Source of the DNA: Cellulomonas wangleii
GTDB lineage: Bacteria; Actinomycetota; Actinomycetes; Actinomycetales; Cellulomonadaceae
Reading direction: 5' to 3'
NCBI RefSeq assembly: GCF_018388445.1
Contig: NZ_CP074405.1
Coordinates: 1,426,001 to 1,490,000, forward strand
DNA: 64,000 nt
The translations under genes and the position numbers were made by a program. Position 1 is the stretch's first letter. Each line of letters starts with the position of its first letter. Positions 1 to 64,000 of the stretch are shown in pieces. The notes under the pieces were generated by a model that saw only the letters and a program-made list of their open reading frames with translations, was not told the origin of the DNA and did not search any database.

Positions 1-925
1 CGAGCAGCTCGCCGAACGCGTCGGGGCCGATCGCGATGGCCAGCGACGTCCCGATCGCGGAGTCGACGGAGTAGCGCCCGCCGACCCAGTCCCAGAACCC
101 GAACGCGTTGGCGGGGTCGATGCCGAAGTCGGCGACCTTGTCCAGGGCGGTCGACACGGCGACGAAGTGGTTCGCCACCGCGCGGCGACGGTCCTCGTCC
201 GTGTCCTCGATGCGGCCCTCGCCGATCAGCCGGTCCCACAGCCACTGGCGGGCCAGGCGCGCGTTCGTCAGCGTCTCGAGGGTCGTGAAGGTCTTGGACG
301 CGACGATGAACAGCGTCGTGGTCGGGTCGAGGTCCGCGGTCTTCTGCGCGAGGTCCGTGGGGTCGATGTTGGAGACGAACCGCACCTCCAGCCCGTCCGC
401 GACGTACGGCTCGAGGGCCTCGTAGACCATGACGGGGCCCAGGTCGGACCCGCCGATCCCGATGTTGACCACCGTGCGCACGGCCTCGCCGGTGACGCCG
501 GTCCACTCGCCCGAGCGCACCTTCTCCGCGAACGCGAAGACCTCGCCCAGGACGGCCTGCACGTCGTCGTCCACCTGCTGCCCGTCGACCACGAGCGGCG
601 GCTCGGCGTCGGCCGGGCGCCGCAGGGCGGTGTGCAGCACGGCGCGGTCCTCGGTGACGTTGATGTGCTCGCCGGCCAGCATGGCCGTGAAGCGGTCGGT
701 GAGCCGCACCTCGTCGGCGAGGCGTGCCAGCAGCGCCAGCGTCTCGTCCGTGACGAGGTTCTTCGACAGGTCGACCGTGAGGTCCGCGAGCTGCAGCGTC
801 ATGCGCTGCGCACGCTCCGGGTCGTCGGCGAACCAGGCGCGCAGGTCGGGCCGCAGCGTGCTCTCGTGCTCCGAGAGGTCCTGCCAGGCGCTCGTGGTCG
901 TCGGGTCGATGGGCGGCGTGGGCAC
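1..925 (-). CDS. pgi: glucose-6-phosphate isomerase, 3' end cut off by window edge
   Basis: This is the N-terminal part, about 308 codons, of phosphoglucose isomerase, which interconverts glucose-6-phosphate and fructose-6-phosphate in the cytoplasm. The translation contains the family block [19 protein letters not shown] and the later segment [14 protein letters not shown], both diagnostic of Pgi. The GTG at 923-925 is chosen because GAGGGAGA lies just upstream and the protein then begins [15 protein letters not shown]. The gene runs off the left edge, so the catalytic C-terminal part is not visible. It faces away from the amino-sugar locus, but its substrate F6P is the product of NagB encoded at 9.5-10.3 kb. 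Confidence 0.95.
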
Positions 926-1012
926 GTGGGTCTCCCTCGGGGTGGGCGTGGTCTCCCGCCCACCGTAGGGCCGTGGGGGTGCAGCCCGCACGGGACGTCC
1001 GGTGGACCGGGC

Positions 1013-1018
1013 TAGCGT
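1013..1018 (+). promoter_or_regulatory. TAGCGT -10 box, probable leaderless start
   Basis: TAGCGT is followed by six bases and then the ATG at 1025. There is no Shine-Dalgarno sequence, so transcription probably begins at or next to the start codon. Confidence 0.45.
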
Positions 1019-1024
1019 GGGCGC

Positions 1025-1345
1025 ATGCCCCGCCTCCCCGTCGCACCGCTCGCCGCCGTCGGTCTGGTCGTCGCCTTCGCCGTCGCGCAGGGCACCGGCG
1101 TGCGCGGGCTCGGGGGTGCGGTGCTGCTCGTGGTGGCCGCGGTGTGCCTGCGGCTCGCGGTGCCGCGGGCCGGTTGGTGGCGGGCGCTCGTCGTCGTGGC
1201 GGTCGGGCTGGGGGTGTTCGTCGCGTCCCACGTCGCGACCGACGTCCTCGGGCCGTGGCCCGCCGTGCTGACGGCCGCGGTCGTGCTCGGTGCGACGGCC
1301 TGGGGGCTCGTCGACCGGGCACGGCCGCGGGTCGCCGTGCGCTGA
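1025..1345 (+). CDS. small hydrophobic membrane protein
   Basis: This encodes 106 residues that are almost entirely hydrophobic, with about three to four predicted membrane segments (near residues 8-22, 28-45, 52-72 and 77-95) and short arginine-containing loops. I do not recognise a family. The start is supported by a TANNNT hexamer six bases upstream and by the lack of any longer open frame with a ribosome site. It ends four bases before the convergent stop of the pectate lyase gene. The hydrophobic periodicity argues that this frame is real, but the function is unknown. Confidence 0.6.
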
Positions 1346-1349
1346 CGCG

Positions 1350-2645
1350 TCAGCGGTAGGTGATGCTCGAGCTGCTGTAGCCGCAGGCCCCGGACGGGCC
1401 GGAGCCGATCTTCGACGGCTCGCCCGACGTGACCCCGCGGTACTCCTCGCAGATCACGATCTTGCGGGACGGGTCGTTGACGATCGTCACGCCCGAGATG
1501 GTGGCCCTGTCGCCGTAGTTGGAGTTGATCCCCACGAGCGACTTGCCCGGCGCGGTGACCTGCACGTTCTCGATGACGACGGTCCGTGCGTACTGCGTGG
1601 AGCAGTTGCCGCACGAGCGGTAGAGCTTGCCGAAGTCGGACACCTGGAAGTTCGTGATGACGAACCGGCCGGGCCCGTTGTGCTGGAACACCTTGTCCGA
1701 CGCGGACCTCGCACCACCGCCGTTGACGGTCATGACCTGCGAGGCGTTCGAGCCCTTGAGGGTCGCGGCGTCCTCGCCGACGTCCTCCCACCAGACGTTC
1801 TCGAGCGTGCAGGTGCCGGTGCAGTGGACGCCGTCGCCGGCGCCCGTGCCGATGATGACGTTGCGGAGCACCGCGCCGTCGGAGAGCTGGAAGATCGGCG
1901 GCTGCGACTCGTCCTGGTCGCCCGACGAGATCCCGTAGTACCGCACGTTGCGGCCGTCGAGGGTGCCGCTGACCTTGATGGTCGCGGAGACCTTCTGCTG
2001 GCCGGACGCCGAGGGCCAGGAGCCCGACCCGCCGGACGGCGGGGGTGTCGTGGGCTGCTGCGTCGGCTGCTGCGTGGGCGCGGTGCCCGCCCCGACCTTC
2101 ACGAGCTGCCACTGCTGGTTGTACTGGTTGTTGTCGGTGAGCTGCGTGATGCTCGCACCGTCCGCGGTCGAGCGGTCGGTGACGGTCACGAGCTTGCCGG
2201 AGTGGCGGTTGTGCAGGCGCACGTAGGCGCCGCTCGCGGAGTCGATGAGCTTGAACTGCTGGTTGTACCCGTCGAGGTCGGAGTACTGGTGGAACGGGGC
2301 GCGGTCGGCGGTCGACCACTGCCACAGGTCGAGGACCTTGCCGGAGTGCCGCGACCTCAGCCGGTACCAGCCCGACCCGGAGTCGACGAACTGCCACTGC
2401 TGCCAGGCCCCGTCGTTGCGGGGCCACTGCTGGATGGCCGCACCGTCGGCCGTGGACGTGCCGGTGACGTCCATGACCTTGCCGCTCTGGCGGTTCACCA
2501 GGACGTACCAGGCGTTGGTGTCGACGCTCGCAGCGCTCGCGCCGACGGCCGTGGCGAGGCCGAGGGTGCCGCCGAGGGCGAGCGTGAGGGCGGCGGCGAG
2601 TGCGACGCGGAACGGGCGTCGGGCCGCCGGTGGTCTGCGGGACAT
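1350..2645 (-). CDS. secreted pectate lyase (PL3) with ricin-type lectin domain
   Basis: The 431-residue protein has a signal peptide (basic start, hydrophobic core, SAAS near residue 39). A ricin-B/CBM13-like carbohydrate-binding domain spans about residues 44-186, with three repeats bearing QQWQF, NQQFKL and NQQWQL (QxW-type) motifs. A Thr/Gln/Pro linker follows, then a family-3 pectate lyase domain at about 214-431. [22 protein letters not shown] and the cysteine-rich stretch CGNCSTQYA are typical of PL3 parallel beta-helix enzymes, which cleave polygalacturonate by beta-elimination with calcium. It acts outside the cell on pectin. The start has an AGGGA-type ribosome site. A LacI-type palindrome lies about 20 bases upstream of the start codon. 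Confidence 0.93.
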
Positions 2646-2663
2646 GTCCCTGCCTCTCGTGGG

Positions 2664-2675
2664 GGAAGCGCTTAC
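2664..2675. promoter_or_regulatory. LacI-type operator in front of the pectate lyase
   Basis: GGAAGCGCTTAC is a 12-bp near-palindrome with the perfect core AAGCGCTT. It ends about 20 bases upstream of the lyase ATG. LacI-family regulators of sugar genes bind such CG-centred palindromes. The binding protein is not in this window. A second, weaker CG-centred palindrome (GAAACGTTAC) lies at 2730-2739. Confidence 0.5.
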
Positions 2676-2803
2676 GCGGGCTCAGCGAACCACGCCGGAC
2701 ATCTCCGGCGAATCCCCCGGGGCGGCTGTGAAACGTTACGTGGTGGGGCCGCAGGTCCGGCTCGCGGCGCGGCGGTGCTGGGCGCGCCTGGGAGGATGCC
2801 CGC

Positions 2804-3727
2804 ATGCCTGCCCGCCTCGTCTGCTGCGGCCTGACCACGCTCGACGTCACCCAGGTGGTGGACCGCCTGCCCGGTGCGGACGAGAAGGTCGTCGCCGACG
2901 GCCTCGACGTGACGTTCGGCGGTCCCGCGGCCAACGCCGCCGCGGTCGCTGCCGGCCTCGGGGTGCCCACGACGCTGGTCACGGCGATCGGCTCCGGGGC
3001 GCTCGCGGACGTGGCCCGTGCCGGCCTGGCCGCTGCGGGCGTCGACGTCGTCGACCTCGTGCCGGACGTGGCGGGCGTGCTGCCGGTGTCCACGGTGCTG
3101 GTGACGCGCGCGACGGGGGAGCGGGCGGTGGTGTCGGTGAACGGCGCGCGCGTCCCGCGGCTGCCGACCCCCGGCGCGGACGTGGTCACCGGCGCCGGCG
3201 CCCTGCTCGTGGACGGGCACCACGCGGGCGCCGCCGCGGTGCTGGCGGGCGCGGCCCGCGACGCGGGCGTCCCCGTGCTCCTGGACGGCGGGAGCTGGAA
3301 GCCGTCGACGCCCGAGCTGCTGGCCGTCGTCGACCTGGCGGTGCTGTCGGCGGACTTCGCCGTGCCCGGCCGGGCGGTGCGCGACGAGCGGGCGGTGGAC
3401 GCGCTGCTGGACGAGGTCGCCGCGCAGGGGCCGCGGTTCGTCGCGCGCAGCGCCGGGGCGGGGCCGGTCCGGGTGCGCCGTGCCGCTGCCGACGGGCCGC
3501 CCGTGCGGTCCTGGGTGGCGCCCGTCGCGGTGCCGCCCGGCGAGGTCGTGGACACGCTCGGTGCCGGCGACGTGCTGCACGGGGCGATGGCCGCGGCGCT
3601 CGCCCGCGGTGCCGACCCCCTGGACGCACTGGGGGAGGGCGTCCGCCGGGCGACGACGTCCGTCCGGCACCCGGGCGCCCGGGGCTGGCTGGCCGCCCTG
3701 GCCGAGGGTGGTCCTGCGGCCGGTTGA
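2804..3727 (+). CDS. PfkB/ribokinase-family carbohydrate kinase
   Basis: The 307-residue protein has the PfkB N-terminal block (CCGLTTLDVTQVVDRLP and the FGGPAANAA glycine motif near residues 43-51). It also has the C-terminal signature DTLGAGDVLHGAMAAAL with the catalytic aspartate near residue 252. The family phosphorylates sugars or nucleosides with ATP. The substrate cannot be read from the sequence, though the neighbours suggest a monosaccharide from pectin or an amino sugar. GGGAGG lies about 10 bases before the ATG. The gene diverges from the pectate lyase and is followed by a 143-base gap, so it probably forms its own transcript. Confidence 0.88.
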   Translation: MPARLVCCGLTTLDVTQVVDRLPGADEKVVADGLDVTFGGPAANAAAVAAGLGVPTTLVTAIGSGALADVARAGLAAAGVDVVDLVPDVAGVLPVSTVLVTRATGERAVVSVNGARVPRLPTPGADVVTGAGALLVDGHHAGAAAVLAGAARDAGVPVLLDGGSWKPSTPELLAVVDLAVLSADFAVPGRAVRDERAVDALLDEVAAQGPRFVARSAGAGPVRVRRAAADGPPVRSWVAPVAVPPGEVVDTLGAGDVLHGAMAAALARGADPLDALGEGVRRATTSVRHPGARGWLAALAEGGPAAG

Positions 3728-3844
3728 GCACAGGGCGGTCCCCGCGTTCCGAGCCGCGTTCCGGGCACCGCCGCGGGCCGTGAGACGCCCGTGTGAACCA
3801 GCGGTCACGATGTGATCACGGTCACAGGGGAGCCTTGACCGGGA

Positions 3845-3869
3845 TTTGTAAGGAAGGTCTACTAACAAA
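3845..3869. promoter_or_regulatory. 25-bp imperfect palindrome, candidate ROK operator
   Basis: TTTGT and ACAAA arms flank a 15-bp core, and 8 of 12 base pairs are symmetric about position 3857. The site overlaps the ribosome-binding region (AAGGAAGG) of the ROK repressor gene. AT-rich arms of this type are known for ROK/NagC-like regulators, so autoregulation is likely (inference). Confidence 0.5.
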
Positions 3870-3870
3870 C

Positions 3871-5049
3871 ATGTCGACGACCACGGGACGCACGATCGGC
3901 CGCCCGCCCGGGCCGGTGCGGCGCGAGCTGCGGCCCACCGCCAAGGTGCTCCCCGAGCACGCCCGGGCCCACAACCGGTCCCTGGTGCTCGGGCACCTCT
4001 TCCACGCCGGCCCCTCGTCGCGCGCCGACATCGCCCGCAGCACCGGCCTCACGCGCGTCACCGTGTCGGACCTGGTCGCCGACCTGCTCGCCGACGGGCT
4101 GGTGGGGGACCTGGGTGTGCGCACGGAAGGTCGCGTCGGCAAGCCGGCCACGCTCGTCGGCCTGCGCTCGGCCGACCACCACGTGGTCGTGCTCGACCTC
4201 ACCGACGACGAGACCGTCCGTGGCGCCGTGATGACGCTCGAGGGGCAGGTCGTGGCGCGGGACCACGTGCCGACGGCCGGTGCCACGGGCGCGGCCGCCG
4301 TCGCCCTCGTCGAGGAGCTCGGGCGCAGGCTCGTCGCGGCCGCCACCGCGCCCGTGCTCGGTGTGGGGATCGCCTCCCCGGGGGTCGTGGACGACGCGGG
4401 CCGCGTCCTGGAGGCGCCCAACCGCGGGTGGTACGACGTGCCGCTCGCCTCCCGGCTGACGGCCGTGCTCGGTGCCCCGGTGCACGTCGCCAACGACGCC
4501 GACACCCGCGCGCTGGGGGAGTACACGTTCGGCGGCGCCGACGCCAACGCCATGGTCGTCACCGTCGGGCAGGGTGTCGGGGCGGGGATGCTCGTCGACG
4601 GTGCGCTGGTACGCGGACGTGGGCACGCTGCCGGCGAGATCGGGCACGTCACCGTCATCGACGCGGACACCCCGGGCGAGGCGCCGCTGCCCTGCGCGTG
4701 CGGGCGCGCCGGCTGCCTGGAGACCGTGCTGAGCGCGCCCGCGCTGCGTCGCCGCACCTCCGGCGCGAGCGCCCAGGGCGCGGACGAGGCGCTGGCCGCC
4801 GCCGGGCGGACGCTGGGCCGCACCCTCGCGCCCGTCGTCAGCGCACTCAACCTCGCCGAGGTCCTGCTCTCCGGCCCCGTCGACCTGCTCGACGGGCCGC
4901 TGCGCGCGGCGGCCACCACGACGTTGCGCGAGCGCACCATCCCCGCGGTCGGTCACGACCTCGGGGTCCGCATGGCAGCACTGGACGAGGACGCGGCGCT
5001 CGCGGGCGCCTGCGTGCTCGTCCTGTCCGGCCGGCTCGGGATCACGTGA
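3871..5049 (+). CDS. ROK-family transcriptional repressor
   Basis: The 392-residue protein has an N-terminal winged helix-turn-helix (about residues 30-85, SSRADIARSTGLTRVTVSDLVADLLADGL). A sugar-kinase-like ROK domain follows, with the zinc motif CACGRAGCLE near residue 275. The family includes NagC, Mlc and XylR, which lose DNA binding when they bind a sugar or sugar phosphate. I chose the ATG at 3871 because AAGGAAGG lies in front of it and residues upstream in the frame look non-coding. The gene heads the amino-sugar transport locus and probably represses it and itself. A strong hairpin follows the stop. Confidence 0.92.
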   Translation: MSTTTGRTIGRPPGPVRRELRPTAKVLPEHARAHNRSLVLGHLFHAGPSSRADIARSTGLTRVTVSDLVADLLADGLVGDLGVRTEGRVGKPATLVGLRSADHHVVVLDLTDDETVRGAVMTLEGQVVARDHVPTAGATGAAAVALVEELGRRLVAAATAPVLGVGIASPGVVDDAGRVLEAPNRGWYDVPLASRLTAVLGAPVHVANDADTRALGEYTFGGADANAMVVTVGQGVGAGMLVDGALVRGRGHAAGEIGHVTVIDADTPGEAPLPCACGRAGCLETVLSAPALRRRTSGASAQGADEALAAAGRTLGRTLAPVVSALNLAEVLLSGPVDLLDGPLRAAATTTLRERTIPAVGHDLGVRMAALDEDAALAGACVLVLSGRLGIT

Positions 5050-5070
5050 CGATCCGGAGCGGCCGGAGCC

Positions 5071-5099
5071 GGCCCGGGGTCACGTGACGACCCCGGGCC
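5071..5099. terminator. hairpin after the ROK repressor gene
   Basis: An 11-bp perfect stem (GGCCCGGGGTC / GACCCCGGGCC) closes a 7-base loop. There is no T run, which is common in high-GC actinobacteria. It may end the repressor transcript or attenuate read-through into the binding-protein gene. Confidence 0.5.
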
Positions 5100-5174
5100 G
5101 AGCGTCCAGCAGGTCGGCACCACCCACCGGCGACGTCGCGCGACGGTCGCCTCGCACCTGGGAGGAACAACGAC

Positions 5175-6449
5175 GTGAAGATCCTACGTACCGGCGCCGC
5201 CGGCCTGGCGGCAGCCCTCGTCCTGACGGCGTGCTCCGGCGGCAGTGACAGCGGGACCGACGACGCGTCCGGCGCCGAGGGCGCCGAGATCCGCGTCTGG
5301 CTCGTCGGGAGCGACACCCCCGACGAGGCGCGCGAGTACCTCACGTCGACGTTCGAGGAGGAGAACCCCGGCTCGACGCTCACCATCGAGGAGCAGTCCT
5401 GGACCGGCCTCGTCGACAAGCTGACGACCGCGCTGTCGTCGTCCGACTCGCCCGACGTCGTCGAGGTCGGCAACACGCAGGCCGCCACGTTCACGTCCGC
5501 CGGGTACTTCGCGCCGCTCGACGACATCGCCGAGGACCTCGGCGGCGACGACCTGCTGCCCGGCTTCGTCAAGGCCGGCACGTGGGAGGGCACGTTCTAC
5601 GCCGCCCCGTACTACGCGGGCTCGCGCATCGTGTTCTACAGCGACCAGGTCCTGGGCGGGGCGGCGCTGCCGACCACGCTCGAGGAGTACGTCGAGACGG
5701 CCAAGTCCCTGAGGACCGCCGACCACTCCGGTGTCTGGTTCCCCGGGCAGGACTGGTACAACGCGCTGCCGTTCGTCTGGGAGAACGGCGGCTTCATCGC
5801 CGAGCCCCGTGACGACGGCACGTGGGAGGCCGGGTTCTCCTCCGAGGGTGGCATCAAGGGCCTCGAGCAGGTCCAGGACCTCATGGTCAACGCCTCGAAC
5901 GCGCCCAAGGACGGCGACGAGTCCGAGCTGCAGATCCCGTTCTGCGCCGGGCAGACGACGTTCCTGTCCGCCCCGAACTGGATCCGGTGGTCCATCCAGG
6001 CCCCGGCCGACGCCGAGGCACCCGGGTGCGCCGACACGTTCGGTGCCGACCTGCACGCCTTCCCGCTGCCCGGCGCGACCGCGGGCGAGACCGCCAAGGT
6101 CTTCGCCGGCGGGTCGAACATCGCGGTCGCGACGAAGTCGCAGAACGTCGACCTGGCGAAGAAGGCCCTGACGATCCTGCTGTCCGACGAGTACCAGACG
6201 ATCCTCGCCGAGAACTCGATGATCCCGGCCAAGAAGTCGCTCGTCCCGGCCCTGCCGGACGACGAGTTCACGCTCGCGTCCGCCACCGCGGCGGCCAACG
6301 CCGAGCTGACCCCGGCGACGCCGAGGTGGGGCGACGTCGAGGCGCAGAAGGTCGTCCAGGACGCCCTCGTGCAGATCGCGCAGGGCGGTGACGTCGAGAC
6401 GATCGCGACCGAGCTCGACGCGCAGATCGAGTCCATCCTCAACGGCTGA
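5175..6449 (+). CDS. sugar ABC transporter substrate-binding lipoprotein (CUT1 type)
   Basis: The 424-residue protein starts with a lipoprotein signal (VKILRTGAAGLAAALVLTAC, lipobox LTAC with Cys20), then a Ser/Gly/Asp linker and an extracellular solute-binding family 1 fold. SSSDSPDVVEVGNTQAATF and YAAPYYAGSRIVFYSDQVL are typical of CUT1 sugar-binding proteins such as those for oligosaccharides and chitobiose. It is anchored outside the membrane and hands its ligand to the two permeases encoded next. The GTG start follows GGGAGGAAC. The co-located ROK kinase and NagB point to an amino sugar or its oligomer as ligand (inference). Confidence 0.9.
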   Translation: MKILRTGAAGLAAALVLTACSGGSDSGTDDASGAEGAEIRVWLVGSDTPDEAREYLTSTFEEENPGSTLTIEEQSWTGLVDKLTTALSSSDSPDVVEVGNTQAATFTSAGYFAPLDDIAEDLGGDDLLPGFVKAGTWEGTFYAAPYYAGSRIVFYSDQVLGGAALPTTLEEYVETAKSLRTADHSGVWFPGQDWYNALPFVWENGGFIAEPRDDGTWEAGFSSEGGIKGLEQVQDLMVNASNAPKDGDESELQIPFCAGQTTFLSAPNWIRWSIQAPADAEAPGCADTFGADLHAFPLPGATAGETAKVFAGGSNIAVATKSQNVDLAKKALTILLSDEYQTILAENSMIPAKKSLVPALPDDEFTLASATAAANAELTPATPRWGDVEAQKVVQDALVQIAQGGDVETIATELDAQIESILNG

Positions 6450-6500
6450 CCCGGCGTCACCGGTCGGGTCCGCGCCTCGCGTGCGGGCCCGGCCGGGTCA
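6447..6500. terminator. stem-loop between binding-protein and permease genes
   Basis: TGACCCGGC (6447-6455, which includes the stop codon) pairs perfectly with GCCGGGTCA (6492-6500). A second, inner stem forms between 6466-6473 and 6483-6490. Structures here often protect the binding-protein message and lower downstream expression. This role is inferred. Confidence 0.4.
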
Positions 6501-6517
6501 CCGCAGGAGGGACCCCC

Positions 6518-7474
6518 ATGAGCTCCACCGTGCTGCGGCCCGCGCCGCCCGGCGCCGCGCCGCCGCCCCGCGCGACCCGCGCGACCACCCCCGCGCGGCT
6601 CCTGCCCTGGGTGCTGCTGGCCCCCAGCCTCGCCGTGCTCGTCGTCGTCACCGGCTACCCGCTGGTCCGCATGCTCTGGCTGTCCGTGCACGAGTACGAG
6701 CGCGCCCAGCTGCTCGGCGTGCCGGCGCCGTTCGTGGGTCTCGACAACTACGCCGCCACGCTGACCGACGAACGGTTCTGGGCCGTCACGGCCCGCAGCT
6801 TCGTCTTCATGCTCGTGTGCGTCGTCGCGACCATCACGGCCGGCACGCTGGTGGCCCTGCTGCTCATGCGGCTCGGCCGGGTGATGCGCCTCGTGCTGTC
6901 GGTCGCGCTGCTGCTGGCCTGGGCGATGCCACCGCTGGCCGCGATGCTCGTCTGGGGGTGGATCTTCGACACCCGGTACGGCGTCGTCAACCACCTGCTG
7001 ACGTCGGTGACCGGCGAGAGCTGGATGGGCCACTCGTGGCTCATCTCCCCGCTGTCCTTCTTCGCGGTCGCGGCCCTGGTCATCGTGTGGGGGGCGATCC
7101 CCTTCGTGGCGTTCACGCTCTACGCGGGGTTCACGCAGGTCCCCCGCGAGGTGCTCGAGGCCGCACAGCTCGACGGCGCCGACGGCCGGCAGCGGTTCCT
7201 CGACGTGCAGGTCCCGTACGTGCGGACCATCTACGTCGTGCTGATCGTGCTGTCGATGATCTGGGACCTGAAGGTCTTCACGCAGATCTTCGTCCTGCAG
7301 GGCATCGGCGGCGTGACGTCCGAGACGAGCACGCTCGGCGTCTACATCTACGAGATGGGCATGGCCCAGGGCCACTACGGGGCCGCGAGCGCCATCGCCG
7401 TCATCTTCACCGTCCTCATGCTCGCCATCTCCGCGTACTACGTGCGTGCGACGGTCAAGGAGGAGCAGCTGTGA
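6518..7474 (+). CDS. sugar ABC transporter permease (MalF type)
   Basis: The 318-residue inner-membrane protein has about six transmembrane helices. Its EAA loop reads EVLEAAQLDGADGRQRFLDVQVPYV (near residues 208-232), the contact site for the ATPase. The N-terminal 25 residues are Pro/Ala-rich and cytoplasmic. A strong ribosome site, GCAGGAGGGA, precedes the ATG. It overlaps the next permease by four bases (GTGA), so the two are translationally coupled and form the heterodimeric channel. No ATPase gene is in the locus, so a shared MsiK-like ATPase elsewhere probably drives it. Confidence 0.92.
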   Translation: MSSTVLRPAPPGAAPPPRATRATTPARLLPWVLLAPSLAVLVVVTGYPLVRMLWLSVHEYERAQLLGVPAPFVGLDNYAATLTDERFWAVTARSFVFMLVCVVATITAGTLVALLLMRLGRVMRLVLSVALLLAWAMPPLAAMLVWGWIFDTRYGVVNHLLTSVTGESWMGHSWLISPLSFFAVAALVIVWGAIPFVAFTLYAGFTQVPREVLEAAQLDGADGRQRFLDVQVPYVRTIYVVLIVLSMIWDLKVFTQIFVLQGIGGVTSETSTLGVYIYEMGMAQGHYGAASAIAVIFTVLMLAISAYYVRATVKEEQL

Positions 7475-8388
7475 GCCTGGCACCCGCCGGCACCGTGCCG
7501 GTCGCTGCACCCGCACCACCGGCCGCGGGTGTCGTCCGCCGCCGTCCGGCCCGCCGCCGGGCGGCGTCCGTCGGCTGGGGCGTGGTCGCCGCCCTGCTCG
7601 CCGCGGCCTTCGTGTTCCCGGTCTACTGGATGGTCAACACGTCGTTCCTGCCGACCGACCGCATCATCGGGCCGGAGCTGCACCTGTGGCCGGACGAGCC
7701 GACGCTGCGCAACTACGACACCGCGATGTTCCACCAGGAGCGCTCGCCCTTCGTGCCGGCGCTCGGCAACTCGCTGCAGGTGACGTTCCTCGTGCTCGTC
7801 GCCGCGATGGTCCTGGCGTTCTTCGCGTCGCTGGCCGTCACACGCTTCCGGTTCCGGGGGCGGGCGGCCTTCGTGCTGTCGATCCTGGTGATCCAGATGG
7901 TCCCGGGCGAGGCGATGATGATCTCGGTGTTCCAGATGGTCGACTCCTGGCGGCTGCTGAACACCGTGGTCGCGCTCGGCGTCGTGTACCTCGCGGGCGT
8001 CCTGCCCTTCACGATCTGGACGTTGCGCGGGTTCGTCAACGGGGTGCCCGTCGAGCTCGAGGAGGCCGCGATGATCGACGGCTGCTCCCGCCCGCGCGCG
8101 TTCTGGAAGGTGACGTTCCCGCTGCTCGCGCCCGGTCTCGTGGCCACCGGCGTGTTCGCGTTCCTGCAGGCGTGGAACGAGTTCATGATGGCCCTGATCA
8201 TCATGACCCGGCCCGAGTCCATGACGCTGCCCGTGTGGCTGCGCACGTTCCAGCAGGCCACCAAGGCGACGGACTGGGGGGCGCTCATGGCCGGCTCGGT
8301 GCTGGTCGCGATCCCCGTCGTCATCTTCTTCCTCCTCGTGCAGGGGCGCATGACCGGAGGCCTGGTGTCCGGAGCGGTCAAGGGCTGA
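7471..8388 (+). CDS. sugar ABC transporter permease (MalG type)
   Basis: The 305-residue protein has an Ala/Pro/Arg-rich cytoplasmic start, about six membrane helices and the EAA loop ELEEAAMIDGCSRPRAFWKVTFPLL near residues 198-222, as in MalG-type CUT1 permeases. The GTG start at 7471 overlaps the previous stop codon, so the longer open frame extending upstream is ignored. It forms the channel together with the preceding permease. It ends three bases before the ROK kinase gene, consistent with one operon for uptake and first catabolic steps. Confidence 0.92.
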   Translation: MSLAPAGTVPVAAPAPPAAGVVRRRPARRRAASVGWGVVAALLAAAFVFPVYWMVNTSFLPTDRIIGPELHLWPDEPTLRNYDTAMFHQERSPFVPALGNSLQVTFLVLVAAMVLAFFASLAVTRFRFRGRAAFVLSILVIQMVPGEAMMISVFQMVDSWRLLNTVVALGVVYLAGVLPFTIWTLRGFVNGVPVELEEAAMIDGCSRPRAFWKVTFPLLAPGLVATGVFAFLQAWNEFMMALIIMTRPESMTLPVWLRTFQQATKATDWGALMAGSVLVAIPVVIFFLLVQGRMTGGLVSGAVKG

Positions 8389-8391
8389 GCC

Positions 8392-9471
8392 ATGGACGCC
8401 ACGACCCCGGGGGGGAACCCTGTCGTGCCCACGCACGCCCGCACCACACCCGTCGACCCGACCGCCCCTGACGTCACGCCTGCCGGTGCGACCGGCGCCC
8501 TCGTACCCGCCGGCGGCACCCCGACCGACGCCGGCCGGGCGGGCTGGGCGGTGGGCGTCGACGTCGGCGGCACCAAGGTGCTCGCCGTCCTGCTCGCCGC
8601 CGACGGCGCGGTCGTCGCCACGCACCGGGTGCCGACCGTGCCCGGGCCCGACGGGCTGGTCGCCGCCGTGCGGACCTGCGTGGAGACGCTCACCGCGGAG
8701 CAGGGACTGCCGCTCGCCGCGCTGAGCGGGGTCGGGGTGGGGGTGCCGGGTGTGGTCGACCCCGTGACGGGCACGGTCGAGCACGCCGTCAACGTGGGCG
8801 TCGAGCGCCCCTTCGGGCTGGCATCGGCCGTGGCGGCGGCGCTGGCCGGCCAGGTGCCGGTCCGGGTCGAGAACGACCTCAACGCCGCGGTCGTCGGCGC
8901 CGCCCACACGGTCGACGCGGTGCCCGCACCGCGCGATCTCGCCTTCCTCGCGCTGGGCACCGGCGTGGCCGCCGGTCTGATGCTCGACGGGGCGCTGCGG
9001 CGCGGCGCCCGTCGGGCGGCCGGTGAGGTCGGGCACCTGACGCTCGTGCCTGACGGCCTGCCGTGCGGGTGCGGGCAGCGGGGGTGCGTCGAGCAGTACG
9101 CGTCGGGCAGCGCCGTGGAGGTGGCGTGGCCCTCGACGGACGGGCGGCCCGCGCCGCTCGCGCTGTTCGCGGCGGCCGCCGCGGGCGACCCGCGCGCCGT
9201 GGCGGTCCGCGACCGGTTCGCGTGGGCGGTCGCCGGTGCCGTGCGCATCCTGGTGCTGACGTGCGACGTCGACCACGTGGTCCTGGGCGGTGGGGTGAGC
9301 GGTGTGGGTGATCCGCTGCTGGACGCGGTGCGCGTCGAGCTGGGGAGGGAGGCCGCGGCGTCGCCGTTCCTGGCGTCGCTGCGACTGGCCGAGCGTGTGC
9401 ACCTGGCACCACGGGACGTGCCCGTGGGTGCCGTGGGGGCCGCGCTCGTGGGACGAGGGGAGGTCGTCTGA
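8392..9471 (+). CDS. ROK-family sugar kinase
   Basis: The 359-residue protein has the ROK ATP-binding motif GVDVGGTKVLAVLL near residue 54 and the zinc motif CGCGQRGCVEQY. It has no helix-turn-helix, so it is an enzyme rather than a regulator. The first 45 residues are Thr/Pro-rich and poorly conserved-looking, so a later start is possible. The neighbouring transporter and NagB suggest that it phosphorylates glucosamine, N-acetylglucosamine or glucose (inference). Its stop overlaps the nagB start by one base (TGATG). Confidence 0.88.
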   Translation: MDATTPGGNPVVPTHARTTPVDPTAPDVTPAGATGALVPAGGTPTDAGRAGWAVGVDVGGTKVLAVLLAADGAVVATHRVPTVPGPDGLVAAVRTCVETLTAEQGLPLAALSGVGVGVPGVVDPVTGTVEHAVNVGVERPFGLASAVAAALAGQVPVRVENDLNAAVVGAAHTVDAVPAPRDLAFLALGTGVAAGLMLDGALRRGARRAAGEVGHLTLVPDGLPCGCGQRGCVEQYASGSAVEVAWPSTDGRPAPLALFAAAAAGDPRAVAVRDRFAWAVAGAVRILVLTCDVDHVVLGGGVSGVGDPLLDAVRVELGREAAASPFLASLRLAERVHLAPRDVPVGAVGAALVGRGEVV

Positions 9472-10253
9472 TGGAGGTGGTCGTCGCACCCGCGCCCGAG
9501 CTGGCGCGGCTGGCCGCGGACGCCGTGGGCAGGCTGCTCACGGAGCGGCCCGACGCCGTGCTGGGCCTGGCCACCGGGTCGAGCCCGCTGGCCGTGTACG
9601 ACGAGCTCGCCCGGCGCCACGCGGAGCACGGCCTGTCGTTCGCGCGCGCGCAGGCGTTCCTGCTCGACGAGTACGTCGGGCTGCCGGCGGACCACCCGCA
9701 GCGGTACCGCCACGTCATCGACGCCGAGCTGGTCTCGCGCGTCGACCTGCCGCCCGACGCGGTCCACGGCCCCGACGGGCTGGCCGAGGACCTCCCCGCG
9801 GCGTGCGCCGCGTACGAGGCCGCGATCGCCGACGCGGGCGGCGTCGACCTGCAGCTGCTGGGCATCGGCACCGACGGGCACGTCGCGTTCAACGAGCCGG
9901 GATCGTCGCTGGGCTCGCGCACGCGGATCAAGACGCTGACGCGCCGGACGCGCGAGGACAACGCCCGGTTCTTCGACGGCGACGCCGACGCGGTCCCCAC
10001 GCACTGCCTCACCCAGGGCCTCGCGACGATCATGGCGGCACGGCACCTGGTGCTGCTCGCGCAGGGGGAGGGGAAGGCCGAGGCCGTGCAGCAGCTGGTC
10101 GAGGGCCCGGTCAGCGCCCTGTGGCCTGCCACCGTGCTGCAGCTGCACCCGCACGTGAGCGTCCTGGTCGACGAGGCGGCCGCGAGCCGGCTGCGGCTGC
10201 TGGACCACTACCGCGAGACGTGGGCGAGCAAGCCCGCGTGGCAGGGGCTGTAG
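9471..10253 (+). CDS. nagB: glucosamine-6-phosphate deaminase
   Basis: The 260-residue protein matches NagB in length and motifs: LGLATGSSPLAVYDELARR, AQAFLLDEYVGLP and the catalytic loop LGIGTDGHVAFNEPGSSLGSRTR. It converts glucosamine-6-phosphate to fructose-6-phosphate and ammonia in the cytoplasm. It is the last gene of the amino-sugar operon, coupled to the ROK kinase by a one-base stop-start overlap. No nagA deacetylase is nearby, so the operon as it stands can process glucosamine-6-phosphate but not N-acetylglucosamine-6-phosphate. Confidence 0.95.
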   Translation: MEVVVAPAPELARLAADAVGRLLTERPDAVLGLATGSSPLAVYDELARRHAEHGLSFARAQAFLLDEYVGLPADHPQRYRHVIDAELVSRVDLPPDAVHGPDGLAEDLPAACAAYEAAIADAGGVDLQLLGIGTDGHVAFNEPGSSLGSRTRIKTLTRRTREDNARFFDGDADAVPTHCLTQGLATIMAARHLVLLAQGEGKAEAVQQLVEGPVSALWPATVLQLHPHVSVLVDEAAASRLRLLDHYRETWASKPAWQGL

Positions 10254-10270
10254 CCCACGCCTCCCTGGCT

Positions 10271-10315
10271 CGCGTGCCTCCGGTCCGCGTGCCTCCGGTC
10301 CGCGTGCCTCCGGTC
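10271..10315. repeat. three perfect 15-bp tandem repeats
   Basis: The unit CGCGTGCCTCCGGTC occurs three times without change, followed by a partial copy. It lies in the gap between nagB and the convergent gntR gene. No coding role is visible. Confidence 0.85.
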
Positions 10316-10375
10316 CGCGTGTCCCGGCGTCGTCGGCCTCGACGGTCGCCCGTCGTGGCCGTCGCCCGGGCGGCC

Positions 10376-10741
10376 TCAGGTCAGCAGGGCGCCGCGCACG
10401 AGGTCGAGCGCCTCGTCCGGGCTGAGGCCGGCGGCCCGCGCGGCCCGCACGTAGGCCGCGGCGGCCTCGCGCGCGCCGACGGTCGCCGGGGCCGCGTCGG
10501 CCGCCACGACGGTCCCCGTGCGGCGCCGCGTCACCACGACGCCGGCGAGCTCCAGCTCCCGGAACGCGCGGGCGACCGTCCCGGGTGCGACGCCCAGGTC
10601 GGTGGCCAGCGCGCGGATCGTGGGCAGCCGGTCGCCCGGCCGCAGGCGGCCTGCGGCGACGTGCGCGACGACCTGGGTGCGCAGCTGCTCGTAGACCGGG
10701 ACCCCGGAGCCCAGGTCCACCTCGATCCGCGGGGCACTCAT
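10376..10741 (-). CDS. GntR-family regulator, short YtrA type
   Basis: The 121-residue protein has a winged helix-turn-helix at about residues 12-75 (VYEQLRTQVVAHVAAGRLRPGDRLPTIRALATDLGVAPGTVARAF) and only a short alpha-helical tail, as in the YtrA subfamily, whose members often control neighbouring transporter or membrane genes. The ATG overlaps the stop of the upstream membrane-protein gene (ATGA), so the two form an operon with the regulator second. A 24-bp palindrome in front of the operon is the probable binding site, which implies autoregulation. Confidence 0.88.
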   Translation of the reverse strand: MSAPRIEVDLGSGVPVYEQLRTQVVAHVAAGRLRPGDRLPTIRALATDLGVAPGTVARAFRELELAGVVVTRRRTGTVVAADAAPATVGAREAAAAYVRAARAAGLSPDEALDLVRGALLT

Positions 10742-11688
10742 CCGGTGACCCGGACGTCGAGCCGGACGGCCACGCGCGGCTGCGCCGCACGGGAGGAGCG
10801 CAGCAGCGCGGTCGCGGCGAGCAGGAGCGTGGTGAGCCCCACCACCGGCGCGGCGGCGAGGGCCGCGGTGCCGAGCGCAGCGGCGACGGGCTGCACGACC
10901 TCGATCGACACGCCGTCGACCGCGTACGTGGCGTGCGCGGCGGACCGCACCGCCTTGCCCGTGGCCAGCAGGACGGCGGCGAGCGTCCCGCCGACGACCA
11001 GCTGCACGCCCGCGACGACCCGCGCCCCGGACACGCGGCGCAGCAGGGCGTCGTCGTCCGTCGACACCCCGGCGACCGCCGGGCGCGCCGCCACCAGGTG
11101 CAGCACGCCCCACGTGGCGACCGCCAGCAGCACGGTGGCGGCGGCGAGGGGCACCGCGTAGGGAGCTCCGGGGTACGGCCCGGCGGCGGTCGACACCAGG
11201 GCGTCCGGCTGCAGCGCGACGGTCCGGCCGTCGGGGCCGGCGGTCACGCCGGTGGCGAGCAGGGTCCCCAGCAGCAGGGCGGTCCACGTGAGCAGCGCCA
11301 CCACCGTCCAGCGGGGCGCGACGTCGCGCGCGGTGCGGCGGGTCAGCGCCGCGCCGCGGACGGTCCCCCGGGGCGCCGGCCACGTGCGCTCGCCGACCGC
11401 CGCCACGAGCAGGAACGCCAGGCCGGCGACCGCGGGGACGCAGCCCAGGGCGACCCCGGCCCCTGGTCCGTCGGGTACCGCGCCGGGCAGCAGCACGGCC
11501 ACGGTCGGCAGGACGGCCCACGCGACGAGCGCCACGGTCGCGGCGTGCCGCCGGGCACGGTCGTACGCGGCGGGCGTGACGACCACCTCGCCGACGGCCG
11601 AGGTGGCCGCACGCGCGGCGACGACCGCGACCAGGCAGGCCACGAGGGCCGCCACGGCGAGGGAGAGGAGCAGCACGGGCAGGTTCAC
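10738..11688 (-). CDS. multi-pass membrane protein co-transcribed with gntR
   Basis: The 316-residue protein has about seven to eight hydrophobic helices separated by short loops and no ATP-binding or catalytic motif. I do not recognise the family. GTG at 11688 is chosen because GGAGG lies five bases upstream. Starting further upstream would place coding sequence over a perfect operator palindrome. Coupling to a YtrA-type regulator suggests a role in envelope stress or export, but no ATPase is adjacent, so this is only context. Confidence 0.75.
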   Translation of the reverse strand: MNLPVLLLSLAVAALVACLVAVVAARAATSAVGEVVVTPAAYDRARRHAATVALVAWAVLPTVAVLLPGAVPDGPGAGVALGCVPAVAGLAFLLVAAVGERTWPAPRGTVRGAALTRRTARDVAPRWTVVALLTWTALLLGTLLATGVTAGPDGRTVALQPDALVSTAAGPYPGAPYAVPLAAATVLLAVATWGVLHLVAARPAVAGVSTDDDALLRRVSGARVVAGVQLVVGGTLAAVLLATGKAVRSAAHATYAVDGVSIEVVQPVAAALGTAALAAAPVVGLTTLLLAATALLRSSRAAQPRVAVRLDVRVTG

Positions 11689-11705
11689 GACGGCCTCCGC
11701 GACGA

Positions 11706-11729
11706 TGTCAATGTGTTCATAGATTGACA
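11706..11729. promoter_or_regulatory. 24-bp palindromic operator for the GntR regulator
   Basis: Perfect 7-bp arms TGTCAAT and ATTGACA flank a 10-base centre, and 9 of 12 pairs match overall. It ends 17 bases before the GTG of the membrane-protein gene, where a repressor would block transcription start or early elongation. The base composition is AT-rich compared with its surroundings. Confidence 0.7.
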
Positions 11730-11830
11730 CAAAACAGGGGAGTGGTTCCAGACCCGGTCGCGCCGGGTGAGGGCTCCTCCCGGTCCGGCTCGACCCGTCG
11801 TGCCGCCGCGGGGCTGTCCGACCCCCGACG

Positions 11831-11836
11831 TACGAT
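11831..11836 (+). promoter_or_regulatory. TACGAT -10 box, probable leaderless start
   Basis: TACGAT is followed by six bases and the ATG at 11843. There is no Shine-Dalgarno sequence in the gap. Confidence 0.5.
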
Positions 11837-11842
11837 GGCCCC

Positions 11843-12226
11843 ATGAGTGAGCCGACCCCGCCGACCGGACCCGACGACCCGTTCGGACCCCAGGGCGGCA
11901 CCTCGGTCCTCGAGCGTGCCGAGACGACCGAGCAGGTCGAGCCCGGTGATCACGAGCGCTTCGCGCACTACGTGCGCAAGGAGAAGATCATGGAGTCCGC
12001 GATGACCGGCAAGCCGGTCATCGCGCTGTGCGGCAAGGTCTGGGTGCCCGGTCGCGACCCGAACAAGTTCCCCGTGTGCCCCATCTGCAAAGAGGTGTAC
12101 GACGGCCTCCGCGAGCCGCAGGACGGCGACGGCGGCTCGGACGGGGGAGGCGGCGGAGGCCGCGGGTTCTTCGGCTTCGGCCGTGGCAAGGGCTCCGGCT
12201 CCGGCTCCGGCGCGGGCGGCGCGTGA
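11843..12226 (+). CDS. DUF3039 protein with a zinc-knuckle-like motif
   Basis: The 127-residue protein has a conserved core, ERFAHYVRKEKIMESAMTGKPVIALCGKVWVPGRDP, followed by CPICKEVYDGL. One Cys in CGKVW and the pair CPIC could bind a metal. A Gly/Ser-rich tail of about 40 residues follows. Members occur widely in actinobacteria with unknown function. The gene overlaps the helicase start by four bases (GTGA), so the two proteins are probably made together and may act together on nucleic acid (inference). Confidence 0.9.
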   Translation: MSEPTPPTGPDDPFGPQGGTSVLERAETTEQVEPGDHERFAHYVRKEKIMESAMTGKPVIALCGKVWVPGRDPNKFPVCPICKEVYDGLREPQDGDGGSDGGGGGGRGFFGFGRGKGSGSGSGAGGA

Positions 12227-14028
12227 GCGCGGCCCGTCGGTCCGTCGCCCCTGTCTCCACCCCCCAGCACCCCTCGACGGCGGCAGCGCAGCAGCTGCCG
12301 CCGGCGTTCCCCGCGCGTGCGCCGTGGGGGGCCGCGGGGAGCCTGCGGGCCTGGCAGGCGCAGGCGATCGACCTGTACCGCGAGCGTGCGCCGCGCGACT
12401 TCCTCGCCGTCGCGACGCCCGGCGCCGGCAAGACGACCTTCGCGCTGCGGATCGCCACGGAGCTGCTCGCGTCGGGTGCCGTCCGGCGCGTGACCGTGGT
12501 CGCCCCGACCGAGCACCTCAAGAAGCAGTGGGCGGACGCGGCCGCGCGCGTCGGCATCCGCCTGGACCCGCGGTTCTCCAACGCCCAGGGGCGGCACGGT
12601 GCCGGCTACGACGGCGTCGCGGTGACGTACGCGCAGGTGGCGAGCAAGCCCGCGCTGCACGCGGCACGCACCACCGCCGAGCGCACGCTGGTCATCCTCG
12701 ACGAGGTGCACCACGGCGGTGACGCCCTGTCCTGGGGCGACGCGGTGCGCGAGGCGTTCGAGGGGGCCACGCGCCGGCTCGCGCTGACGGGCACGCCGTT
12801 CCGCTCGGACACCGCCGCGATCCCGTTCGTCACGTACGCGCCCGACGCGCAGGGCATCCGCCGCTCGGTCGCCGACTACACCTACGCGTACGGCGACGCG
12901 CTGCGCGACCACGTCGTGCGTCCCGTGATCTTCCTGTCGTACTCGGGATCGATGCGCTGGCGCACCAAGGCGGGCGACGAGATCGCCGCGCGCCTGGGCG
13001 AGCCGCTGACCAAGGACATGACGTCCCAGGCCTGGCGCACCGCGCTGGACCCCGACGGCGAGTGGATCCCCTCGGTCCTGGCGGCGGCCGACCGCCGGCT
13101 GACGGAGGTGCGCCGCACCGTCCCGGACGCCGGGGCGATGGTGATCGCGACGGACCAGACCGACGCCCGCGCCTACGCCGGGCACCTCGCCCGCCTCACG
13201 GGGCAGTCGCCGACCGTGGTGCTGTCCGACGACGCGGGGGCGAGCGACCGTATCGAGGAGTTCTCGGCGAGCGACTCCCGCTGGCTCGTGGCCGTGCGCA
13301 TGGTCTCCGAGGGCGTCGACGTCCCCCGGCTGTCCGTGGGCGTCTACGCGACGAGCACCGCGACCCCGCTGTTCTTCGCCCAGGCGGTCGGCCGGTTCGT
13401 GCGGGCGCGCAAGCGCGGCGAGACGGCGTCGGTGTTCCTGCCGAGCGTGCCGCAGCTGCTGGAGCTCGCCGCCACCCTCGAGGTCGAGCGGGACCACGCG
13501 CTCGACAAGCCGACCGACGGCTCCGAGGACCCCGAGGGGGACCTGCTCGCCCTCGCGGAGCGCGCGGAGAAGGCCTCCGACGCGGTCGGCGCGGACGGTG
13601 TCGCCGGCTCGTTCCAGGCGCTCGAGGCGCAGGCCTCGTTCGACCGGGTGCTGTTCGACGGCGGCGAGTTCGGCACGGGCGCCGAGGTGGGCTCCGACGA
13701 GGAGCTGGACTTCCTCGGCCTGCCGGGCCTGCTCGACGCGGACCAGGTGACGACGCTGCTGCGGCAGCGCCAGGCCGACCAGCAGGGGGCGCGTCGTGCG
13801 CGCTCCCAGCCCGAGCCGGAGGTCATGGACCACCGCAAGCAGGCCGAGCTGCGCAAGGAGCTCGCCCAGCTGGTCGGCGCGTGGGCGCGGCGCAGCGGGC
13901 AGCCGCACGCGACGGTCCACGCCGAGCTGCGTCGCCGGTGCGGGGGTCCGGAGGTCGCGCTGGCCGCGCCGGACCAGCTCGAGGCCCGCATCGCGATGGT
14001 CCGTGGGTGGTTCGTCGGCAAGCGCTGA
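12223..14028 (+). CDS. superfamily 2 DEAD/DEAH-box helicase
   Basis: The 601-residue protein has the SF2 motifs in order: Q-like RAWQAQAIDLY, Walker A ATPGAGKTT (residues 63-71), motif Ia APTEHLKKQW, motif II DEVHH, motif III LTGTPFRS, motif V SEGVDVPRLSVGVYAT and motif VI QAVGRFVRARK. The C-terminal 200 residues are acidic and helical. It resembles the helicases related to UvrB and type I restriction subunits that actinobacteria keep next to DUF3039 genes. The substrate is unknown. The GTG start overlaps the previous stop. Confidence 0.93.
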   Translation: MSAARRSVAPVSTPQHPSTAAAQQLPPAFPARAPWGAAGSLRAWQAQAIDLYRERAPRDFLAVATPGAGKTTFALRIATELLASGAVRRVTVVAPTEHLKKQWADAAARVGIRLDPRFSNAQGRHGAGYDGVAVTYAQVASKPALHAARTTAERTLVILDEVHHGGDALSWGDAVREAFEGATRRLALTGTPFRSDTAAIPFVTYAPDAQGIRRSVADYTYAYGDALRDHVVRPVIFLSYSGSMRWRTKAGDEIAARLGEPLTKDMTSQAWRTALDPDGEWIPSVLAAADRRLTEVRRTVPDAGAMVIATDQTDARAYAGHLARLTGQSPTVVLSDDAGASDRIEEFSASDSRWLVAVRMVSEGVDVPRLSVGVYATSTATPLFFAQAVGRFVRARKRGETASVFLPSVPQLLELAATLEVERDHALDKPTDGSEDPEGDLLALAERAEKASDAVGADGVAGSFQALEAQASFDRVLFDGGEFGTGAEVGSDEELDFLGLPGLLDADQVTTLLRQRQADQQGARRARSQPEPEVMDHRKQAELRKELAQLVGAWARRSGQPHATVHAELRRRCGGPEVALAAPDQLEARIAMVRGWFVGKR

Positions 14029-14220
14029 CGGTCCGTCGCGCATCGGGACGGCTGTCTCGCACACCCGTCCATCTCACGATGTGGACGATGAGGATTGGAT
14101 GAAATGCCAGGTCAGGACGCTGGACACGTGACCACATACCAGTGACGCCCGGCTCCGCAAGTCGACCGTTCGACGTGCCGAGCGGGCCTGTGACTGCCAG
14201 GCTCTTCCCGTGACAAAGAC

Positions 14221-14242
14221 GGCCCCGGGTACCCCCGGGGCC
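14221..14242. terminator. GC hairpin downstream of the helicase gene
   Basis: A perfect 9-bp stem (GGCCCCGGG / CCCGGGGCC) closes a TACC loop. It lies 55 bases before the small membrane gene and about 190 bases after the helicase stop. It could be a terminator or a leader hairpin. Confidence 0.45.
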
Positions 14243-14297
14243 GAACTCGGAGCCTGCGGCCACGTGCCGCCGGGCGTTCGCACGAAAGGGTGCTCAC

Positions 14298-14459
14298 ATG
14301 CCGTCCTGGCTCATCCTCATTCTCGTCGGTGTCGTCCTCGTCGTCCTCGGCGTTGCGACCAACATCGGCCAGTTCCTCATCTGGATCGGCGTCATCGTGC
14401 TGGTCGTGAGCCTGATCCTGGGCCTCGTGGGCCGTGGTCGGTCGCGCACGAGGATCTGA
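14298..14459 (+). CDS. 53-residue two-helix membrane protein
   Basis: The frame encodes 53 residues, beginning MPSWLILILVGVVLVVLGV and ending in a basic RGRSRTRI tail. Two hydrophobic helices occupy residues 4-21 and 26-46. AAAGGG lies 9 bases before the ATG. Actinobacteria carry many such tiny hydrophobic proteins, and I do not know its function. The frame has clear hydrophobic periodicity and its own ribosome site. Confidence 0.7.
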   Translation: MPSWLILILVGVVLVVLGVATNIGQFLIWIGVIVLVVSLILGLVGRGRSRTRI

Positions 14460-14547
14460 CGCAGCATCGCGCGGTCGGCGAACGCCGACCTGACGCGCCG
14501 GGCCGGGACGCACCACGCGTCCCGGCCCGTGCCGTGTCCGGAGTGGC

Positions 14548-15948
14548 TCACCCCAGGCGCAGCTCCACCGTCGGAACGGCCGCCTCGTCCGAGGACAGCC
14601 GGCGGGCGCCGCGCGGCAGCTCGTCGCGGGACGCGGCGTGCCGCGCGGCCGCAGCACGCACGCCCTGCGCCGCCGTCAGCCCGGGCAGCACCTCGCCGTC
14701 GACCACGAGCGGCACGTGCAGGGGCCGCAGCGTGGGGTCGGGGTCGCGGTGCCGCTCGTCCGTCCAGGCGGCCACCCGCTCGTCGTCACCGACGACCAGC
14801 ACCTCCTCGACGGCGCGCCCGTCCCGGTCCAGGCGCCGCGCCGCGGACTTGCGGCCACCCAGGCTCGTCTTGGACCGCGACGCCTTGGCGACCGGCTCCA
14901 TGGCACCCGAGGCGCCCTCGCGGGCCACGAGCTTGTAGACCATCCCGCACGTGGGGGCGCCCGAGCCGGTCACCAGCGACGTGCCGACGCCGTACGAGTC
15001 CACGGGAGCGACCGCCAGCGCGGCGATCGCGTACTCGTCGAGGTCGCTCGTCACCACGATCCGCGTGTCGCGGGCGCCCGCCGCGTCCAGCTGGGCACGG
15101 ACCTCCTGCGCCAGCACGGCCAGGTCCCCGGAGTCGAGCCGCACGGCACCCAGGCCCGTGCCCGCCGCCGCGAGCGCGCGCTCCACGCCGCGGCGCACGT
15201 CGTACGTGTCGACCAGCAGGGTGGTACCGGCGCCGGACGAGCGCACCTGCGAGGCGAACGCCGCCTCCTCGTCGTCGTGCAGCAGCGTGAAGGCGTGCGC
15301 GGCGGTGCCGATGGTCCGCAGCCCGTAGCGGCGCCCCGCCTCCAGGTTGGACGTGCCGGCGAAACCCGCGACCGCGGCGGCCCGGGCGGCTGCGACGGCG
15401 GCGTCCTCGTGCGCGCGCCGCGCCCCCATCTCCAGGCACGGGCGGTCCACCGCCGCGCTGGTCATGCGGGACGCCGCCGACGCCACCGCCGAGTCGTAGT
15501 TGAGCACGGACAGCACCAGCGTCTCGAGCAGCACGGCCTCGGCGAAGGTGCCCTCGACGACCAGCACGGGGGACTGCGGGAAGAACATCTCGCCCTCCGC
15601 GTAGCCCACGGCCGAGCCGCGGAAGCGGTACCCCGCCAGGAACTCCAGCGTGGCGTCGTCCACGATGCGCTCGTCGGCCAGCCAGTCCAGCTCGGGGGTG
15701 CCGAACCGGAAGGCGGCCAGCTGCTCGAGCACGCGGCCCGTGCCGGCCAGCACGCCGTACCGGCGGCCGGCCGGCAGCCGCCGCGTGAAGACCTCGAAGA
15801 CGCAGCGCCGGTGCGCCGTGCCGTCGGCGAGTGCCGCCTGCAGCATGGTCAGCTCGTAGCGGTCGGTGAGCAGGGCGGTGCTGCCCGAGCCGACGGCGGC
15901 GACGGCCGGGGTGGTCGCGGTCGGTGCCGGTGCGTGCGTGTCCGTCAT
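14548..15948 (-). CDS. pncB: nicotinate phosphoribosyltransferase
   Basis: The 466-residue protein catalyses nicotinate plus PRPP to nicotinate mononucleotide in NAD salvage. It contains [15 protein letters not shown] at the start, [16 protein letters not shown], the active-site region [23 protein letters not shown] and the phosphate-binding [15 protein letters not shown], followed by [11 protein letters not shown] chose the ATG at 15948 ([10 protein letters not shown]), not the upstream extension. It diverges from clpS, with about 70 bases between start codons, as in many actinobacteria. Confidence 0.95.
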
Positions 15949-16006
15949 GCCGTCAACGTAGACGCCCCCGGCGACGCGGTCATCCGCCGCGCCAGGCCGT
16001 CCCACC

Positions 16007-16012
16007 TACAGT
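16007..16012 (+). promoter_or_regulatory. TACAGT -10 box, probable leaderless start of clpS
   Basis: TACAGT is followed by seven bases and the GTG at 16020. No ribosome-binding sequence is present. Confidence 0.55.
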
Positions 16013-16019
16013 GGGCGTC

Positions 16020-16313
16020 GTGCCCGCGCTGACCGCTCCCGACACCCGCCCGGACGTGGCCGAGGCGACGTCCACGGCCGACGCCTGGGTCACGATCGTG
16101 TGGAACGACCCGGTGAACCTCATGACCTACGTCACCTACGTCTTCCGCACCTACTTCGGGTACCCGACCGAGAAGGCCGAGCACCTCATGCGCCAGGTCC
16201 ACGAGGAGGGCCGCGCGGTGGTGTCGACCGGCAACCGTGAGGCCATGGAGATCGACGTGCAGGCCATGCACTCCTACGGCCTGTGGGCCACGATGCAGCG
16301 CGGGGGGCAGTGA
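16020..16313 (+). CDS. clpS: ATP-dependent Clp protease adaptor
   Basis: The 97-residue protein has the ClpS core [26 protein letters not shown], then [33 protein letters not shown]. ClpS delivers N-degron substrates with destabilising N-terminal residues to the Clp unfoldase. The NDP motif after WVTIVW matches the substrate-binding pocket. GTG at 16020 is chosen because of the adjacent TACAGT box, and longer upstream frames lack support. It is followed directly, with a one-base overlap, by the DUF2017 gene. Confidence 0.95.
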
Positions 16314-16951
16314 TGCGCGCGTTCCGCCGTCAGAAGGGCCGCTTCGTCGCGCAGCTCGACCCGAGCGAGCGCGACGTCGTCGCCTCGGTCGTCGCCGACG
16401 TCGCCGAGCTGCTGGGCGCCGGCCGCCTCGAGGACGGCGCCCCGCCCGCGACGGGCGAGCCCGTCCCCGGTGCTCCCGGTGGGTGGTCGATGCGTACCGG
16501 ACCCGTGCCGCCGCCGCAGGACCCCGCGGTGCGCCGGCTGCTGCCCGACGCGTCGCGGGACGACCCCGAGGTCGCCGACGAGTTCCGCAGGCTGACGGAG
16601 GACGACCTGCGCGGGCGCAAGATCGCCCGCCTGCGGGCCCTGTGGGCCGCGCTGGTGCACGGCGAGCCCGGGTGGCCGGAGCACGCGCTGGTGGTGTCGC
16701 CCGACCAGGCCGACGACGTCGCGGCGACGCTGACGGACCTGCGCCTGGTGCTCGGCGAGCGGCTCGGCATCCGCACGGACGCGGACTCCGAGGCACTGTA
16801 CGACGGCCTGGGCGACGGCGACGAGGACGACGTCCGCGCCTACCTGGCCTCGGTGTACGGCGCGCTGTCCTGGCTGCAGGAGTCGCTGCTGGCTGTGATG
16901 CTCGCCGCACCGGAGCGTCCCGGCACCGGGCGCCGCCGGTCCGACGGCTAG
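16313..16951 (+). CDS. DUF2017 family protein
   Basis: The 212-residue protein begins [34 protein letters not shown]. It has the conserved block [25 protein letters not shown] and the acidic later part [29 protein letters not shown], matching the actinobacterial DUF2017 family that habitually follows clpS. Its start codon overlaps the clpS stop (TGATG). The function is unknown. The tight coupling suggests a role with ClpS in protein turnover (inference). Confidence 0.9.
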
Positions 16952-16954
16952 TCT
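16949..16954 (+). promoter_or_regulatory. TAGTCT -10 box before murI
   Basis: TAGTCT, whose first bases overlap the DUF2017 stop codon, is followed by seven bases and the GTG at 16962. This suggests a separate leaderless promoter for murI. Confidence 0.4.
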
Positions 16955-16961
16955 CGGTCGC

Positions 16962-17774
16962 GTGAGCGACGCCCCCATCGGCATCTTCGACTCCGGCGTC
17001 GGGGGCCTGACCGTGGCGCGGTCCATCCTCGACCAGCTGCCGCACGAGTCCACGTTGTACATCGGCGACACCCTCAACGGCCCGTACGGTCCCAAGCCGC
17101 TCGCCGCGGTGCGCGCCCACGCGCTGGAGATCATGGACGACCTGGTCGACGCGGGCGTGAAGATGCTGGTCATCGCCTGCAACTCCGCGTCCGCGGCCGT
17201 GCTGCGCGACGCCCGTGAGCGGTACACGCTGCGCCGCGGGCTGCCGGTCGTCGAGGTGGTGCTGCCGGCCGCGCGCCGCGCGGTCGCGGCGACGCGGAAC
17301 GGGCGCATCGGTGTCATCGGCACGCGGGCCACGATCGACTCGCGCGCCTACGACGACGCCTTCGCCGTCGCGGGGGTGGAGCTGGCGTCGCGCGCGTGCC
17401 CCCGGTTCGTCGAGCTCGTGGAGGCGGGGGTGACGTCCGGACCCGACGCCCTGGCCACGGCCCACGAGTACCTCGACCCCGTCCGCGCGGCCGGCGTCGA
17501 CACGCTCGTGCTGGGCTGCACCCACTACCCGCTGCTCACCGGCGTCATCTCCTACGTCATGGGCGAGGAGGTCACGCTCGTGTCGAGCGCCGAGGAGACG
17601 GCCAAGGACGTCTACCGCACGCTGGTCGCGCACGACATGGAGCGCGACCCGGCGTCGGGCCCGGCGACCCACCGGTTCCTCGCGACGGGCGACCCGGCGT
17701 CGTTCGCCTCGCTGGCCCGCCGGTTCCTCGGTCCCGAGGTCGAGGCGGTCGAGCCCCGGGGTGCGTTGCGATGA
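16962..17774 (+). CDS. murI: glutamate racemase
   Basis: The 270-residue protein makes D-glutamate for peptidoglycan. It begins [20 protein letters not shown] and carries both catalytic cysteine motifs, [12 protein letters not shown] (near residue 74) and [13 protein letters not shown] (near residue 187). The length is normal for the family. The GTG start is supported by the promoter-like hexamer seven bases upstream. Its stop overlaps the next gene by four bases (ATGA). Confidence 0.96.
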
Positions 17775-18559
17775 GGCTCGTCGTGCTGGGGTGCGCCGGG
17801 TCGTTCCCGGGACCGGACTCGGCGGCGTCGTCGTACCTCGTCCAGGCTGACGACGCGGACGGCCGCACCTGGTCCGTGCTGCTCGACCTGGGCAACGGGG
17901 CGCTCGGTGCGCTGCAGCGGTGGGGCGACCCCGCCGCGCTCGACCTCGTCGCGATCTCGCACCTGCACGCCGACCACGTGGCCGACCTCGCGGTGCTCGG
18001 CGTGTACCGCCGCTACCGGCCCGCCGGCCCGCTGCCGCGGCTCGTGGTGCAGGGACCGGCGGGTACGCGGGAGCGGATCGTGCAGATGTCCGGCCACGAC
18101 CCCGCGACCGACACGGCCGAGCAGTTCGACGTGCGCACCTGGGCGCCGGGCGTGCCCGTCGTCGTCGGGCCGATGACCCTCGAGGCCGTGCCGGTGGAGC
18201 ACCCCGTGGCCGCCGTCGGCGTGCGCGTCACCGGCCCGTCGGAGGACGACCCGGCACGCCGCGTCGTCCTGGCGTACAGCGGGGACACGGACGCGTGCCC
18301 GGGCCTGGACGACCTGGCGACGGGCGCCGACCTGCTGCTGGCGGAGGCGGCGTTCGTCGAGGGCCGTGACGACCACGTCCGCGGCGTCCACCTCACCGGC
18401 CGTCGGGCCGGGCAGGCCGCCGCGCGCGGGGGCTCGCGGGCGCTGGTGCTCACGCACGTGCCGGCCTGGAACGACCCGCACGTCGCCGTGGCGGAGGCCC
18501 GCGCGGTGTACGACGGCCCCGTCGTGCTGGCCGCACCGGGGGCGACCTACCCCGTGTGA
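17771..18559 (+). CDS. metallo-beta-lactamase-fold hydrolase (RNase Z/phosphodiesterase-like)
   Basis: The 262-residue protein has the metal-binding motif [10 protein letters not shown] near residues 59-68, the bridging aspartate in [11 protein letters not shown], and a late LTHVP histidine. The order matches RNase Z-like and cyclic-nucleotide phosphodiesterase-like members. In actinobacteria it sits between murI and rph, which suggests a role in RNA processing, but the substrate is not established from sequence. It is translationally coupled to murI. Confidence 0.9.
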
Positions 18560-18632
18560 CGCCGGCCGTGCCCCGGCGCCGGGGTGCAGCGCCCCCCGGG
18601 GGGCCGGTTCGGAGCCGGGCACCGTGCGCACG

Positions 18633-18638
18633 TAGGGT
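18633..18638 (+). promoter_or_regulatory. TAGGGT -10 box before rph
   Basis: TAGGGT is followed by seven bases and the ATG at 18646, the leaderless pattern seen before other genes here. Confidence 0.45.
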
Positions 18639-18645
18639 CGTGGGC

Positions 18646-19482
18646 ATGGTGAGCGGTGGCGGGACGACGGCGGGTGCGGTGGCGGACGGTACGGCGGGGG
18701 TGCTGCGGGCGGACGGGCGACGGCCCGACGAGCTGCGGCCGGTGACGATCACCCGGCGCTTCCTGGACGCGGGCGAGGGGTCCGTCCTCGTGGAGTTCGG
18801 CGGCACCAAGGTGCTGTGCGTCGCGTCGTTCACCGAGGGCGTGCCGCGCTGGCGCAAGGGCTCGGGCGAGGGCTGGGTGACCGCCGAGTACGCGATGCTG
18901 CCGCGGGCCACCGACAGCCGGTCCGACCGGGAGTCGGTGCGCGGCAAGGTCGGCGGGCGCACGCACGAGATCTCGCGGCTGATCGGCCGGTCGCTGCGCG
19001 CCGTCGTCGACGTCGCCGCGCTCGGGGAGAACACCGTCGTCCTCGACTGCGACGTCCTGCAGGCGGACGGCGGCACCCGGACGGCCGCCATCACCGGTGC
19101 GTACGTCGCGCTCGCCGACGCCGTCGCGTGGGCGACGTCGCAGCGGCTGGTCAAGCCCGGACGCAGGGTGCTGCGCGACTCCGTCGCGGCCGTCAGCGTC
19201 GGGATCGTCGACGGCGTCCCGGTGCTCGACCTGCCCTACCGCGAGGACGTGCGCGCGCAGACCGACATGAACGTCGTGACGACCGGCTCGGGGACGTTCG
19301 TCGAGGTGCAGGGCACGGCGGAGCACGCGCCGTTCGACCGCGCCGAGCTCGACGCCCTGCTCGACCTCGCGGTGGCGGGCACCGCCCGGCTCACGGCCCT
19401 GCAGGCCTCCGTGCTGGCGGCGCCCGCCGCCGACGGGACCGCGACGCGGACGGCAGGACCGGCCGCCGGGGTCGGCGCGTGA
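18646..19482 (+). CDS. rph: ribonuclease PH
   Basis: The 278-residue protein is a phosphate-dependent 3'-5' exonuclease that trims tRNA 3' ends. It shows [46 protein letters not shown], the phosphate-site block [19 protein letters not shown] and [23 protein letters not shown]. The first 20 residues are Gly/Thr/Ala-rich and variable. The last four bases (GTGA) overlap the rdgB start, giving a coupled rph-rdgB pair as in many bacteria. Confidence 0.96.
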
Positions 19483-20119
19483 CACCGGCCGAGGGTGTCG
19501 TGGTCCCGGCCGGCGCACGGCTCGTGCTGGCGACCCACAACGCGCACAAGGTCGCCGAGCTGCGCGCGATCCTGGCGCCCGTGCTGCCCGGGCTGGACCC
19601 GGCCGCGGTGCTCGGCGCCCGGGAGGTGCACGCGCCCGAGCCGGTCGAGGACGGGCTGACGTTCGAGGCGAACGCGCTCCTCAAGGCGCGGGCCCTCGCG
19701 GCGGCCACCGGCCTGCCCGCCGTCGCCGACGACTCGGGGCTGAGCGTCGACGTGCTCGGCGGTGCGCCCGGCATCTTCTCCGCGCGCTGGGCAGGACGCC
19801 ACGGCGACGACGCCGCCAACCTGGCGCTGCTGCTCGCCCAGCTGTCCGACATCGCCCCCGCCCACCGCGGTGCGCGGTTCGTGTGCGCGGCAGCCCTCGT
19901 CACGCCCGACGGCACCGAGCACGTCGAGGTGGGCACGCTGGAGGGGACGCTGGCCACGGCACCGCGCGGTGCGCACGGCTTCGGCTACGACCCGGTGCTC
20001 GTGCCGCACGGCGAGACGCGCACGTGCGCCGAGCTGACGCCGGCCGAGAAGAACGCGATCAGCCACCGCGGACAGGCGTTCCGTGCCCTCGTGCCGCACC
20101 TGGTGGCGGCGCTGCAGGC

Positions 20120-20123
<4 letters not shown>
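19479..20123 (+). CDS. rdgB: RdgB/HAM1 inosine/xanthosine triphosphatase
   Basis: The 214-residue protein hydrolyses non-canonical purine NTPs (dITP, XTP) to the monophosphates, keeping them out of DNA. It has the substrate-binding start [31 protein letters not shown], the catalytic [12 protein letters not shown] and [12 protein letters not shown]. The GTG start overlaps the rph stop. The gene overlaps the next start by four bases, extending the housekeeping operon. Confidence 0.95.
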
Positions 20124-21770
<1,647 letters not shown>

Positions 21771-21781
<11 letters not shown>

Positions 21782-21818
21782 CACGGCACCTGACACGGCA
21801 CCTGACGCGGCACCTGAT
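21771..21818. repeat. four 12-bp tandem repeats over the ABC-F stop codon
   Basis: The units are near copies of ACGGCACCTGAC. Because 12 is a multiple of three, every copy carries an in-frame TGA after Gly-Thr, so the stop is repeated four times. Confidence 0.8.
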
Positions 21819-21845
21819 GCGGCCCGGCGCCGACGGCGGCGCGGG

Positions 21846-22400
21846 TCAGGGCAGGCGGCCCGCCCACGCCATCGCCTGGCGCAGCAGCAGACCCTGCCCG
21901 CCGTTCATCTCGACCTGCACCGCCTCGGCGCACGCCTCCTCCGGCGTCAACCAGGCCAGGTCCAGCGCGTCCTGCTGCGGGCGGCAGTCACCGGCCACCG
22001 GGACCACGTACGCCAGCGACACCGCGTGCTGGCGGGGGTCGTGGTACGGCGTCACGCCGGGGGTCGGGAAGTACTCGGCGACGGTGAACGGCTGCGGCGA
22101 CGCCGGCACCTGCGGCAGCGCGACGGGGCCCAGGTCCTTCTCGATGTGCCGCAGCAGGGCGTCGCGCACCCGCTCGTGGTACATCACGCGCCCCGACACC
22201 AGTGCGCGGGACATCACGCCCTCGTTCGTCACACGCAGCAGGAGCCCGACGGCGACGACGTCGCCCGACTCGTCCACGCGCACGGGCACGGCGTCGACGT
22301 AGAGGATGGGCAGCTGCCGGCGCGCGGCGCCGATCTGCTCGGCGGACAACCAGCCGGCAGGACGCTCGGGGCCAGGGTGGAACTCGGCGGACGCGGTCAC
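21846..22400 (-). CDS. DUF4916 / NUDIX-like protein
   Basis: The 184-residue protein has LPILYVDAVPVRVDESGDVVAVGLLLRV, SGRVMYHERVRDALLRHIEKDLGP and WLTPEEA, as in the actinobacterial DUF4916 family with a NUDIX-like fold. The classic NUDIX box (GX5EX7REUXEEXGU) is degenerate: glycine and most acidic residues are missing in the SGRVMYHERVRDALLRHIEKDL helix. Hydrolase activity is therefore doubtful. The GTG start has no strong ribosome site. The gene is convergent with the ABC-F gene and diverges from thioredoxin. Confidence 0.8.
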   Translation of the reverse strand: MTASAEFHPGPERPAGWLSAEQIGAARRQLPILYVDAVPVRVDESGDVVAVGLLLRVTNEGVMSRALVSGRVMYHERVRDALLRHIEKDLGPVALPQVPASPQPFTVAEYFPTPGVTPYHDPRQHAVSLAYVVPVAGDCRPQQDALDLAWLTPEEACAEAVQVEMNGGQGLLLRQAMAWAGRLP

Positions 22401-22525
22401 CGTGCAGTTCTACCCCGTCCGCGGCGTGCGGGCCGCATCGCCTCGCTGGGGGCAGCGGGCGGCGGAATAGGGCCGGAGGGGTCGGTGCTGTACCGGGGGA
22501 ACCCCTGCAGGACGGAGACACACCC

Positions 22526-22894
22526 ATGAGCACCATCACGCTGACCGCCGACACCATCTCCAGCACGGTCAAGGACAACGACATCGTCCTGATCGACTTC
22601 TGGGCGGCGTGGTGCGGCCCGTGCCGCATGTTCGCACCCGTCTTCGAGGCGTCCAGCGAGGCGCACCCGGAGGTCGTGCACGCGAAGGTCGACACCGAGG
22701 CCGAGCAGCAGCTGGCCGCGGAGCTCCAGATCACGTCCATCCCGACGCTCATGGCGTTCCGGGACGGGATCCTCGTCTTCAACCAGGCAGGTGCGCTGCC
22801 GGCCCCGGCGCTCGAGCAGGTCCTCGCGGGCGTCAAGGAGCTCGACATGGACGAGGTGCGCGCCAAGATCGCCGAGCGGTCCTCGGCCGCCTGA
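22526..22894 (+). CDS. trxA: thioredoxin
   Basis: The 122-residue protein has the active site FWAAWCGPCRMFAPVFE (CGPC at about 34-37) and the cis-proline segment ITSIPTLMAFRDG. It is a cytoplasmic dithiol reductant that serves ribonucleotide reductase, peroxiredoxins and other proteins. GACGGAG precedes the ATG. A 14-bp terminator hairpin follows at once, so it is monocistronic. A GGAAT box about 60 bases upstream recalls SigR/SigH-type promoters of disulfide-stress genes. Confidence 0.94.
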   Translation: MSTITLTADTISSTVKDNDIVLIDFWAAWCGPCRMFAPVFEASSEAHPEVVHAKVDTEAEQQLAAELQITSIPTLMAFRDGILVFNQAGALPAPALEQVLAGVKELDMDEVRAKIAERSSAA

Positions 22895-22904
22895 GACCCC
22901 TCGC

Positions 22905-22945
22905 CGAGCGGCGGGACGAACCGTTTCGGGGCGTCCCGCCGCTCG
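22905..22945. terminator. thioredoxin terminator hairpin
   Basis: A perfect 14-bp stem (CGAGCGGCGGGACG and its complement) closes a 13-base loop, starting 11 bases after the stop codon. Confidence 0.75.
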
Positions 22946-22948
22946 CGG

Positions 22949-22976
22949 TTGCAGGACCTGGACGCGGTGTTAGCGT
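22949..22976 (+). promoter_or_regulatory. promoter of the GH81 glucanase gene
   Basis: TTGCAG (22949-22954) and TAGCGT (22971-22976) are separated by 16 bases, a good housekeeping-type -35/-10 pair. It overlaps the downstream edge of the thioredoxin terminator region. Confidence 0.55.
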
Positions 22977-22979
22977 GAT

Positions 22980-22995
22980 GTGAGATCGCTCTCAC
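22980..22995. promoter_or_regulatory. LacI-type operator at the glucanase promoter
   Basis: GTGAGA and TCTCAC arms flank TCGC, so 14 of 16 positions are symmetric around a central CG. The site sits on the expected transcription start, four bases after the -10 box, where a LacI-family repressor would block initiation. Confidence 0.65.
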
Positions 22996-23122
22996 CACAG
23001 CGTGACCAACGGGGGTCGCGCGGGGACCGGTCGCGGTGCGGCGCAACGGAGCGGCGCACCGGTCGCAGGGGCGACCGCCGCGCGCGCAGCGCGCGACGGG
23101 GTCGCCTTGGGGGCTTCACACC

Positions 23123-26100
23123 ATGCAACCAACAGCACGGACCCCTCGGGGGTCCTCATCTCAGCACGCCCTGGACACGGTCACGGTGCCGTGGTGGAGG
23201 CGTGGGATCGCGACGACGGCGGCGCTCGCGCTGGCCGGCGCCGCGGCCCTCGTGATCGTCCCGCGGGACGACGCCGTCGCCGCCGACGGGATCGTCGACG
23301 TGGGTGCCGGCGGGTACGCCGCCGCACCTGTCGGGCCCACGCCCGAGGGGTGCGACTCGGTCGAGGCGGACCCGCGCTCGGCCCTGACGGACGACGCACC
23401 GTCCGGTGCGCTGCCGACCAACGACTGGTGGTCGTCGCTGCTGTACAAGCGGCTGGACTGCCGCCTGAGCGAGCCGCTGCACGCCCACCCGGTGTCGTAC
23501 CAGCCGACGCCCGGGGGCCTGGGTCTGTCGACGCCGCGCGAGGCGACGCTGTCCGGGACGCCCGGCGGCATCGGCGAGTTCCACTTCCGGTTCGTCCAGG
23601 ACGTCGTGGTCGGCGTTGCCGGGCTCGAGGCGCCGACGGTGCAGGTCGCGGGCTGGACGGACTGGACGGTCACGCCGTCCTGGTCCGACGGCACTCGCAG
23701 CCTGCGCGCGACGATCGGGCACGGGCTGCCCACCTCCTGGTACCACGTCCAGGGCGGCGACGCCGTGCTGTCGTCCACCCACGACGTGCGCGTGTGGGCG
23801 CGGGACGGCGCCACGCTCGGCTTCACCGCCAACGGCCACGACTACGCCGCGCACGCACCCACGGGTGCGACGTGGGACGTCACGGGGTCCACGCTCCGGT
23901 CCTCCCTGGGTGGTCGGGGCTACCTGGCCGTGACCGCGCTGGCCACGGCGGCCGACGCGACCGACGCCGACCGGGCCGCCGCGCTCGCCGCGGTCGACGG
24001 CTCCGCCCTCGCCGAGGTCACGGGCACCACGGCCGACTACACCTACGACGCCGCCGCCGGCGTGGTCCGGACCACCTACCGGCTGGAGACGACGCCGCTG
24101 GAGGCCGGTGCGACCGGCGCCCTCGTCGCGCTGTACCCCCACCAGCAGCGGTACGTCACCGCCGTCGACGGGGAGCAGCTCGACGCCGCGTACCCGAGCC
24201 CGCGCGGGGCCATGACGCCGTACGCGGGCACCACGTCCTTCACCACCGCCACGCCGTTCACGGGCGTCCTTCCGGAGGTGCCGGCCGTCGCCACGTCGTC
24301 CGGTGCGGCGCGCGCGACGCTGGACGGGCTGCTGGCCGAGGTGGCCGCCGACCCGATGCCGATCCTGCGGGCCGACACCTACTGGACCGGCAAGGCCCTG
24401 GGGCGGGCGACGCGCATCGTCGAGATCGCCGACCAGCTGGGGGAGACGCAGCTGAGGGACGAGACCCTGGCGCGCGTGCGCGCCACGCTCACCGACTGGT
24501 TCACCGCCACGCCGGGCAAGACCGGGCAGGTCTTCGCCTACGACGAGCGGTGGGGCACCCTCATCGGGTACCCCGCGTCGTACGGCTCGGACACCGAGCT
24601 GAACGACCACCACTTCCACTACGGGTACTTCGTCGCCGCGGCCGCCACCCTGGCCCGGTTCGACCCGCAGTGGGCGTCGGACGGGCAGTACGGCGGCATG
24701 GTGGACCTGCTCATCCGGGACGCCAACGGGTACGACCGGTCCGAGACCCGGTTCCCGTACCTGCGGGACTTCGACGTGTACGCCGGCCACGACTGGGCGT
24801 CGGGCCACGGGGCGTTCGTCGCCGGCAACAACCAGGAGTCGAGCTCCGAGGGCATGAACTTCGCCGGCGCTCTCGTGCAGTGGGGCGAGGCCACCGGTGA
24901 CACCGCCGTGCGGGACGCGGGCGCGTACCTGTACGCGACGCAGGCCGCGGCGATCCAGGAGTACTGGTTCGACCGGGCCGAGGCGATCCCGGACGGGTTC
25001 GGCCACTCGACCCTCGGCATGGTCTGGGGCGACGGCGGCACGTACTCGACGTGGTTCTCCGGCGAGGCCGAGATGATCCAGGGGATCAACACGCTGCCCA
25101 TCACCGGGTCCCACCTGTACCTCGGCACGCGACCGGACGACGTCCGGTCCAACTACGCCGAGCTGGTGAAGGCCAACGGCGGACCGCCCACGGTGTGGCA
25201 GGACATCCTGTGGAGCTACCTGGCGCTGGGCGACCCCGACGAGGCGTTGCGCCTGCTGCAGGCGAACCCCGGCTACCCGGTGGAGGAGGGGGAGTCGCGG
25301 GCGCACACGTTCCACTGGATCGCGAACCTCGCGGCGCTGGGGACGCTCGACACCACGGTGCACGGCGACAGCCCGCTCTCCGTGGTCTTCGTGAAGGACG
25401 GCGCGCGCACCTACGTCGCCGCCAACGTGACGTCGGCGCCGCGGACCGTGACCTTCAGCGACGGCACACGGGTGTCGGTGCCCGCCGGCAGGACGGTGGC
25501 CACGGGGGCGCAGACGTGGTCCGGCGGGGGTGCCGTGGGCGGCCCGACGGCCGGGCCGACGGCGAGCCCGACGCCGACGCGGACCCCGCGTCCGACGGCG
25601 AGCCCGACGCCGACGCGGACCCCGCGTCCGACGGCGAGCCCGACGCCGACGCGGACCCCGCGTCCGACGGCGAGCCCGACGCCGACGCGGACCCCGCGTC
25701 CGACGGTCAGCCCGACGCCGACACGGACCCCGCGTCCGACGGCGAGCCCGACGCCGACACGCACCCCGCGTCCGACGGCGAGCCCGACACCGACGCCCGG
25801 CACCGGACTCACGTTCGCGCTCGGCCGGGACGGTGCGCTCGTCCGGACCCCGGGTCCGGCGGGCGAGCTCCAGGTGCCTGCCGCGCGCGGGACCGACACC
25901 GCGGCCGAGCCGCCGGGAGCCGTCGTCCTGCAGGCCACGGGCCTCACCGCCCGGGCCACGGGCGGGACGACGACGTTCGACCTGCTGGTCGACGCCGGCA
26001 CCCACGTGGGCAACGGCACGCGCCTCTCGGTGCAGTACGACCTGACCGGGGACGGGACGTGGGACCGGGTCGAGGTCTACCGGTACCTCGCGACCGACCC

Positions 26101-26269
26101 CCTGCCGGGCGGTGAGCGCTACACCCAGGCCGTCGGCCTGGACCGCGCGACCGGTGCGCTGGGTGACCTGCGCGGTGGCACGGTCCGGGTGGCGCTGTGG
26201 AACGCCATCGGGAGCGGTCCGTCGACGGTGGCGACCGGAGGGTCCGTGATCGGGCTGCCGTTCCGCTGA
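23123..26269 (+). CDS. secreted GH81 endo-1,3-beta-glucanase with repeat linker and C-terminal domain
   Basis: The 1048-residue protein has a signal peptide (hydrophobic core about 28-50, cleavage near AVAAD). A GH81 catalytic region (about 60-780) has the hallmark [20 protein letters not shown] near residue 491 and [16 protein letters not shown] near 570, whose glutamates are the catalytic candidates. The family hydrolyses beta-1,3-glucan such as callose, laminarin and fungal walls. A Thr/Pro linker of 12-residue repeats follows (about 811-890). A 150-residue C-terminal domain is probably carbohydrate-binding, perhaps CBM56-like. ATG 23123 is preferred to the in-frame GTG at 23036, because the latter would precede the signal peptide by 29 extra residues. 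Confidence 0.93.
25556..25801. repeat. 36-bp tandem repeats encoding the Thr/Pro linker
   Basis: Nearly seven copies of a 36-bp unit encode [12 protein letters not shown]. The first four copies are identical at the DNA level and the later ones differ by single bases. It is a coding minisatellite between the catalytic and C-terminal domains. Confidence 0.95.
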
Positions 26270-26277
26270 GGTCGGCG

Positions 26278-26307
26278 ACGGGGCCGGGGCGTACGCCCCG
26301 GCCCCGT
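26278..26307. terminator. 30-bp perfect palindrome, glucanase/tRNA terminator
   Basis: ACGGGGCCGGGGCGT is followed directly by its exact complement. It lies eight bases after the glucanase stop and just beyond the 3' end of tRNA-Leu on the other strand, so it could terminate both. Confidence 0.75.
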
Positions 26308-26309
26308 CG

Positions 26310-26395
26310 TGGTGCGGGAGACGGGAGTCGAACCCGCACGCCCTTGCGGGCACCAGGACCTAAACCTGGCGTGGCTGCCGTTTCACCACTCCCGC
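26310..26395 (-). tRNA. tRNA-Leu (anticodon UAG), CCA encoded
   Basis: The 7-bp acceptor stem GCGGGAG/CTCCCGC, an anticodon loop with TAG (TTTAGGT), a long class II variable arm (TGCCCGCAAGGGCGT) and a TTCGA T loop fold well. The discriminator A is followed by an encoded CCA. Confidence 0.95.
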
Positions 26396-26439
26396 GCGCG
26401 CCCGAGTCTGGCACGCGCCGACCCGGGGCCGCCCGGTGG

Positions 26440-26907
26440 TCAGTCGATGCCGAGGTCCCGCCGCAGCTTGGCGACGTGGCCCTTGGCGCGCACGTTGTAC
26501 TGCGCGAGCGCGACCTTGCCCTCGGGGTCGACCACCACGGTCGAGCGGATGACGCCCGTCGACGTGCGCCCGTAGCTGGTCTTCTCGCCCCACGCGCCCC
26601 AGGCCTCGAGCACGCGGTGCTCCGGGTCCGAGAGCAGGGGGAACGTCAGCGCCTCGGCCTGCGCGAACCGCGCCAGCTTCTCGGGCGAGTCGGGCGAGAC
26701 GCCGAGGACGACGTACCCGGCGCCCGTGAGCGAGGCCAGCGAGTCGCGGAAGTCGCAGGCCTGCGCCGTGCAGCCCGGCGTGCCGGCGGCGGGGTAGAAG
26801 TAGACGACGACGGAGCGGCCGCGCAGGTCCCGCAGCGACACCTCCTCGCCGGTGCTGCTGGGAAGCGTGAGGTCGGGCGCGGTGTCGCCGACGGCGAGGC
26901 GGGGCAC
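26440..26907 (-). CDS. bcp: peroxiredoxin, Bcp/PrxQ type
   Basis: The 155-residue protein reduces peroxides using thioredoxin. It has VGDTAPDLTLPSSTGEEVSL, FYPAAGTPGCTAQACDFRD with the peroxidatic Cys and a second Cys five residues later (PGCTAQAC), and STVVVDPEG. The two-Cys spacing is typical of BCP. GTG at 26907 follows GCAGGAG with five bases spacing. It is transcribed towards tRNA-Leu and its start diverges from the GroES-like gene. Confidence 0.93.
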   Translation of the reverse strand: MPRLAVGDTAPDLTLPSSTGEEVSLRDLRGRSVVVYFYPAAGTPGCTAQACDFRDSLASLTGAGYVVLGVSPDSPEKLARFAQAEALTFPLLSDPEHRVLEAWGAWGEKTSYGRTSTGVIRSTVVVDPEGKVALAQYNVRAKGHVAKLRRDLGID

Positions 26908-26966
26908 GGTCACTCCTGCGGGTCGTGGGGGCGGGACGACGGACGCCAGCCTAGATCGCAGCGGGG

Positions 26967-26972
26967 TAGCGT
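26967..26972 (+). promoter_or_regulatory. TAGCGT -10 box before the GroES-like gene
   Basis: TAGCGT is followed by seven bases and the GTG at 26980, without a ribosome site. A leaderless start is likely. Confidence 0.5.
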
Positions 26973-26979
26973 CGGCGAC

Positions 26980-27333
26980 GTGAGTGCACCGAACGAGACG
27001 CCCCGCGAGGGCGCGGGCCGTGACCTTCCCCTGCGCATGCTCAACGACCGGCTGCTGGTCGAGCTCGACTCCGACGCGGCCGAGCGCCGTACCGGCGCCG
27101 GCATCCTCATCCCGCCGACGGCGGCCATGGGCAAGCGGCTGGCGTGGGCCACGGTGGTCGCGGCGGGTGAGCACGTGCGTCAGGTCAAGGTCGGCGACCG
27201 CGTGCTGTTCGACCCGGAGGAGCGCGCCGAGGTGGAGGTCTCCGGGAGCACGTACCTGCTCCTGCGGGAGAAGGACGTGCACGGCGTGGCGGAGCCGCGG
27301 GCGACCGGTGAGGGCACCGGCCTGTACCTGTGA
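26980..27333 (+). CDS. GroES-like (Cpn10 fold) protein
   Basis: The 117-residue protein shows the Cpn10 pattern: MLNDRLLVELDSDAAERRTGAGILIPPTAAMGKRLAWATVVAAGEHVRQVKVGDRVLFDPE and a closing YLLLREKDVHGV. It differs from housekeeping GroES in the mobile loop (GAGILIPPTAAMGKR, no KPQ) and has extensions at both ends. No groEL is nearby. It may be a divergent co-chaperone or an unrelated use of the fold. The GTG start is chosen from the promoter-like hexamer upstream. Confidence 0.85.
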   Translation: MSAPNETPREGAGRDLPLRMLNDRLLVELDSDAAERRTGAGILIPPTAAMGKRLAWATVVAAGEHVRQVKVGDRVLFDPEERAEVEVSGSTYLLLREKDVHGVAEPRATGEGTGLYL

Positions 27334-27445
27334 CCGGCGTGTCGTGCGCACCCGCCGTCGTGTCTTCATGACGGCGAGGTTCGCGTCGTAGGGTCCGGGT
27401 GAAGGTCGGGGGACCGCGACTGTCGCGCGTGCGACGAGGAGGACC

Positions 27446-27718
27446 ATGGACGAGCGCATCCCGGCGGACGACCCGGGCCGGGCCCAGGAGGCCGGGGCCG
27501 GCGCGGAGGGCGTGCCTGCACCTGACGAGAACGTCATGCTCCCCGGGCTCGACGCGGCGCAGCACGCCCAGGAGCTGCTGGCCGAGCACGTGCCGTTGAC
27601 CCTGCTCGTCGACCTGCTCGCCCCGACGGGGCAGACGTCCGAGGAGCTGCTCGCGGCCGAGGGGCTCCCCGAGGACGCGTGGTGGAGCGCGGACGGCGGC
27701 ACGCCCACCGGGGCGTGA
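27446..27718 (+). CDS. small conserved-looking acidic protein
   Basis: The frame encodes 90 residues, rich in Glu, Asp and Leu, with a helical core, QHAQELLAEHVPLTLLVDLLAP, and an ending with WW. A strong ribosome site, GAGGAGG, lies four bases before the ATG, and TAGGGT at 27389 may be its -10 box. I do not recognise a family. The ribosome site and amino-acid composition argue that it is translated. Confidence 0.7.
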   Translation: MDERIPADDPGRAQEAGAGAEGVPAPDENVMLPGLDAAQHAQELLAEHVPLTLLVDLLAPTGQTSEELLAAEGLPEDAWWSADGGTPTGA

Positions 27719-27795
27719 GGGTCGTCACAACAGGCCCGTGGGCGGCCCTCCGGTTCGACCACCACCCCGGGATCCTGCTAATCTCAACCAGCCGC

Positions 27796-27871
<76 letters not shown>

Positions 27872-27874
27872 GCC

Positions 27875-27910
27875 ACGAAGCCCCGTCAGGTCCGCCTGAC
27901 GGGGCTTCGT
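27875..27910. terminator. tRNA-Lys terminator
   Basis: A perfect 16-bp stem (ACGAAGCCCCGTCAGG and its complement) with a TCCG tetraloop begins four bases after the tRNA. Confidence 0.85.
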
Positions 27911-27973
27911 CGTTCCCGGGGCGACCCACCACCGACGACCGCGACCAGCACGGCGGACGGGATCCCGGTGGCC

Positions 27974-29443
27974 TCAGCGCGCGCCCATGAGCAAGCCGGG
28001 CGCGAACACGGTCGGCGCCAACCCCAGGGACCCGGCCAGCGAGACGCACCCGTGGCACGGGTCCATCGGACCGTGCGGCAGGTACGTCGCCTCCCCGACC
28101 GTGCAGATGGCGCCGTCCGGCATCCCGACGAGCGACGTGGGCTCCGGCTCGCCCGCGGCAGCCGCGTGGTCCGACCTGGCGGTGAGCGCCCGTGACATGG
28201 CGCTGACCGGCGAGCACCCACGGACGTCGTACTGCAGCCATGGGCCGGTGTCACGCACGGCTGCGTCCAGCCAGTCGGTGAACCACTCGGTGAACGACGA
28301 CGCGACCTGGGTGGTCTCTCCGGCCGACCCGGACGCGTCCAGCCAGACGGTCCCCCGCCGCTGCCCCTCGAGCGCGAGCACCCAGGCGTTGCCGCACCCC
28401 GCGTGCGCGAGTGGGACGACGTCGCCCGCCCGCCGCAGCGGCAGCAGCCCGTACCCCGGGCCCGCACCCGGGCCGGCGACCCGCAGGAGGAAGTCCCGCA
28501 CGTCGTTCGGCAGCGGGCCGGTCCCGGCCTCCACCGCCGCGAGCTGCTCGTGGTCCAGCACCGGCCCGAGCCGGCCGCCGTGCACGGTCCAGCCCTGCCA
28601 GCCGGCCGCCTGGCGGGGCGTACGCCGCTCGGCCAGGCCGTCGAGGGTCCGCTGGACGGCCTCGCGCGTCACGGGCGCCGGCGGGTCGAGGGGCACCAGC
28701 ATCGCGAGCTCACGCAGCAGCGCGGCGTCGTCGCCGGACGCGAGCCCCACCGGGTCGTCGAGGAGGCCGGTCGTCGTCCAGTCGGCGCCGTGGACCTTGA
28801 GCTCGACCGTCCGGGAGCTCGGCCACTGGGCCACGAAGAGGCTGACGAGCGCGGCGTCGTCGCCCTGGAGCAACGGCAGGCACCCGACATCGCCGATCAA
28901 CGGCGGCAGCAGGAACGGCGTGCCACCGAGGGCCTCCCGGAACTCACCGAGCCGCACCACCGCGTCCGGCCCGGCGGGCCCACGGTCCAGCCCTGCCACG
29001 ACGAGCCCGAACCGTCGCCCGTCGAGCACGACCTGGCAGCGCACCACCGGGTGCGCGGCCGACGGCTCGCGGCCGGCGATCGCCCCGAGCAACGCCGACA
29101 CGAGGCCCGCCAGGGAGTGGCCGCCCTGGGCGACGGCTTCCTCCTCGCTGGGGCCGTACCCGGGCACCGACGTGAAGACCGGCGTGCTGCCCAGCCTTCC
29201 ACCGGACAGCTGGAAGAAGCACGCCGCCTGCCGCTGCCGGCCCAGGTCGGTGACCACGGGGACGTGGCACAGCACGGTCAGCTCAGGACCGACGACACGC
29301 GCCGTCCCCTCCACGACCTGCGCCCCGTCGAGGTGCTGCGCCACGACCGCGGCGAGCAGCGCGTCGTGCGACACCGGCGCCGGACGCTCGGGCTCCCTGC
29401 CGTGCCCGTCGGGTCCGGGGGGCTCGCGGCGGCGTCCGAACAC
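27974..29443 (-). CDS. SMI1/KNR4 (SUKH)-like protein with unrecognised N-terminal domain
   Basis: The 489-residue protein has no signal peptide. Residues about 20-300 form a domain I cannot name, with blocks ELTVLCHVPVVTDLGRQRQAACFFQLSGG and SRTVELKVHGADWTTTG. Residues about 310-430 look like a SUKH fold: LAAVEAGTGPLPNDVRDFLLRVAGPGAGPGYGLLPL, then LALEGQRRGTVWLDASG and FTEWFTDWLDAAV. The end carries CHGCVS. SUKH proteins are often immunity proteins against secreted toxins, but no toxin gene is adjacent. GTG 29443 (VFGRRREPP) is the best start, because residues further upstream look like a shadow translation. Confidence 0.75.
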   Translation of the reverse strand: MFGRRREPPGPDGHGREPERPAPVSHDALLAAVVAQHLDGAQVVEGTARVVGPELTVLCHVPVVTDLGRQRQAACFFQLSGGRLGSTPVFTSVPGYGPSEEEAVAQGGHSLAGLVSALLGAIAGREPSAAHPVVRCQVVLDGRRFGLVVAGLDRGPAGPDAVVRLGEFREALGGTPFLLPPLIGDVGCLPLLQGDDAALVSLFVAQWPSSRTVELKVHGADWTTTGLLDDPVGLASGDDAALLRELAMLVPLDPPAPVTREAVQRTLDGLAERRTPRQAAGWQGWTVHGGRLGPVLDHEQLAAVEAGTGPLPNDVRDFLLRVAGPGAGPGYGLLPLRRAGDVVPLAHAGCGNAWVLALEGQRRGTVWLDASGSAGETTQVASSFTEWFTDWLDAAVRDTGPWLQYDVRGCSPVSAMSRALTARSDHAAAAGEPEPTSLVGMPDGAICTVGEATYLPHGPMDPCHGCVSLAGSLGLAPTVFAPGLLMGAR

Positions 29444-29614
29444 GCGTCCATCCTGGCAGCGTCGGGCGGGTGAGGTCGAGGCTCTCGCCCGTTCTCCCTG
29501 GACCCTGCTCGGACCACGGTGCGCGCACGGTCCGCCCGGGCCCTTGCGTGTCCCGGCGGGCATGCCGCGGCGCAGCGCGTCACGATGTCGTCACCTGTCG
29601 AGGACGGAGCGGTG

Positions 29615-31213
29615 ATGGCCGACGAGCGGAGCGGGTCCCCGGAGCGGGACGGCACGGGCGAGGCAGGACGGGCCGCCGACCCCGGTCCGCAGGGCGGCGG
29701 CACCGTGGACCGCTCGACCCGCGCCGACGACGAGTTCGACGTGGTCGTCCTCGGTGCCGGGGCGGTGGGGGAGAACGTCGCGGACCGCGCGTCGCGCACG
29801 GGGCTGCGCGTCGCCGTCGTGGAGCCGGCGTTGGTCGGCGGCGAGTGCTCCTACTGGGCGTGCATGCCCTCCAAGGCGCTGCTGCGGCCCGGCGACGCGC
29901 TCGCCGCGGCGCGCGCGGTGCCCGGCGCGGACGCCGCGCTGACCGGTGACCTCGACGTCGCGGCCGTGCTGGCCCGCCGCGACGAGGTCGCCGCCCACTG
30001 GGACGACGCCGGGCAGGTCGCCTGGGTCGAGGGTGCCGGGCTGACGCTCGTGCGGGGGCACGCGCGGTTCACGGGGCCGCGCACACTCACGGTCGAGAGG
30101 GCCGACGGGACCGCCCGCCCGTTGCGCGCCCGCCACGCGGTGGTCGTGGCCACCGGGTCGGTCGCCGTCGTGCCCGACGCCTTCGCGGGCGTGCGGGCGT
30201 GGACCAGCCGCGAGGCGACGTCCGCGCACCGGGTGCCCCCGCGGCTCGCCGTCGTCGGCGGTGGCGTGGTGGCCACCGAGATGGCCACCGCCTTCGCGGA
30301 CCTCGGCAGCGAGGTCACGGTGCTGGTGCGCGGGCGGCGGCTGCTGCCGGCGGCCGAGCCGTTCGCCGGGGACGCCGTGGCGCGCAGCCTCACCGACCGC
30401 GGCGTGCGCGTCGCGTTCGGCGCGTCCGTGACGTCCGCGTCGCGCGACGAGGAGGGCGTGCACCTGACCGTGGAGCGCGCGGGCGACGACGGCGCGCCGG
30501 GCGCCGCCGACGTCGTCACGGTCGACGAGGTGCTGGTCGCCACGGGTCGCCGACCGGCCACGGACGACCTGGGGCTCGAGGTGCTCGGCCTGCGACCGGG
30601 TGATCCGCTGGCCGTGGACGACCGGTTGCAGGTGACGTCGGTCGAGGGTGGCTGGCTGTTCGCGGCGGGCGACGTCACGGGCCGCACGGCGACCACCCAC
30701 CAGGGCAAGTACGACGCCCGGGTGGTGGGGGACGTCGTGGCCGCCCGGTTCGACCCGCGGGACCCGGGCGCCGTCTCGGACGACCCGGCGGGGCTGTCCC
30801 GTGCCGCCGAGGCCGCCGCCGCGCCCTGGAGCCGCTACCGCGCCACCGCCGACGCGGCGGCGGTGCCGCAGGTCGTCTTCACCCGGCCCCAGGTGGCCTG
30901 GGTCGGGCGGACCGAGGCGGCGGCGCGTGCGGAGGGGCTGGACGTCGAGGTCCTGTCCTACGAGCTGGGTGACCTCGCCGGTGCCACCGTCACCGCGGCG
31001 GACTACGCGGGCCGGGCGCAGCTCGTCGTGGACCGCGCGCGCGACGTGGTGGTCGGGGCGACGTTCGTCGGCCCGGACGTCGCCGACATGCTGCACGCGG
31101 CGACCGTCGCGGTCGTCGGGCAGGTGCCGCTCGCGCGGCTGTGGCACGCGGTGCCCTCGTACCCGACCCTCAGCGAGGTGTGGCTGCGGCTGCTGGAGGC
31201 GGCGGGTCGCTGA
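29615..31213 (+). CDS. FAD-dependent pyridine nucleotide-disulfide oxidoreductase
   Basis: The 532-residue protein has the FAD-binding motif VVLGAGAVGENVA (about 45-57), the redox disulfide GGECSYWACMPSKALL (Cys78 and Cys83), the NAD(P)-binding VVGGGVVATEMA, the second FAD motif GWLFAAGDVTG and the C-terminal dimer-interface region LWHAVPSYPTLSEVWL. It resembles lipoamide dehydrogenase, mercuric reductase and mycothione reductase. The His-Glu pair is spaced as HAVPSYPTLSE, so the substrate is uncertain. About 40 low-complexity residues precede the FAD domain. ATG 29615 is chosen for GGAG six bases upstream, and ATG 29585 is possible. Confidence 0.9.
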   Translation: MADERSGSPERDGTGEAGRAADPGPQGGGTVDRSTRADDEFDVVVLGAGAVGENVADRASRTGLRVAVVEPALVGGECSYWACMPSKALLRPGDALAAARAVPGADAALTGDLDVAAVLARRDEVAAHWDDAGQVAWVEGAGLTLVRGHARFTGPRTLTVERADGTARPLRARHAVVVATGSVAVVPDAFAGVRAWTSREATSAHRVPPRLAVVGGGVVATEMATAFADLGSEVTVLVRGRRLLPAAEPFAGDAVARSLTDRGVRVAFGASVTSASRDEEGVHLTVERAGDDGAPGAADVVTVDEVLVATGRRPATDDLGLEVLGLRPGDPLAVDDRLQVTSVEGGWLFAAGDVTGRTATTHQGKYDARVVGDVVAARFDPRDPGAVSDDPAGLSRAAEAAAAPWSRYRATADAAAVPQVVFTRPQVAWVGRTEAAARAEGLDVEVLSYELGDLAGATVTAADYAGRAQLVVDRARDVVVGATFVGPDVADMLHAATVAVVGQVPLARLWHAVPSYPTLSEVWLRLLEAAGR

Positions 31214-31235
31214 CCCGCCGCCTCCCGCGGGTCGG

Positions 31236-32246
31236 TCAGTCGTCCGTGGCTGCCAGGGAGCCGTCGGACGAGGTCACGAGCCCCACCGCCGCGTCACCCT
31301 GCCGTACCGCCTGGCCGATGAGTGCGAAGTCGTAGGACTTGAACTCGCCGACCGACAGGTCGTACGTCTCCTCGAGCCCCACCTGGCAGAACGGCCGCTC
31401 GGGGCACTCCGGCGGGCCGGCGAGCACGACGTCGCCGCAGGTGGCGGCGAGGTCGGACAGCGTCTGCAGGTCGTGCTCCTGGGCGAACTCCCCGGTGACG
31501 GCGAACGCGTTCTGGTCCTGCGCGTCCGACGCCTCGCCGACGACGATCCCGCTCTCCTCGGCCAGGGGTGTCAGGGCGGTCACGGTCTCGTCCACGTCGC
31601 TGGACGCCACGGTGGGTGCGTCGGCGCCGTTGACCTGCGCGTTGAGGAACGTTGCCAGCGTGGCGGCGTACTCCGGGACCGCCGCCAGCTCACCGGACTG
31701 CAGCGCGGGCAGGTACGTCTCGCGGGCACCGATGGTCTGGGCCCGGGCGTCGAAGCCGGCGCTGCGCAGCACCTCGGCGTAGATCTCCGCCAGCGTGATG
31801 CTCTCGGAGAAGTTCGCCGCACCGATCGTCAGCGACGTGCCCGTGCCGGTGCTCGCGTCGTCCGCCGCCAGGCCCTCCTCGGCGACGAACTCTCCTGCGA
31901 CCTCGGTGGAGGTGCGCCGGTCGACGTCCACGGCCTTGTTGAGACCGATGAGCCGTTCGGTGTCGAGCGCGGCCGAGACGGAGTCGAGGAGCTCGACGGC
32001 CTCGGGGTGGTCGGCGGCCACCTGGGCGTTGACCGCCGGGATGATGTTGTCGGCGTTCTGCAGGCCCTTGTCGTCCTCGAGCACGACCAGGCTCTCGCCG
32101 GCGATCGGCTCGCAGGCCGGCAGGTCGGAGCCGGCGGCGGCCGTCTCGGCCTGACCGCCGCCGGACCCGGGTGTGCCGCAGGCGCCGAGCGTCAGGGTGA
32201 GGGCGGCGAGGACGCCGAGGGTGCGGTGGCGCGGGCTGATGCGCAT
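31236..32246 (-). CDS. osmoprotectant ABC substrate-binding lipoprotein, apparently circularly permuted
   Basis: The 336-residue protein has a lipobox (LTLGAC, Cys23). Its OpuAC-type domain is in two pieces in swapped order. Residues about 53-125 (LVVLEDDKGLQNADNIIPAVN... LIGLNKAVDVDRRTSTEVA) correspond to what is normally the C-terminal end of these proteins. Residues about 138-336 (LTIGAANFSES ... VGLVTSSDGSLAATDD) correspond to the usual N-terminal bulk. The last residues (SDGSLAATDD) would read straight into LVVLEDDKG in an unpermuted protein. It probably binds glycine betaine, choline or a similar solute for the permeases next to it. Confidence 0.88.
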   Translation of the reverse strand: MRISPRHRTLGVLAALTLTLGACGTPGSGGGQAETAAAGSDLPACEPIAGESLVVLEDDKGLQNADNIIPAVNAQVAADHPEAVELLDSVSAALDTERLIGLNKAVDVDRRTSTEVAGEFVAEEGLAADDASTGTGTSLTIGAANFSESITLAEIYAEVLRSAGFDARAQTIGARETYLPALQSGELAAVPEYAATLATFLNAQVNGADAPTVASSDVDETVTALTPLAEESGIVVGEASDAQDQNAFAVTGEFAQEHDLQTLSDLAATCGDVVLAGPPECPERPFCQVGLEETYDLSVGEFKSYDFALIGQAVRQGDAAVGLVTSSDGSLAATDD

Positions 32247-32318
32247 CGGAGGTCTCCTGTCGAGGGTGGGCCGGGTGCGGCGGGCTGTGGAGCGGTCGAC
32301 CTCGGACGGTCGGAGGGA

Positions 32319-33113
32319 TCAGGGGGCGCTGCGGGCCCCGGGCTCCCCGGTGGTGGTGGCGGGCACGGCGGTGGCGGGTGTGGCGGTGGCAGGCACGCGG
32401 TGGCGGTGGGGGCGGACGTCGGCGCGCTCGTCCGCGGTCGCGGCACGGCCGCGCCCGCGCAGGCCGCGCGGGGTCACCGCGCGCTCGACCACGGCGAGCA
32501 GCCCCTCGACCACCAGGCACAGCGCCGCCACGAGGATGCCGCCGGCCAGTGCCTTGCCGTACCGCTGGGTGGCGAAGCCGCTCACCACGATGGTTCCCAG
32601 GCTCGTGCCCCCCACGAGGGCGGCCAGCGGCACCGTCGCGAGCACCTGCACGGTGCCCGTGCGGATGCCGGCGGCGAGCAGCGGCAGGGCGAGCGGCACC
32701 TCGACGGTCCACAGCGCGCGGGCGCCCGACATGCCCAGGCCTCGTGCCGCGTCCCGCACGTCGGGGTCGACGCCGCCGACGCCGGTGACGGCGTTCGCCA
32801 GGACCGGTGGGACGGCGAAGACCGCGCACGCGATGGCGGTCGCCGTGCTGCCGAACCAGCCGGCGGCGGCGAGCAGGGTCAGCAGCGCGAGCGTGGGCAG
32901 CGCGCGTGTCGTGTTGGCCACCACGACGCCGACGGTCGCGCCGCGCCCCCGGTGGCCGAGCCACAGCCCCACGGGCAGGGCCACCACCAGCGCGATCACC
33001 ACGGCGACCGCGGAGATCGCCAGGTGCGTGCCCGCCAGGGCGAGCACCCCCTGGCGGCCGGTCCAGTTGAGCGGGTCGTTGAGCCAGCGCAGCGCCTCGG
33101 TCAGGACGTCCAT
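32319..33113 (-). CDS. osmoprotectant ABC transporter permease (OpuC type)
   Basis: The 264-residue protein has about five to six membrane helices and the binding-protein-dependent permease loop DVRDAARGLGMSGARALWTVEVPLALP. TLGTIVV-like and ATVPLAALVGGTSLG segments are typical of OpuCB/OpuCD. The C-terminal 40 residues are Arg/His/Pro-rich and cytoplasmic. Its ATG lies within the last 13 bases of the preceding permease gene, so the two are coupled and form the channel. The gap of 72 bases to the binding-protein gene suggests one transcript. Confidence 0.92.
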   Translation of the reverse strand: MDVLTEALRWLNDPLNWTGRQGVLALAGTHLAISAVAVVIALVVALPVGLWLGHRGRGATVGVVVANTTRALPTLALLTLLAAAGWFGSTATAIACAVFAVPPVLANAVTGVGGVDPDVRDAARGLGMSGARALWTVEVPLALPLLAAGIRTGTVQVLATVPLAALVGGTSLGTIVVSGFATQRYGKALAGGILVAALCLVVEGLLAVVERAVTPRGLRGRGRAATADERADVRPHRHRVPATATPATAVPATTTGEPGARSAP

Positions 33114-33832
33114 GCGGCCTCCTGCGAGCCGACGGCGTCGCGCGCGGCGGGCCGGGTGCGTGAGCCCCGTCGCCATGGCGTCAGGACGCGACCCAGGAGC
33201 GCGAGGGCGAGGTCCGCGACGAGGGCCAGCACCAGGCAGAGCACCGTGGCCGTCATGATCTCGGCGTGGTAGCCGCTGCGGAAGCCGCGGAACATCAGCT
33301 GCCCGAGCCCGCCGTAGCCGACCACGACGCCGACGGTGGCCAGCGCGACGGTGCTGACGGTCGCGAGCCGCAGGCCGGTCACGACGGCGGGCACGGCCTG
33401 CGGCAGCTCGACCGTCAGGAGCAGGCGCAGCCGCCCGTACCCCATGCCGCGCGCGGCGTCCCGGACCGCGGGGTCGACGCCCTGCAGCCCGACCAGCACG
33501 TTGCGGACGAGCACGAGCAGCGCGTAGACGACCAGCCCGATGAGCACCGTGGTCCGCCCGATGCCCGTGGCCGGCGCGAGCAGCGCGAACAGCGCGAGGG
33601 ACGGGATGGTGTACAGCACCCCGGTGGCCGCCAGCACGGGACCGGCCAGGCGGGGGCGCAGGTGGGCGAGCGCCGCGAGCGGCAGCGCCACGACCAGGGC
33701 GATGAGCACCGCCTCGGCGGTCAGCGACGCGTGCTGCTGGGTGTAGCGCAGCACGTCGCTCCCGTTGCGCTCGAGGTACTCCCACGAGAACCACGGGTTC
33801 GTGGCGGTCGCCAGCACCTGCGCGGTCGGCAT
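33101..33832 (-). CDS. osmoprotectant ABC transporter permease (OpuC type)
   Basis: The 243-residue permease has about six helices and the loop AVRDAARGMGYGRLRLLLTVELPQAVPAVVTGLRLATVSTVALATVG, very typical of OpuCB/ProW relatives. ATG 33832 (MPTAQVLATATNPWFSWEYL) is preferred over the in-frame GTG at 33862, because TAGGTT lies seven bases upstream of the ATG on this strand. It is the first gene of the permease-permease-binding protein operon and diverges from the ATPase gene 95 bases away. Confidence 0.92.
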   Translation of the reverse strand: MPTAQVLATATNPWFSWEYLERNGSDVLRYTQQHASLTAEAVLIALVVALPLAALAHLRPRLAGPVLAATGVLYTIPSLALFALLAPATGIGRTTVLIGLVVYALLVLVRNVLVGLQGVDPAVRDAARGMGYGRLRLLLTVELPQAVPAVVTGLRLATVSTVALATVGVVVGYGGLGQLMFRGFRSGYHAEIMTATVLCLVLALVADLALALLGRVLTPWRRGSRTRPAARDAVGSQEAAWTS

Positions 33833-33839
33833 GCGCCCG

Positions 33840-33845
33840 AACCTA
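33840..33845 (-). promoter_or_regulatory. TAGGTT -10 box of the permease operon
   Basis: On the minus strand TAGGTT is followed by seven bases and the ATG at 33832. It sits inside the alternative longer frame, which argues against that longer start. Confidence 0.45.
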
Positions 33846-33913
33846 CTGACGACCTCGGACACCCGCGCGGTGAGCGCCGGGCGGGCCGCCTCGCGGGTGT
33901 CGGCACGTGCCGC

Positions 33914-33919
33914 TAGCGT
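33914..33919 (+). promoter_or_regulatory. TAGCGT -10 box of the ATPase gene
   Basis: TAGCGT is followed by eight bases and the GTG at 33928. Together with 33840-33845 it defines a compact divergent promoter region. Confidence 0.45.
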
Positions 33920-33927
33920 CGCTGCCC

Positions 33928-35016
33928 GTGACCACGTCCGCGCGCACCGGGCCGACCCGCGGGTCGGCCGTGCCCGCGTCGCCGGGTGCCGCCATCCGGT
34001 TCGACGCGGTCCGCAAGGAGTACGCGGGCTCGGTCGCGGTCGACGACCTGACCCTCGAGGTGCGCGAGGGGGAGCTGCTGGTGCTCGTCGGGCCGTCGGG
34101 CTGCGGCAAGTCCACGACGCTGCGGATGGCGAACCGCCTGGTGGAGCCCACGTCCGGGCGCATCGTGCTGGGCGGGGAGGACGTCACGGACGTCGACCCC
34201 GTGGCGCTGCGCCGCCGCATCGGGTACGTCATCCAGAACGTCGGGCTCTTCCCCCACCGCACGGTGGCCCAGAACGTCGCGACCGTGCCCCGGCTCCTCG
34301 GGTGGGACCGGCGGCGCGCGCGCGAGCGTGTCGACGAGCTGCTGACCCTCGTGGGGCTCGACCCGCAGCGGTACGCGCGGCGCTGGCCGCACGAGCTGTC
34401 CGGCGGCGAGCGCCAGCGCGTCGGCGTCGCCCGCGCCCTGGCCACCGACCCGCCCGTGCTGCTGATGGACGAGCCGTTCGGTGCGGTCGACCCCGTGGGC
34501 CGGGCGCGGCTGCAGCAGGAGTTCGCCCGGCTCCAGCGGGAGCTGGGCACCACCGTGATGATGGTCACGCACGACATCGACGAGGCGGTGCGCATGGCGG
34601 ACCGCGTGGTCGTCCTCAGCCGCGGTGCGCGGGTCGAGCAGCTGGCGGCCCCGCTCGACGTCGTCGCCCGGCCGGCGTCGCCGGCCGTCGCGGACCTGGT
34701 GGGTCGCGGTCGGACCGCGCGCCTGCTGGCGCTCGGCCGTCTCGAGACCGCCGACCTGGACCCCGGCACGCCGCAGGGCACGGGGGTGGGCACGGACACG
34801 GAGCAGTCCGCCGCGGGCCCGTCGGTGCGGCCCACGGTGCGCCTCGGCGCCGAGCTCGGGGACGTCGTCGCCGCCCTGACCGAGGTCGCCGACGCCCTGG
34901 ACGGCGGCCGGCTGGACGTGCTCGACGCCGACGGCCGTGCGGTGGGCACGGCCTCGCCGGGCAGCGTCGTGCGCGCGCTGCACCGACTGACCGCGTCGGA
35001 GGACGCCGAGGCCTGA
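33928..35016 (+). CDS. osmoprotectant ABC transporter ATPase (OpuCA type)
   Basis: The 362-residue protein has Walker A GPSGCGKST (about 54-62), the Q-loop YVIQNVGLFPHRTVAQNV, the signature LSGGERQRVGVARAL, Walker B VLLMDEPFGAVD and the switch VTHDIDEAV. The sequence matches QAT-family ATPases such as OpuCA and ProV. The C-terminal 110 residues are poorly conserved-looking and contain at most one CBS-like stretch (LDVLDADGRAVGTASPGSVVRAL), not the usual tandem CBS pair. It is divergent from, and partners with, the two permeases and the binding protein. Confidence 0.93.
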   Translation: MTTSARTGPTRGSAVPASPGAAIRFDAVRKEYAGSVAVDDLTLEVREGELLVLVGPSGCGKSTTLRMANRLVEPTSGRIVLGGEDVTDVDPVALRRRIGYVIQNVGLFPHRTVAQNVATVPRLLGWDRRRARERVDELLTLVGLDPQRYARRWPHELSGGERQRVGVARALATDPPVLLMDEPFGAVDPVGRARLQQEFARLQRELGTTVMMVTHDIDEAVRMADRVVVLSRGARVEQLAAPLDVVARPASPAVADLVGRGRTARLLALGRLETADLDPGTPQGTGVGTDTEQSAAGPSVRPTVRLGAELGDVVAALTEVADALDGGRLDVLDADGRAVGTASPGSVVRALHRLTASEDAEA

Positions 35017-35110
35017 GCCGGTGCGGGGTCCCGCCCCCGGGACGCCGACGCGTCGTCGTCACGTCCCCGGACGGTCACGCGCCCGGTGCGTGCACGTCAC
35101 ACGCCGTGGG

Positions 35111-35116
35111 TACAGT
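35111..35116 (+). promoter_or_regulatory. TACAGT -10 box, probable leaderless start
   Basis: TACAGT is followed by six bases and the GTG at 35123, with no ribosome site between them. Confidence 0.5.
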
Positions 35117-35122
35117 GCGGAC

Positions 35123-36046
35123 GTGAGCGAATCCACCGCGCGCCTCGCCCTCGCGACCTGCGCCCAGCTGCCGGACCTCGACCCCGACGACCTGCCGCTG
35201 CGCGACGCGCTGGCCGCGCGGGGCGTCCCCACGGACGTCGTGGTGTGGGACGACCCGACGGTCGACTGGGCCGCCTACCCGCACGTCCTCATCCGCTCGA
35301 CGTGGGACTACACGGACCGTCCCGCCCAGTTCGCCGACTGGACGCGGCGCGTGGAGCGCACCTCCACGCTGTTCAACCCGGCGGACGTCGTGGCCTGGAA
35401 CATCGACAAGGCGTACCTGCGGGACCTCGAGCAGCGTGGCGTCCCGATCGTCCCGACCATCTGGCTCGACCCGGAGCGCAACCTCAACGCGCGCGCCATC
35501 CACACCCGGTTCCCGGCGTTCGGTGACTTCGTCATCAAGCCGACCGTCAGCGCGGGCTCGCGTGACACGGGCCGGTACGACGCGGGGGTGACCCCGTCGC
35601 GGTCCCTGGCCATCACGCACGCCAAGAACCTGCTCGCCGTGGGTCGGCGCGTGATGCTGCAGCGCTACCTCACGCAGGTCGACACCCAGGGCGAGAGCGC
35701 GCTGGTCTACGTCGACGGCGAGTTCAGCCACTGCGTGCGCAAGGAGCCGCTGCTCGAGGGGCCGTACCGGGCGGGGGAGAAGGAGGGCGTCCTGTTCCGC
35801 GAGCGGGTCCTGGCCGCCCGTGACGCCACCGAGCAGGAGCGCGCCGTGGCCGACATGGTCGTCTCGGAGCTGGGCAAGATCTTCCCCGACCGTGCACCGC
35901 TGCTCTACACCCGCGTCGACCTCATCCCCGACGACGAGAACCAGCCGGTCGTCCTCGAGGTCGAGCTGGCCGAGCCGTCCCTGTTCTTCGAGCACGCCCC
36001 CGGGGCCGTGGAGCGGTTCGCGGACGCGGTGCGCGCCCGACTGTGA
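35123..36046 (+). CDS. ATP-grasp domain protein (RimK/glutathione synthetase-like)
   Basis: The 307-residue protein has an N-terminal pre-ATP-grasp region (TCAQLPDLDPDDLPLRDALAARG, then LIRSTWDYTDRPAQFADW). Its ATP-grasp core includes FVIKPTVSAGSRDTGRY, a phosphate-loop region, VMLQRYLTQVDTQGESALVYVDGEFSHCVRK and the metal-binding VLEVELAEPSLFFEHAPGAVERFADAV. The family joins a carboxylate to an amine with ATP. The layout resembles the ATP-grasp enzymes related to cycloserine DcsG and glutathione synthetase. The substrate is unknown. The GTG start is set by the TACAGT box. Confidence 0.88.
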   Translation: MSESTARLALATCAQLPDLDPDDLPLRDALAARGVPTDVVVWDDPTVDWAAYPHVLIRSTWDYTDRPAQFADWTRRVERTSTLFNPADVVAWNIDKAYLRDLEQRGVPIVPTIWLDPERNLNARAIHTRFPAFGDFVIKPTVSAGSRDTGRYDAGVTPSRSLAITHAKNLLAVGRRVMLQRYLTQVDTQGESALVYVDGEFSHCVRKEPLLEGPYRAGEKEGVLFRERVLAARDATEQERAVADMVVSELGKIFPDRAPLLYTRVDLIPDDENQPVVLEVELAEPSLFFEHAPGAVERFADAVRARL

Positions 36047-36112
36047 CGCGTCCGTCACGCGTCACAGCGGTCCACCGCGGCGCCGCGTGACGACCAGGGC
36101 CCCGGTACCCGC

Positions 36113-36118
36113 TACACT
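36113..36118 (+). promoter_or_regulatory. TACACT -10 box upstream of tRNA-His
   Basis: TACACT lies 80 bases before tRNA-His and no other gene starts between them. The -35 box is not clear. Confidence 0.35.
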
Positions 36119-36197
36119 CGTCGTCGGCCCGGCGCTCGCGTCGGACCAGGTGCCGTGGCACGGCTCCCTCCGGGGAGCGGTGCGGACCGGCACCGCG

Positions 36198-36273
36198 GTG
36201 GCTATAGCTCAGTAGGTAGAGCACCTGGTTGTGGTCCAGGGGGTCGCGGGTTCAAGTCCCGTTAGCCACCCCA
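36198..36273 (+). tRNA. tRNA-His (anticodon GUG), CCA encoded
   Basis: Acceptor GTGGCTA/TAGCCAC, anticodon loop TTGTGGT with GTG, and T loop TTCAAGT. A G at 36197 can pair with C73 as the extra G-1 of histidine tRNAs. CCA follows at 36271-36273. Confidence 0.95.
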
Positions 36274-36277
36274 CGTG

Positions 36278-36309
36278 CGCAGGGCGCCGACTCCGGTCGG
36301 CGCCCTGCG
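36278..36309. terminator. tRNA-His/orn bidirectional terminator
   Basis: A 14-bp perfect stem with a TCCG tetraloop lies five bases after the tRNA and 12 bases from the convergent orn stop codon. Confidence 0.8.
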
Positions 36310-36321
36310 GCGTTCCCGGGG

Positions 36322-37011
36322 TCAGGCGTCGGGCAGCACCCCGCGCTTGACGCTCGTGGCGACGACCTCCGCGGCGATGCGGCGGGCCTGCGCCGAGTCC
36401 GGGCCGGGCGCGGCGGGCAGCAGCGCCGCCCGGTAGTAGCGCAGCTCGTCGATGCTCTCGAGGATGTCGGCCAGCGCCCGGTGCCCGCCCTTCTTCTCCG
36501 GTGCGGCGAAGTAGACGCGGGGGTACCAGCGGCGCGCGAGCTCCTTGATCGAGGACACGTCGACGATCCGGTAGTGCAGGTGCGCGACGAGCTCCGGCAT
36601 GTCGCGGTCGAGGAACGCCTTGTCCGTGCCCACCGAGTTGCCGGCGAGCGGCGCCTTGCCCGGCTCCGGCACCCACGTGCGCACGTACTCGAGCACCTGC
36701 GCCTGGGCGTCCGCCAGGGTCGTGCCGTGCTCGAGCTCGGGGAGCAGCCCGGACGTGGTGTGCATCGTCCGGACGAAGTCACCCATCTGGGCCAGGGCGT
36801 CCGGCGGCGGCGCGACGACGACGTCGACGCCCTCCCCGAGGACGTTGAGCTCGGAGTCCGTGACCACGGCGGCGATCTCGACGAGGGCGTCGTGGGCCAG
36901 GTCGAGCCCGGTCATCTCGCAGTCCACCCACACGATGCGGTCGGTACTGGTGTGGGCGCCCGTCGTGGGGGCGGTGGTCGTGGTCGGTGCGTCGTCGGCG
37001 GTGCTGGTCAC
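36322..37011 (-). CDS. orn: oligoribonuclease
   Basis: The 229-residue DEDDh exonuclease degrades two- to five-base RNA oligonucleotides. Motifs: IVWVDCEMTGLDLAHDALVEIAAVVTD (Exo I), LAGNSVGTDKAFLDRDMPEL (Exo II) and YRIVDVSSIKELARRWYP with KGGHRALADILESIDEL (Exo III). The first 23 residues are Thr/Ala-rich and extend past the usual start of the family, and no better internal start with a ribosome site is evident. The gene converges on tRNA-His, an arrangement common in actinobacteria. Confidence 0.95.
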   Translation of the reverse strand: MTSTADDAPTTTTAPTTGAHTSTDRIVWVDCEMTGLDLAHDALVEIAAVVTDSELNVLGEGVDVVVAPPPDALAQMGDFVRTMHTTSGLLPELEHGTTLADAQAQVLEYVRTWVPEPGKAPLAGNSVGTDKAFLDRDMPELVAHLHYRIVDVSSIKELARRWYPRVYFAAPEKKGGHRALADILESIDELRYYRAALLPAAPGPDSAQARRIAAEVVATSVKRGVLPDA

Positions 37012-37036
37012 GCCGACAGACTAGGACGCCCGTGCG

Positions 37037-37351
37037 TCACCGGTCGCTGCGCGGCGCGTCACGAGGGGGCGAGGGGTCGCCCGGGCGGGTGCGTGACGGC
37101 GGCGCGACGGAGGGGGCGGGACCCGGCAGGGTCGCCGCCAGCGCGGCCGCCACCACGACCAGGACCCCGGCGGCGGCGCCCAGCAGCCGCGCCGACTGCC
37201 AGGACGTGCCCGCCCACAGCGTCGCCCCCAGCACGACCCCGCCGGCCAGGGCACCGAGGGCGAGCCGGCCGAGCCATCGCAGGGCGGTCAGCGCCGCACG
37301 CCGGTACCAGGGCGTGGGGGGTGCCGAGCGTCGGCCGTCGTGCCGCCCCAT
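37037..37351 (-). CDS. small membrane protein with two helices
   Basis: The frame encodes 104 residues with a basic start (MGRHDGRRSAPPTPWYRR) and two hydrophobic segments at about 26-45 and 55-75. A Pro/Arg-rich cytoplasmic-looking tail follows. I recognise no family. The ATG is preceded by a GTG in the same frame, so the exact start is uncertain. It follows the next small gene in the same direction. Confidence 0.5.
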   Translation of the reverse strand: MGRHDGRRSAPPTPWYRRAALTALRWLGRLALGALAGGVVLGATLWAGTSWQSARLLGAAAGVLVVVAAALAATLPGPAPSVAPPSRTRPGDPSPPRDAPRSDR

Positions 37352-37405
37352 CACGCGCGACGCCCGCCGGCGGCGGGGTGGCTGCGGGCGGGCGTGAGCA
37401 CGGGG

Positions 37406-37615
37406 TCATGGTGCCACGTGGGGGGTGCGCCGGGTGTACCGCCGGGCGGGCGCCGGACGGCGTGCCGCAGCGGGGGAGCGTGCCGGGTCCGGTGGGCGTC
37501 CGCGGGCGTCCGACCGAGTGGTCCGCGCCTCGTCGTTCGCGCGCTCCAGCGCCAGGCCGCGCAGCCGCTCGAGGTGCTCCTGGCGGTGGATGTCGTAGGT
37601 GGTGGACGGATGCAT
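37406..37615 (-). CDS. 69-residue basic protein
   Basis: The protein begins MHPSTTYDIHRQEHLERLRGL and continues as a helical, then Arg/Pro-rich sequence with no membrane segment. CAGGAG lies seven bases before the ATG at 37615. The N-terminal pattern (HRQEHLERLR) resembles small actinobacterial proteins of unknown function. The longer frame to 37687 reads through likely non-coding sequence and is not used. Confidence 0.6.
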   Translation of the reverse strand: MHPSTTYDIHRQEHLERLRGLALERANDEARTTRSDARGRPPDPARSPAAARRPAPARRYTRRTPHVAP

Positions 37616-37799
37616 GAGGGCTCCTGAGGGCGTGCGGGGGCGCACCCCCGGCGGGGTGTGCGTCGTGGTGGAACGGGATGCCTCCACTGGACCAGAGCGC
37701 GCCCGCCGGCGTCACGACATTTCCGGCACCGGGGGGCCCGTGGCAGGATCTGCGAGGTCCACCGGCGGGCCGTCGCCGGGGCGGGGAACGGGAGGTGCC

Positions 37800-39419
37800 G
37801 TGTCGTCCCCAGACCCTGCCGCCGTGACCGGCCGTGCCGTCGGGCCGAAGACCGGTCCGGACGACCACGCGCCCGGGGACGGGCAGCGACGCGCCCCGGC
37901 GCCCGTCCTGGCCGCCGACGCCCCGGCAGCCGACGCCCCGGCAGCCGACGTCCCGGCCGCAGGCGACGCGGCCACCGACGTCCCGGCCGCAGACGACCCG
38001 GCCACCCGCGCCCCGGCCTCCGACGTCCCGGCCGCCGACCCCGCCCGCGCGGGAGCCTCATCGACCGCCCGCGGCTGGCTGCTGCCCGCCGGCGTGGGGC
38101 TCGCCGTCGCGCTGGCGTTCACGGCGTACTCCGTCGCGCAGTGGCAGACGTTCGTCGTGCGCTCGTGGGACCTGGGGATCTTCACGCAGCTGGCGGCGCG
38201 GTACGCGGCGCTCGAGTCGCCGGTCGTCCACATCAAGGGCCCGGAGTACAACCTGCTGGGCGACCACTTCCACCCGCTGCTGGTGCTGCTGGGTCCGGTG
38301 TACGCCGCGTTCCCGCACGCGTTCACCCTGCTCGTCGTGCAGAACGTGCTCTTCGGCGTGGCCGCGGCCGTGGTCACGTGGGCGGCCGTGCCGGTCCTGG
38401 GCCGCGTCACCGGTGGCCTCGTCGGTGTGGCCGCGGGCCTGAGCTGGGGCCTGCAGAGCGCGGTGGAGGCGCAGTTCCACGAGATCGCGTTCGCCGTCCC
38501 GCTGCTCGCGGTCTCGCTGGCAGCGGCGATGCGCGAGCGGTGGCGCACGGCGGCCGTGGCCGGGGCCCTGCTCGTGCTGGTCAAGGAGGACCTGGGCCTG
38601 ACGACCGCCGTCCTGGGGGTCGTGCTGGCGTGGCGGGCGCGGCGTCCCGCGCTGCTGCTGCTCACCGCGTGGGGCGTCGGCGGCTTCCTGCTGGCCACGC
38701 GCGTGGTGCTGCCCCTGCTCAACCCCGACGGGGAGTGGGCCTACGGGTCGCGCCTCGACCTGGCCGCCGCGCTCGCGGACCCCCTCGCGCTCTACGACCC
38801 CGCCAAGGGGCACACCCTGTGGCTGCTGGTGGTCGTCACGGGCGGCATCGCGCTGCGCTCGCCGTTCGTGCTCGTCGCCGGTCCCACGCTGGCGTGGCGG
38901 TTCCTGTCGCCGGAGCCGGGGTACTGGGGACCGACGTGGCACTACAGCGCCGTGCTCATGCCGATCGCGTTCATGGCCATGCTCGACGGCGTCGACCGCG
39001 CCCGGCGTGGCCGCGTCCGGTGGCTGCGGCACTACAGCCGGTACGCGCCGGTGGTGGGCCTGACGGCGTGCCTCATGCTGCTGCCCCAGCTGCCGCTGTG
39101 GCAGCTGACGAACCCCGGCCTGCACTTCGGTGCGCCGCGCGCCCAGGCCGCGCGGGACACGCTGGCCACGATCCCGGACGGCGCGGTCGTCGAGACGGAC
39201 GTCGGCCTGATGTCGTACCTCGTCGACCGCACCGACGTGTACTACCTCGGCAACCGCAACCCCGTGCCGGACTACCTGCTGGTCGACCGGCAGTCGGGCG
39301 GCGTCCCCCAGGAGTGGGGGGACGTCCTGCAGGTGGCCGAGATCCTGCACCCGGGCGTCCCGTTCGAGGTCGTCCACGTGCAGGACGGGTACGAGGTGGC
39401 GCGCCCCGTGGCGGACTGA
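37800..39419 (+). CDS. DUF2079 multi-pass membrane protein
   Basis: The 539-residue protein starts with about 85 low-complexity Ala/Pro/Asp residues. About ten hydrophobic helices follow, with the DUF2079 hallmarks RSWDLGIFTQLAARYA, GDHFHPLLVLLGPVYA, VEAQFHEIAFAVPLLA, VKEDLGLTTAVLG and PEPGYWGPTWHYSAVLMPIAF. The fold is related to GT-C glycosyltransferases and mannosyltransferases, but the activity is undefined. GTG 37800 is chosen for GGGAGG five bases upstream. tRNA-Arg follows on the other strand. Confidence 0.88.
   Translation: MSSPDPAAVTGRAVGPKTGPDDHAPGDGQRRAPAPVLAADAPAADAPAADVPAAGDAATDVPAADDPATRAPASDVPAADPARAGASSTARGWLLPAGVGLAVALAFTAYSVAQWQTFVVRSWDLGIFTQLAARYAALESPVVHIKGPEYNLLGDHFHPLLVLLGPVYAAFPHAFTLLVVQNVLFGVAAAVVTWAAVPVLGRVTGGLVGVAAGLSWGLQSAVEAQFHEIAFAVPLLAVSLAAAMRERWRTAAVAGALLVLVKEDLGLTTAVLGVVLAWRARRPALLLLTAWGVGGFLLATRVVLPLLNPDGEWAYGSRLDLAAALADPLALYDPAKGHTLWLLVVVTGGIALRSPFVLVAGPTLAWRFLSPEPGYWGPTWHYSAVLMPIAFMAMLDGVDRARRGRVRWLRHYSRYAPVVGLTACLMLLPQLPLWQLTNPGLHFGAPRAQAARDTLATIPDGAVVETDVGLMSYLVDRTDVYYLGNRNPVPDYLLVDRQSGGVPQEWGDVLQVAEILHPGVPFEVVHVQDGYEVARPVAD
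37914..38048. repeat. 15-bp tandem repeats in the DUF2079 N-terminus
   Basis: About nine units, led by two exact copies of GCCGACGCCCCGGCA and then drifting, encode the pentapeptide ADAPA/ADVPA. They form a flexible cytoplasmic tail. Confidence 0.8.
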
Positions 39420-39428
39420 GGCGTCCGG

Positions 39429-39501
39429 CGCCCCCGGCAGGACTCGAACCTGCAACCGACGGATTAGAAGGCCGTTGCTCTATCCATTGAGCTACGGGGG
39501 C
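39429..39501 (-). tRNA. tRNA-Arg (anticodon UCU), CCA not encoded
   Basis: Acceptor GCCCCCG/CGGGGGC, D arm GCTCAATGGATAGAGC, anticodon loop CTTCTAA with TCT and T loop TTCGAGT. The innermost anticodon-stem pair is a C-U mismatch (31:39). G73 is followed by CCG, so CCA must be added by the tRNA nucleotidyltransferase. Confidence 0.93.
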
Positions 39502-39601
39502 CAGTGCCGACCAGCGTAGTGGCGTGGGCGCGACGGCCCTGCGTGGACGTGCGACGTGACCCCGGCGCGCAGACCTGTGACCTGTCACCCGCGCGCCGCG
39601 T

Positions 39602-39630
39602 TTGGCCTGGTCAGGTGTGGCACCGACAAT
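39602..39630 (+). promoter_or_regulatory. promoter of the first GTPase pair
   Basis: TTGGCC (39602-39607) and GACAAT (39625-39630) are 17 bases apart. The GTG start follows GACAAT by six bases, so the transcript may be leaderless. Confidence 0.45.
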
Positions 39631-39636
39631 GGTCCT

Positions 39637-41334
39637 GTGAGCGCGCAGCCTGGAACCGTGCCTGCGCAGCCGTCCACGTCTGCGCCGGGTCGCTCCGACG
39701 TGCCCGCGGACGCGCCGATGCTGGCCCGCCCGCTGGCCCAGACGTCCCTGCTGGACGCCGTGCGCGACCTGCGCCGCGACGTCGAGGCGACCTCCTTCCC
39801 GCTGGAGATCCCCGGTGTCGGTGCCGCACGGGCGTCGCGGGCGCGGCTGGTGGACCAGCTCGACGAGCACCTGGTGCCGCGCCTGACCGAGCTGTCGGCG
39901 CCGGCCGTCGTGGTCGTCGCCGGCTCGACGGGCGCGGGGAAGTCCACGCTCGTGAACTCGCTGGTGGGGCGGGAGGTCACCGCCGCCGGTGTGCTGCGCC
40001 CGACCACGCGCGAGCCCGTGCTGGTGCACCACCCGCTCGACACCGACCTGCTGTCCCACCACCCGGTGCTCGACGAGGTGCGGGCCGTCGCGGCGGACAC
40101 GGTGCCCCGCGGCATCGCGATCCTCGACGCCCCCGACCTCGACTCGGTCCTCGACTCCAACCGTGACACCGCGCACCGGCTCCTCGAGGCCGCGGACCTG
40201 TGGCTCTTCGTCACCACGGCCGCCCGGTACGGCGACGCGCTGCCGTGGCGCGTGCTGGAGGCCGCCGTGGAGCGCAGCACGTCCGTGGCGATGGTCCTCA
40301 ACCGGGTGCCGCCGGCGTCGCTCCCGACGATCCGCGGCGACCTGCTCGACCGGCTGCGCACCCACGGGCTGGCGGGCTCCCCGCTGTTCGTGATCCCCGA
40401 CGTCGGGCCGCACTCCGGTCCGCTGTCGGGTGCGGTGGTCGCACCCGTCCTGCGGTGGCTGACGATGCTCGCCGGCCCCGACCGGGCGCGCACCGTCGTC
40501 GCGCGGACGCTGCGGGGTGCGCTCGGCGCCCTGCGGCCCTGGGTCGACGAGCTGGCCGAGGCCGTGCAGGAGCAGGCCGACGCCGCGCAGCACGTGGCGC
40601 AGGTGCTCGACGCGGCCACCGCGGCGCCCCGTGACGCGGCGGTGGAGACGATCCGCGCCGGGGCCGTCGCGGACGGCGCGGTGCGGGCCCGCTGGGCCGA
40701 GCTCGCCGCGCAGCGTGCGCCCTTCGCCCGGCTCGTCGGCCGATCCGGCCGCGTGCGCGGCACCGCCCGCACCGGCCGTGGCCGCGGGACGGCCGTCGCC
40801 CCGCTGCTCACCGACCTCACGACGTCCACGACGGCGGTGCTCACGGCCGTCGGGCAGCGTGGCGACGAGGCCCTGCGGGCCGCGCTGACCGGTCCGGGCG
40901 CACCCGCCGGTGCGTCGTCGGTCCTCGAGCGCTGGCCGGACGGCGACGCCTCGCGCGTGTCCGCGGCCGAGCGGGCCGCGCGTGCCTGGGTCGGTGAGGG
41001 TTCCCGCGCCGCACGCGCGACCCTGGCGGGCGGCGGCGCGGACGCCCGTCGTCGCGCGCAGGTCGCCAAGGCCGTCGGTGAGGACGCGCTGGCAGCCCTC
41101 GCGCTGGCCGCCGCGAGCGGTGTCGACGAGGCTGCCGAGGCTGCCCGCACACTGCTCGGTGGCGCGGGGGACGACCTCGTCGCGACGCTGCGCGACGACC
41201 TCGAGCGGCGCGCCCGTGCCCAGGTCGACCTCGAGCGCACCATCGCCGGCCGGGCGCTCGACGACCCCGACCTCGCGGCCGACGCGTCGTCGCGGCTGCG
41301 GCTGCGCCTCGCCGTCCTGAAGGGCCTGACGTGA
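39637..41334 (+). CDS. dynamin-like large GTPase, pair 1 partner A
   Basis: The 565-residue protein has G1 AGSTGAGKSTLVNSLVG (about 95-111), a switch I region with RPTTREPVLVHHP, G3 ILDAPDLDSV (about 162-171) and, where NKxD is expected, the degenerate LNRVPP (about 221-226). Its C-terminal half is helical, Ala/Arg-rich and without clear membrane segments. It resembles the soluble partner of actinobacterial dynamin-like pairs, which remodel membranes or divide cells in the known cases. GTG 39637 follows a promoter-like box. It overlaps partner B by four bases (GTGA). A full-length paralogue lies at 45570. Confidence 0.85.
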   Translation: MSAQPGTVPAQPSTSAPGRSDVPADAPMLARPLAQTSLLDAVRDLRRDVEATSFPLEIPGVGAARASRARLVDQLDEHLVPRLTELSAPAVVVVAGSTGAGKSTLVNSLVGREVTAAGVLRPTTREPVLVHHPLDTDLLSHHPVLDEVRAVAADTVPRGIAILDAPDLDSVLDSNRDTAHRLLEAADLWLFVTTAARYGDALPWRVLEAAVERSTSVAMVLNRVPPASLPTIRGDLLDRLRTHGLAGSPLFVIPDVGPHSGPLSGAVVAPVLRWLTMLAGPDRARTVVARTLRGALGALRPWVDELAEAVQEQADAAQHVAQVLDAATAAPRDAAVETIRAGAVADGAVRARWAELAAQRAPFARLVGRSGRVRGTARTGRGRGTAVAPLLTDLTTSTTAVLTAVGQRGDEALRAALTGPGAPAGASSVLERWPDGDASRVSAAERAARAWVGEGSRAARATLAGGGADARRRAQVAKAVGEDALAALALAAASGVDEAAEAARTLLGGAGDDLVATLRDDLERRARAQVDLERTIAGRALDDPDLAADASSRLRLRLAVLKGLT

Positions 41335-42893
41335 GCGACGACCCGACCAGCACGCCGGCGGCACCGCCCGTCCCGGACGGTGACGAGCCCCCGCCGGTGG
41401 TGCCGGCCGCACCGGACGGCGCCGTCCGCGGCGCGACGACCGCCGCGCTCGAGGGGCGCGTCGACGCGCTCGACGGTGCGCTGGCGGTCGGCGGTGCACG
41501 CTTCGACCCCGCGGTCGTGGCGGAGGTCGGCGCCACCATCGACCGGGTGCGCGAGCGGTTGGCCCTCGGGGTCGACCACACCGTCGTCGCCCTGGCGGGG
41601 GGCACCGGCTCCGGCAAGTCCAGCCTGTTCAACGCCGTCAGCGGGTTGCAGTTCGCCGACGTCGGAGTGCGGCGGCCCACGACCTCGCGCGTCACGGCGT
41701 GCGTCTGGGGTGGGGACGGCGACGCGCTGCTCGACTGGATCGGCGTGGAGCCGGAGCACCGCATCGAGCGCGAGAGCCTGCTGGACGGGGACCGGGAGGC
41801 GTCGCTGCGCGGGCTGGTCCTGCTCGACCTGCCCGACCACGACTCCATCGCGCCGGAGCACCGCGACGTCGTCGACCGCGTGCTGCCCCAGGTCGACCTG
41901 CTCGTGTGGGTCGTCGACCCCCAGAAGTACGCCGACGACGCGCTGCACTCCGGCTACCTGCAGCGCATGACGGGGCGCGACTCCTCGATGCTCGTGGTGC
42001 TGAACCAGGTGGACACGGTGCCCGCCGAGGTGCGTGCCGACCTCGCGGCGGACGTGCGGCGGCTGCTCGTCGAGGACGGGCTGCCCGACGTCGCCGTGCA
42101 CCCCGTGTCGGCCGTCACCGGTGACGGGGTCCGCGAGCTGCGCGACGTGCTCGCCCAGGCCGTGGCGCGCCGGTCCGTGGCGGCCGCGCACGCCGACGCC
42201 GAGCTCGCCGACGCCGCCCGTGCGGTGCTCACGCAGGTCGCACCGCGTGAGCCCGCGCCGAACGCGCTGGCGCTCGGGGTCGTCGTCGACCGGCTGGCCG
42301 CGGCGGCCGGGCTGACGGCCGTCGGGGCGGCCGTCGCGGCGGCCGTGCGCGGCGGGTCCGGCCGGGCGCCCCGGCTGGGCGACGTGCACGCCGACGGCGT
42401 GGGGCTGGCCCGCGCGTCCTGGCTCTCCGGGGCGACGCAGGGGCTGCCGCAGCGGTGGGCGGCCGACCTGCGCGACCGTGTCGCGACCACCGTCGAGCTG
42501 CGGCTGGCGGTGACGGACGCGCTCGCGCACGTGCCGGTGGCAGCCCGCCGGTCCCGGGCTGCGGTGGTGCTGCTGGTGCTCGCCGCGCTGGCGGGGGTGG
42601 CCGGCCTCGTCGGCGCCGGGCTGCTCGTCGCCGACGCGCAGGGCGCGTCGTTGCCCTGGGTGCCGCCGGGCGCGGTGGTGGCCGGCGTGCTCGCGCTGGC
42701 GCTCGTGCTCCTGGTGGCGTCGCTGCTGGTGCGGGGGCGGGCCGCCCGGACGCGGGGGGAACGTGTCGTGACGGACGGCCGTGCCGCGATCGAGGCTGCT
42801 GCCCGAGGGCGGCTGCTGACCCCCACGCAGGACGTGCTCGCGGAGCACCGGCACGCGCGGGAGCTGGCGGCGCGGGCCCTCGCAGCGGACTGA
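41331..42893 (+). CDS. membrane-anchored GTPase (YfjP-like), pair 1 partner B
   Basis: The 520-residue protein has G1 AGGTGSGKSSLFNAVSG (about 89-105), switch I RPTTSRVTACVWG, G3 LLDLPDHDSIAPEH (about 164-177), VWVVDPQKYADDALH and a near-standard G4, VLNQVDTV (about 223-230). Two hydrophobic helices near 410-437 and 446-468 should anchor it in the membrane with the GTPase in the cytoplasm. It resembles the YfjP/HSR1-type GTPases. It is translationally coupled to the dynamin-like partner, as expected for subunits of one complex. Confidence 0.88.
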   Translation: MSDDPTSTPAAPPVPDGDEPPPVVPAAPDGAVRGATTAALEGRVDALDGALAVGGARFDPAVVAEVGATIDRVRERLALGVDHTVVALAGGTGSGKSSLFNAVSGLQFADVGVRRPTTSRVTACVWGGDGDALLDWIGVEPEHRIERESLLDGDREASLRGLVLLDLPDHDSIAPEHRDVVDRVLPQVDLLVWVVDPQKYADDALHSGYLQRMTGRDSSMLVVLNQVDTVPAEVRADLAADVRRLLVEDGLPDVAVHPVSAVTGDGVRELRDVLAQAVARRSVAAAHADAELADAARAVLTQVAPREPAPNALALGVVVDRLAAAAGLTAVGAAVAAAVRGGSGRAPRLGDVHADGVGLARASWLSGATQGLPQRWAADLRDRVATTVELRLAVTDALAHVPVAARRSRAAVVLLVLAALAGVAGLVGAGLLVADAQGASLPWVPPGAVVAGVLALALVLLVASLLVRGRAARTRGERVVTDGRAAIEAAARGRLLTPTQDVLAEHRHARELAARALAAD

Positions 42894-43020
42894 CGCCACG
42901 TCCGACGGGGTCCTCGGGGCTCTCGAGCCGCCCACAGCCCTCGCCCGTGCCGCCCGGCTCCACCGGTGGGCACCGCCCTGCCCGGTGCCGCCCGCTCGCG
43001 TCCCACGATGGCTGCTCGAC

Positions 43021-43038
43021 GCCCCGCGCTCGCGGGGC
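43021..43038. terminator. GC hairpin between GTPase pair 1 and the ssb gene
   Basis: GCCCCGCG and CGCGGGGC pair with a two-base spacer, or six bases if the inner pairs open. It ends 21 bases before the ssb start and may end the GTPase transcript. Confidence 0.35.
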
Positions 43039-43059
43039 CAGGGCAGACAGGGGACCTCG

Positions 43060-43611
43060 ATGGGAACGCACACGCAGGACGTGACGGTCGTCGGGTGGGT
43101 CGGATCCGACGTGCGCAGCTACCACCTCGACGGGGTCGGCGGCGTGCCGTACGCGCAGTTCCGGCTGGCCTCCACCCGGCGCGTGCTCGACCGGCAGACC
43201 GGCGCCTTCCGCGACGGCCCGACGCTGTGGTTCACGGTGAAGGCCTGGCGCACGGTCGCGGTCAACCTCGCGGCGTCGCTGCGCAAGAGCGACCCGGTCG
43301 TGGTGGTGGGGCGGCTCGGGCAGTCGGAGTGGGTCGCGCAGGACGGTACGGCGCGCACCGAGCTGGTGCTGGAGGCGCTGGCGGTCGGCCACGACCTGGC
43401 GTATGGCACGGCGCAGTTCCGCCGCACCATGGCGGGCGCGCGCCGCCGGGACGACCTGCCGGGCGACGGCTCCGAGTCGGACCTGACCGTCCTGCCCGAG
43501 GTCACGGGGCCGGACGGCGGCGTGTTCCCGGACGACCCGTGGGCGTCCGCCGCCGACGAGGCGCCGCCGGCGGACGAGCCGGAGGGTCTGGCGCTCGCCG
43601 CACGCGGGTGA
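43060..43611 (+). CDS. ssb: single-strand DNA-binding protein paralogue
   Basis: The 183-residue protein has an SSB-type OB fold in its first 110 residues: QDVTVVGWVGSDVRSY, YAQFRLASTRRVLDRQTGAFRDG, TLWFTVKAWRTVAVNLAASLRKSDPVVVVGRL. The tail is acidic but ends EGLALAARG, without the DDDIPF-like tip through which canonical SSBs recruit replication and repair proteins. It is therefore likely a second, specialised SSB. ATG 43060 (MGTHTQDVTV) matches the usual SSB start. It lies between the two GTPase pairs and upstream of ettA. Confidence 0.88.
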   Translation: MGTHTQDVTVVGWVGSDVRSYHLDGVGGVPYAQFRLASTRRVLDRQTGAFRDGPTLWFTVKAWRTVAVNLAASLRKSDPVVVVGRLGQSEWVAQDGTARTELVLEALAVGHDLAYGTAQFRRTMAGARRRDDLPGDGSESDLTVLPEVTGPDGGVFPDDPWASAADEAPPADEPEGLALAARG

Positions 43612-43753
43612 TCGCCTAGGCTGGTGGATCGGCATCCGGCGCCGGCGGCCGGGCGGTGACAGCGCGACCCCTTGCCCGCACCTCGGTGCGGCGGGGGAGC
43701 GCGCGCCCCGGCCCGCGGCACCACCAGACCTACGAGGAGCGGACGAGCACTCA

Positions 43754-45436
<1,683 letters not shown>

Positions 45437-45455
45437 CGCAGCAGCCCGCACCACC

Positions 45456-45491
45456 CGACGGCCCGGACGAGCACGCGCGTCCGGGCCGTCG
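45456..45491. terminator. ettA terminator hairpin
   Basis: A perfect 14-bp stem (CGACGGCCCGGACG and its complement) with an eight-base loop lies 20 bases after the ettA stop. Confidence 0.8.
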
Positions 45492-45569
45492 CGGGTCCGG
45501 CGTCCGCTCTCAGCGGCACCGGCCTCCGTCGACGGGCTGCCTCGGGGACGGTCGGGCAGACTGTCCGGC

Positions 45570-47534
45570 ATGACGGAGCCCGAGGTCAGCGACCCGCACG
45601 TGGCCCCGGCCGACGCGGGGGACGGGCTCCTCGGCACGCTCGAGCGGCTCCAGGCCCGTCTGGGCGCCCTCACCCTCCCGCTCGAGGCCCCCGGGGTCGA
45701 CGTCGCGCGCACCGACCGGGCGGCCGCGCTGACCCAGCTCGACGACTACCTGCTGCCGCGGCTGCGGGCACGGTCCGCGCCGCTCCTGGTCGTCGTCGGC
45801 GGCTCGACCGGTGCGGGCAAGTCCACCCTCGTCAACTCCCTCCTGGGGTCGGAGGTCTCGGCGCCGGGCGTGCTGCGCCCCACCACCCGGGCACCGGTCC
45901 TCGTGCACCACCCGCTCGACGAGCGCTGGTACTCCACGGACCGCGTGCTGCCCGGCCTCGCCCGGCTCACCGGCCACCCCGGCGCCGGCGCGCGCGGGGA
46001 CGACGCACAGGTCGACCCGGCGCGCGCTCTGCGGCTCGTGGCCTCCGACGCGCTGCCGCGCGGGCTCGCGCTGCTCGACGCCCCCGACGTGGACTCCGTG
46101 GACGTCGGCAACCGGCGCCTGGCGGCGCAGCTCCTCGACGCCGCCGACCTGTGGCTGTTCGTCACCACCGCGGCACGTTACGCCGACGCCGTCCCGTGGG
46201 ACCTGCTGCACCGGGCGGCAGCCCGGCACGCGCAGGTCGCGCTCGTCGTCGACCGCGTGGACCCCGGCACGGAGGAGGTCGTGCAGGACCTGCGCCGCAT
46301 GATGGACGAGAACGGGCTGCCGGACGCCCCGCTGTTCCTGGTGCCCGAGGCGCCGCTCACGGACGGGCTGCTGCCGGAGCATGCGGTCGCGGACGTGGCC
46401 ACGTGGCTCACCGCCCTGGGCGCCGACGCACCCGCGCGCGAGGCGGTGGCGACGGCGACCCGCGACGGTGTGGTGGACGACCTGGTGCGGCGCAGCCACG
46501 TGCTCGCGGACGCCGCCGACGTGCAGGTCGCGACCGACGCACGACTGCGCCGGACCGTGGCGGCCGCCTACGACGACGGCGCCGCGCACGTGCGCGCCGC
46601 GACCTCCGACGGCGCGATGCTGCGCGGCGAGGTCCTGGCCCGCTGGCAGGAGCTCGTCGGCACGGGCGACCTGCTGCGGTCGGTCGAGCAAGGCGTCGGG
46701 CGGGTGCGCGACGCCGTCACGGGGTTCTTCCGCGGCACGCCCGCGCCGGCGCCGCGCGTCGAGCAGGCCATCGCGCACGGGCTGGCGGCGGTGGTCCTGG
46801 ATGCCGCGGACGAGGCCGCGGAGCGCACCCACGCCGCGTGGCGGGGCGACCCCGCGGGCGCCGCGCTGCTCCAGGGCCTCGACCTCGCCCGCGCGTCCAC
46901 CACGCTGCGGGCCGAGGTGGACGCGCAGGTCCGCGGCTGGCAGTCCGACGTCCTCGAGCTCGTGCGCGAGCAGGGGCAGTCCCGTCGCGGCACCGCCCGC
47001 TACCTCTCGTTCGGCGTCAACGTCGCCGGCGTCAGCCTGATGGTCCTCGCGTTCGCGTCCACGGGCGGGCTGACCGGCATCGAGGTCGGGATCGCCGGTG
47101 GCACGGCGGTCGTCGCCCAGAAGCTCCTGGAGGCGGTCTTCGGTGACGACGCCGTGCGGCGCCTCACCGTCGAGGCCCGCGAGCGGCTCGACGCCCGCGT
47201 GACGGACCTGCTGGCCCGCGAGGCCGAGCGGTACACGGCCCAGCTCGACGCGCTCGGTGCCGCCCGGGCGGACGGTGCCGGGCTGCGCGCCGTGGCCGCG
47301 GACGTCGAGCGGGCCGCGCACGCCGACCGTGCCGGGCGCCCTGCCGGGACGCCGAGCGCCTCGTCGCGCGCTGTCGGCACCGCGCTGCGCGGTGCCGGGT
47401 GGACGCGCGGGGACGGGACCCCTGGCACCGCGACCGGCGCGCCCGGGGAGACCACACCGCCGGGGGACGAGCCGACCGCGCGCGGCGGCTGGTGGCGGCG
47501 GCTGCTCGGCGGCCGCCCGCGGGACGACGCATGA
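45570..47534 (+). CDS. dynamin-like large GTPase, pair 2 partner A
   Basis: The 654-residue protein is a paralogue of the 39637 gene: G1 GGSTGAGKSTLVNSLLG (about 77-93), RPTTRAPVLVHHPLD, G3 LLDAPDVDSVDVG (about 168-180), LWLFVTTAARYADAVPW and a degenerate G4, VVDRVDPG. Unlike its paralogue it has a hydrophobic segment pair near 485-520 (VSLMVLAFASTGG and VGIAGGTAVVAQKLLEAVFG), reminiscent of a membrane-inserting hairpin, and a longer Thr/Gly/Pro tail. It overlaps partner B by four bases (ATGA). A -10-like CAGACT precedes the ATG. Confidence 0.85.
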   Translation: MTEPEVSDPHVAPADAGDGLLGTLERLQARLGALTLPLEAPGVDVARTDRAAALTQLDDYLLPRLRARSAPLLVVVGGSTGAGKSTLVNSLLGSEVSAPGVLRPTTRAPVLVHHPLDERWYSTDRVLPGLARLTGHPGAGARGDDAQVDPARALRLVASDALPRGLALLDAPDVDSVDVGNRRLAAQLLDAADLWLFVTTAARYADAVPWDLLHRAAARHAQVALVVDRVDPGTEEVVQDLRRMMDENGLPDAPLFLVPEAPLTDGLLPEHAVADVATWLTALGADAPAREAVATATRDGVVDDLVRRSHVLADAADVQVATDARLRRTVAAAYDDGAAHVRAATSDGAMLRGEVLARWQELVGTGDLLRSVEQGVGRVRDAVTGFFRGTPAPAPRVEQAIAHGLAAVVLDAADEAAERTHAAWRGDPAGAALLQGLDLARASTTLRAEVDAQVRGWQSDVLELVREQGQSRRGTARYLSFGVNVAGVSLMVLAFASTGGLTGIEVGIAGGTAVVAQKLLEAVFGDDAVRRLTVEARERLDARVTDLLAREAERYTAQLDALGAARADGAGLRAVAADVERAAHADRAGRPAGTPSASSRAVGTALRGAGWTRGDGTPGTATGAPGETTPPGDEPTARGGWWRRLLGGRPRDDA

Positions 47535-49123
47535 GCCCGACCCTGGACGAGCGCCTCGACGCGCTGTCCGCAGCCCTGGACGCGGGCGGGGAGCGCCTGC
47601 CCGAGCCGCTGGTCGCGCGCACCCGGGACGTGCTGGACCGGGTGCGGGAGCGCGCGGGCCTGTCGGCCGAGCACACCGTCGTCGCACTGGCGGGAGCCAC
47701 CGGGTCGGGCAAGTCCTCGCTGTTCAACGCGCTCGTCGGGGACGAGCTCGCGGCGACCGGCGTGCAGCGACCCACGACGTCCCACCCGCTGGCGGTCGTC
47801 GTCGGCGAGGACCCGGACGGCACGGGCCCCGGGCGGCTGCTGGACTGGCTCGAGGTGCGTCGACGACACGCCGTGCCGCCCGCGGCGGGGCTCGCGACCG
47901 GGCTCGTGCTGCTGGACCTGCCGGACCACGACTCCGTGGTCGTGGAGCACCGGCTGCGCGCCGAGCGGCTGGTCGCGCGCGCGGACCTGCTGGTGTGGGT
48001 CGTCGACCCCCAGAAGTACGCCGACGGGGCCCTGCACGAGCGGTACCTGCGCCCGCTCGCGGGCCGTGACGACGTCGTGGTGCTCGTGCTCAACCAGGCG
48101 GACCGCCTCCCGGCCGCCGACGTGGCCGCGGTGGTGGCGGACCTGCGCCGCCTCGCCGCGGACGACGGGCTCCCGCGTGCCCGTGTCGTGGCCGCCTCGG
48201 CCCGCAGCGGCGACGGCGTGGCCGACCTGCGTGCGCTCGTCGCGCGGGCGGTCGAGCGTCGCGAGGCCGGCAACCGGCGGTGGGTGGCGGACGTGCGCGC
48301 GGCAGCGCTGGAGGTGGCCGACGCGTGCCGCGACGTCCCGGGGGGACGGCAGCGGTCCGCGCGGGCGGACGACCTGGTCGCAGCGCTGGAGGACGCCGCG
48401 GGGGTGCCGACCGTCGTCGCGGCCGTGCGCCGGTCCGCGGTGCGCCGGGCCGTCGCGCACACCGGCTGGCCGCCCGTGCGGTGGCTCGCCCGGCTGCGCC
48501 CGGACCCGTTGCGCCGGCTGCACCTGGCGCCACGCGCGGTGGGCGACGAGGTGGCGCCCACGTCGCTGCCGCCCGCCGGCCCGGCCCAGCGGGCGCGTGC
48601 CGCGACGGCGGTGCGGGACCACGCCGACGCGGTCCTCGCGGGGGCACCGGACGCGTGGGTGCTGGCGGCGCGGGCGCGCGTCACCACGGCGGACCTGCCC
48701 GACGCCCTCGACCTGGCCGTCGCCCGTACCCGCCTGCTCCCCGAGCGCCCGGTCTGGTGGTGGCGCGCGGTCGGTGCCGTGCAGTGGCTGCTGCTCGCAG
48801 CCGCCGTCGCCGGAGCCCTCTGGTTGGCCGGCCTCGCGGTGCTGGCGTACCTGCAGCTGCCCGACCCGGTGACCCCGGTGTGGGGACCCGCACCTGCCCC
48901 CACCGTGCTGCTGGTGGGCGGCGTGCTCGCCGGGCTGCTGGTGGCGGCGCTCGGTGCGGTGGCCGCTCGGTGGGGTGCCCGGGCGCGTGCCCGGTCCGCC
49001 CGGCGTCGGCTGCGCGCAGCGGTCCAGGACGTGGCACGTCGTCTCGTCGTCGACCCGGTCGCCCAGGAGGTCGCCTCGCTGCGCAGCTGCCGGGACCTGG
49101 CCGCCCGCGCCGCGGCTCGCTGA
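47531..49123 (+). CDS. membrane-anchored GTPase (YfjP-like), pair 2 partner B
   Basis: The 530-residue paralogue of the 41331 gene has G1 AGATGSGKSSLFNALVG (about 54-70), RPTTSHPLAVVVG, G3 LLDLPDHDSVVVEH, VWVVDPQKYADGALHERYL and G4 VLNQADRL (about 186-193). Two membrane helices near 416-443 and 456-478 separate the GTPase domain from a short Arg-rich tail. It shares the fingerprints DLPDHDS and VVDPQKYAD with partner B of pair 1, showing common descent. The start codon overlaps the stop of partner A. Confidence 0.88.
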   Translation: MSPTLDERLDALSAALDAGGERLPEPLVARTRDVLDRVRERAGLSAEHTVVALAGATGSGKSSLFNALVGDELAATGVQRPTTSHPLAVVVGEDPDGTGPGRLLDWLEVRRRHAVPPAAGLATGLVLLDLPDHDSVVVEHRLRAERLVARADLLVWVVDPQKYADGALHERYLRPLAGRDDVVVLVLNQADRLPAADVAAVVADLRRLAADDGLPRARVVAASARSGDGVADLRALVARAVERREAGNRRWVADVRAAALEVADACRDVPGGRQRSARADDLVAALEDAAGVPTVVAAVRRSAVRRAVAHTGWPPVRWLARLRPDPLRRLHLAPRAVGDEVAPTSLPPAGPAQRARAATAVRDHADAVLAGAPDAWVLAARARVTTADLPDALDLAVARTRLLPERPVWWWRAVGAVQWLLLAAAVAGALWLAGLAVLAYLQLPDPVTPVWGPAPAPTVLLVGGVLAGLLVAALGAVAARWGARARARSARRRLRAAVQDVARRLVVDPVAQEVASLRSCRDLAARAAAR

Positions 49124-49329
49124 CCCCGGCGGGCGGCGCGCCCGTGGCGGACGAGGGCCGTGGGGGGTGGACCCGCGAAGGGCCTGGACCCGTGCCGGCC
49201 GTGCGCACTCCCACGCGTCCGTGCGGCAGGATCGACGTCGGCCGCCGTGCCCGCCGTCGCACCGCGGGGAGCCGCACGGGGCCGCACGAGGCCGGACGAA
49301 CCGTCGCGGCCGGCACAGGAGGGAAGTCG

Positions 49330-49824
49330 ATGGCGAGGATCGAGGTCCCGGTCCAGCTGCGCTGGTCCGACATGGACGCGTACGCCCACGTGAACAACGT
49401 CGAGATGCTGCGGCTCCTGGAGGAGGCGCGCATCGAGGTGTTCTGGCGCCACCCCGAGGGTCCGGACGGCGTCGTCCCCGACGGGGCACGGGCCACCGCG
49501 GTGCTCGACGCCGGGCCGGGTGCGCTGACCTCGACGCTGGTCGCCCGGCAGGAGATCCAGTACGTCCGGCCGCTGCCGTACCGGCGCGCGCCGGTCGTCA
49601 TCGAGCTGTGGATCGGGCACCTGGGGGGTGCCAGCCTCGACGTCTGCTACGAGGTCCGGGACGCGCCGACCGCCGTGGTGGGCTCGGAGGTCTACGCACG
49701 CGCGACGACGACGATCGTGCTGGTCGACTCCGCGACGGGCGCACCGCGCCGGCTGACCGCGCAGGAGCGTGCGGTCTGGGAGCCGTACGTCGAGGAGCCG
49801 GTGGTCATCCGCCGCAGGGCATGA
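49330..49824 (+). CDS. 4-hydroxybenzoyl-CoA thioesterase-family protein
   Basis: The 164-residue hot-dog-fold protein has the signature LRWSDMDAYAHVNNVEMLRLLEEARIEVF near the start, where the aspartate and HVNN belong to the active site. It then has QEIQYVRPLPYRRAPVVIELW. It probably hydrolyses an acyl-CoA of unknown chain. GGAGG lies nine bases before the ATG. The 206 bases upstream hold no other gene. Its last 20 bases overlap the stop end of the convergent oxidoreductase gene. Confidence 0.9.
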   Translation: MARIEVPVQLRWSDMDAYAHVNNVEMLRLLEEARIEVFWRHPEGPDGVVPDGARATAVLDAGPGALTSTLVARQEIQYVRPLPYRRAPVVIELWIGHLGGASLDVCYEVRDAPTAVVGSEVYARATTTIVLVDSATGAPRRLTAQERAVWEPYVEEPVVIRRRA

Positions 49825-51589
49825 CCGCGGCGGGGTACGGGCCGGTGGTCGCCGCGGCCGTCGTGCCCCCACCCGCCGACGGTGCCAGGTCGCGCCGGGC
49901 ACGCTCGGCCGACCGGGCCGCACGGGCGACGTTGCGCTGCATGCCGCCGAACACCACCCCGTGGAACGGGTAGACCGCCCACCAGTACAGCTGCCCGGCC
50001 AGGCCGTGCGGGTGGAACAGGGCGCGCTGCGCGAACACCACGGGCGGCCGTCGCCACTCGGACGGCTCCCACGGGGTGTCGTCGGGCACGGCGGGCGTCC
50101 CGTCGTCGTCCAGGGGCGTGTCGGCGGGCTCCACGCGCAGCTCGAGCCACGCCAGCCCGGGCAGCCGCATCTCGGCCCGCAGCCGCAGCAGCCGGCCAGG
50201 GACGATCTGCTCCACGCGCCAGAAGTCGACGGCGTCGTCGAGCAGCAGCCGTGCAGGGTCGCGGCGACCGCGGCGCAGCCCCGGACCGCCCACGACCCGG
50301 TCCAGCAGCCCGCGCACCCGCCAGGCGAGCGACCACGAGTACCAGCCGCGCTCGCCGCCCACCGCCTCCACCACGCGCCACAGCGCGGCGGGGGAGGCGT
50401 CGACGCGGACGCGGCGCTCGTCGACGAACAGGGTGCCGCCCGCCCAGTCGGGGTCGGAGGGCAGCGGGTCGCTGGGAGCCCCGGGCGGCGTCGCGGACGA
50501 CCACCGGGTGGTGACGCCGGCGCCCTGGACGCGGGCCAGCGCGAGGCGCACGGCACGGTCGAAGCCGATGAGCCCGTCCGGCGGGTCCGGCACGTACCGC
50601 GCGATGTCGTGCTCGTCGCACACCACCTCGTGGACCAGGGACTCCACCAGCGGGCGTGCGAGCCCGCCGGGCACGGGCGTGACCAGCGACACCCACAGGC
50701 TCGACAGCCGTGGGCTCAGCACCGGGACCGCGACGATGGCCCGCCGCGGCAGCCCGGCGATGCGCGCGTACCGCTGCATCATGTCGCGGTACGTCAGGAC
50801 GTCCGGCCCGCCGATGTCGAAGGCCCGCGACACGTCGGGCGGCATCGCGGCCGACCCGACGAGGTAGCGCAGCACGTCGCGGATCGCGATGGGCTGGATC
50901 CGGTTCTGCACCCAGCGCGGCACGGTCATGGCCGGGAGCCGCTCCGTGAGGTACCGCATCATCTCGAAGGACGCCGAGCCCGAGCCGAGGACCACCGCCG
51001 CACGCAGCACCGTCGTCGGCACGCCGGACGCCAGCAGGATCTCCCCGACCTCCGTGCGCGACGCCAGGTGGGGTGAGAGCTCCTCGCCCTCGGGGTACAG
51101 ACCGCCCAGGTAGACGATCCGACCCACGCCCGCCTCACGCGCCGCCTGGGCGAAGACCAGCGCCGTGTGGCGGTCGCGCTGCTCGAAGGTCCGGCCGGTG
51201 CCCAGCGAGTGGATCAGGTAGTACGCCACGTCGGAGCCCTCGAGTGCCGCACGGATCTGATCCGGCTCACCGGCGTCCGCCGCAACGACCTCCACGTCGT
51301 CGTACCACGGTCGTCCGCGCAGCCGCTCCGGGTGCCGCGCCAGGGCCCGCACCCGGTACCCGGCGGCGAGCAGCTCGGGCACCAGCCGTCCCCCGACGTA
51401 CCCGGTCACCCCCGTGACCGCCACGAGCGGGGCATCGGGGCGGGGTCGGCCGTCCGGGCCGGTGCCCGGCACGAGCCCTTCCAGGGTGCGCACGACCGGC
51501 TCGGGCGCGAGGTCGGCCTGGGGGCCGGTCCCGTGCCCGGGGTCGTCGCCGTGCCCGGGGCTCGGGGCGTCGGGGCGCGCGTCGCTCAT
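49805..51589 (-). CDS. NAD(P)-binding oxidoreductase fused to a DUF2867 domain
   Basis: The 594-residue protein has a variable acidic/Pro start. An atypical short-chain dehydrogenase/NmrA-like domain follows (about 55-330) with VAVTGVTGYVGGRLVPELLAAG as dinucleotide motif and VVYLGGL-like IVYLGGLYPEGEELSPHLASR. A C-terminal DUF2867 domain (about 370-550) has WYSWSLAWRVRGLLDRVVGGPGLRRGRRDP and ends with WWAVYPFHGVVFGGMQRN. This two-domain arrangement is common in actinobacteria, with unknown substrate. It converges on the thioesterase gene and overlaps it by 20 bases. Confidence 0.88.
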   Translation of the reverse strand: MSDARPDAPSPGHGDDPGHGTGPQADLAPEPVVRTLEGLVPGTGPDGRPRPDAPLVAVTGVTGYVGGRLVPELLAAGYRVRALARHPERLRGRPWYDDVEVVAADAGEPDQIRAALEGSDVAYYLIHSLGTGRTFEQRDRHTALVFAQAAREAGVGRIVYLGGLYPEGEELSPHLASRTEVGEILLASGVPTTVLRAAVVLGSGSASFEMMRYLTERLPAMTVPRWVQNRIQPIAIRDVLRYLVGSAAMPPDVSRAFDIGGPDVLTYRDMMQRYARIAGLPRRAIVAVPVLSPRLSSLWVSLVTPVPGGLARPLVESLVHEVVCDEHDIARYVPDPPDGLIGFDRAVRLALARVQGAGVTTRWSSATPPGAPSDPLPSDPDWAGGTLFVDERRVRVDASPAALWRVVEAVGGERGWYSWSLAWRVRGLLDRVVGGPGLRRGRRDPARLLLDDAVDFWRVEQIVPGRLLRLRAEMRLPGLAWLELRVEPADTPLDDDGTPAVPDDTPWEPSEWRRPPVVFAQRALFHPHGLAGQLYWWAVYPFHGVVFGGMQRNVARAARSAERARRDLAPSAGGGTTAAATTGPYPAAVMPCGG

Positions 51590-51633
51590 CCGGGCAGTCT
51601 GCGGCCGGGCGAGCGGGGCCGCACCCGGGGCGC

Positions 51634-52626
51634 TCAGCCCGTCAGGAGCGCGAGGGTGCGCCGCTCCGCCACGTGCTGCGAGCGTGTCGGCGCGATCGTC
51701 TCGCCGCGCTCCCACAGCTCGATCACCCGCGGGTCGATGTACGACGACCGGGCGACCGTGGGGGTGTTGCCGAGCTCCTCGGAGACCGCCTTGACGACCG
51801 ACGCGACGACGCGGCGGCGTCCCCGCTCGCTGCGCGGGGGCGGACCGCCCTCCGCCAGGCCGCGGGCCGCCAGCACGGTGGCGTGCCACGTGCGGAAGTC
51901 CTTGGGTGTCGCCTCGCCGAGCCGGTCGCGCACGTACGCCCCGACGTCGTTGCTCGTCACGTCGTGCCACCCCGCGTCGTCGCGCCACGCCAGCAGCTCC
52001 GGGCTGTCGTCGCGGCGTCGCAGCAGCGTGCGGACCAGCTCGGCGACCGTCTCGTCGTCGACGACCGTGTCGCGGATCTGCCCCGACTTCGCGGGGAAGA
52101 CGAGGTGCACCGCGCCGGGGGAGCCGTCCGCGTCGGACAGCACGCGCACGTGCTCGCGGCGCAGCGTCGCCAGGCCGAACGAGCCGTGCCGGCGGGTGTA
52201 GCCCTCGGTGCCGACCCGCAGGTAGGCGCGGTCCAGCAGGCGGAACGCCAGGGCCAGCGCCTTGTCCCGCGGCATGCCCTCGAGCGCCAGGTCCGCCCGC
52301 ACCCGCCGGCGCGCGGCCGGCAGCCGGCGGGCCACCTGCAGCACGTGCTCGTGCTTGAGCCGGGCCCGCCGGGCCTGCCACTGCAGGTGGTACAGGTACT
52401 GACGGCGCTGCGCCTCGTCCAGCCCGGCGGCCTGGATGTGGCCGTTGTGCCACGGGCTGATCCAGACCTCGCGCCAGGCCGGCGGGATCGCGAGCGTGGA
52501 GAGGCGCTCGAGGTGCTCCGGCTCGTCGATGCGGCGCCGCTCGTGGTCGAGGTACACGAAGCCGCGCCCGGCCCGGCGGCGCGTCCAGCCGGGCTGGTCG
52601 AGGCGCACACGTCGGAGCCGGACCAT
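51634..52626 (-). CDS. DNA topoisomerase IB (poxvirus/bacterial type)
   Basis: The 330-residue protein has the bacterial TopIB features: ISPWHNGHIQAAGLDEAQRRQYLYH, then LRVGTEGYTRRHGSFGLATLRREHV, the catalytic-core Lys in VFPAKSGQIRD, FRTWHATVLAARGL, and the nucleophile region ARSSYIDPRVIELW with Tyr near residue 296. It relaxes supercoils by forming a 3'-phosphotyrosine link, without ATP. The family occurs in some bacteria as an accessory enzyme. Length and order of motifs are normal. Confidence 0.94.
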   Translation of the reverse strand: MVRLRRVRLDQPGWTRRRAGRGFVYLDHERRRIDEPEHLERLSTLAIPPAWREVWISPWHNGHIQAAGLDEAQRRQYLYHLQWQARRARLKHEHVLQVARRLPAARRRVRADLALEGMPRDKALALAFRLLDRAYLRVGTEGYTRRHGSFGLATLRREHVRVLSDADGSPGAVHLVFPAKSGQIRDTVVDDETVAELVRTLLRRRDDSPELLAWRDDAGWHDVTSNDVGAYVRDRLGEATPKDFRTWHATVLAARGLAEGGPPPRSERGRRRVVASVVKAVSEELGNTPTVARSSYIDPRVIELWERGETIAPTRSQHVAERRTLALLTG

Positions 52627-52763
52627 GCCGCAGAGTCTCGCCCGCCGGCGCGGGCCGCGCTCGTCGAGCGGGACGCGGGAGCCGTGGACCGCGACGGGCG
52701 GACCGGCGGTGGACGGACCGGTGCGGACCCGGCGCGGACCCGGTGCCCGCGGGGACGCCGGCG

Positions 52764-53642
52764 TCAGTCCGGGACCCGGACCATGCCCTCCTGCGCGATG
52801 GAGGCGACGAGCGTGCCCTCCCGGTCGAACACCCGCGCCGCACCCAGGCCGCGCCCGCCCTGGGCGCTCGGGGACGTCTGGACGAACAGCAGCCAGTCGT
52901 CGACGCGGACGTCGCGGTGCCACCACATGGCGTGGTCGAGGCTCGCCATGGACAGCCCCGGCGTCGCCCACGGCCGGCCGGCGCGGCGCAGCACCGGCTC
53001 GAGCATGATCTGGTCGCAGCCGTACGCCAGCAGCGCACGGTGCAGCAGCTGGTCGTCGGGGACGGGGCCGCGGGCCCGCGCCCAGACGCACTGGTCGCCC
53101 TGGCTGCCCTGGGCGCCGGCGCGCAGGTAGATCGACCCGTCGACGTGGCGCAGGTCGAACGCGGACTCCTGCGCCCAGAACCGGGCCATCGGGTGGTCGA
53201 CGTCACCGAGCGCGTCGAGGGCCGAGCCGACCTCCTCCGGGTCCGGGACGTCGGGGGGCGTCTGCGCGTACTCGATGCCGGGCTGCCGCTCCTGGAACGA
53301 CGCGATCATCGACAGGATCGGTGCGCCGCCCTGCAGCGCGTGCGTGCGGCGGGCGGAGAACGAGCGGCCGTCGCGCAGCCGCTCGACCGCGAAGCCGATG
53401 GGCGCGGAGTCGTCCCCGGGCCGCAGGAAGTAGCCGTGCAGCGAGTGCGGCAGGCGGCCGTCCGGGACGGTGCGGCCCGCCGCGAGCAGCGCCTGCGCCA
53501 GGACCTGCCCGCCGAACACGCGGCCCTGCGGCTGCGGGAGGCTGAGCCCCTCGAACGTGTCCGGCTCGCTCGGGTCGGCGGTCAGGTCCAGGGCACGCAG
53601 CACCGCCCCGACGGGGTCGTGGCTCGCGTCGGGCAGCGTCAT
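52764..53642 (-). CDS. tesB: acyl-CoA thioesterase II
   Basis: The 292-residue protein has two hot-dog domains: PQGRVFGGQVLAQALLAAGRTV and LHGYFLRPGDDSAPIGFAVERLRDGRSFSARRTHALQ in the first, and SMASLDHAMWWHRDVRVDDWLLFVQTSPSAQGGRGLGAARVFDREG in the second, with the catalytic Asp in LDHAMWWH. It hydrolyses medium- and long-chain acyl-CoA in the cytoplasm. It starts three bases after the globin gene stop on the same strand, so the two are probably co-transcribed. Confidence 0.95.
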   Translation of the reverse strand: MTLPDASHDPVGAVLRALDLTADPSEPDTFEGLSLPQPQGRVFGGQVLAQALLAAGRTVPDGRLPHSLHGYFLRPGDDSAPIGFAVERLRDGRSFSARRTHALQGGAPILSMIASFQERQPGIEYAQTPPDVPDPEEVGSALDALGDVDHPMARFWAQESAFDLRHVDGSIYLRAGAQGSQGDQCVWARARGPVPDDQLLHRALLAYGCDQIMLEPVLRRAGRPWATPGLSMASLDHAMWWHRDVRVDDWLLFVQTSPSAQGGRGLGAARVFDREGTLVASIAQEGMVRVPD

Positions 53643-53645
53643 GGG

Positions 53646-54038
53646 TCAGTCCTCGAAGGTGTTGAGCATGGAGTGGGCCGCGCGCTCGAGGTAGTCCCAC
53701 AGCTGGCCGCGGTGCAGGGGTGCGAGGTCGAGCGAGTCCACGGCGGTCCGCATGTGCCGCAGCCAGCGGTCGCGCGCGTCGGGGTTGACCTTGTACGGGG
53801 CGTGCCGCATCCGCAGGCGGGGGTGGCCGCGCTGCTCGGAGTAGGTCGTGGGTCCGCCCCAGTACTGCTCGAGGAAGAGGGTGAGGCGCTCGGCCGCAGG
53901 CCCGAGGTCCTCCTCGGGGTACATCGGCTGCAGCACCGGGTCCGCCGCGACGCCGCGGTAGAACTCGTCGACGAGCCGGACGAACGTCTCGTGCCCGCCG
54001 ACGGCCGCGTAGAACGAGTCGTCTCTCACGCCGCCCAT
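53646..54038 (-). CDS. glbO: truncated haemoglobin, group II
   Basis: The 130-residue globin has [39 protein letters not shown], the group II E-F region [30 protein letters not shown] with the proximal His in RMRHAPY, and the G-helix tryptophan in RDRWLRHM. Members bind O2 and NO and may protect from nitrosative stress. The ATG at 54038 or the GTG nine bases later are both possible starts. It is followed by tesB with a three-base gap. Confidence 0.93.
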
Positions 54039-54103
54039 CCTCACACGCTGCCCCGCCTGGCCGGACGGGGCCGGGGTGTGCGTCGCGCCACCCCCGACGG
54101 CCG

Positions 54104-55789
54104 TCACAGCCCGAGCTCGTCCAGCACGGGCAGGCCCGCGCGCACCGCGGCACGGGCGTCGGCGGCGCTCGCCGCGTCGGCGGCACGACGTGCCAGCACG
54201 CGGCATGTCGCCAGGTCGGTGGCGGCCAGCACCGCGGCGACGTCGGGCAGCGCCCGGGGCGTCATCGACAGCGACGTCACACCGAGCCCGACCAGGACCA
54301 CCGCCAGTGCCGGGTCCGCGGCCGCCTCCCCGCAGACACCGACGGGCCGCGCCTGGGCGGCCCCACCCAGCGCGGTGGCCTCCACGAGCCGCAGCACCGC
54401 CGGCTGCCACGCGTCGGACAGGCCCGCGACCGCCCCGAGCAGCCGGTCGGCGGCCATCGTGTACTGCGTGAGGTCGTTGGTGCCGATGCTCGCGAAGTGC
54501 GCGTGGGCGAGCAGGGGGCCGGCCATCAGCGCCGCGCTCGGGATCTCGACCATGATCCCGGCGGTGGGCAGGCCGTGCCGGGCGCACGCGGCGACGAACG
54601 CCTCGGTCTCGTCGACCGTGGCGACCATCGGTGCCATGACCCACGTGGTGGTGCCCGGGTGCTCGGCGGCCGCACGCGCGATCGCCGTGAGCTGGTCCTC
54701 GAGGACGTCGGGGCGCTCCTGGGCCACGCGCAGGCCGCGCACCCCCAGTGCGGGGTTCGCCTCGGGTGCCGCGTGCAGGAACGGCAGGGGCTTGTCCGCC
54801 CCCGCGTCGAGGGTCCGCACCACGACCTTGCGGCCCGCGAAGGCTGCCAGCACGCGGCCGTACGCGGCGGTCTGCTCGTCGACGTCGGGCGCCTGCGTGC
54901 GGTCGAGGAACGCGAACTCGGTGCGGAACAGCCCGACACCCTGGGCGCCCGCGTCGGCCGCCGCCTGCGCGTCGGCGGGGTCGCCGACGTTGGCGAGCAG
55001 CTCCACGCGGTGGTCGTCCGCCGTGCGTCCGTCCCCGTCGAAGGTGCGCGGCGCCGCACCCCGGGCGCGGACGCGCCGCACGGCGTCGTCCGTCGGGTCG
55101 GGGACGACGGTGCCGGCGGCGCCGTCCACGAGCAGCTGCGTGCCCTCGGCGAGGTCCAGCGCCCCGGCCGCGGCGACGACCGCCGGGATGCCACGCGACC
55201 GCGCGAGGATCGCGGTGTGCGACGTGGGCCCGCCGGCGGCCGTGACCACCGCGAGCACGCGCTGCGGGTCGAGCGTCGCGGTGAGGGCCGGCGCCAGGTC
55301 GGGCGCGACCAGCACGTAGGGGTACGGGCGGACCGGCACGCCGGGTGCCTGCAGTCCCGTCAGGTGGGCCACCAGCCGGTCCCGCACGTCGGTCACGTCG
55401 CGCACGCGCTCGGCCATGTACCCGCCCAGCAGCTGGAGCTCGGCGGCGACCGCGTCCGCGGCCTCCCACACGGCCCGCTCGGGGACGAGGTGCTCGTCAC
55501 GCACCCGCTGCTGGGCGTCGGCGACCAGGGAGGGGTCCGCCGCCATCGCGGCCGTCGCGTGCAGCAGCGCGGCGCTGTCGCCCTCGGCGGCCTGCGCCGC
55601 GGCGTCGAGCTCGTCACGCACGGCCGCCGCGGACGCGGCGACCCGCTCGGCGGCCGCGTCGGTGTCGGAGCCCGGCGGCAGACGCCGGCCGGCGGGCGGC
55701 TCGGCGACGGCGTCGGGCAGGCGCACCGCGGGCCCCACCACGCGTCCCGGGCTCACGCCGATGCCTCGGACGACGTACGTGCTGCCCAC
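54104..55789 (-). CDS. ptsI: PTS enzyme I (phosphoenolpyruvate-protein phosphotransferase)
   Basis: The 561-residue protein takes phosphate from PEP and passes it to HPr. The phosphohistidine sits in [22 protein letters not shown] (His191). The PEP-binding domain shows [63 protein letters not shown] and the catalytic Cys in [15 protein letters not shown] 55789 follows CGAGGAGG with six bases spacing, so the longer frame is not used. EIIB and EIIA are encoded divergently just upstream. No HPr or EIIC gene is in the window. Confidence 0.96.
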
Positions 55790-56070
55790 CCCGGACCTCC
55801 TCGGTACCCGCCGGGACGAGGGGACGGTCGTGCGGCCGCCGTCGTCGCCGTGCCCCCGCAGTCTGGCCCGGGCCCACGCCGAGGTCCAACGCGGTCGCGC
55901 ACCCGGCACACCCCGCCGGCGTGCGCCACGCCCTTGCCGCGGTGGCAGGGGCGCCGGGCGGTGGCGCGGCGGTAGCCTGGGGTCCGACCGCGCACGCCCG
56001 GTCGATGCCGTCGGCGGGTACCCGTCGTCGCCGCACCCGGGCGCCGGCGACGACGAACCAGGGAGACCCA

Positions 56071-56301
56071 TTGAGCAAGGCAGAGCAGATCCTGGCCGCA
56101 CTGGGCGGCGAGGCCAACGTCGTGGACCTCGAGCCCTGCATCACGCGGCTGCGGGTCGAGGTCGGTGACGCGCAGCTGGTCGACGAGGCGGCGCTCAAGG
56201 CGAGCGGCGCGTTCGGCGTCGTGCGCTCGGGCCGCATCGTGCAGGTGATCGTGGGACCCGAGGCCGACAACCTCGCCGCCGAGCTCGACACCCTGCGCTG
56301 A
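56071..56301 (+). CDS. PTS EIIB domain protein (glucose/GlcNAc family), TTG start
   Basis: The 76-residue stand-alone EIIB begins SKAEQILAALGGEANVVDLEPCITRLRVEVGD. The phosphocysteine is in EPCITRLR (Cys23) and the later block is GAFGVVRSGRIVQVIVGPEADNLAAEL. It receives phosphate from EIIA and passes it to the incoming sugar at EIIC. The start is a TTG with GGGAG six bases upstream. No ATG or GTG gives a family-like N-terminus. It is probably co-transcribed with the EIIA gene 13 bases downstream. Confidence 0.93.
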   Translation: MSKAEQILAALGGEANVVDLEPCITRLRVEVGDAQLVDEAALKASGAFGVVRSGRIVQVIVGPEADNLAAELDTLR

Positions 56302-56314
56302 GACCGGCCGCCGC

Positions 56315-56782
56315 GTGGCGCAGCTGCGGCTGACGAGCCCCGTCCCGGGAGTGGTGCGGCCGCTGACGGCCGTCCCCGACCCGGTGTTCGCCGAGCAGAT
56401 GGTCGGGCCCGGGCTCGCGGTCGAACCGGACCGGACCGGTCGGCAGGACGTGCTCGCGCCGTGCGACGGCGTCGTCGGCGCGCTGCACCCGCACGCCTTC
56501 GCGCTCGAGCTCGACGACGGACGCGCGGTGCTGGTCCACGTCGGCATCGACACCGTGACCCTGGCGGGTCAGGGTTTCGAGCTGCACGTCGAGCGCGGCC
56601 GTCGCGTGCGGGCGGGTGACCGCGTGCTCACCTGGTCGCCGGTGGACGTGGCCGCGGCGGGCCTGTCGACGATGTGCCCGGTCGTGGCGCTGCAGGCCGA
56701 GGCCGTCGACGTCACGCTCCTCGTCCCCGAGGGCGAGCGGGTCGAGGCCGGCCGTCCGGTGCTGGGCTGGACGGCCGGCTGA
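56315..56782 (+). CDS. PTS EIIA protein (glucose family, Crr-like)
   Basis: The 155-residue protein has LTSPVPGVVRPLTAVPDPVFAEQMVGPGLAV, VLAPCDGVVGALHPHAFAL (second active-site His near residue 60) and GRAVLVHVGIDTVTLAGQGF with the phosphorylated His near residue 75. It links EI/HPr to EIIB for glucose or N-acetylglucosamine-type sugars. The GTG start is set by length and spacing. It converges on the mscS gene, whose stop is eight bases away. Separate EIIA and EIIB without EIIC imply a membrane EIIC encoded elsewhere. Confidence 0.93.
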   Translation: MAQLRLTSPVPGVVRPLTAVPDPVFAEQMVGPGLAVEPDRTGRQDVLAPCDGVVGALHPHAFALELDDGRAVLVHVGIDTVTLAGQGFELHVERGRRVRAGDRVLTWSPVDVAAAGLSTMCPVVALQAEAVDVTLLVPEGERVEAGRPVLGWTAG

Positions 56783-56789
56783 CGGACCG

Positions 56790-58055
56790 TCAGCCCGCCG
56801 GCGGTGGCGGGGGCTCGCGGCGCTCGACCACGTCGTGCACCGGGGTGTCGTGGGGATCCCGCGGCGAGGCGTCGCCCTGCTGCTCCACGTCGCCCTGCTG
56901 CGCGTCGCCCTGCTCCACGTCGCCCTGCTGCGCGTCGCCCTGCGGGGTGCCGGCGGCCCCGCCGGGAGTCGTGCCGCCGCTGCCCCCCGCGCCGTCGTCC
57001 GCCGACGTCGGGATCAGCCCCAGGCGCTCCTGGTGCGCCACCAGGGCGTCCCGCTGCCCGGCCAGCGGCACGCCGGCCGCCTCGAGCGCCTGCCGCACCG
57101 CGAGGCGCAGGTGCCGGGCCACCTCCCACTGCATGGCCGGGGCGGTCCTCACGGAAAGGCGCAGCCCGACGGCGTCGGCCGCGAGCTTCTCGGCGCCCGT
57201 GACCTCGGGCTCGCCCTGCAGGTAGGCGCCGACCACGGGGTCGGTCGCCACCCGGCGGGCCGCCTCGGTCAGCAGGCCGCGCGCCTCGTCGAGGTCGACG
57301 AAGTAGTCGACGTCCACCTCGACCAGCGCGGTGCTGAACCCCTGGGTCTTGTTGCCCACGCGGACGATGGAGCCGTTGGGGACGTACCAGAGGGTGCCGC
57401 TGTCGTCGCGCACCTTGGTCACCCGCAGCCCGACGTTCTCCACGGTGCCGGTCGCCGGGCCGATGTCCACGACGTCGCCCACGCCGTACTGGTCCTCCAG
57501 CAGCATGAACAGGCCGGAAAGGAAGTCCTTGACCAGGCTCTGCGCGCCGAAGCCGACGGCGACGCCCACGATCCCGGCGGACGCGATGAACGGCGCCAGG
57601 TTGATGTGCAGCGCGTCGAGCACCAGCAGGCCGGCGATGGAGCCGACCACGATCGACGCGGTCGAGCGCAGCACGGACCCGATGGTCCGGGCGCGCTGCG
57701 CGCGTCGGGCCGTGGCGAGCGGGTTCGCCTTGAGCAGGACGGAGCCCACCTCGGACCGGCCGATCGGGCGCAGCACACCGCGCTCGATGACGGGATCGCC
57801 CTCCGCCACGTGCCGGGTGACGCCGGAGATGGTGCGCCGCAGCAGCAGGAGGACCAGGGCGCTGATGACGACGATGAGGACGATGCGCAGGGGGACCCCG
57901 ACGAACCACTCCCACCAGTCGCCGAGCCATGTGGGCCAGCTGTCACCGGCGGGCTTGGTGAACGACGGCGGGGTCACCTCGGCCGTCGCCGCCGGCGCGG
58001 TCGCCGTCGGGGACGCGCTCGGGGACGCGCCCGCGGACACGGTCGGGGTCCTCAT
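56790..58055 (-). CDS. MscS-family mechanosensitive channel
   Basis: The 421-residue protein has an N-terminal Ser/Thr/Ala-rich stretch and a membrane helix near 55-73. The pore-lining region is ASAGIVGVAVGFGAQSLVKDFLSGLFMLLEDQYGVGDVVDIG, which is diagnostic of MscS, followed by VPNGSIVRVGNKTQG. The C-terminal 90 residues are a hydrophilic Gly/Gln/Asp repeat. It releases solutes on hypo-osmotic shock. It overlaps the stop of the peptidase gene by four bases (ATGA), so the two are coupled. Confidence 0.94.
   Translation of the reverse strand: MRTPTVSAGASPSASPTATAPAATAEVTPPSFTKPAGDSWPTWLGDWWEWFVGVPLRIVLIVVISALVLLLLRRTISGVTRHVAEGDPVIERGVLRPIGRSEVGSVLLKANPLATARRAQRARTIGSVLRSTASIVVGSIAGLLVLDALHINLAPFIASAGIVGVAVGFGAQSLVKDFLSGLFMLLEDQYGVGDVVDIGPATGTVENVGLRVTKVRDDSGTLWYVPNGSIVRVGNKTQGFSTALVEVDVDYFVDLDEARGLLTEAARRVATDPVVGAYLQGEPEVTGAEKLAADAVGLRLSVRTAPAMQWEVARHLRLAVRQALEAAGVPLAGQRDALVAHQERLGLIPTSADDGAGGSGGTTPGGAAGTPQGDAQQGDVEQGDAQQGDVEQQGDASPRDPHDTPVHDVVERREPPPPPAG
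56870..56943. repeat. short tandem repeat in the MscS C-terminus
   Basis: Alternating copies of GTCGCCCTGCTGC and GTCGCCCTGCTCCAC (read on the plus strand) encode a QGDA/QGDVEQ repeat in the cytoplasmic tail. Confidence 0.75.
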
Positions 58056-60256
58056 GCCTCCTCGACCTCCAGCAGACCGGTGCGGTCGGCGACGAACTGC
58101 AGCTGCTCGGCCGACAGGCCGATGGTGCGGGACAGCGCGCGGGCGCCGTGGCCCACGCCGATCTCGCGGCGCAGCAGGACGGGCCGCTCCGCCGGGTCGG
58201 ACGTCGTGGCCGCCTGCAGGGCGGCGGCGAGCTTGCGCGCGTGCAGGGGGTCGACCCGGGAGTCGCCCTCGAAGACGGTGAACAGCACCGCGGGGTACGC
58301 GGTCCCGTCGACCACGCGGTGGTAGGGCGAGTACCCGAGCAGCCAGTCCAGCTCCTCGGGGACCTCGGCGTCGCCGTACTCCTCGGTCCACGTCACGCCC
58401 AGGCCGAACCGCTGGTAGCGGACCATGTCGAGCAGGGGCGCCGAGCAGACGGCCGCGGCCCACAGGTCGGGGCGCTGCGTCACGGCCGCGCCGACCAGCA
58501 GGCCGCCGTTCGAGCCGCCCCAGCAGGCCAGCGTGTCCGTGGTCGTCCACCCCTCGGCCACCAGGTGCTCGGCGACGGCGTGGAAGTCGTCGAAGACGTT
58601 CTGCTTGGACCCGCGCATGCCGGCGCGGTGCCACTCCTCGCCCTCCTCGCCGCCGCCGCGCAGGTTGGCCACGACGTAGACGCCGCCGGCCTCGACCCAC
58701 GCGAGGGTCGTCGCGGAGTAGGCCGGGTCCAGGCTGATCTGGAAGCCGCCGTACCCGTACAGGACGGTGGGCGCCGGGGCGAGCGGGCGCCCCTCGGCGT
58801 CGACGCGGTCGGCACGCGCCAGCACGAACGCGCGCACGAGCGTGCCGTCCGCGCTCACGACCTCGATCTGCCGGCTGTGGACCGCCGGCACGTCGGGCAG
58901 GGCGCCCGGCGGGGTCGCCCACACGTCGACGTCACCGGTGCGGGCGTCGTACCGGTGCACGTGGGGCACCGTCACGTGGTCGGTGTAGGAGAACCAGACC
59001 TCGGGACCCCCCTCGGGGCGCGTCACCAGGCCGCTGATCGAACCCAGCCCGGGCAGCGGCACCTGCCCCGTGCGCGCACCCGTGCGGGGGTCGTGCCGGG
59101 TCACCTCGCTGACGGCGTGGCGCCGCCACGACGCGAGCAGGGCCGAGGGCCGCGTCGGGTCACCGTCGTCGACGAACGCGACGTCCTCGAGCACCGCCAC
59201 GTCGTCCTGCGGCAGGAGCGTCGACCAGTGCTCCACGCCCGGGGTCGCGGGGTCCGTGACCGCGAGCCGGCCGCGGGGCGCGTCGAGGTCGGTGTGGACG
59301 TACAGGCGTCCGTCACGGCCCACCCACGCACCGACCTCGGCGTCGAGCCCCACCGCGACCTCGACGAAGGCCGGTGCCTCGTGCGCGCCCGGTGCGGTGA
59401 GGTCCGCGATCCACACGTCCGTCCGCGGCGCCGTGCCCGCGGACGCCGACACGATCAGCCACCGGCCGTCGCGACTGACCTGCACGCCGTAGTAGCTGGT
59501 CAGGTCCAGGCCCTCACCGAAGACCTCGACGTCCTGCTCCGGGGACGTCCCGACGCGGTGCAGCCAGACCCGGCGGTGGTACTGCTGCTCGTCGGCCGGG
59601 ACCAGGTCCGGGGCGAGGCGGCGCACGTAGTAGAACGCCTCGCCGCCGGGCAGCCAGGCGACGGGGGAGTAGCGGGCGCGGTCGATCGGACCGTCGACGA
59701 GCTGGCCGGTCGCCACGTCGAGGACGTGCAGCACGCTCTCCTCGGTCCCGCCGTGCGAGACCTGGTACGCGAGCAGGTCGCCCTCCTTCGACGGCTGCCA
59801 CGCGTCCAGGGTGGTGGTGCCCGCGGCGTCGAGCACGAGCGGGTCGACGAGCACCCGCTCGGTCGCGGTGCCGTCGGCGCCCGCCTCCGCGACGACCACG
59901 ACGGCGTGCTCCTGGTCGCCGGCGCGGCGGGTGGAGAAGCGGCGTGCACCGCGCCACGCGGGCGCACCGACGGACCCGGCACCCAGCAGGGCGGCCAGGC
60001 GGTCGCGCAGCGTCGCGTCGGCGAAGGGCGTGCCGGCCGCGGCGGCGGACACCCGCGCCCGGTAGCCGGCGTACAGGTCGTCCTGCGCGCGCGACCACCG
60101 CGCGGTGCGCTCGTCGTCCGCGTCCTCCAGGACGCGGTACGGGTCGGCGACGCGGCGTCCGTGCAGGTCCTCGACGAGGTCCGCGCGCGGGGCGTCCGGG
60201 TAGGGGGCTGCGTGGGGGACGGGGCGCGCGGTGGCGCGCGGCGGCTCGGTCGTCAC
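58052..60256 (-). CDS. prolyl oligopeptidase (S9A family)
   Basis: The 734-residue protein has a beta-propeller N-terminal region beginning [37 protein letters not shown]. Its alpha/beta-hydrolase domain has [47 protein letters not shown], the nucleophile [11 protein letters not shown] (Ser near 582), then [19 protein letters not shown] (Asp) and VGHGARA (His). It cleaves short peptides after proline. There is no signal peptide, so it is cytoplasmic. GTG 60256 is supported by TAGCCT eight bases upstream. Confidence 0.95.
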
Positions 60257-60264
60257 GGTGCCCC

Positions 60265-60270
60265 AGGCTA
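60265..60270 (-). promoter_or_regulatory. TAGCCT -10 box before the prolyl oligopeptidase gene
   Basis: On the minus strand TAGCCT is followed by eight bases and the GTG at 60256, without a ribosome site. Confidence 0.4.
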
Positions 60271-60372
60271 CGTCGCGCCCGGCGGTCGCGCGGTGGGTCA
60301 CCCGTCCGGCCGCGCCGCGCCGGGCCGGGGTCTCGGGGCGCTGCACCCGGCGTGCTCTGGCAGGATCGAGGG

Positions 60373-62499
60373 GTGCCACACACCACCCTGCACGAGGACC
60401 TGTGGCGGCTCGCCGCCGCCTACGACGTCGTGCCGGCCTACCGCGGCCACGACGGGAACGACCACGAGGCGAGCGACGAGACCGTCATCCGCGTGCTCGG
60501 CGCCCTCGGCGTGGACGCGTCGACGCCCGAGCGGGTCGCGCTCGCGCTCGACCACGTCGAGAACATGCCGTGGCGGCGGGTGCTGCCCCCGGTGGTCGTG
60601 CTGCGGCAGGGCAGCTCGGTGAACGTCCCGGTGCACGTCACGCACGGCGATCCCGTCGAGGTGTGGCTCGAGCTCGACCCGGAGGTCGGCGGCGGGCGGC
60701 GCGAGGTCGTCCAGGTCGACGTGGTCGTCGAGCCGCGGCAGGTCGACGGGCGGCTCGTGGGCCGCGCGACGTTCGCCCTGCCCGACGACCTGCCGCTGGG
60801 CTGGCACGAGATCCGCGCGGAGGGCCCGTCGGCCCACGCGCACAGCCCTGTCGTCGTCACCCCGGAGCGCCTCGAGCTGCCCGAGCGGCTGCGCGACGGC
60901 GCGGTCTGGGGCGTCATGGCGCAGCTGTACTCGGTGCGGTCCCGGACGTCGTGGGGCGTGGGCGACCTGGCTGACCTCGCCGAGCTCGGCTGGCTGGCCG
61001 CCCACCGCTGGCACGCGGACTTCCTGCTCGTGAACCCCCTGCACGCCGCGGAGCCCGTCGAGCCGCTGACGCCCAGCCCGTACCTGCCCACGACCCGGCG
61101 GTTCGTCAACCCGCTGTACATCCGCGTGGAGGACGTCCGGGAGACGGCCTACCTGTCCGCGGCGGACCGCGCGCTCGTCGAGTGGGCGGCCGAGCCCGTG
61201 CTCGCGCTGGACACCGACCCCGGCCCGGTCGACCGTGACGCGGCGTGGGCGGCCAAGCGGGCCGCGCTCGAGGTCGTGTTCGGCCACCCGCGCTCGGTCG
61301 CCCGCCAGGCGGAGTTCGACGCGTTCGTCGAGGAGCAGGGCGAGGGGTTGCGCGAGTTCGCGCTGTGGTGCGCGCTCGTGGAGCGGTACGGACCCGTGTC
61401 CGGCTGGTCGGACGACCTGCGCGACCCGCTGTCGGACGCCGTCGCGGCCGCCGCCGTCGAGCTGGCCGACCGTGTCGTGTTCTGGTCGTGGCTGCAGTGG
61501 GTGGCCGACGAACAGCTCGAGCGGGCGCAGCGCGTCGTGCGCGAGGGCGGCATGGCGCTGGGGATCATGCACGACCTGGCCGTCGGGGTGCACCCCGAGG
61601 GGGCCGATGCCTGGGCGCTGCGCGACGTCCTGGCGACCGGGGCCTCGGTGGGCGCACCGCCGGACATGTACAACCAGCAGGGCCAGGACTGGTCGCAGCC
61701 GCCGTGGCACCCCGACGCCCTGGCCCGCGCCGCCTACCGGCCCTACCGGGACATGCTGCGCACGGTGCTGCGGCACGCCGGTGCCATCCGCATCGACCAC
61801 GTGCTCGGGCTGTTCCGCCTGTGGTGGGTGCCCGTCGGCAACTCGCCGCGCGACGGCGCCTACGTGCGGTACGACCACGACGCGCTGGTCGGCATCCTGG
61901 CGCTCGAGGCGCACCGCGCCGGGGCCGTGGTGATCGGCGAGGACCTGGGCACCGTCGAGCCGTGGGTGAGCGACTACCTCTCGGAGCGCGGGATCCTCGG
62001 GACGTCGGTGCTGTGGTTCGAGCAGGAGCACGACGGCCGCCCGCGTCCGCCGGAGTCGTACCGGAGGCTCGCCCTGGCGACGGTCACGACGCACGACCTG
62101 CCCCCCACCGCCGGGTACCTGGCGGAGGAGCACGTGACCCTGCGCGACCGGCTGGGGCTGCTGTCGACCCCGGTCGAGCAGGTGCGGGCCGAGGCGGCCG
62201 CGGAGCGCGAGCGCATGCTGAGCGCGTTGCGGGAGCGCGGGCTGCTGGGGCACGACCCGAGCGAGCGGGAGATCGTCGAGGCGCTGCACCGCTGGGTCGC
62301 CGCGACACCCGCGGTGCTGCTGGGGGTGTCCCTGGCGGACGCGGTGGGCGAGCGGCGGGCGCAGAACCAGCCCGGCACGGACCGCGAGTACCCGAACTGG
62401 AAGGTGCCGCTGGCCGACGGGACGGGGCAGGTCGTGCTCCTGGAGGACCTGTTCACCAACGCCCGCGCCCAGTCGCTGGCCGACGCGATGGGCGAGTGA
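60373..62499 (+). CDS. malQ: 4-alpha-glucanotransferase
   Basis: The 708-residue protein is the long actinobacterial MalQ form, with an extra N-terminal beta-rich domain of about 160 residues. The catalytic domain (GH77) shows WGVMAQLYSVRSRTSWGVGDLADL, NPLHAAEPVEPLTPSPYLPTTRRFVNPLYI, the nucleophile region AIRIDHVLGLFRLWWVP, the acid/base region VIGEDLGTVEP and TTHDLPPTAGYL. It transfers alpha-1,4-glucan segments between maltooligosaccharides in glycogen and maltodextrin metabolism. GTG 60373 follows a weak -10-like CAGGAT. It overlaps the next gene by four bases. Confidence 0.96.
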   Translation: MPHTTLHEDLWRLAAAYDVVPAYRGHDGNDHEASDETVIRVLGALGVDASTPERVALALDHVENMPWRRVLPPVVVLRQGSSVNVPVHVTHGDPVEVWLELDPEVGGGRREVVQVDVVVEPRQVDGRLVGRATFALPDDLPLGWHEIRAEGPSAHAHSPVVVTPERLELPERLRDGAVWGVMAQLYSVRSRTSWGVGDLADLAELGWLAAHRWHADFLLVNPLHAAEPVEPLTPSPYLPTTRRFVNPLYIRVEDVRETAYLSAADRALVEWAAEPVLALDTDPGPVDRDAAWAAKRAALEVVFGHPRSVARQAEFDAFVEEQGEGLREFALWCALVERYGPVSGWSDDLRDPLSDAVAAAAVELADRVVFWSWLQWVADEQLERAQRVVREGGMALGIMHDLAVGVHPEGADAWALRDVLATGASVGAPPDMYNQQGQDWSQPPWHPDALARAAYRPYRDMLRTVLRHAGAIRIDHVLGLFRLWWVPVGNSPRDGAYVRYDHDALVGILALEAHRAGAVVIGEDLGTVEPWVSDYLSERGILGTSVLWFEQEHDGRPRPPESYRRLALATVTTHDLPPTAGYLAEEHVTLRDRLGLLSTPVEQVRAEAAAERERMLSALRERGLLGHDPSEREIVEALHRWVAATPAVLLGVSLADAVGERRAQNQPGTDREYPNWKVPLADGTGQVVLLEDLFTNARAQSLADAMGE

Positions 62500-63038
62500 C
62501 GACGACGCTGCGCCGCGTGCGGGTCGTCGGCACCTCCGGGTCCGGCAAGACGACGTTCGCGCGGCGCCTCGCCCGGGCGCTCGCGGCCCCGCACGTCGAG
62601 CTGGACGAGGTCTTCTGGGGTCCGGACTGGGTCAAGCGTGACGTCGCCGAGGCGCACGCGGACCTGCGCTCACGGACCGCGGGCCCCGCCTGGGTGGTCG
62701 ACGGCAACTGGGACTCGCGGCTCGGTGACCTGCTCGACGGTGCGGACGCCGTGGTCTGGCTCGACCACCCGCGGCGCATCGTCATGGCGCGGGTGGTGCG
62801 GCGCACGCTGTGGCGCGGGCTCACGCGCCAGGAGCTGTGGCACGGCAACCGCGAGCGCCTGGCGAACCTGCGGCACCTCGACCCGGACCAGAACATCGTG
62901 CTGTGGTCCTGGACCTCGCACCGGCGCGTGCGCGAGCGTTACGCCGCACGGGCCGACGACCCGCGCATGGTGCGGCTGCGCGGTCGCCGCCAGGCGGAGG
63001 CGTGGCTGCGGGCCGTGGAGCGCGGGGCCGGCCGCTGA
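62496..63038 (+). CDS. P-loop kinase-like protein (adenylate kinase/FlaR-related)
   Basis: The 180-residue protein has Walker A VVGTSGSGKTTFARRLARAL at residues 10-29, then the acidic VELDEVFWGPDWVKRD, WVVDGNWDSRLGDLLDGADAVVWLDHPRRIVMARVVRRTL and a lid-like LTRQELWHGNRERL. This pattern is typical of 'topology modulation' or adenylate kinase-related proteins. The substrate is unknown. The GTG overlaps the malQ stop, so it is translationally coupled to it, but a functional link to glucan metabolism is not evident. Confidence 0.87.
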   Translation: MTTTLRRVRVVGTSGSGKTTFARRLARALAAPHVELDEVFWGPDWVKRDVAEAHADLRSRTAGPAWVVDGNWDSRLGDLLDGADAVVWLDHPRRIVMARVVRRTLWRGLTRQELWHGNRERLANLRHLDPDQNIVLWSWTSHRRVRERYAARADDPRMVRLRGRRQAEAWLRAVERGAGR

Positions 63039-63059
63039 CCCGTGGGGGTCGGCCGCACC

Positions 63060-63111
63060 CGCTCGCCCCGCCCGTTCACCCCACCCGCTCACCCCACCCG
63101 TTCACCCGCAC
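63060..63111. repeat. four degenerate 13-bp tandem repeats
   Basis: The units are variants of CGTTCACCCCACC, at 63060, 63073, 63086 and 63099, in the gap between the P-loop protein gene and the terminator. Confidence 0.7.
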
Positions 63112-63121
63112 CCCGGACACG

Positions 63122-63155
63122 CCGACGGCCGGGCACCCGCGTGCCCGGCCGTCGG
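63122..63155. terminator. bidirectional terminator hairpin
   Basis: A perfect 15-bp stem (CCGACGGCCGGGCAC and its complement) with a CCGC loop lies between the convergent P-loop protein and pepN genes. Confidence 0.85.
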
Positions 63156-63162
63156 TGTCACG

Positions 63163-64000
63163 TCAGTCGCGTGCGCGGTCCGCCTGCTGCGCGGCGAGCG
63201 CACGACGCACACCGTCGCGGGACTCGACCACGAGCCGCCGCAGCGCGGCGGGGGCGTCCGGGTGCCCGGCGAGCCACGCGTCGGTGGCACCCAGCACGTC
63301 GACCCGCGGGTCGTCGGCGAGCGCCGTCGGGTACAGGCCGACGACGACGTTCTGGGCCATCTCGTTGGTCTTGTCCGCCCAGACCCGCTCGAGCTCGGCG
63401 AAGTACGGCTCGACCCACGGGACGAGCAGCGTCGTGTCGTGCACGCGCCCGAACCCGCTGATCGTCGCGGCCTGGAGGGCGTTCGGCAGGTCGTCGCCCG
63501 AGACGACCGCGGCCCACGCGCGCTCCTTGGCCTCGGCGGTCGGGACGGCGGCCCGCGCGGCCGCGGCGGCCCGCTGCCCGGTGGCCGTCGCGTCGGCGGC
63601 CTGCTGCGCCGCGATGTCGGCGTCGCCCGCGCGACCCCCGGCGACCAGGGCGGTGAGGAGCTCCCACCGCAGGTCGGTGTCGACGGACAGGCCGTCGAGC
63701 GTGCGCCGACCGTCGAGCACCTCGGTGACGACGTCGAGCTGGGCGTCGGTGCGTGCCCGGGCGGCGAACGCCTTGAGGAGCTGCAGCTGCTGGTCCGAGC
63801 CGGCGGGCGCCGCCTCGGCGAGCGCGAGGAGCCGGTCGGCCGCCCCCGTGGCGGTGGCCTCGCGGTGCTCGGGCGCCACGTACAGGTCGAGCGCTGTGGT
63901 CAGCTGGCGCAGCAGCACGAGGATGACCGAGGAGTCGGTCTCGTGCGCGATGTTGCCGAGGACGAGCTCGACGAAGTCGCGTGCCGAGGTCTCGCCGTCC
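63163..64000 (-). CDS. pepN: aminopeptidase N, C-terminal part, 5' end beyond window
   Basis: The visible 279 codons form the helical ERAP1-like C-terminal domain of an M1 aminopeptidase: the block FVELVLGNIAHETDSSVILVLLRQLTTALDLYV, LLTALVAGGRAGDADIAAQQAADATATGQRAA, ERAWAAVVSGDDLPNALQAATISGFGRV and VEPYFAELERVWADKTNEMAQNVVVGLYP. This is the usual end of actinobacterial PepN. The catalytic HEXXH domain must lie to the right of the window edge. The enzyme removes N-terminal residues from peptides in the cytoplasm. Confidence 0.9.
   Translation of the reverse strand, partial: DGETSARDFVELVLGNIAHETDSSVILVLLRQLTTALDLYVAPEHREATATGAADRLLALAEAAPAGSDQQLQLLKAFAARARTDAQLDVVTEVLDGRRTLDGLSVDTDLRWELLTALVAGGRAGDADIAAQQAADATATGQRAAAAARAAVPTAEAKERAWAAVVSGDDLPNALQAATISGFGRVHDTTLLVPWVEPYFAELERVWADKTNEMAQNVVVGLYPTALADDPRVDVLGATDAWLAGHPDAPAALRRLVVESRDGVRRALAAQQADRARD

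What the first reader, a model, noticed from the sequence alone, without database searches (positions are those of the whole stretch)
39637..49123. Two paralogous pairs of large GTPases around ssb and ettA
Genes at 39637/41331 and 45570/47531 form two A-B pairs. In each, a dynamin-like protein (GSTGAGKSTLVNSL, DAPD) overlaps by four bases a two-TM YfjP-like GTPase (TGSGKSSLFNA, DLPDHDS, VVDPQKYAD). A1 matches A2 and B1 matches B2 in motif fingerprint, so one pair arose by duplication of the other. Four GTPases in strict pairs suggest two complexes or one hetero-oligomer acting on the membrane, possibly in division, membrane repair or defence. The intervening SSB paralogue and EttA may be part of the unit or bystanders. 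Known Streptomyces DynA/DynB supply a precedent for paired dynamin-like proteins, but the double pair with ssb between is not something I know.
Basis: partly seen in the sequence, partly recalled or inferred. Interest (0 to 1): 0.8.

Follow-up and report, generated by a model that had tools for sequence, protein, structure and literature searches.

The report
Two old DynA–DynB dynamin pairs
This actinobacterium carries two copies of a bacterial dynamin gene pair related to one that helps Streptomyces divide; the copies parted long ago, and the one beside the ssb and ettA genes belongs to a branch that has been losing its membrane-inserting parts.

Summary
Two A–B pairs of large GTPases flank an ssb paralogue and ettA on one strand, each A overlapping its B by four bases. 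A1/A2 (45% over 391 aa) and B1/B2 (41% over 462 aa) are paralogues. AlphaFold models of A2 and B1 have the mitofusin/BDLP dynamin fold, and B has two transmembrane-like helices, like Streptomyces DynA/DynB. A–B–ssb–ettA is an old actinobacterial arrangement, found with one pair in streptomycete and Nocardioides loci. Pair 1 is its local copy; pair 2 belongs to another clade that usually lies elsewhere in the genome but follows ettA here and in close relatives. A family-level tandem duplication is rejected (p-AU 2e-8); order-level versus older is undecided. ssb and ettA occur without a pair beside them, so they are not obligate parts. New here: graded divergence in membrane parts. A2 keeps a hydrophobic hairpin absent from 22 of 25 A proteins of pair 1's clade; in Demequinaceae and a second family, B of pair 1 has lost both transmembrane helices (0 of 39 complete copies have one). 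Best reading: two separate DynA:DynB machines, pair 1 at the septum, pair 2 in general membrane remodelling. Function is inferred.

The parts
39637..41334 (+). A1, DynA-type dynamin-like GTPase of pair 1 (GTG start; alternative start 39556); no TM-like segment in its C-terminal half
41331..42893 (+). B1, DynB-type GTPase of pair 1; AlphaFold model pLDDT 89 with mitofusin/Fzo1-like fold
42561..42731 (+). two TM-like helices of B1 (residues 411-429 and 449-467)
   Evidence: hydropathy; model helices 409-436 and 446-518. A weaker hydrophobic stretch at residues 313-331 (1.75) lies in a stalk helix
43060..43611 (+). SSB paralogue without the acidic ..PF tip; the genome's other SSB (4.044 Mb) ends ..SDEPPF
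43754..45436 (+). EttA, ABC-F translation factor
   Evidence: NCBIfam PRK11819.1, 923 bits, cut-off 599
45570..47534 (+). A2, DynA-type GTPase of pair 2; AlphaFold model pLDDT 85 with mitofusin/BDLP-like fold
47004..47144 (+). hydrophobic hairpin of A2 (residues 479-525), candidate membrane-inserting tip; only its first half passes the TM-like threshold
47531..49123 (+). B2, DynB-type GTPase of pair 2
48788..48961 (+). two TM-like helices of B2 (residues 420-438 and 459-477)

Best explanation
The locus holds two separate DynA:DynB-type dynamin machines. In each, B is fixed in the cytoplasmic membrane by a two-helix hairpin at the tip of a mitofusin-like stalk and recruits the co-translated A; GTP-dependent contacts between G domains build an A:B assembly that shapes or steadies the membrane. 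Pair 1 sits in the old A-B-ssb-ettA locus and is the positional counterpart of the streptomycete A-B pair (dynAB), so it most likely acts at the Z-ring/septum; its A lacks the hydrophobic hairpin and would act as a soluble partner riding on B. Pair 2 is an old paralogous pair that keeps hydrophobic segments in both partners and most likely does more general membrane remodelling or repair. Shown here: gene order, homology, clade structure, presence and absence of hydrophobic segments. Predicted: folds of A2 and B1. Inferred: the A:B complex, membrane action, septal role and division of labour.
Against: No experiment on this organism and no complex modelled. 12 of 59 genomes of the order have no B match, among them all sampled members of f4 (4), f12 (4) and f16 (3), so neither pair is generally needed for division. 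One clade of all ssb-linked pairs is not the best tree (lnL 13 lower, p-AU 0.16), while order-level duplication is allowed and scored 3.8 better than the free tree on 49 rows; then both pairs would be co-orthologues of dynAB and only position would favour pair 1. Dynamin_N is an unspecific marker: it rings in 12 of 14 control genomes, and MMR_HSR1 also passes in A1, B1 and B2. G3 is DxPD, not DxxG, and A's G4 is degenerate, so GTPase activity of A is uncertain. The Mantel correlation also follows from shared descent.
Confidence: 0.58

Rival explanations
1. One hetero-oligomer: all four GTPases (perhaps with SSB and EttA) form a single complex.
For: All six genes lie on one strand within 9.5 kb; the double layout is kept in 4 of 5 genomes of the family and in Promicromonospora sukumoe.
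Against: In 8 of the 12 two-pair genomes the pairs are far apart or on separate contigs; 35 of 59 genomes have one pair only; G054, of the window's genus, has only pair 1. ssb-ettA occurs without a pair beside it (9 loci) and a pair-ettA without the ssb paralogue (G020, G038).
Confidence: 0.1
2. Recent tandem duplication in this lineage, with redundant copies.
For: The pairs are adjacent and paralogous.
Against: A clade of the family's pairs 1 and 2 is rejected, lnL 281 lower, p-AU 2e-8 (the group was named after the trees had been seen); the clades differ consistently in membrane segments.
Confidence: 0.02
3. Both pairs are membrane-repair or defence dynamins rather than division proteins.
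For: BDLP-type fold; weak LeoA/LeoBC matches in PADLOC (best E 1.5e-7); B. subtilis DynA is described as a membrane-repairing suture (PMC6104087, passage).
Against: PADLOC matches cover only parts of the GTPase region; the pair 1 locus is kept beside housekeeping ettA across families; the characterised streptomycete relatives act in division.
Confidence: 0.2
4. The ssb-linked pair works on the nucleoid at the septum with the SSB paralogue, and membrane action is secondary.
For: Adjacency to ssb; no A hairpin in most of its clade; no TM-like segment in B in two families in which only this pair was seen. E. coli CrfC is a DNA-coupling dynamin (PMC6104087, passage).
Against: ssb and the pair separate in evolution; B1 in the window keeps two TM-like helices.
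Confidence: 0.1

Closest known systems
Streptomyces DynA/DynB (dynAB operon, vnz_12110/vnz_12105)
   Same: Adjacent A-B genes and B with two TM segments; streptomycete A-B loci are followed by ssb (8 of 9) and ettA further on (6 of 9); sequences in one family.
   Different: The streptomycete genomes searched have one pair (6 of f18, 5 named); here there are two, the second after ettA. A2 has a hairpin; streptomycete A has no TM-like segment (0 of 12). The S. venezuelae sequence itself was not fetched.
Campylobacter Cj-DLP1/Cj-DLP2 pair
   Same: Two unequal DLPs from one operon; fold match.
   Different: 10-12% identity in the fold alignments; the Campylobacter assembly domain was not looked for.
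Mitofusin/Fzo1 and BDLP
   Same: Predicted G domain plus neck helices: Fzo1/mitofusin, BDLP; hydrophobic hairpin at the far end of the stalk.
   Different: 11-17% identity; DxPD in place of the usual G3.
Mycobacterial IniA
   Different: Not among the phmmer hits for A2 or B2 against solved structures.

Membership tests
Actinobacterial DynAB (Streptomyces type) | A gene directly upstream of B, same strand | tested here: met
   Window. Relatives: 109 of 112 B rows had an A starting within 4.5 kb; the other 3 are a contig edge (L148), a locus edge (L162) and a B fragment (L187)
Actinobacterial DynAB (Streptomyces type) | B with two transmembrane segments | tested here: met
   hydropathy of B1 and B2; no dedicated TM predictor was used
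Actinobacterial DynAB (Streptomyces type) | A-B-ssb-ettA neighbourhood, pair 1 | tested here: met
Actinobacterial DynAB (Streptomyces type) | A-B-ssb-ettA neighbourhood, pair 2 | tested here: not met
   pair 2 lies downstream of ettA; it is therefore filed as a paralogue, not as the syntenic dynAB
Actinobacterial DynAB (Streptomyces type) | Pair 1 groups with streptomycete pairs to the exclusion of pair 2 | tested here: inconclusive
   p-AU 0.16 for one clade of all linked pairs, 0.63 for the rival order-level grouping
Actinobacterial DynAB (Streptomyces type) | Z-ring localisation and stabilisation, DynA-DynB interaction | not testable with these tools
   needs cell biology
Bacterial dynamin/mitofusin-type DLP | Dynamin_N domain | tested here: met
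   36.9, 32.9, 41.8, 36.7 bits, cut-off 27; an unspecific marker, 12 of 14 control genomes ring
Bacterial dynamin/mitofusin-type DLP | G domain with helical neck from both termini | tested here: met
   predicted for A2 and B1 only
Textbook GTPase motif set (not required for DynAB: streptomycete pairs share the deviation) | G3 DxxG and G4 N/TKxD | tested here: not met
   DxPD in nearly all rows; G4 mostly NQxD in B, N/DRVP-like in A
Leo-type defence dynamins | full-length match to LeoA/LeoBC models | tested here: inconclusive
   partial weak matches only
E. coli YfjP | orthology to YfjP | not tested

The most novel reading that the evidence does not exclude
After the ancient duplication the ssb-linked DynAB pair has been leaving the membrane stepwise: A lost its hairpin, then in Demequinaceae and one other family B lost its two-helix anchor, leaving a fully soluble dynamin pair near an SSB without its partner-binding tip; this pair may act on DNA or the septal nucleoid rather than on lipid.
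Probability: 0.12. Interest if true: 0.75.

Novelty: new variant of a known kind. Interest (0 to 1): 0.45.

Why it matters
It shows that the family of the division-linked DynAB system exists in many non-streptomycete actinobacteria as two old, separately diverging versions, and that one version has shed membrane segments to different degrees in living families. That makes a plain question testable: which steps of a bacterial dynamin's work need membrane insertion by A, by B, or by neither.

Tried and rejected
Local tandem duplication: rejected. Dating the split more finely failed: order-level duplication (109 rows, lnL 7.05 lower, p-AU 0.42; 49 rows, lnL 3.79 higher than the free tree, p-AU 0.63) and one clade of all ssb-linked pairs (49 rows, lnL 13.0 lower, p-AU 0.16) are both allowed. 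The 109-row test of the linked clade and the variants with or without L086 did not finish and were not rerun. Defence reading: only partial PADLOC hits. Transcription units: no sigma-70-like promoter and no + strand terminator-like site in 39300-49400, one - strand site inside ettA; uninformative. Solved relatives by sequence: none for A2, one weak GTPase Der hit for B2. BDLP and the Campylobacter pair are not in the VIA-align lists, only in Foldseek's (109, 111).

Literature. No paper held dynamin + YfjP + actinobacteria. The listings showed no title reporting a double pair or a dynamin-ssb-ettA locus; several listings were capped (12 of 66, 15 of 201, 8 of 1,434). Of papers I saw passages of six only (PMC8748795, PMC7968930, PMC6428758, PMC3765725, PMC6104087, PMC6637917). 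Only open-licence PMC papers are held, and Schlimpert 2017 was not, so what it says about neighbours is unknown to me. That Streptomyces SsbB is SCO2683 and acts in segregation, and that dynA is sven_2472, is recalled; PMC3765725 calls sco2685/sven2472 a putative ATP-binding protein.

Rows dropped: Tessaracoccus L180 (spread over several frames) from trees; L148, L162 B1 and L187 had no pairable A; the rest of L162 was dropped as a duplicate of L186; L162 and L187 were left out of the counts. Group labels and three 'linked' labels (L144, L155, L177) were set by hand. The hydropathy test started at about residue 300-380 of trimmed proteins. Part's output was cut; the counts come.

Full report
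What is there. On the + strand, between a tRNA-Arg on the - strand at 39427-39501 and - strand reading frames with Pfam matches from 49805 on, lie A1, B1, an SSB paralogue, EttA, A2 and B2. Each A/B junction overlaps by four bases. A1-A2 and B1-B2 are clear paralogues and the A-B cross matches are limited to the GTPase region; over trimmed full-length alignments A1-A2 are 36% and B1-B2 41% identical. Searches of the genome with A2 and B2 found only these four genes. Dynamin_N gave two further places, over its cut-off only with neighbouring pieces of the frame; I did not identify them.

Where else they occur. Of 59 genomes drawn from the window's order, 47 have a match to B2; by my count of the rows 12 have two pairs, 35 one and 12 none (G029 also has an A-like match on a third contig). 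In 4 of those 12 the two pairs flank ssb-ettA as here; in 8 they lie far apart or on separate contigs. G054, of the same genus, has only pair 1. In 148 genomes across the phylum, 46 match B1, some only weakly. Promicromonospora sukumoe has the window's double layout. Georgenia, Actinomyces naeslundii and Thermoactinospora rubra have two pairs on separate contigs, one of them beside ssb.

History. In all trees (B, 65 and 113 rows; A, 65 rows; A+B joined, 109 rows, and 49 rows with a mixture model) pair 1 lies in a clade of ssb-linked pairs (25 rows in the joined set; in one, L177, the stretch ended before ssb could be seen), and pair 2 in a clade of pairs from the order that, outside the window's family, lie away from ssb-ettA. 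Single ssb-linked pairs of the order join pair 1's clade but not clearly. Making the window family's two pairs one clade costs 281 log units (p-AU 2e-8; the group was named after the trees were seen). Whether the split happened within the order (not rejected, and slightly better than the free tree) or earlier (one clade of all linked pairs not rejected but 13 log units lower) stays open. If within the order, both pairs are co-orthologues of dynAB. Within each clade A and B distances are correlated (r 0.95 and 0.92); shared descent alone would also give this.

Membrane segments. By a 19-residue hydropathy test, A of pair 1's clade has no TM-like segment in 22 of 25 rows (the other 3 peak at 1.67-1.92), A of pair 2's clade in 0 of 30, A of single ssb-linked pairs of the order in 1 of 13, A of linked Nocardioidaceae and Streptosporangiales-type pairs in 0 of 10, streptomycete A in 12 of 12, and other unlinked pairs in 2 of 19. 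The window's A2 itself passes only modestly (1.81). B lacks a TM-like segment in 0 of 30 rows of pair 2's clade, 0 of 13, 0 of 10 and 0 of 13 in the next three groups, 2 of 19 other unlinked pairs (both peaking just at 1.6), and 8 of 25 in pair 1's clade; these 8 are all the rows of two families, f9 (which groups with named Demequina) and f17. In them the flanking helices are kept and the hydrophobic hairpin is replaced. A wider census gave 25 complete B copies from 26 f9 genomes and 14 from 18 f17 genomes (16 with a match; several of these drafts are under 80% complete), none with a TM-like segment, and no second pair was seen there. The test is simple, and no dedicated TM predictor was available.

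ssb and ettA. The SSB paralogue lacks the acidic tip that the genome's other SSB has; 7 of 56 such paralogues (one species counted twice) end in PF. Nine of the 30 SSB loci read have ettA beside ssb (L192, L194-L197, L199, L200, L202, L203) in genomes whose A-B pair is elsewhere or was not found. G020 and G038 have A-B-ettA with only one SSB match in the genome. So ssb and ettA are old neighbours, not obligate parts.

How it most likely works. B anchors in the membrane, recruits A, and the A:B assembly acts by GTP-dependent contacts. For Streptomyces, DynB's two TM segments, its partner DynA, and its links to SsgB, SepF2 and SepX are published, and sepX-dynB co-occurrence reaches unicellular actinobacteria (PMC8748795, passages); dynAB is vnz_12110/vnz_12105 (PMC6428758, passages). 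This genome has an SsgA-family gene. I therefore place pair 1 at the septum and give pair 2 a broader membrane role; that is inference. The identity of streptomycete A-B with dynAB rests on gene order, the TM count and their being the only pair found in the streptomycete genomes searched (6, 5).

Verdict. The finding is real and of a known kind, with a twist: two old, diverged DynAB versions with graded loss of membrane segments. Interest 0.45.

Noticed in passing
L220-L244 and L250-L262, L264: Demequinaceae and a second family have an ssb-linked A-B pair whose B has no TM-like segment while the flanking helices are kept.
   Followed up: partly
L180:7276-13887: In Tessaracoccus coleopterorum A, B and ettA are spread over several frames, suggesting sequence errors or decay; described only and dropped from trees.
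   Followed up: no
L187:6535-7500: Microbispora hainanensis carries a B fragment matching only the C-terminal part of B2 (query 331-566), besides its ssb-linked pair.
   Followed up: no
window 51634-53091 (-): DNA topoisomerase IB-like frame (Topoisom_I, Top1B_N_bact); next to it, in the frame 49805-53206 (-), DUF2867 and NAD-binding matches.
   Followed up: no
window 35021-36046 (+): Protein related to D-cycloserine synthetase DcsG but below the curated cut-off (269 bits, cut-off 360).
   Followed up: no
L150 and L183: Thermoactinospora rubra has two pairs although it lies outside the window's order; B of the unlinked one is 53% identical to B2.
   Followed up: partly
G029:C10:33978-34712: A genome with two pairs has a further A-like match on a third contig.
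   Followed up: no
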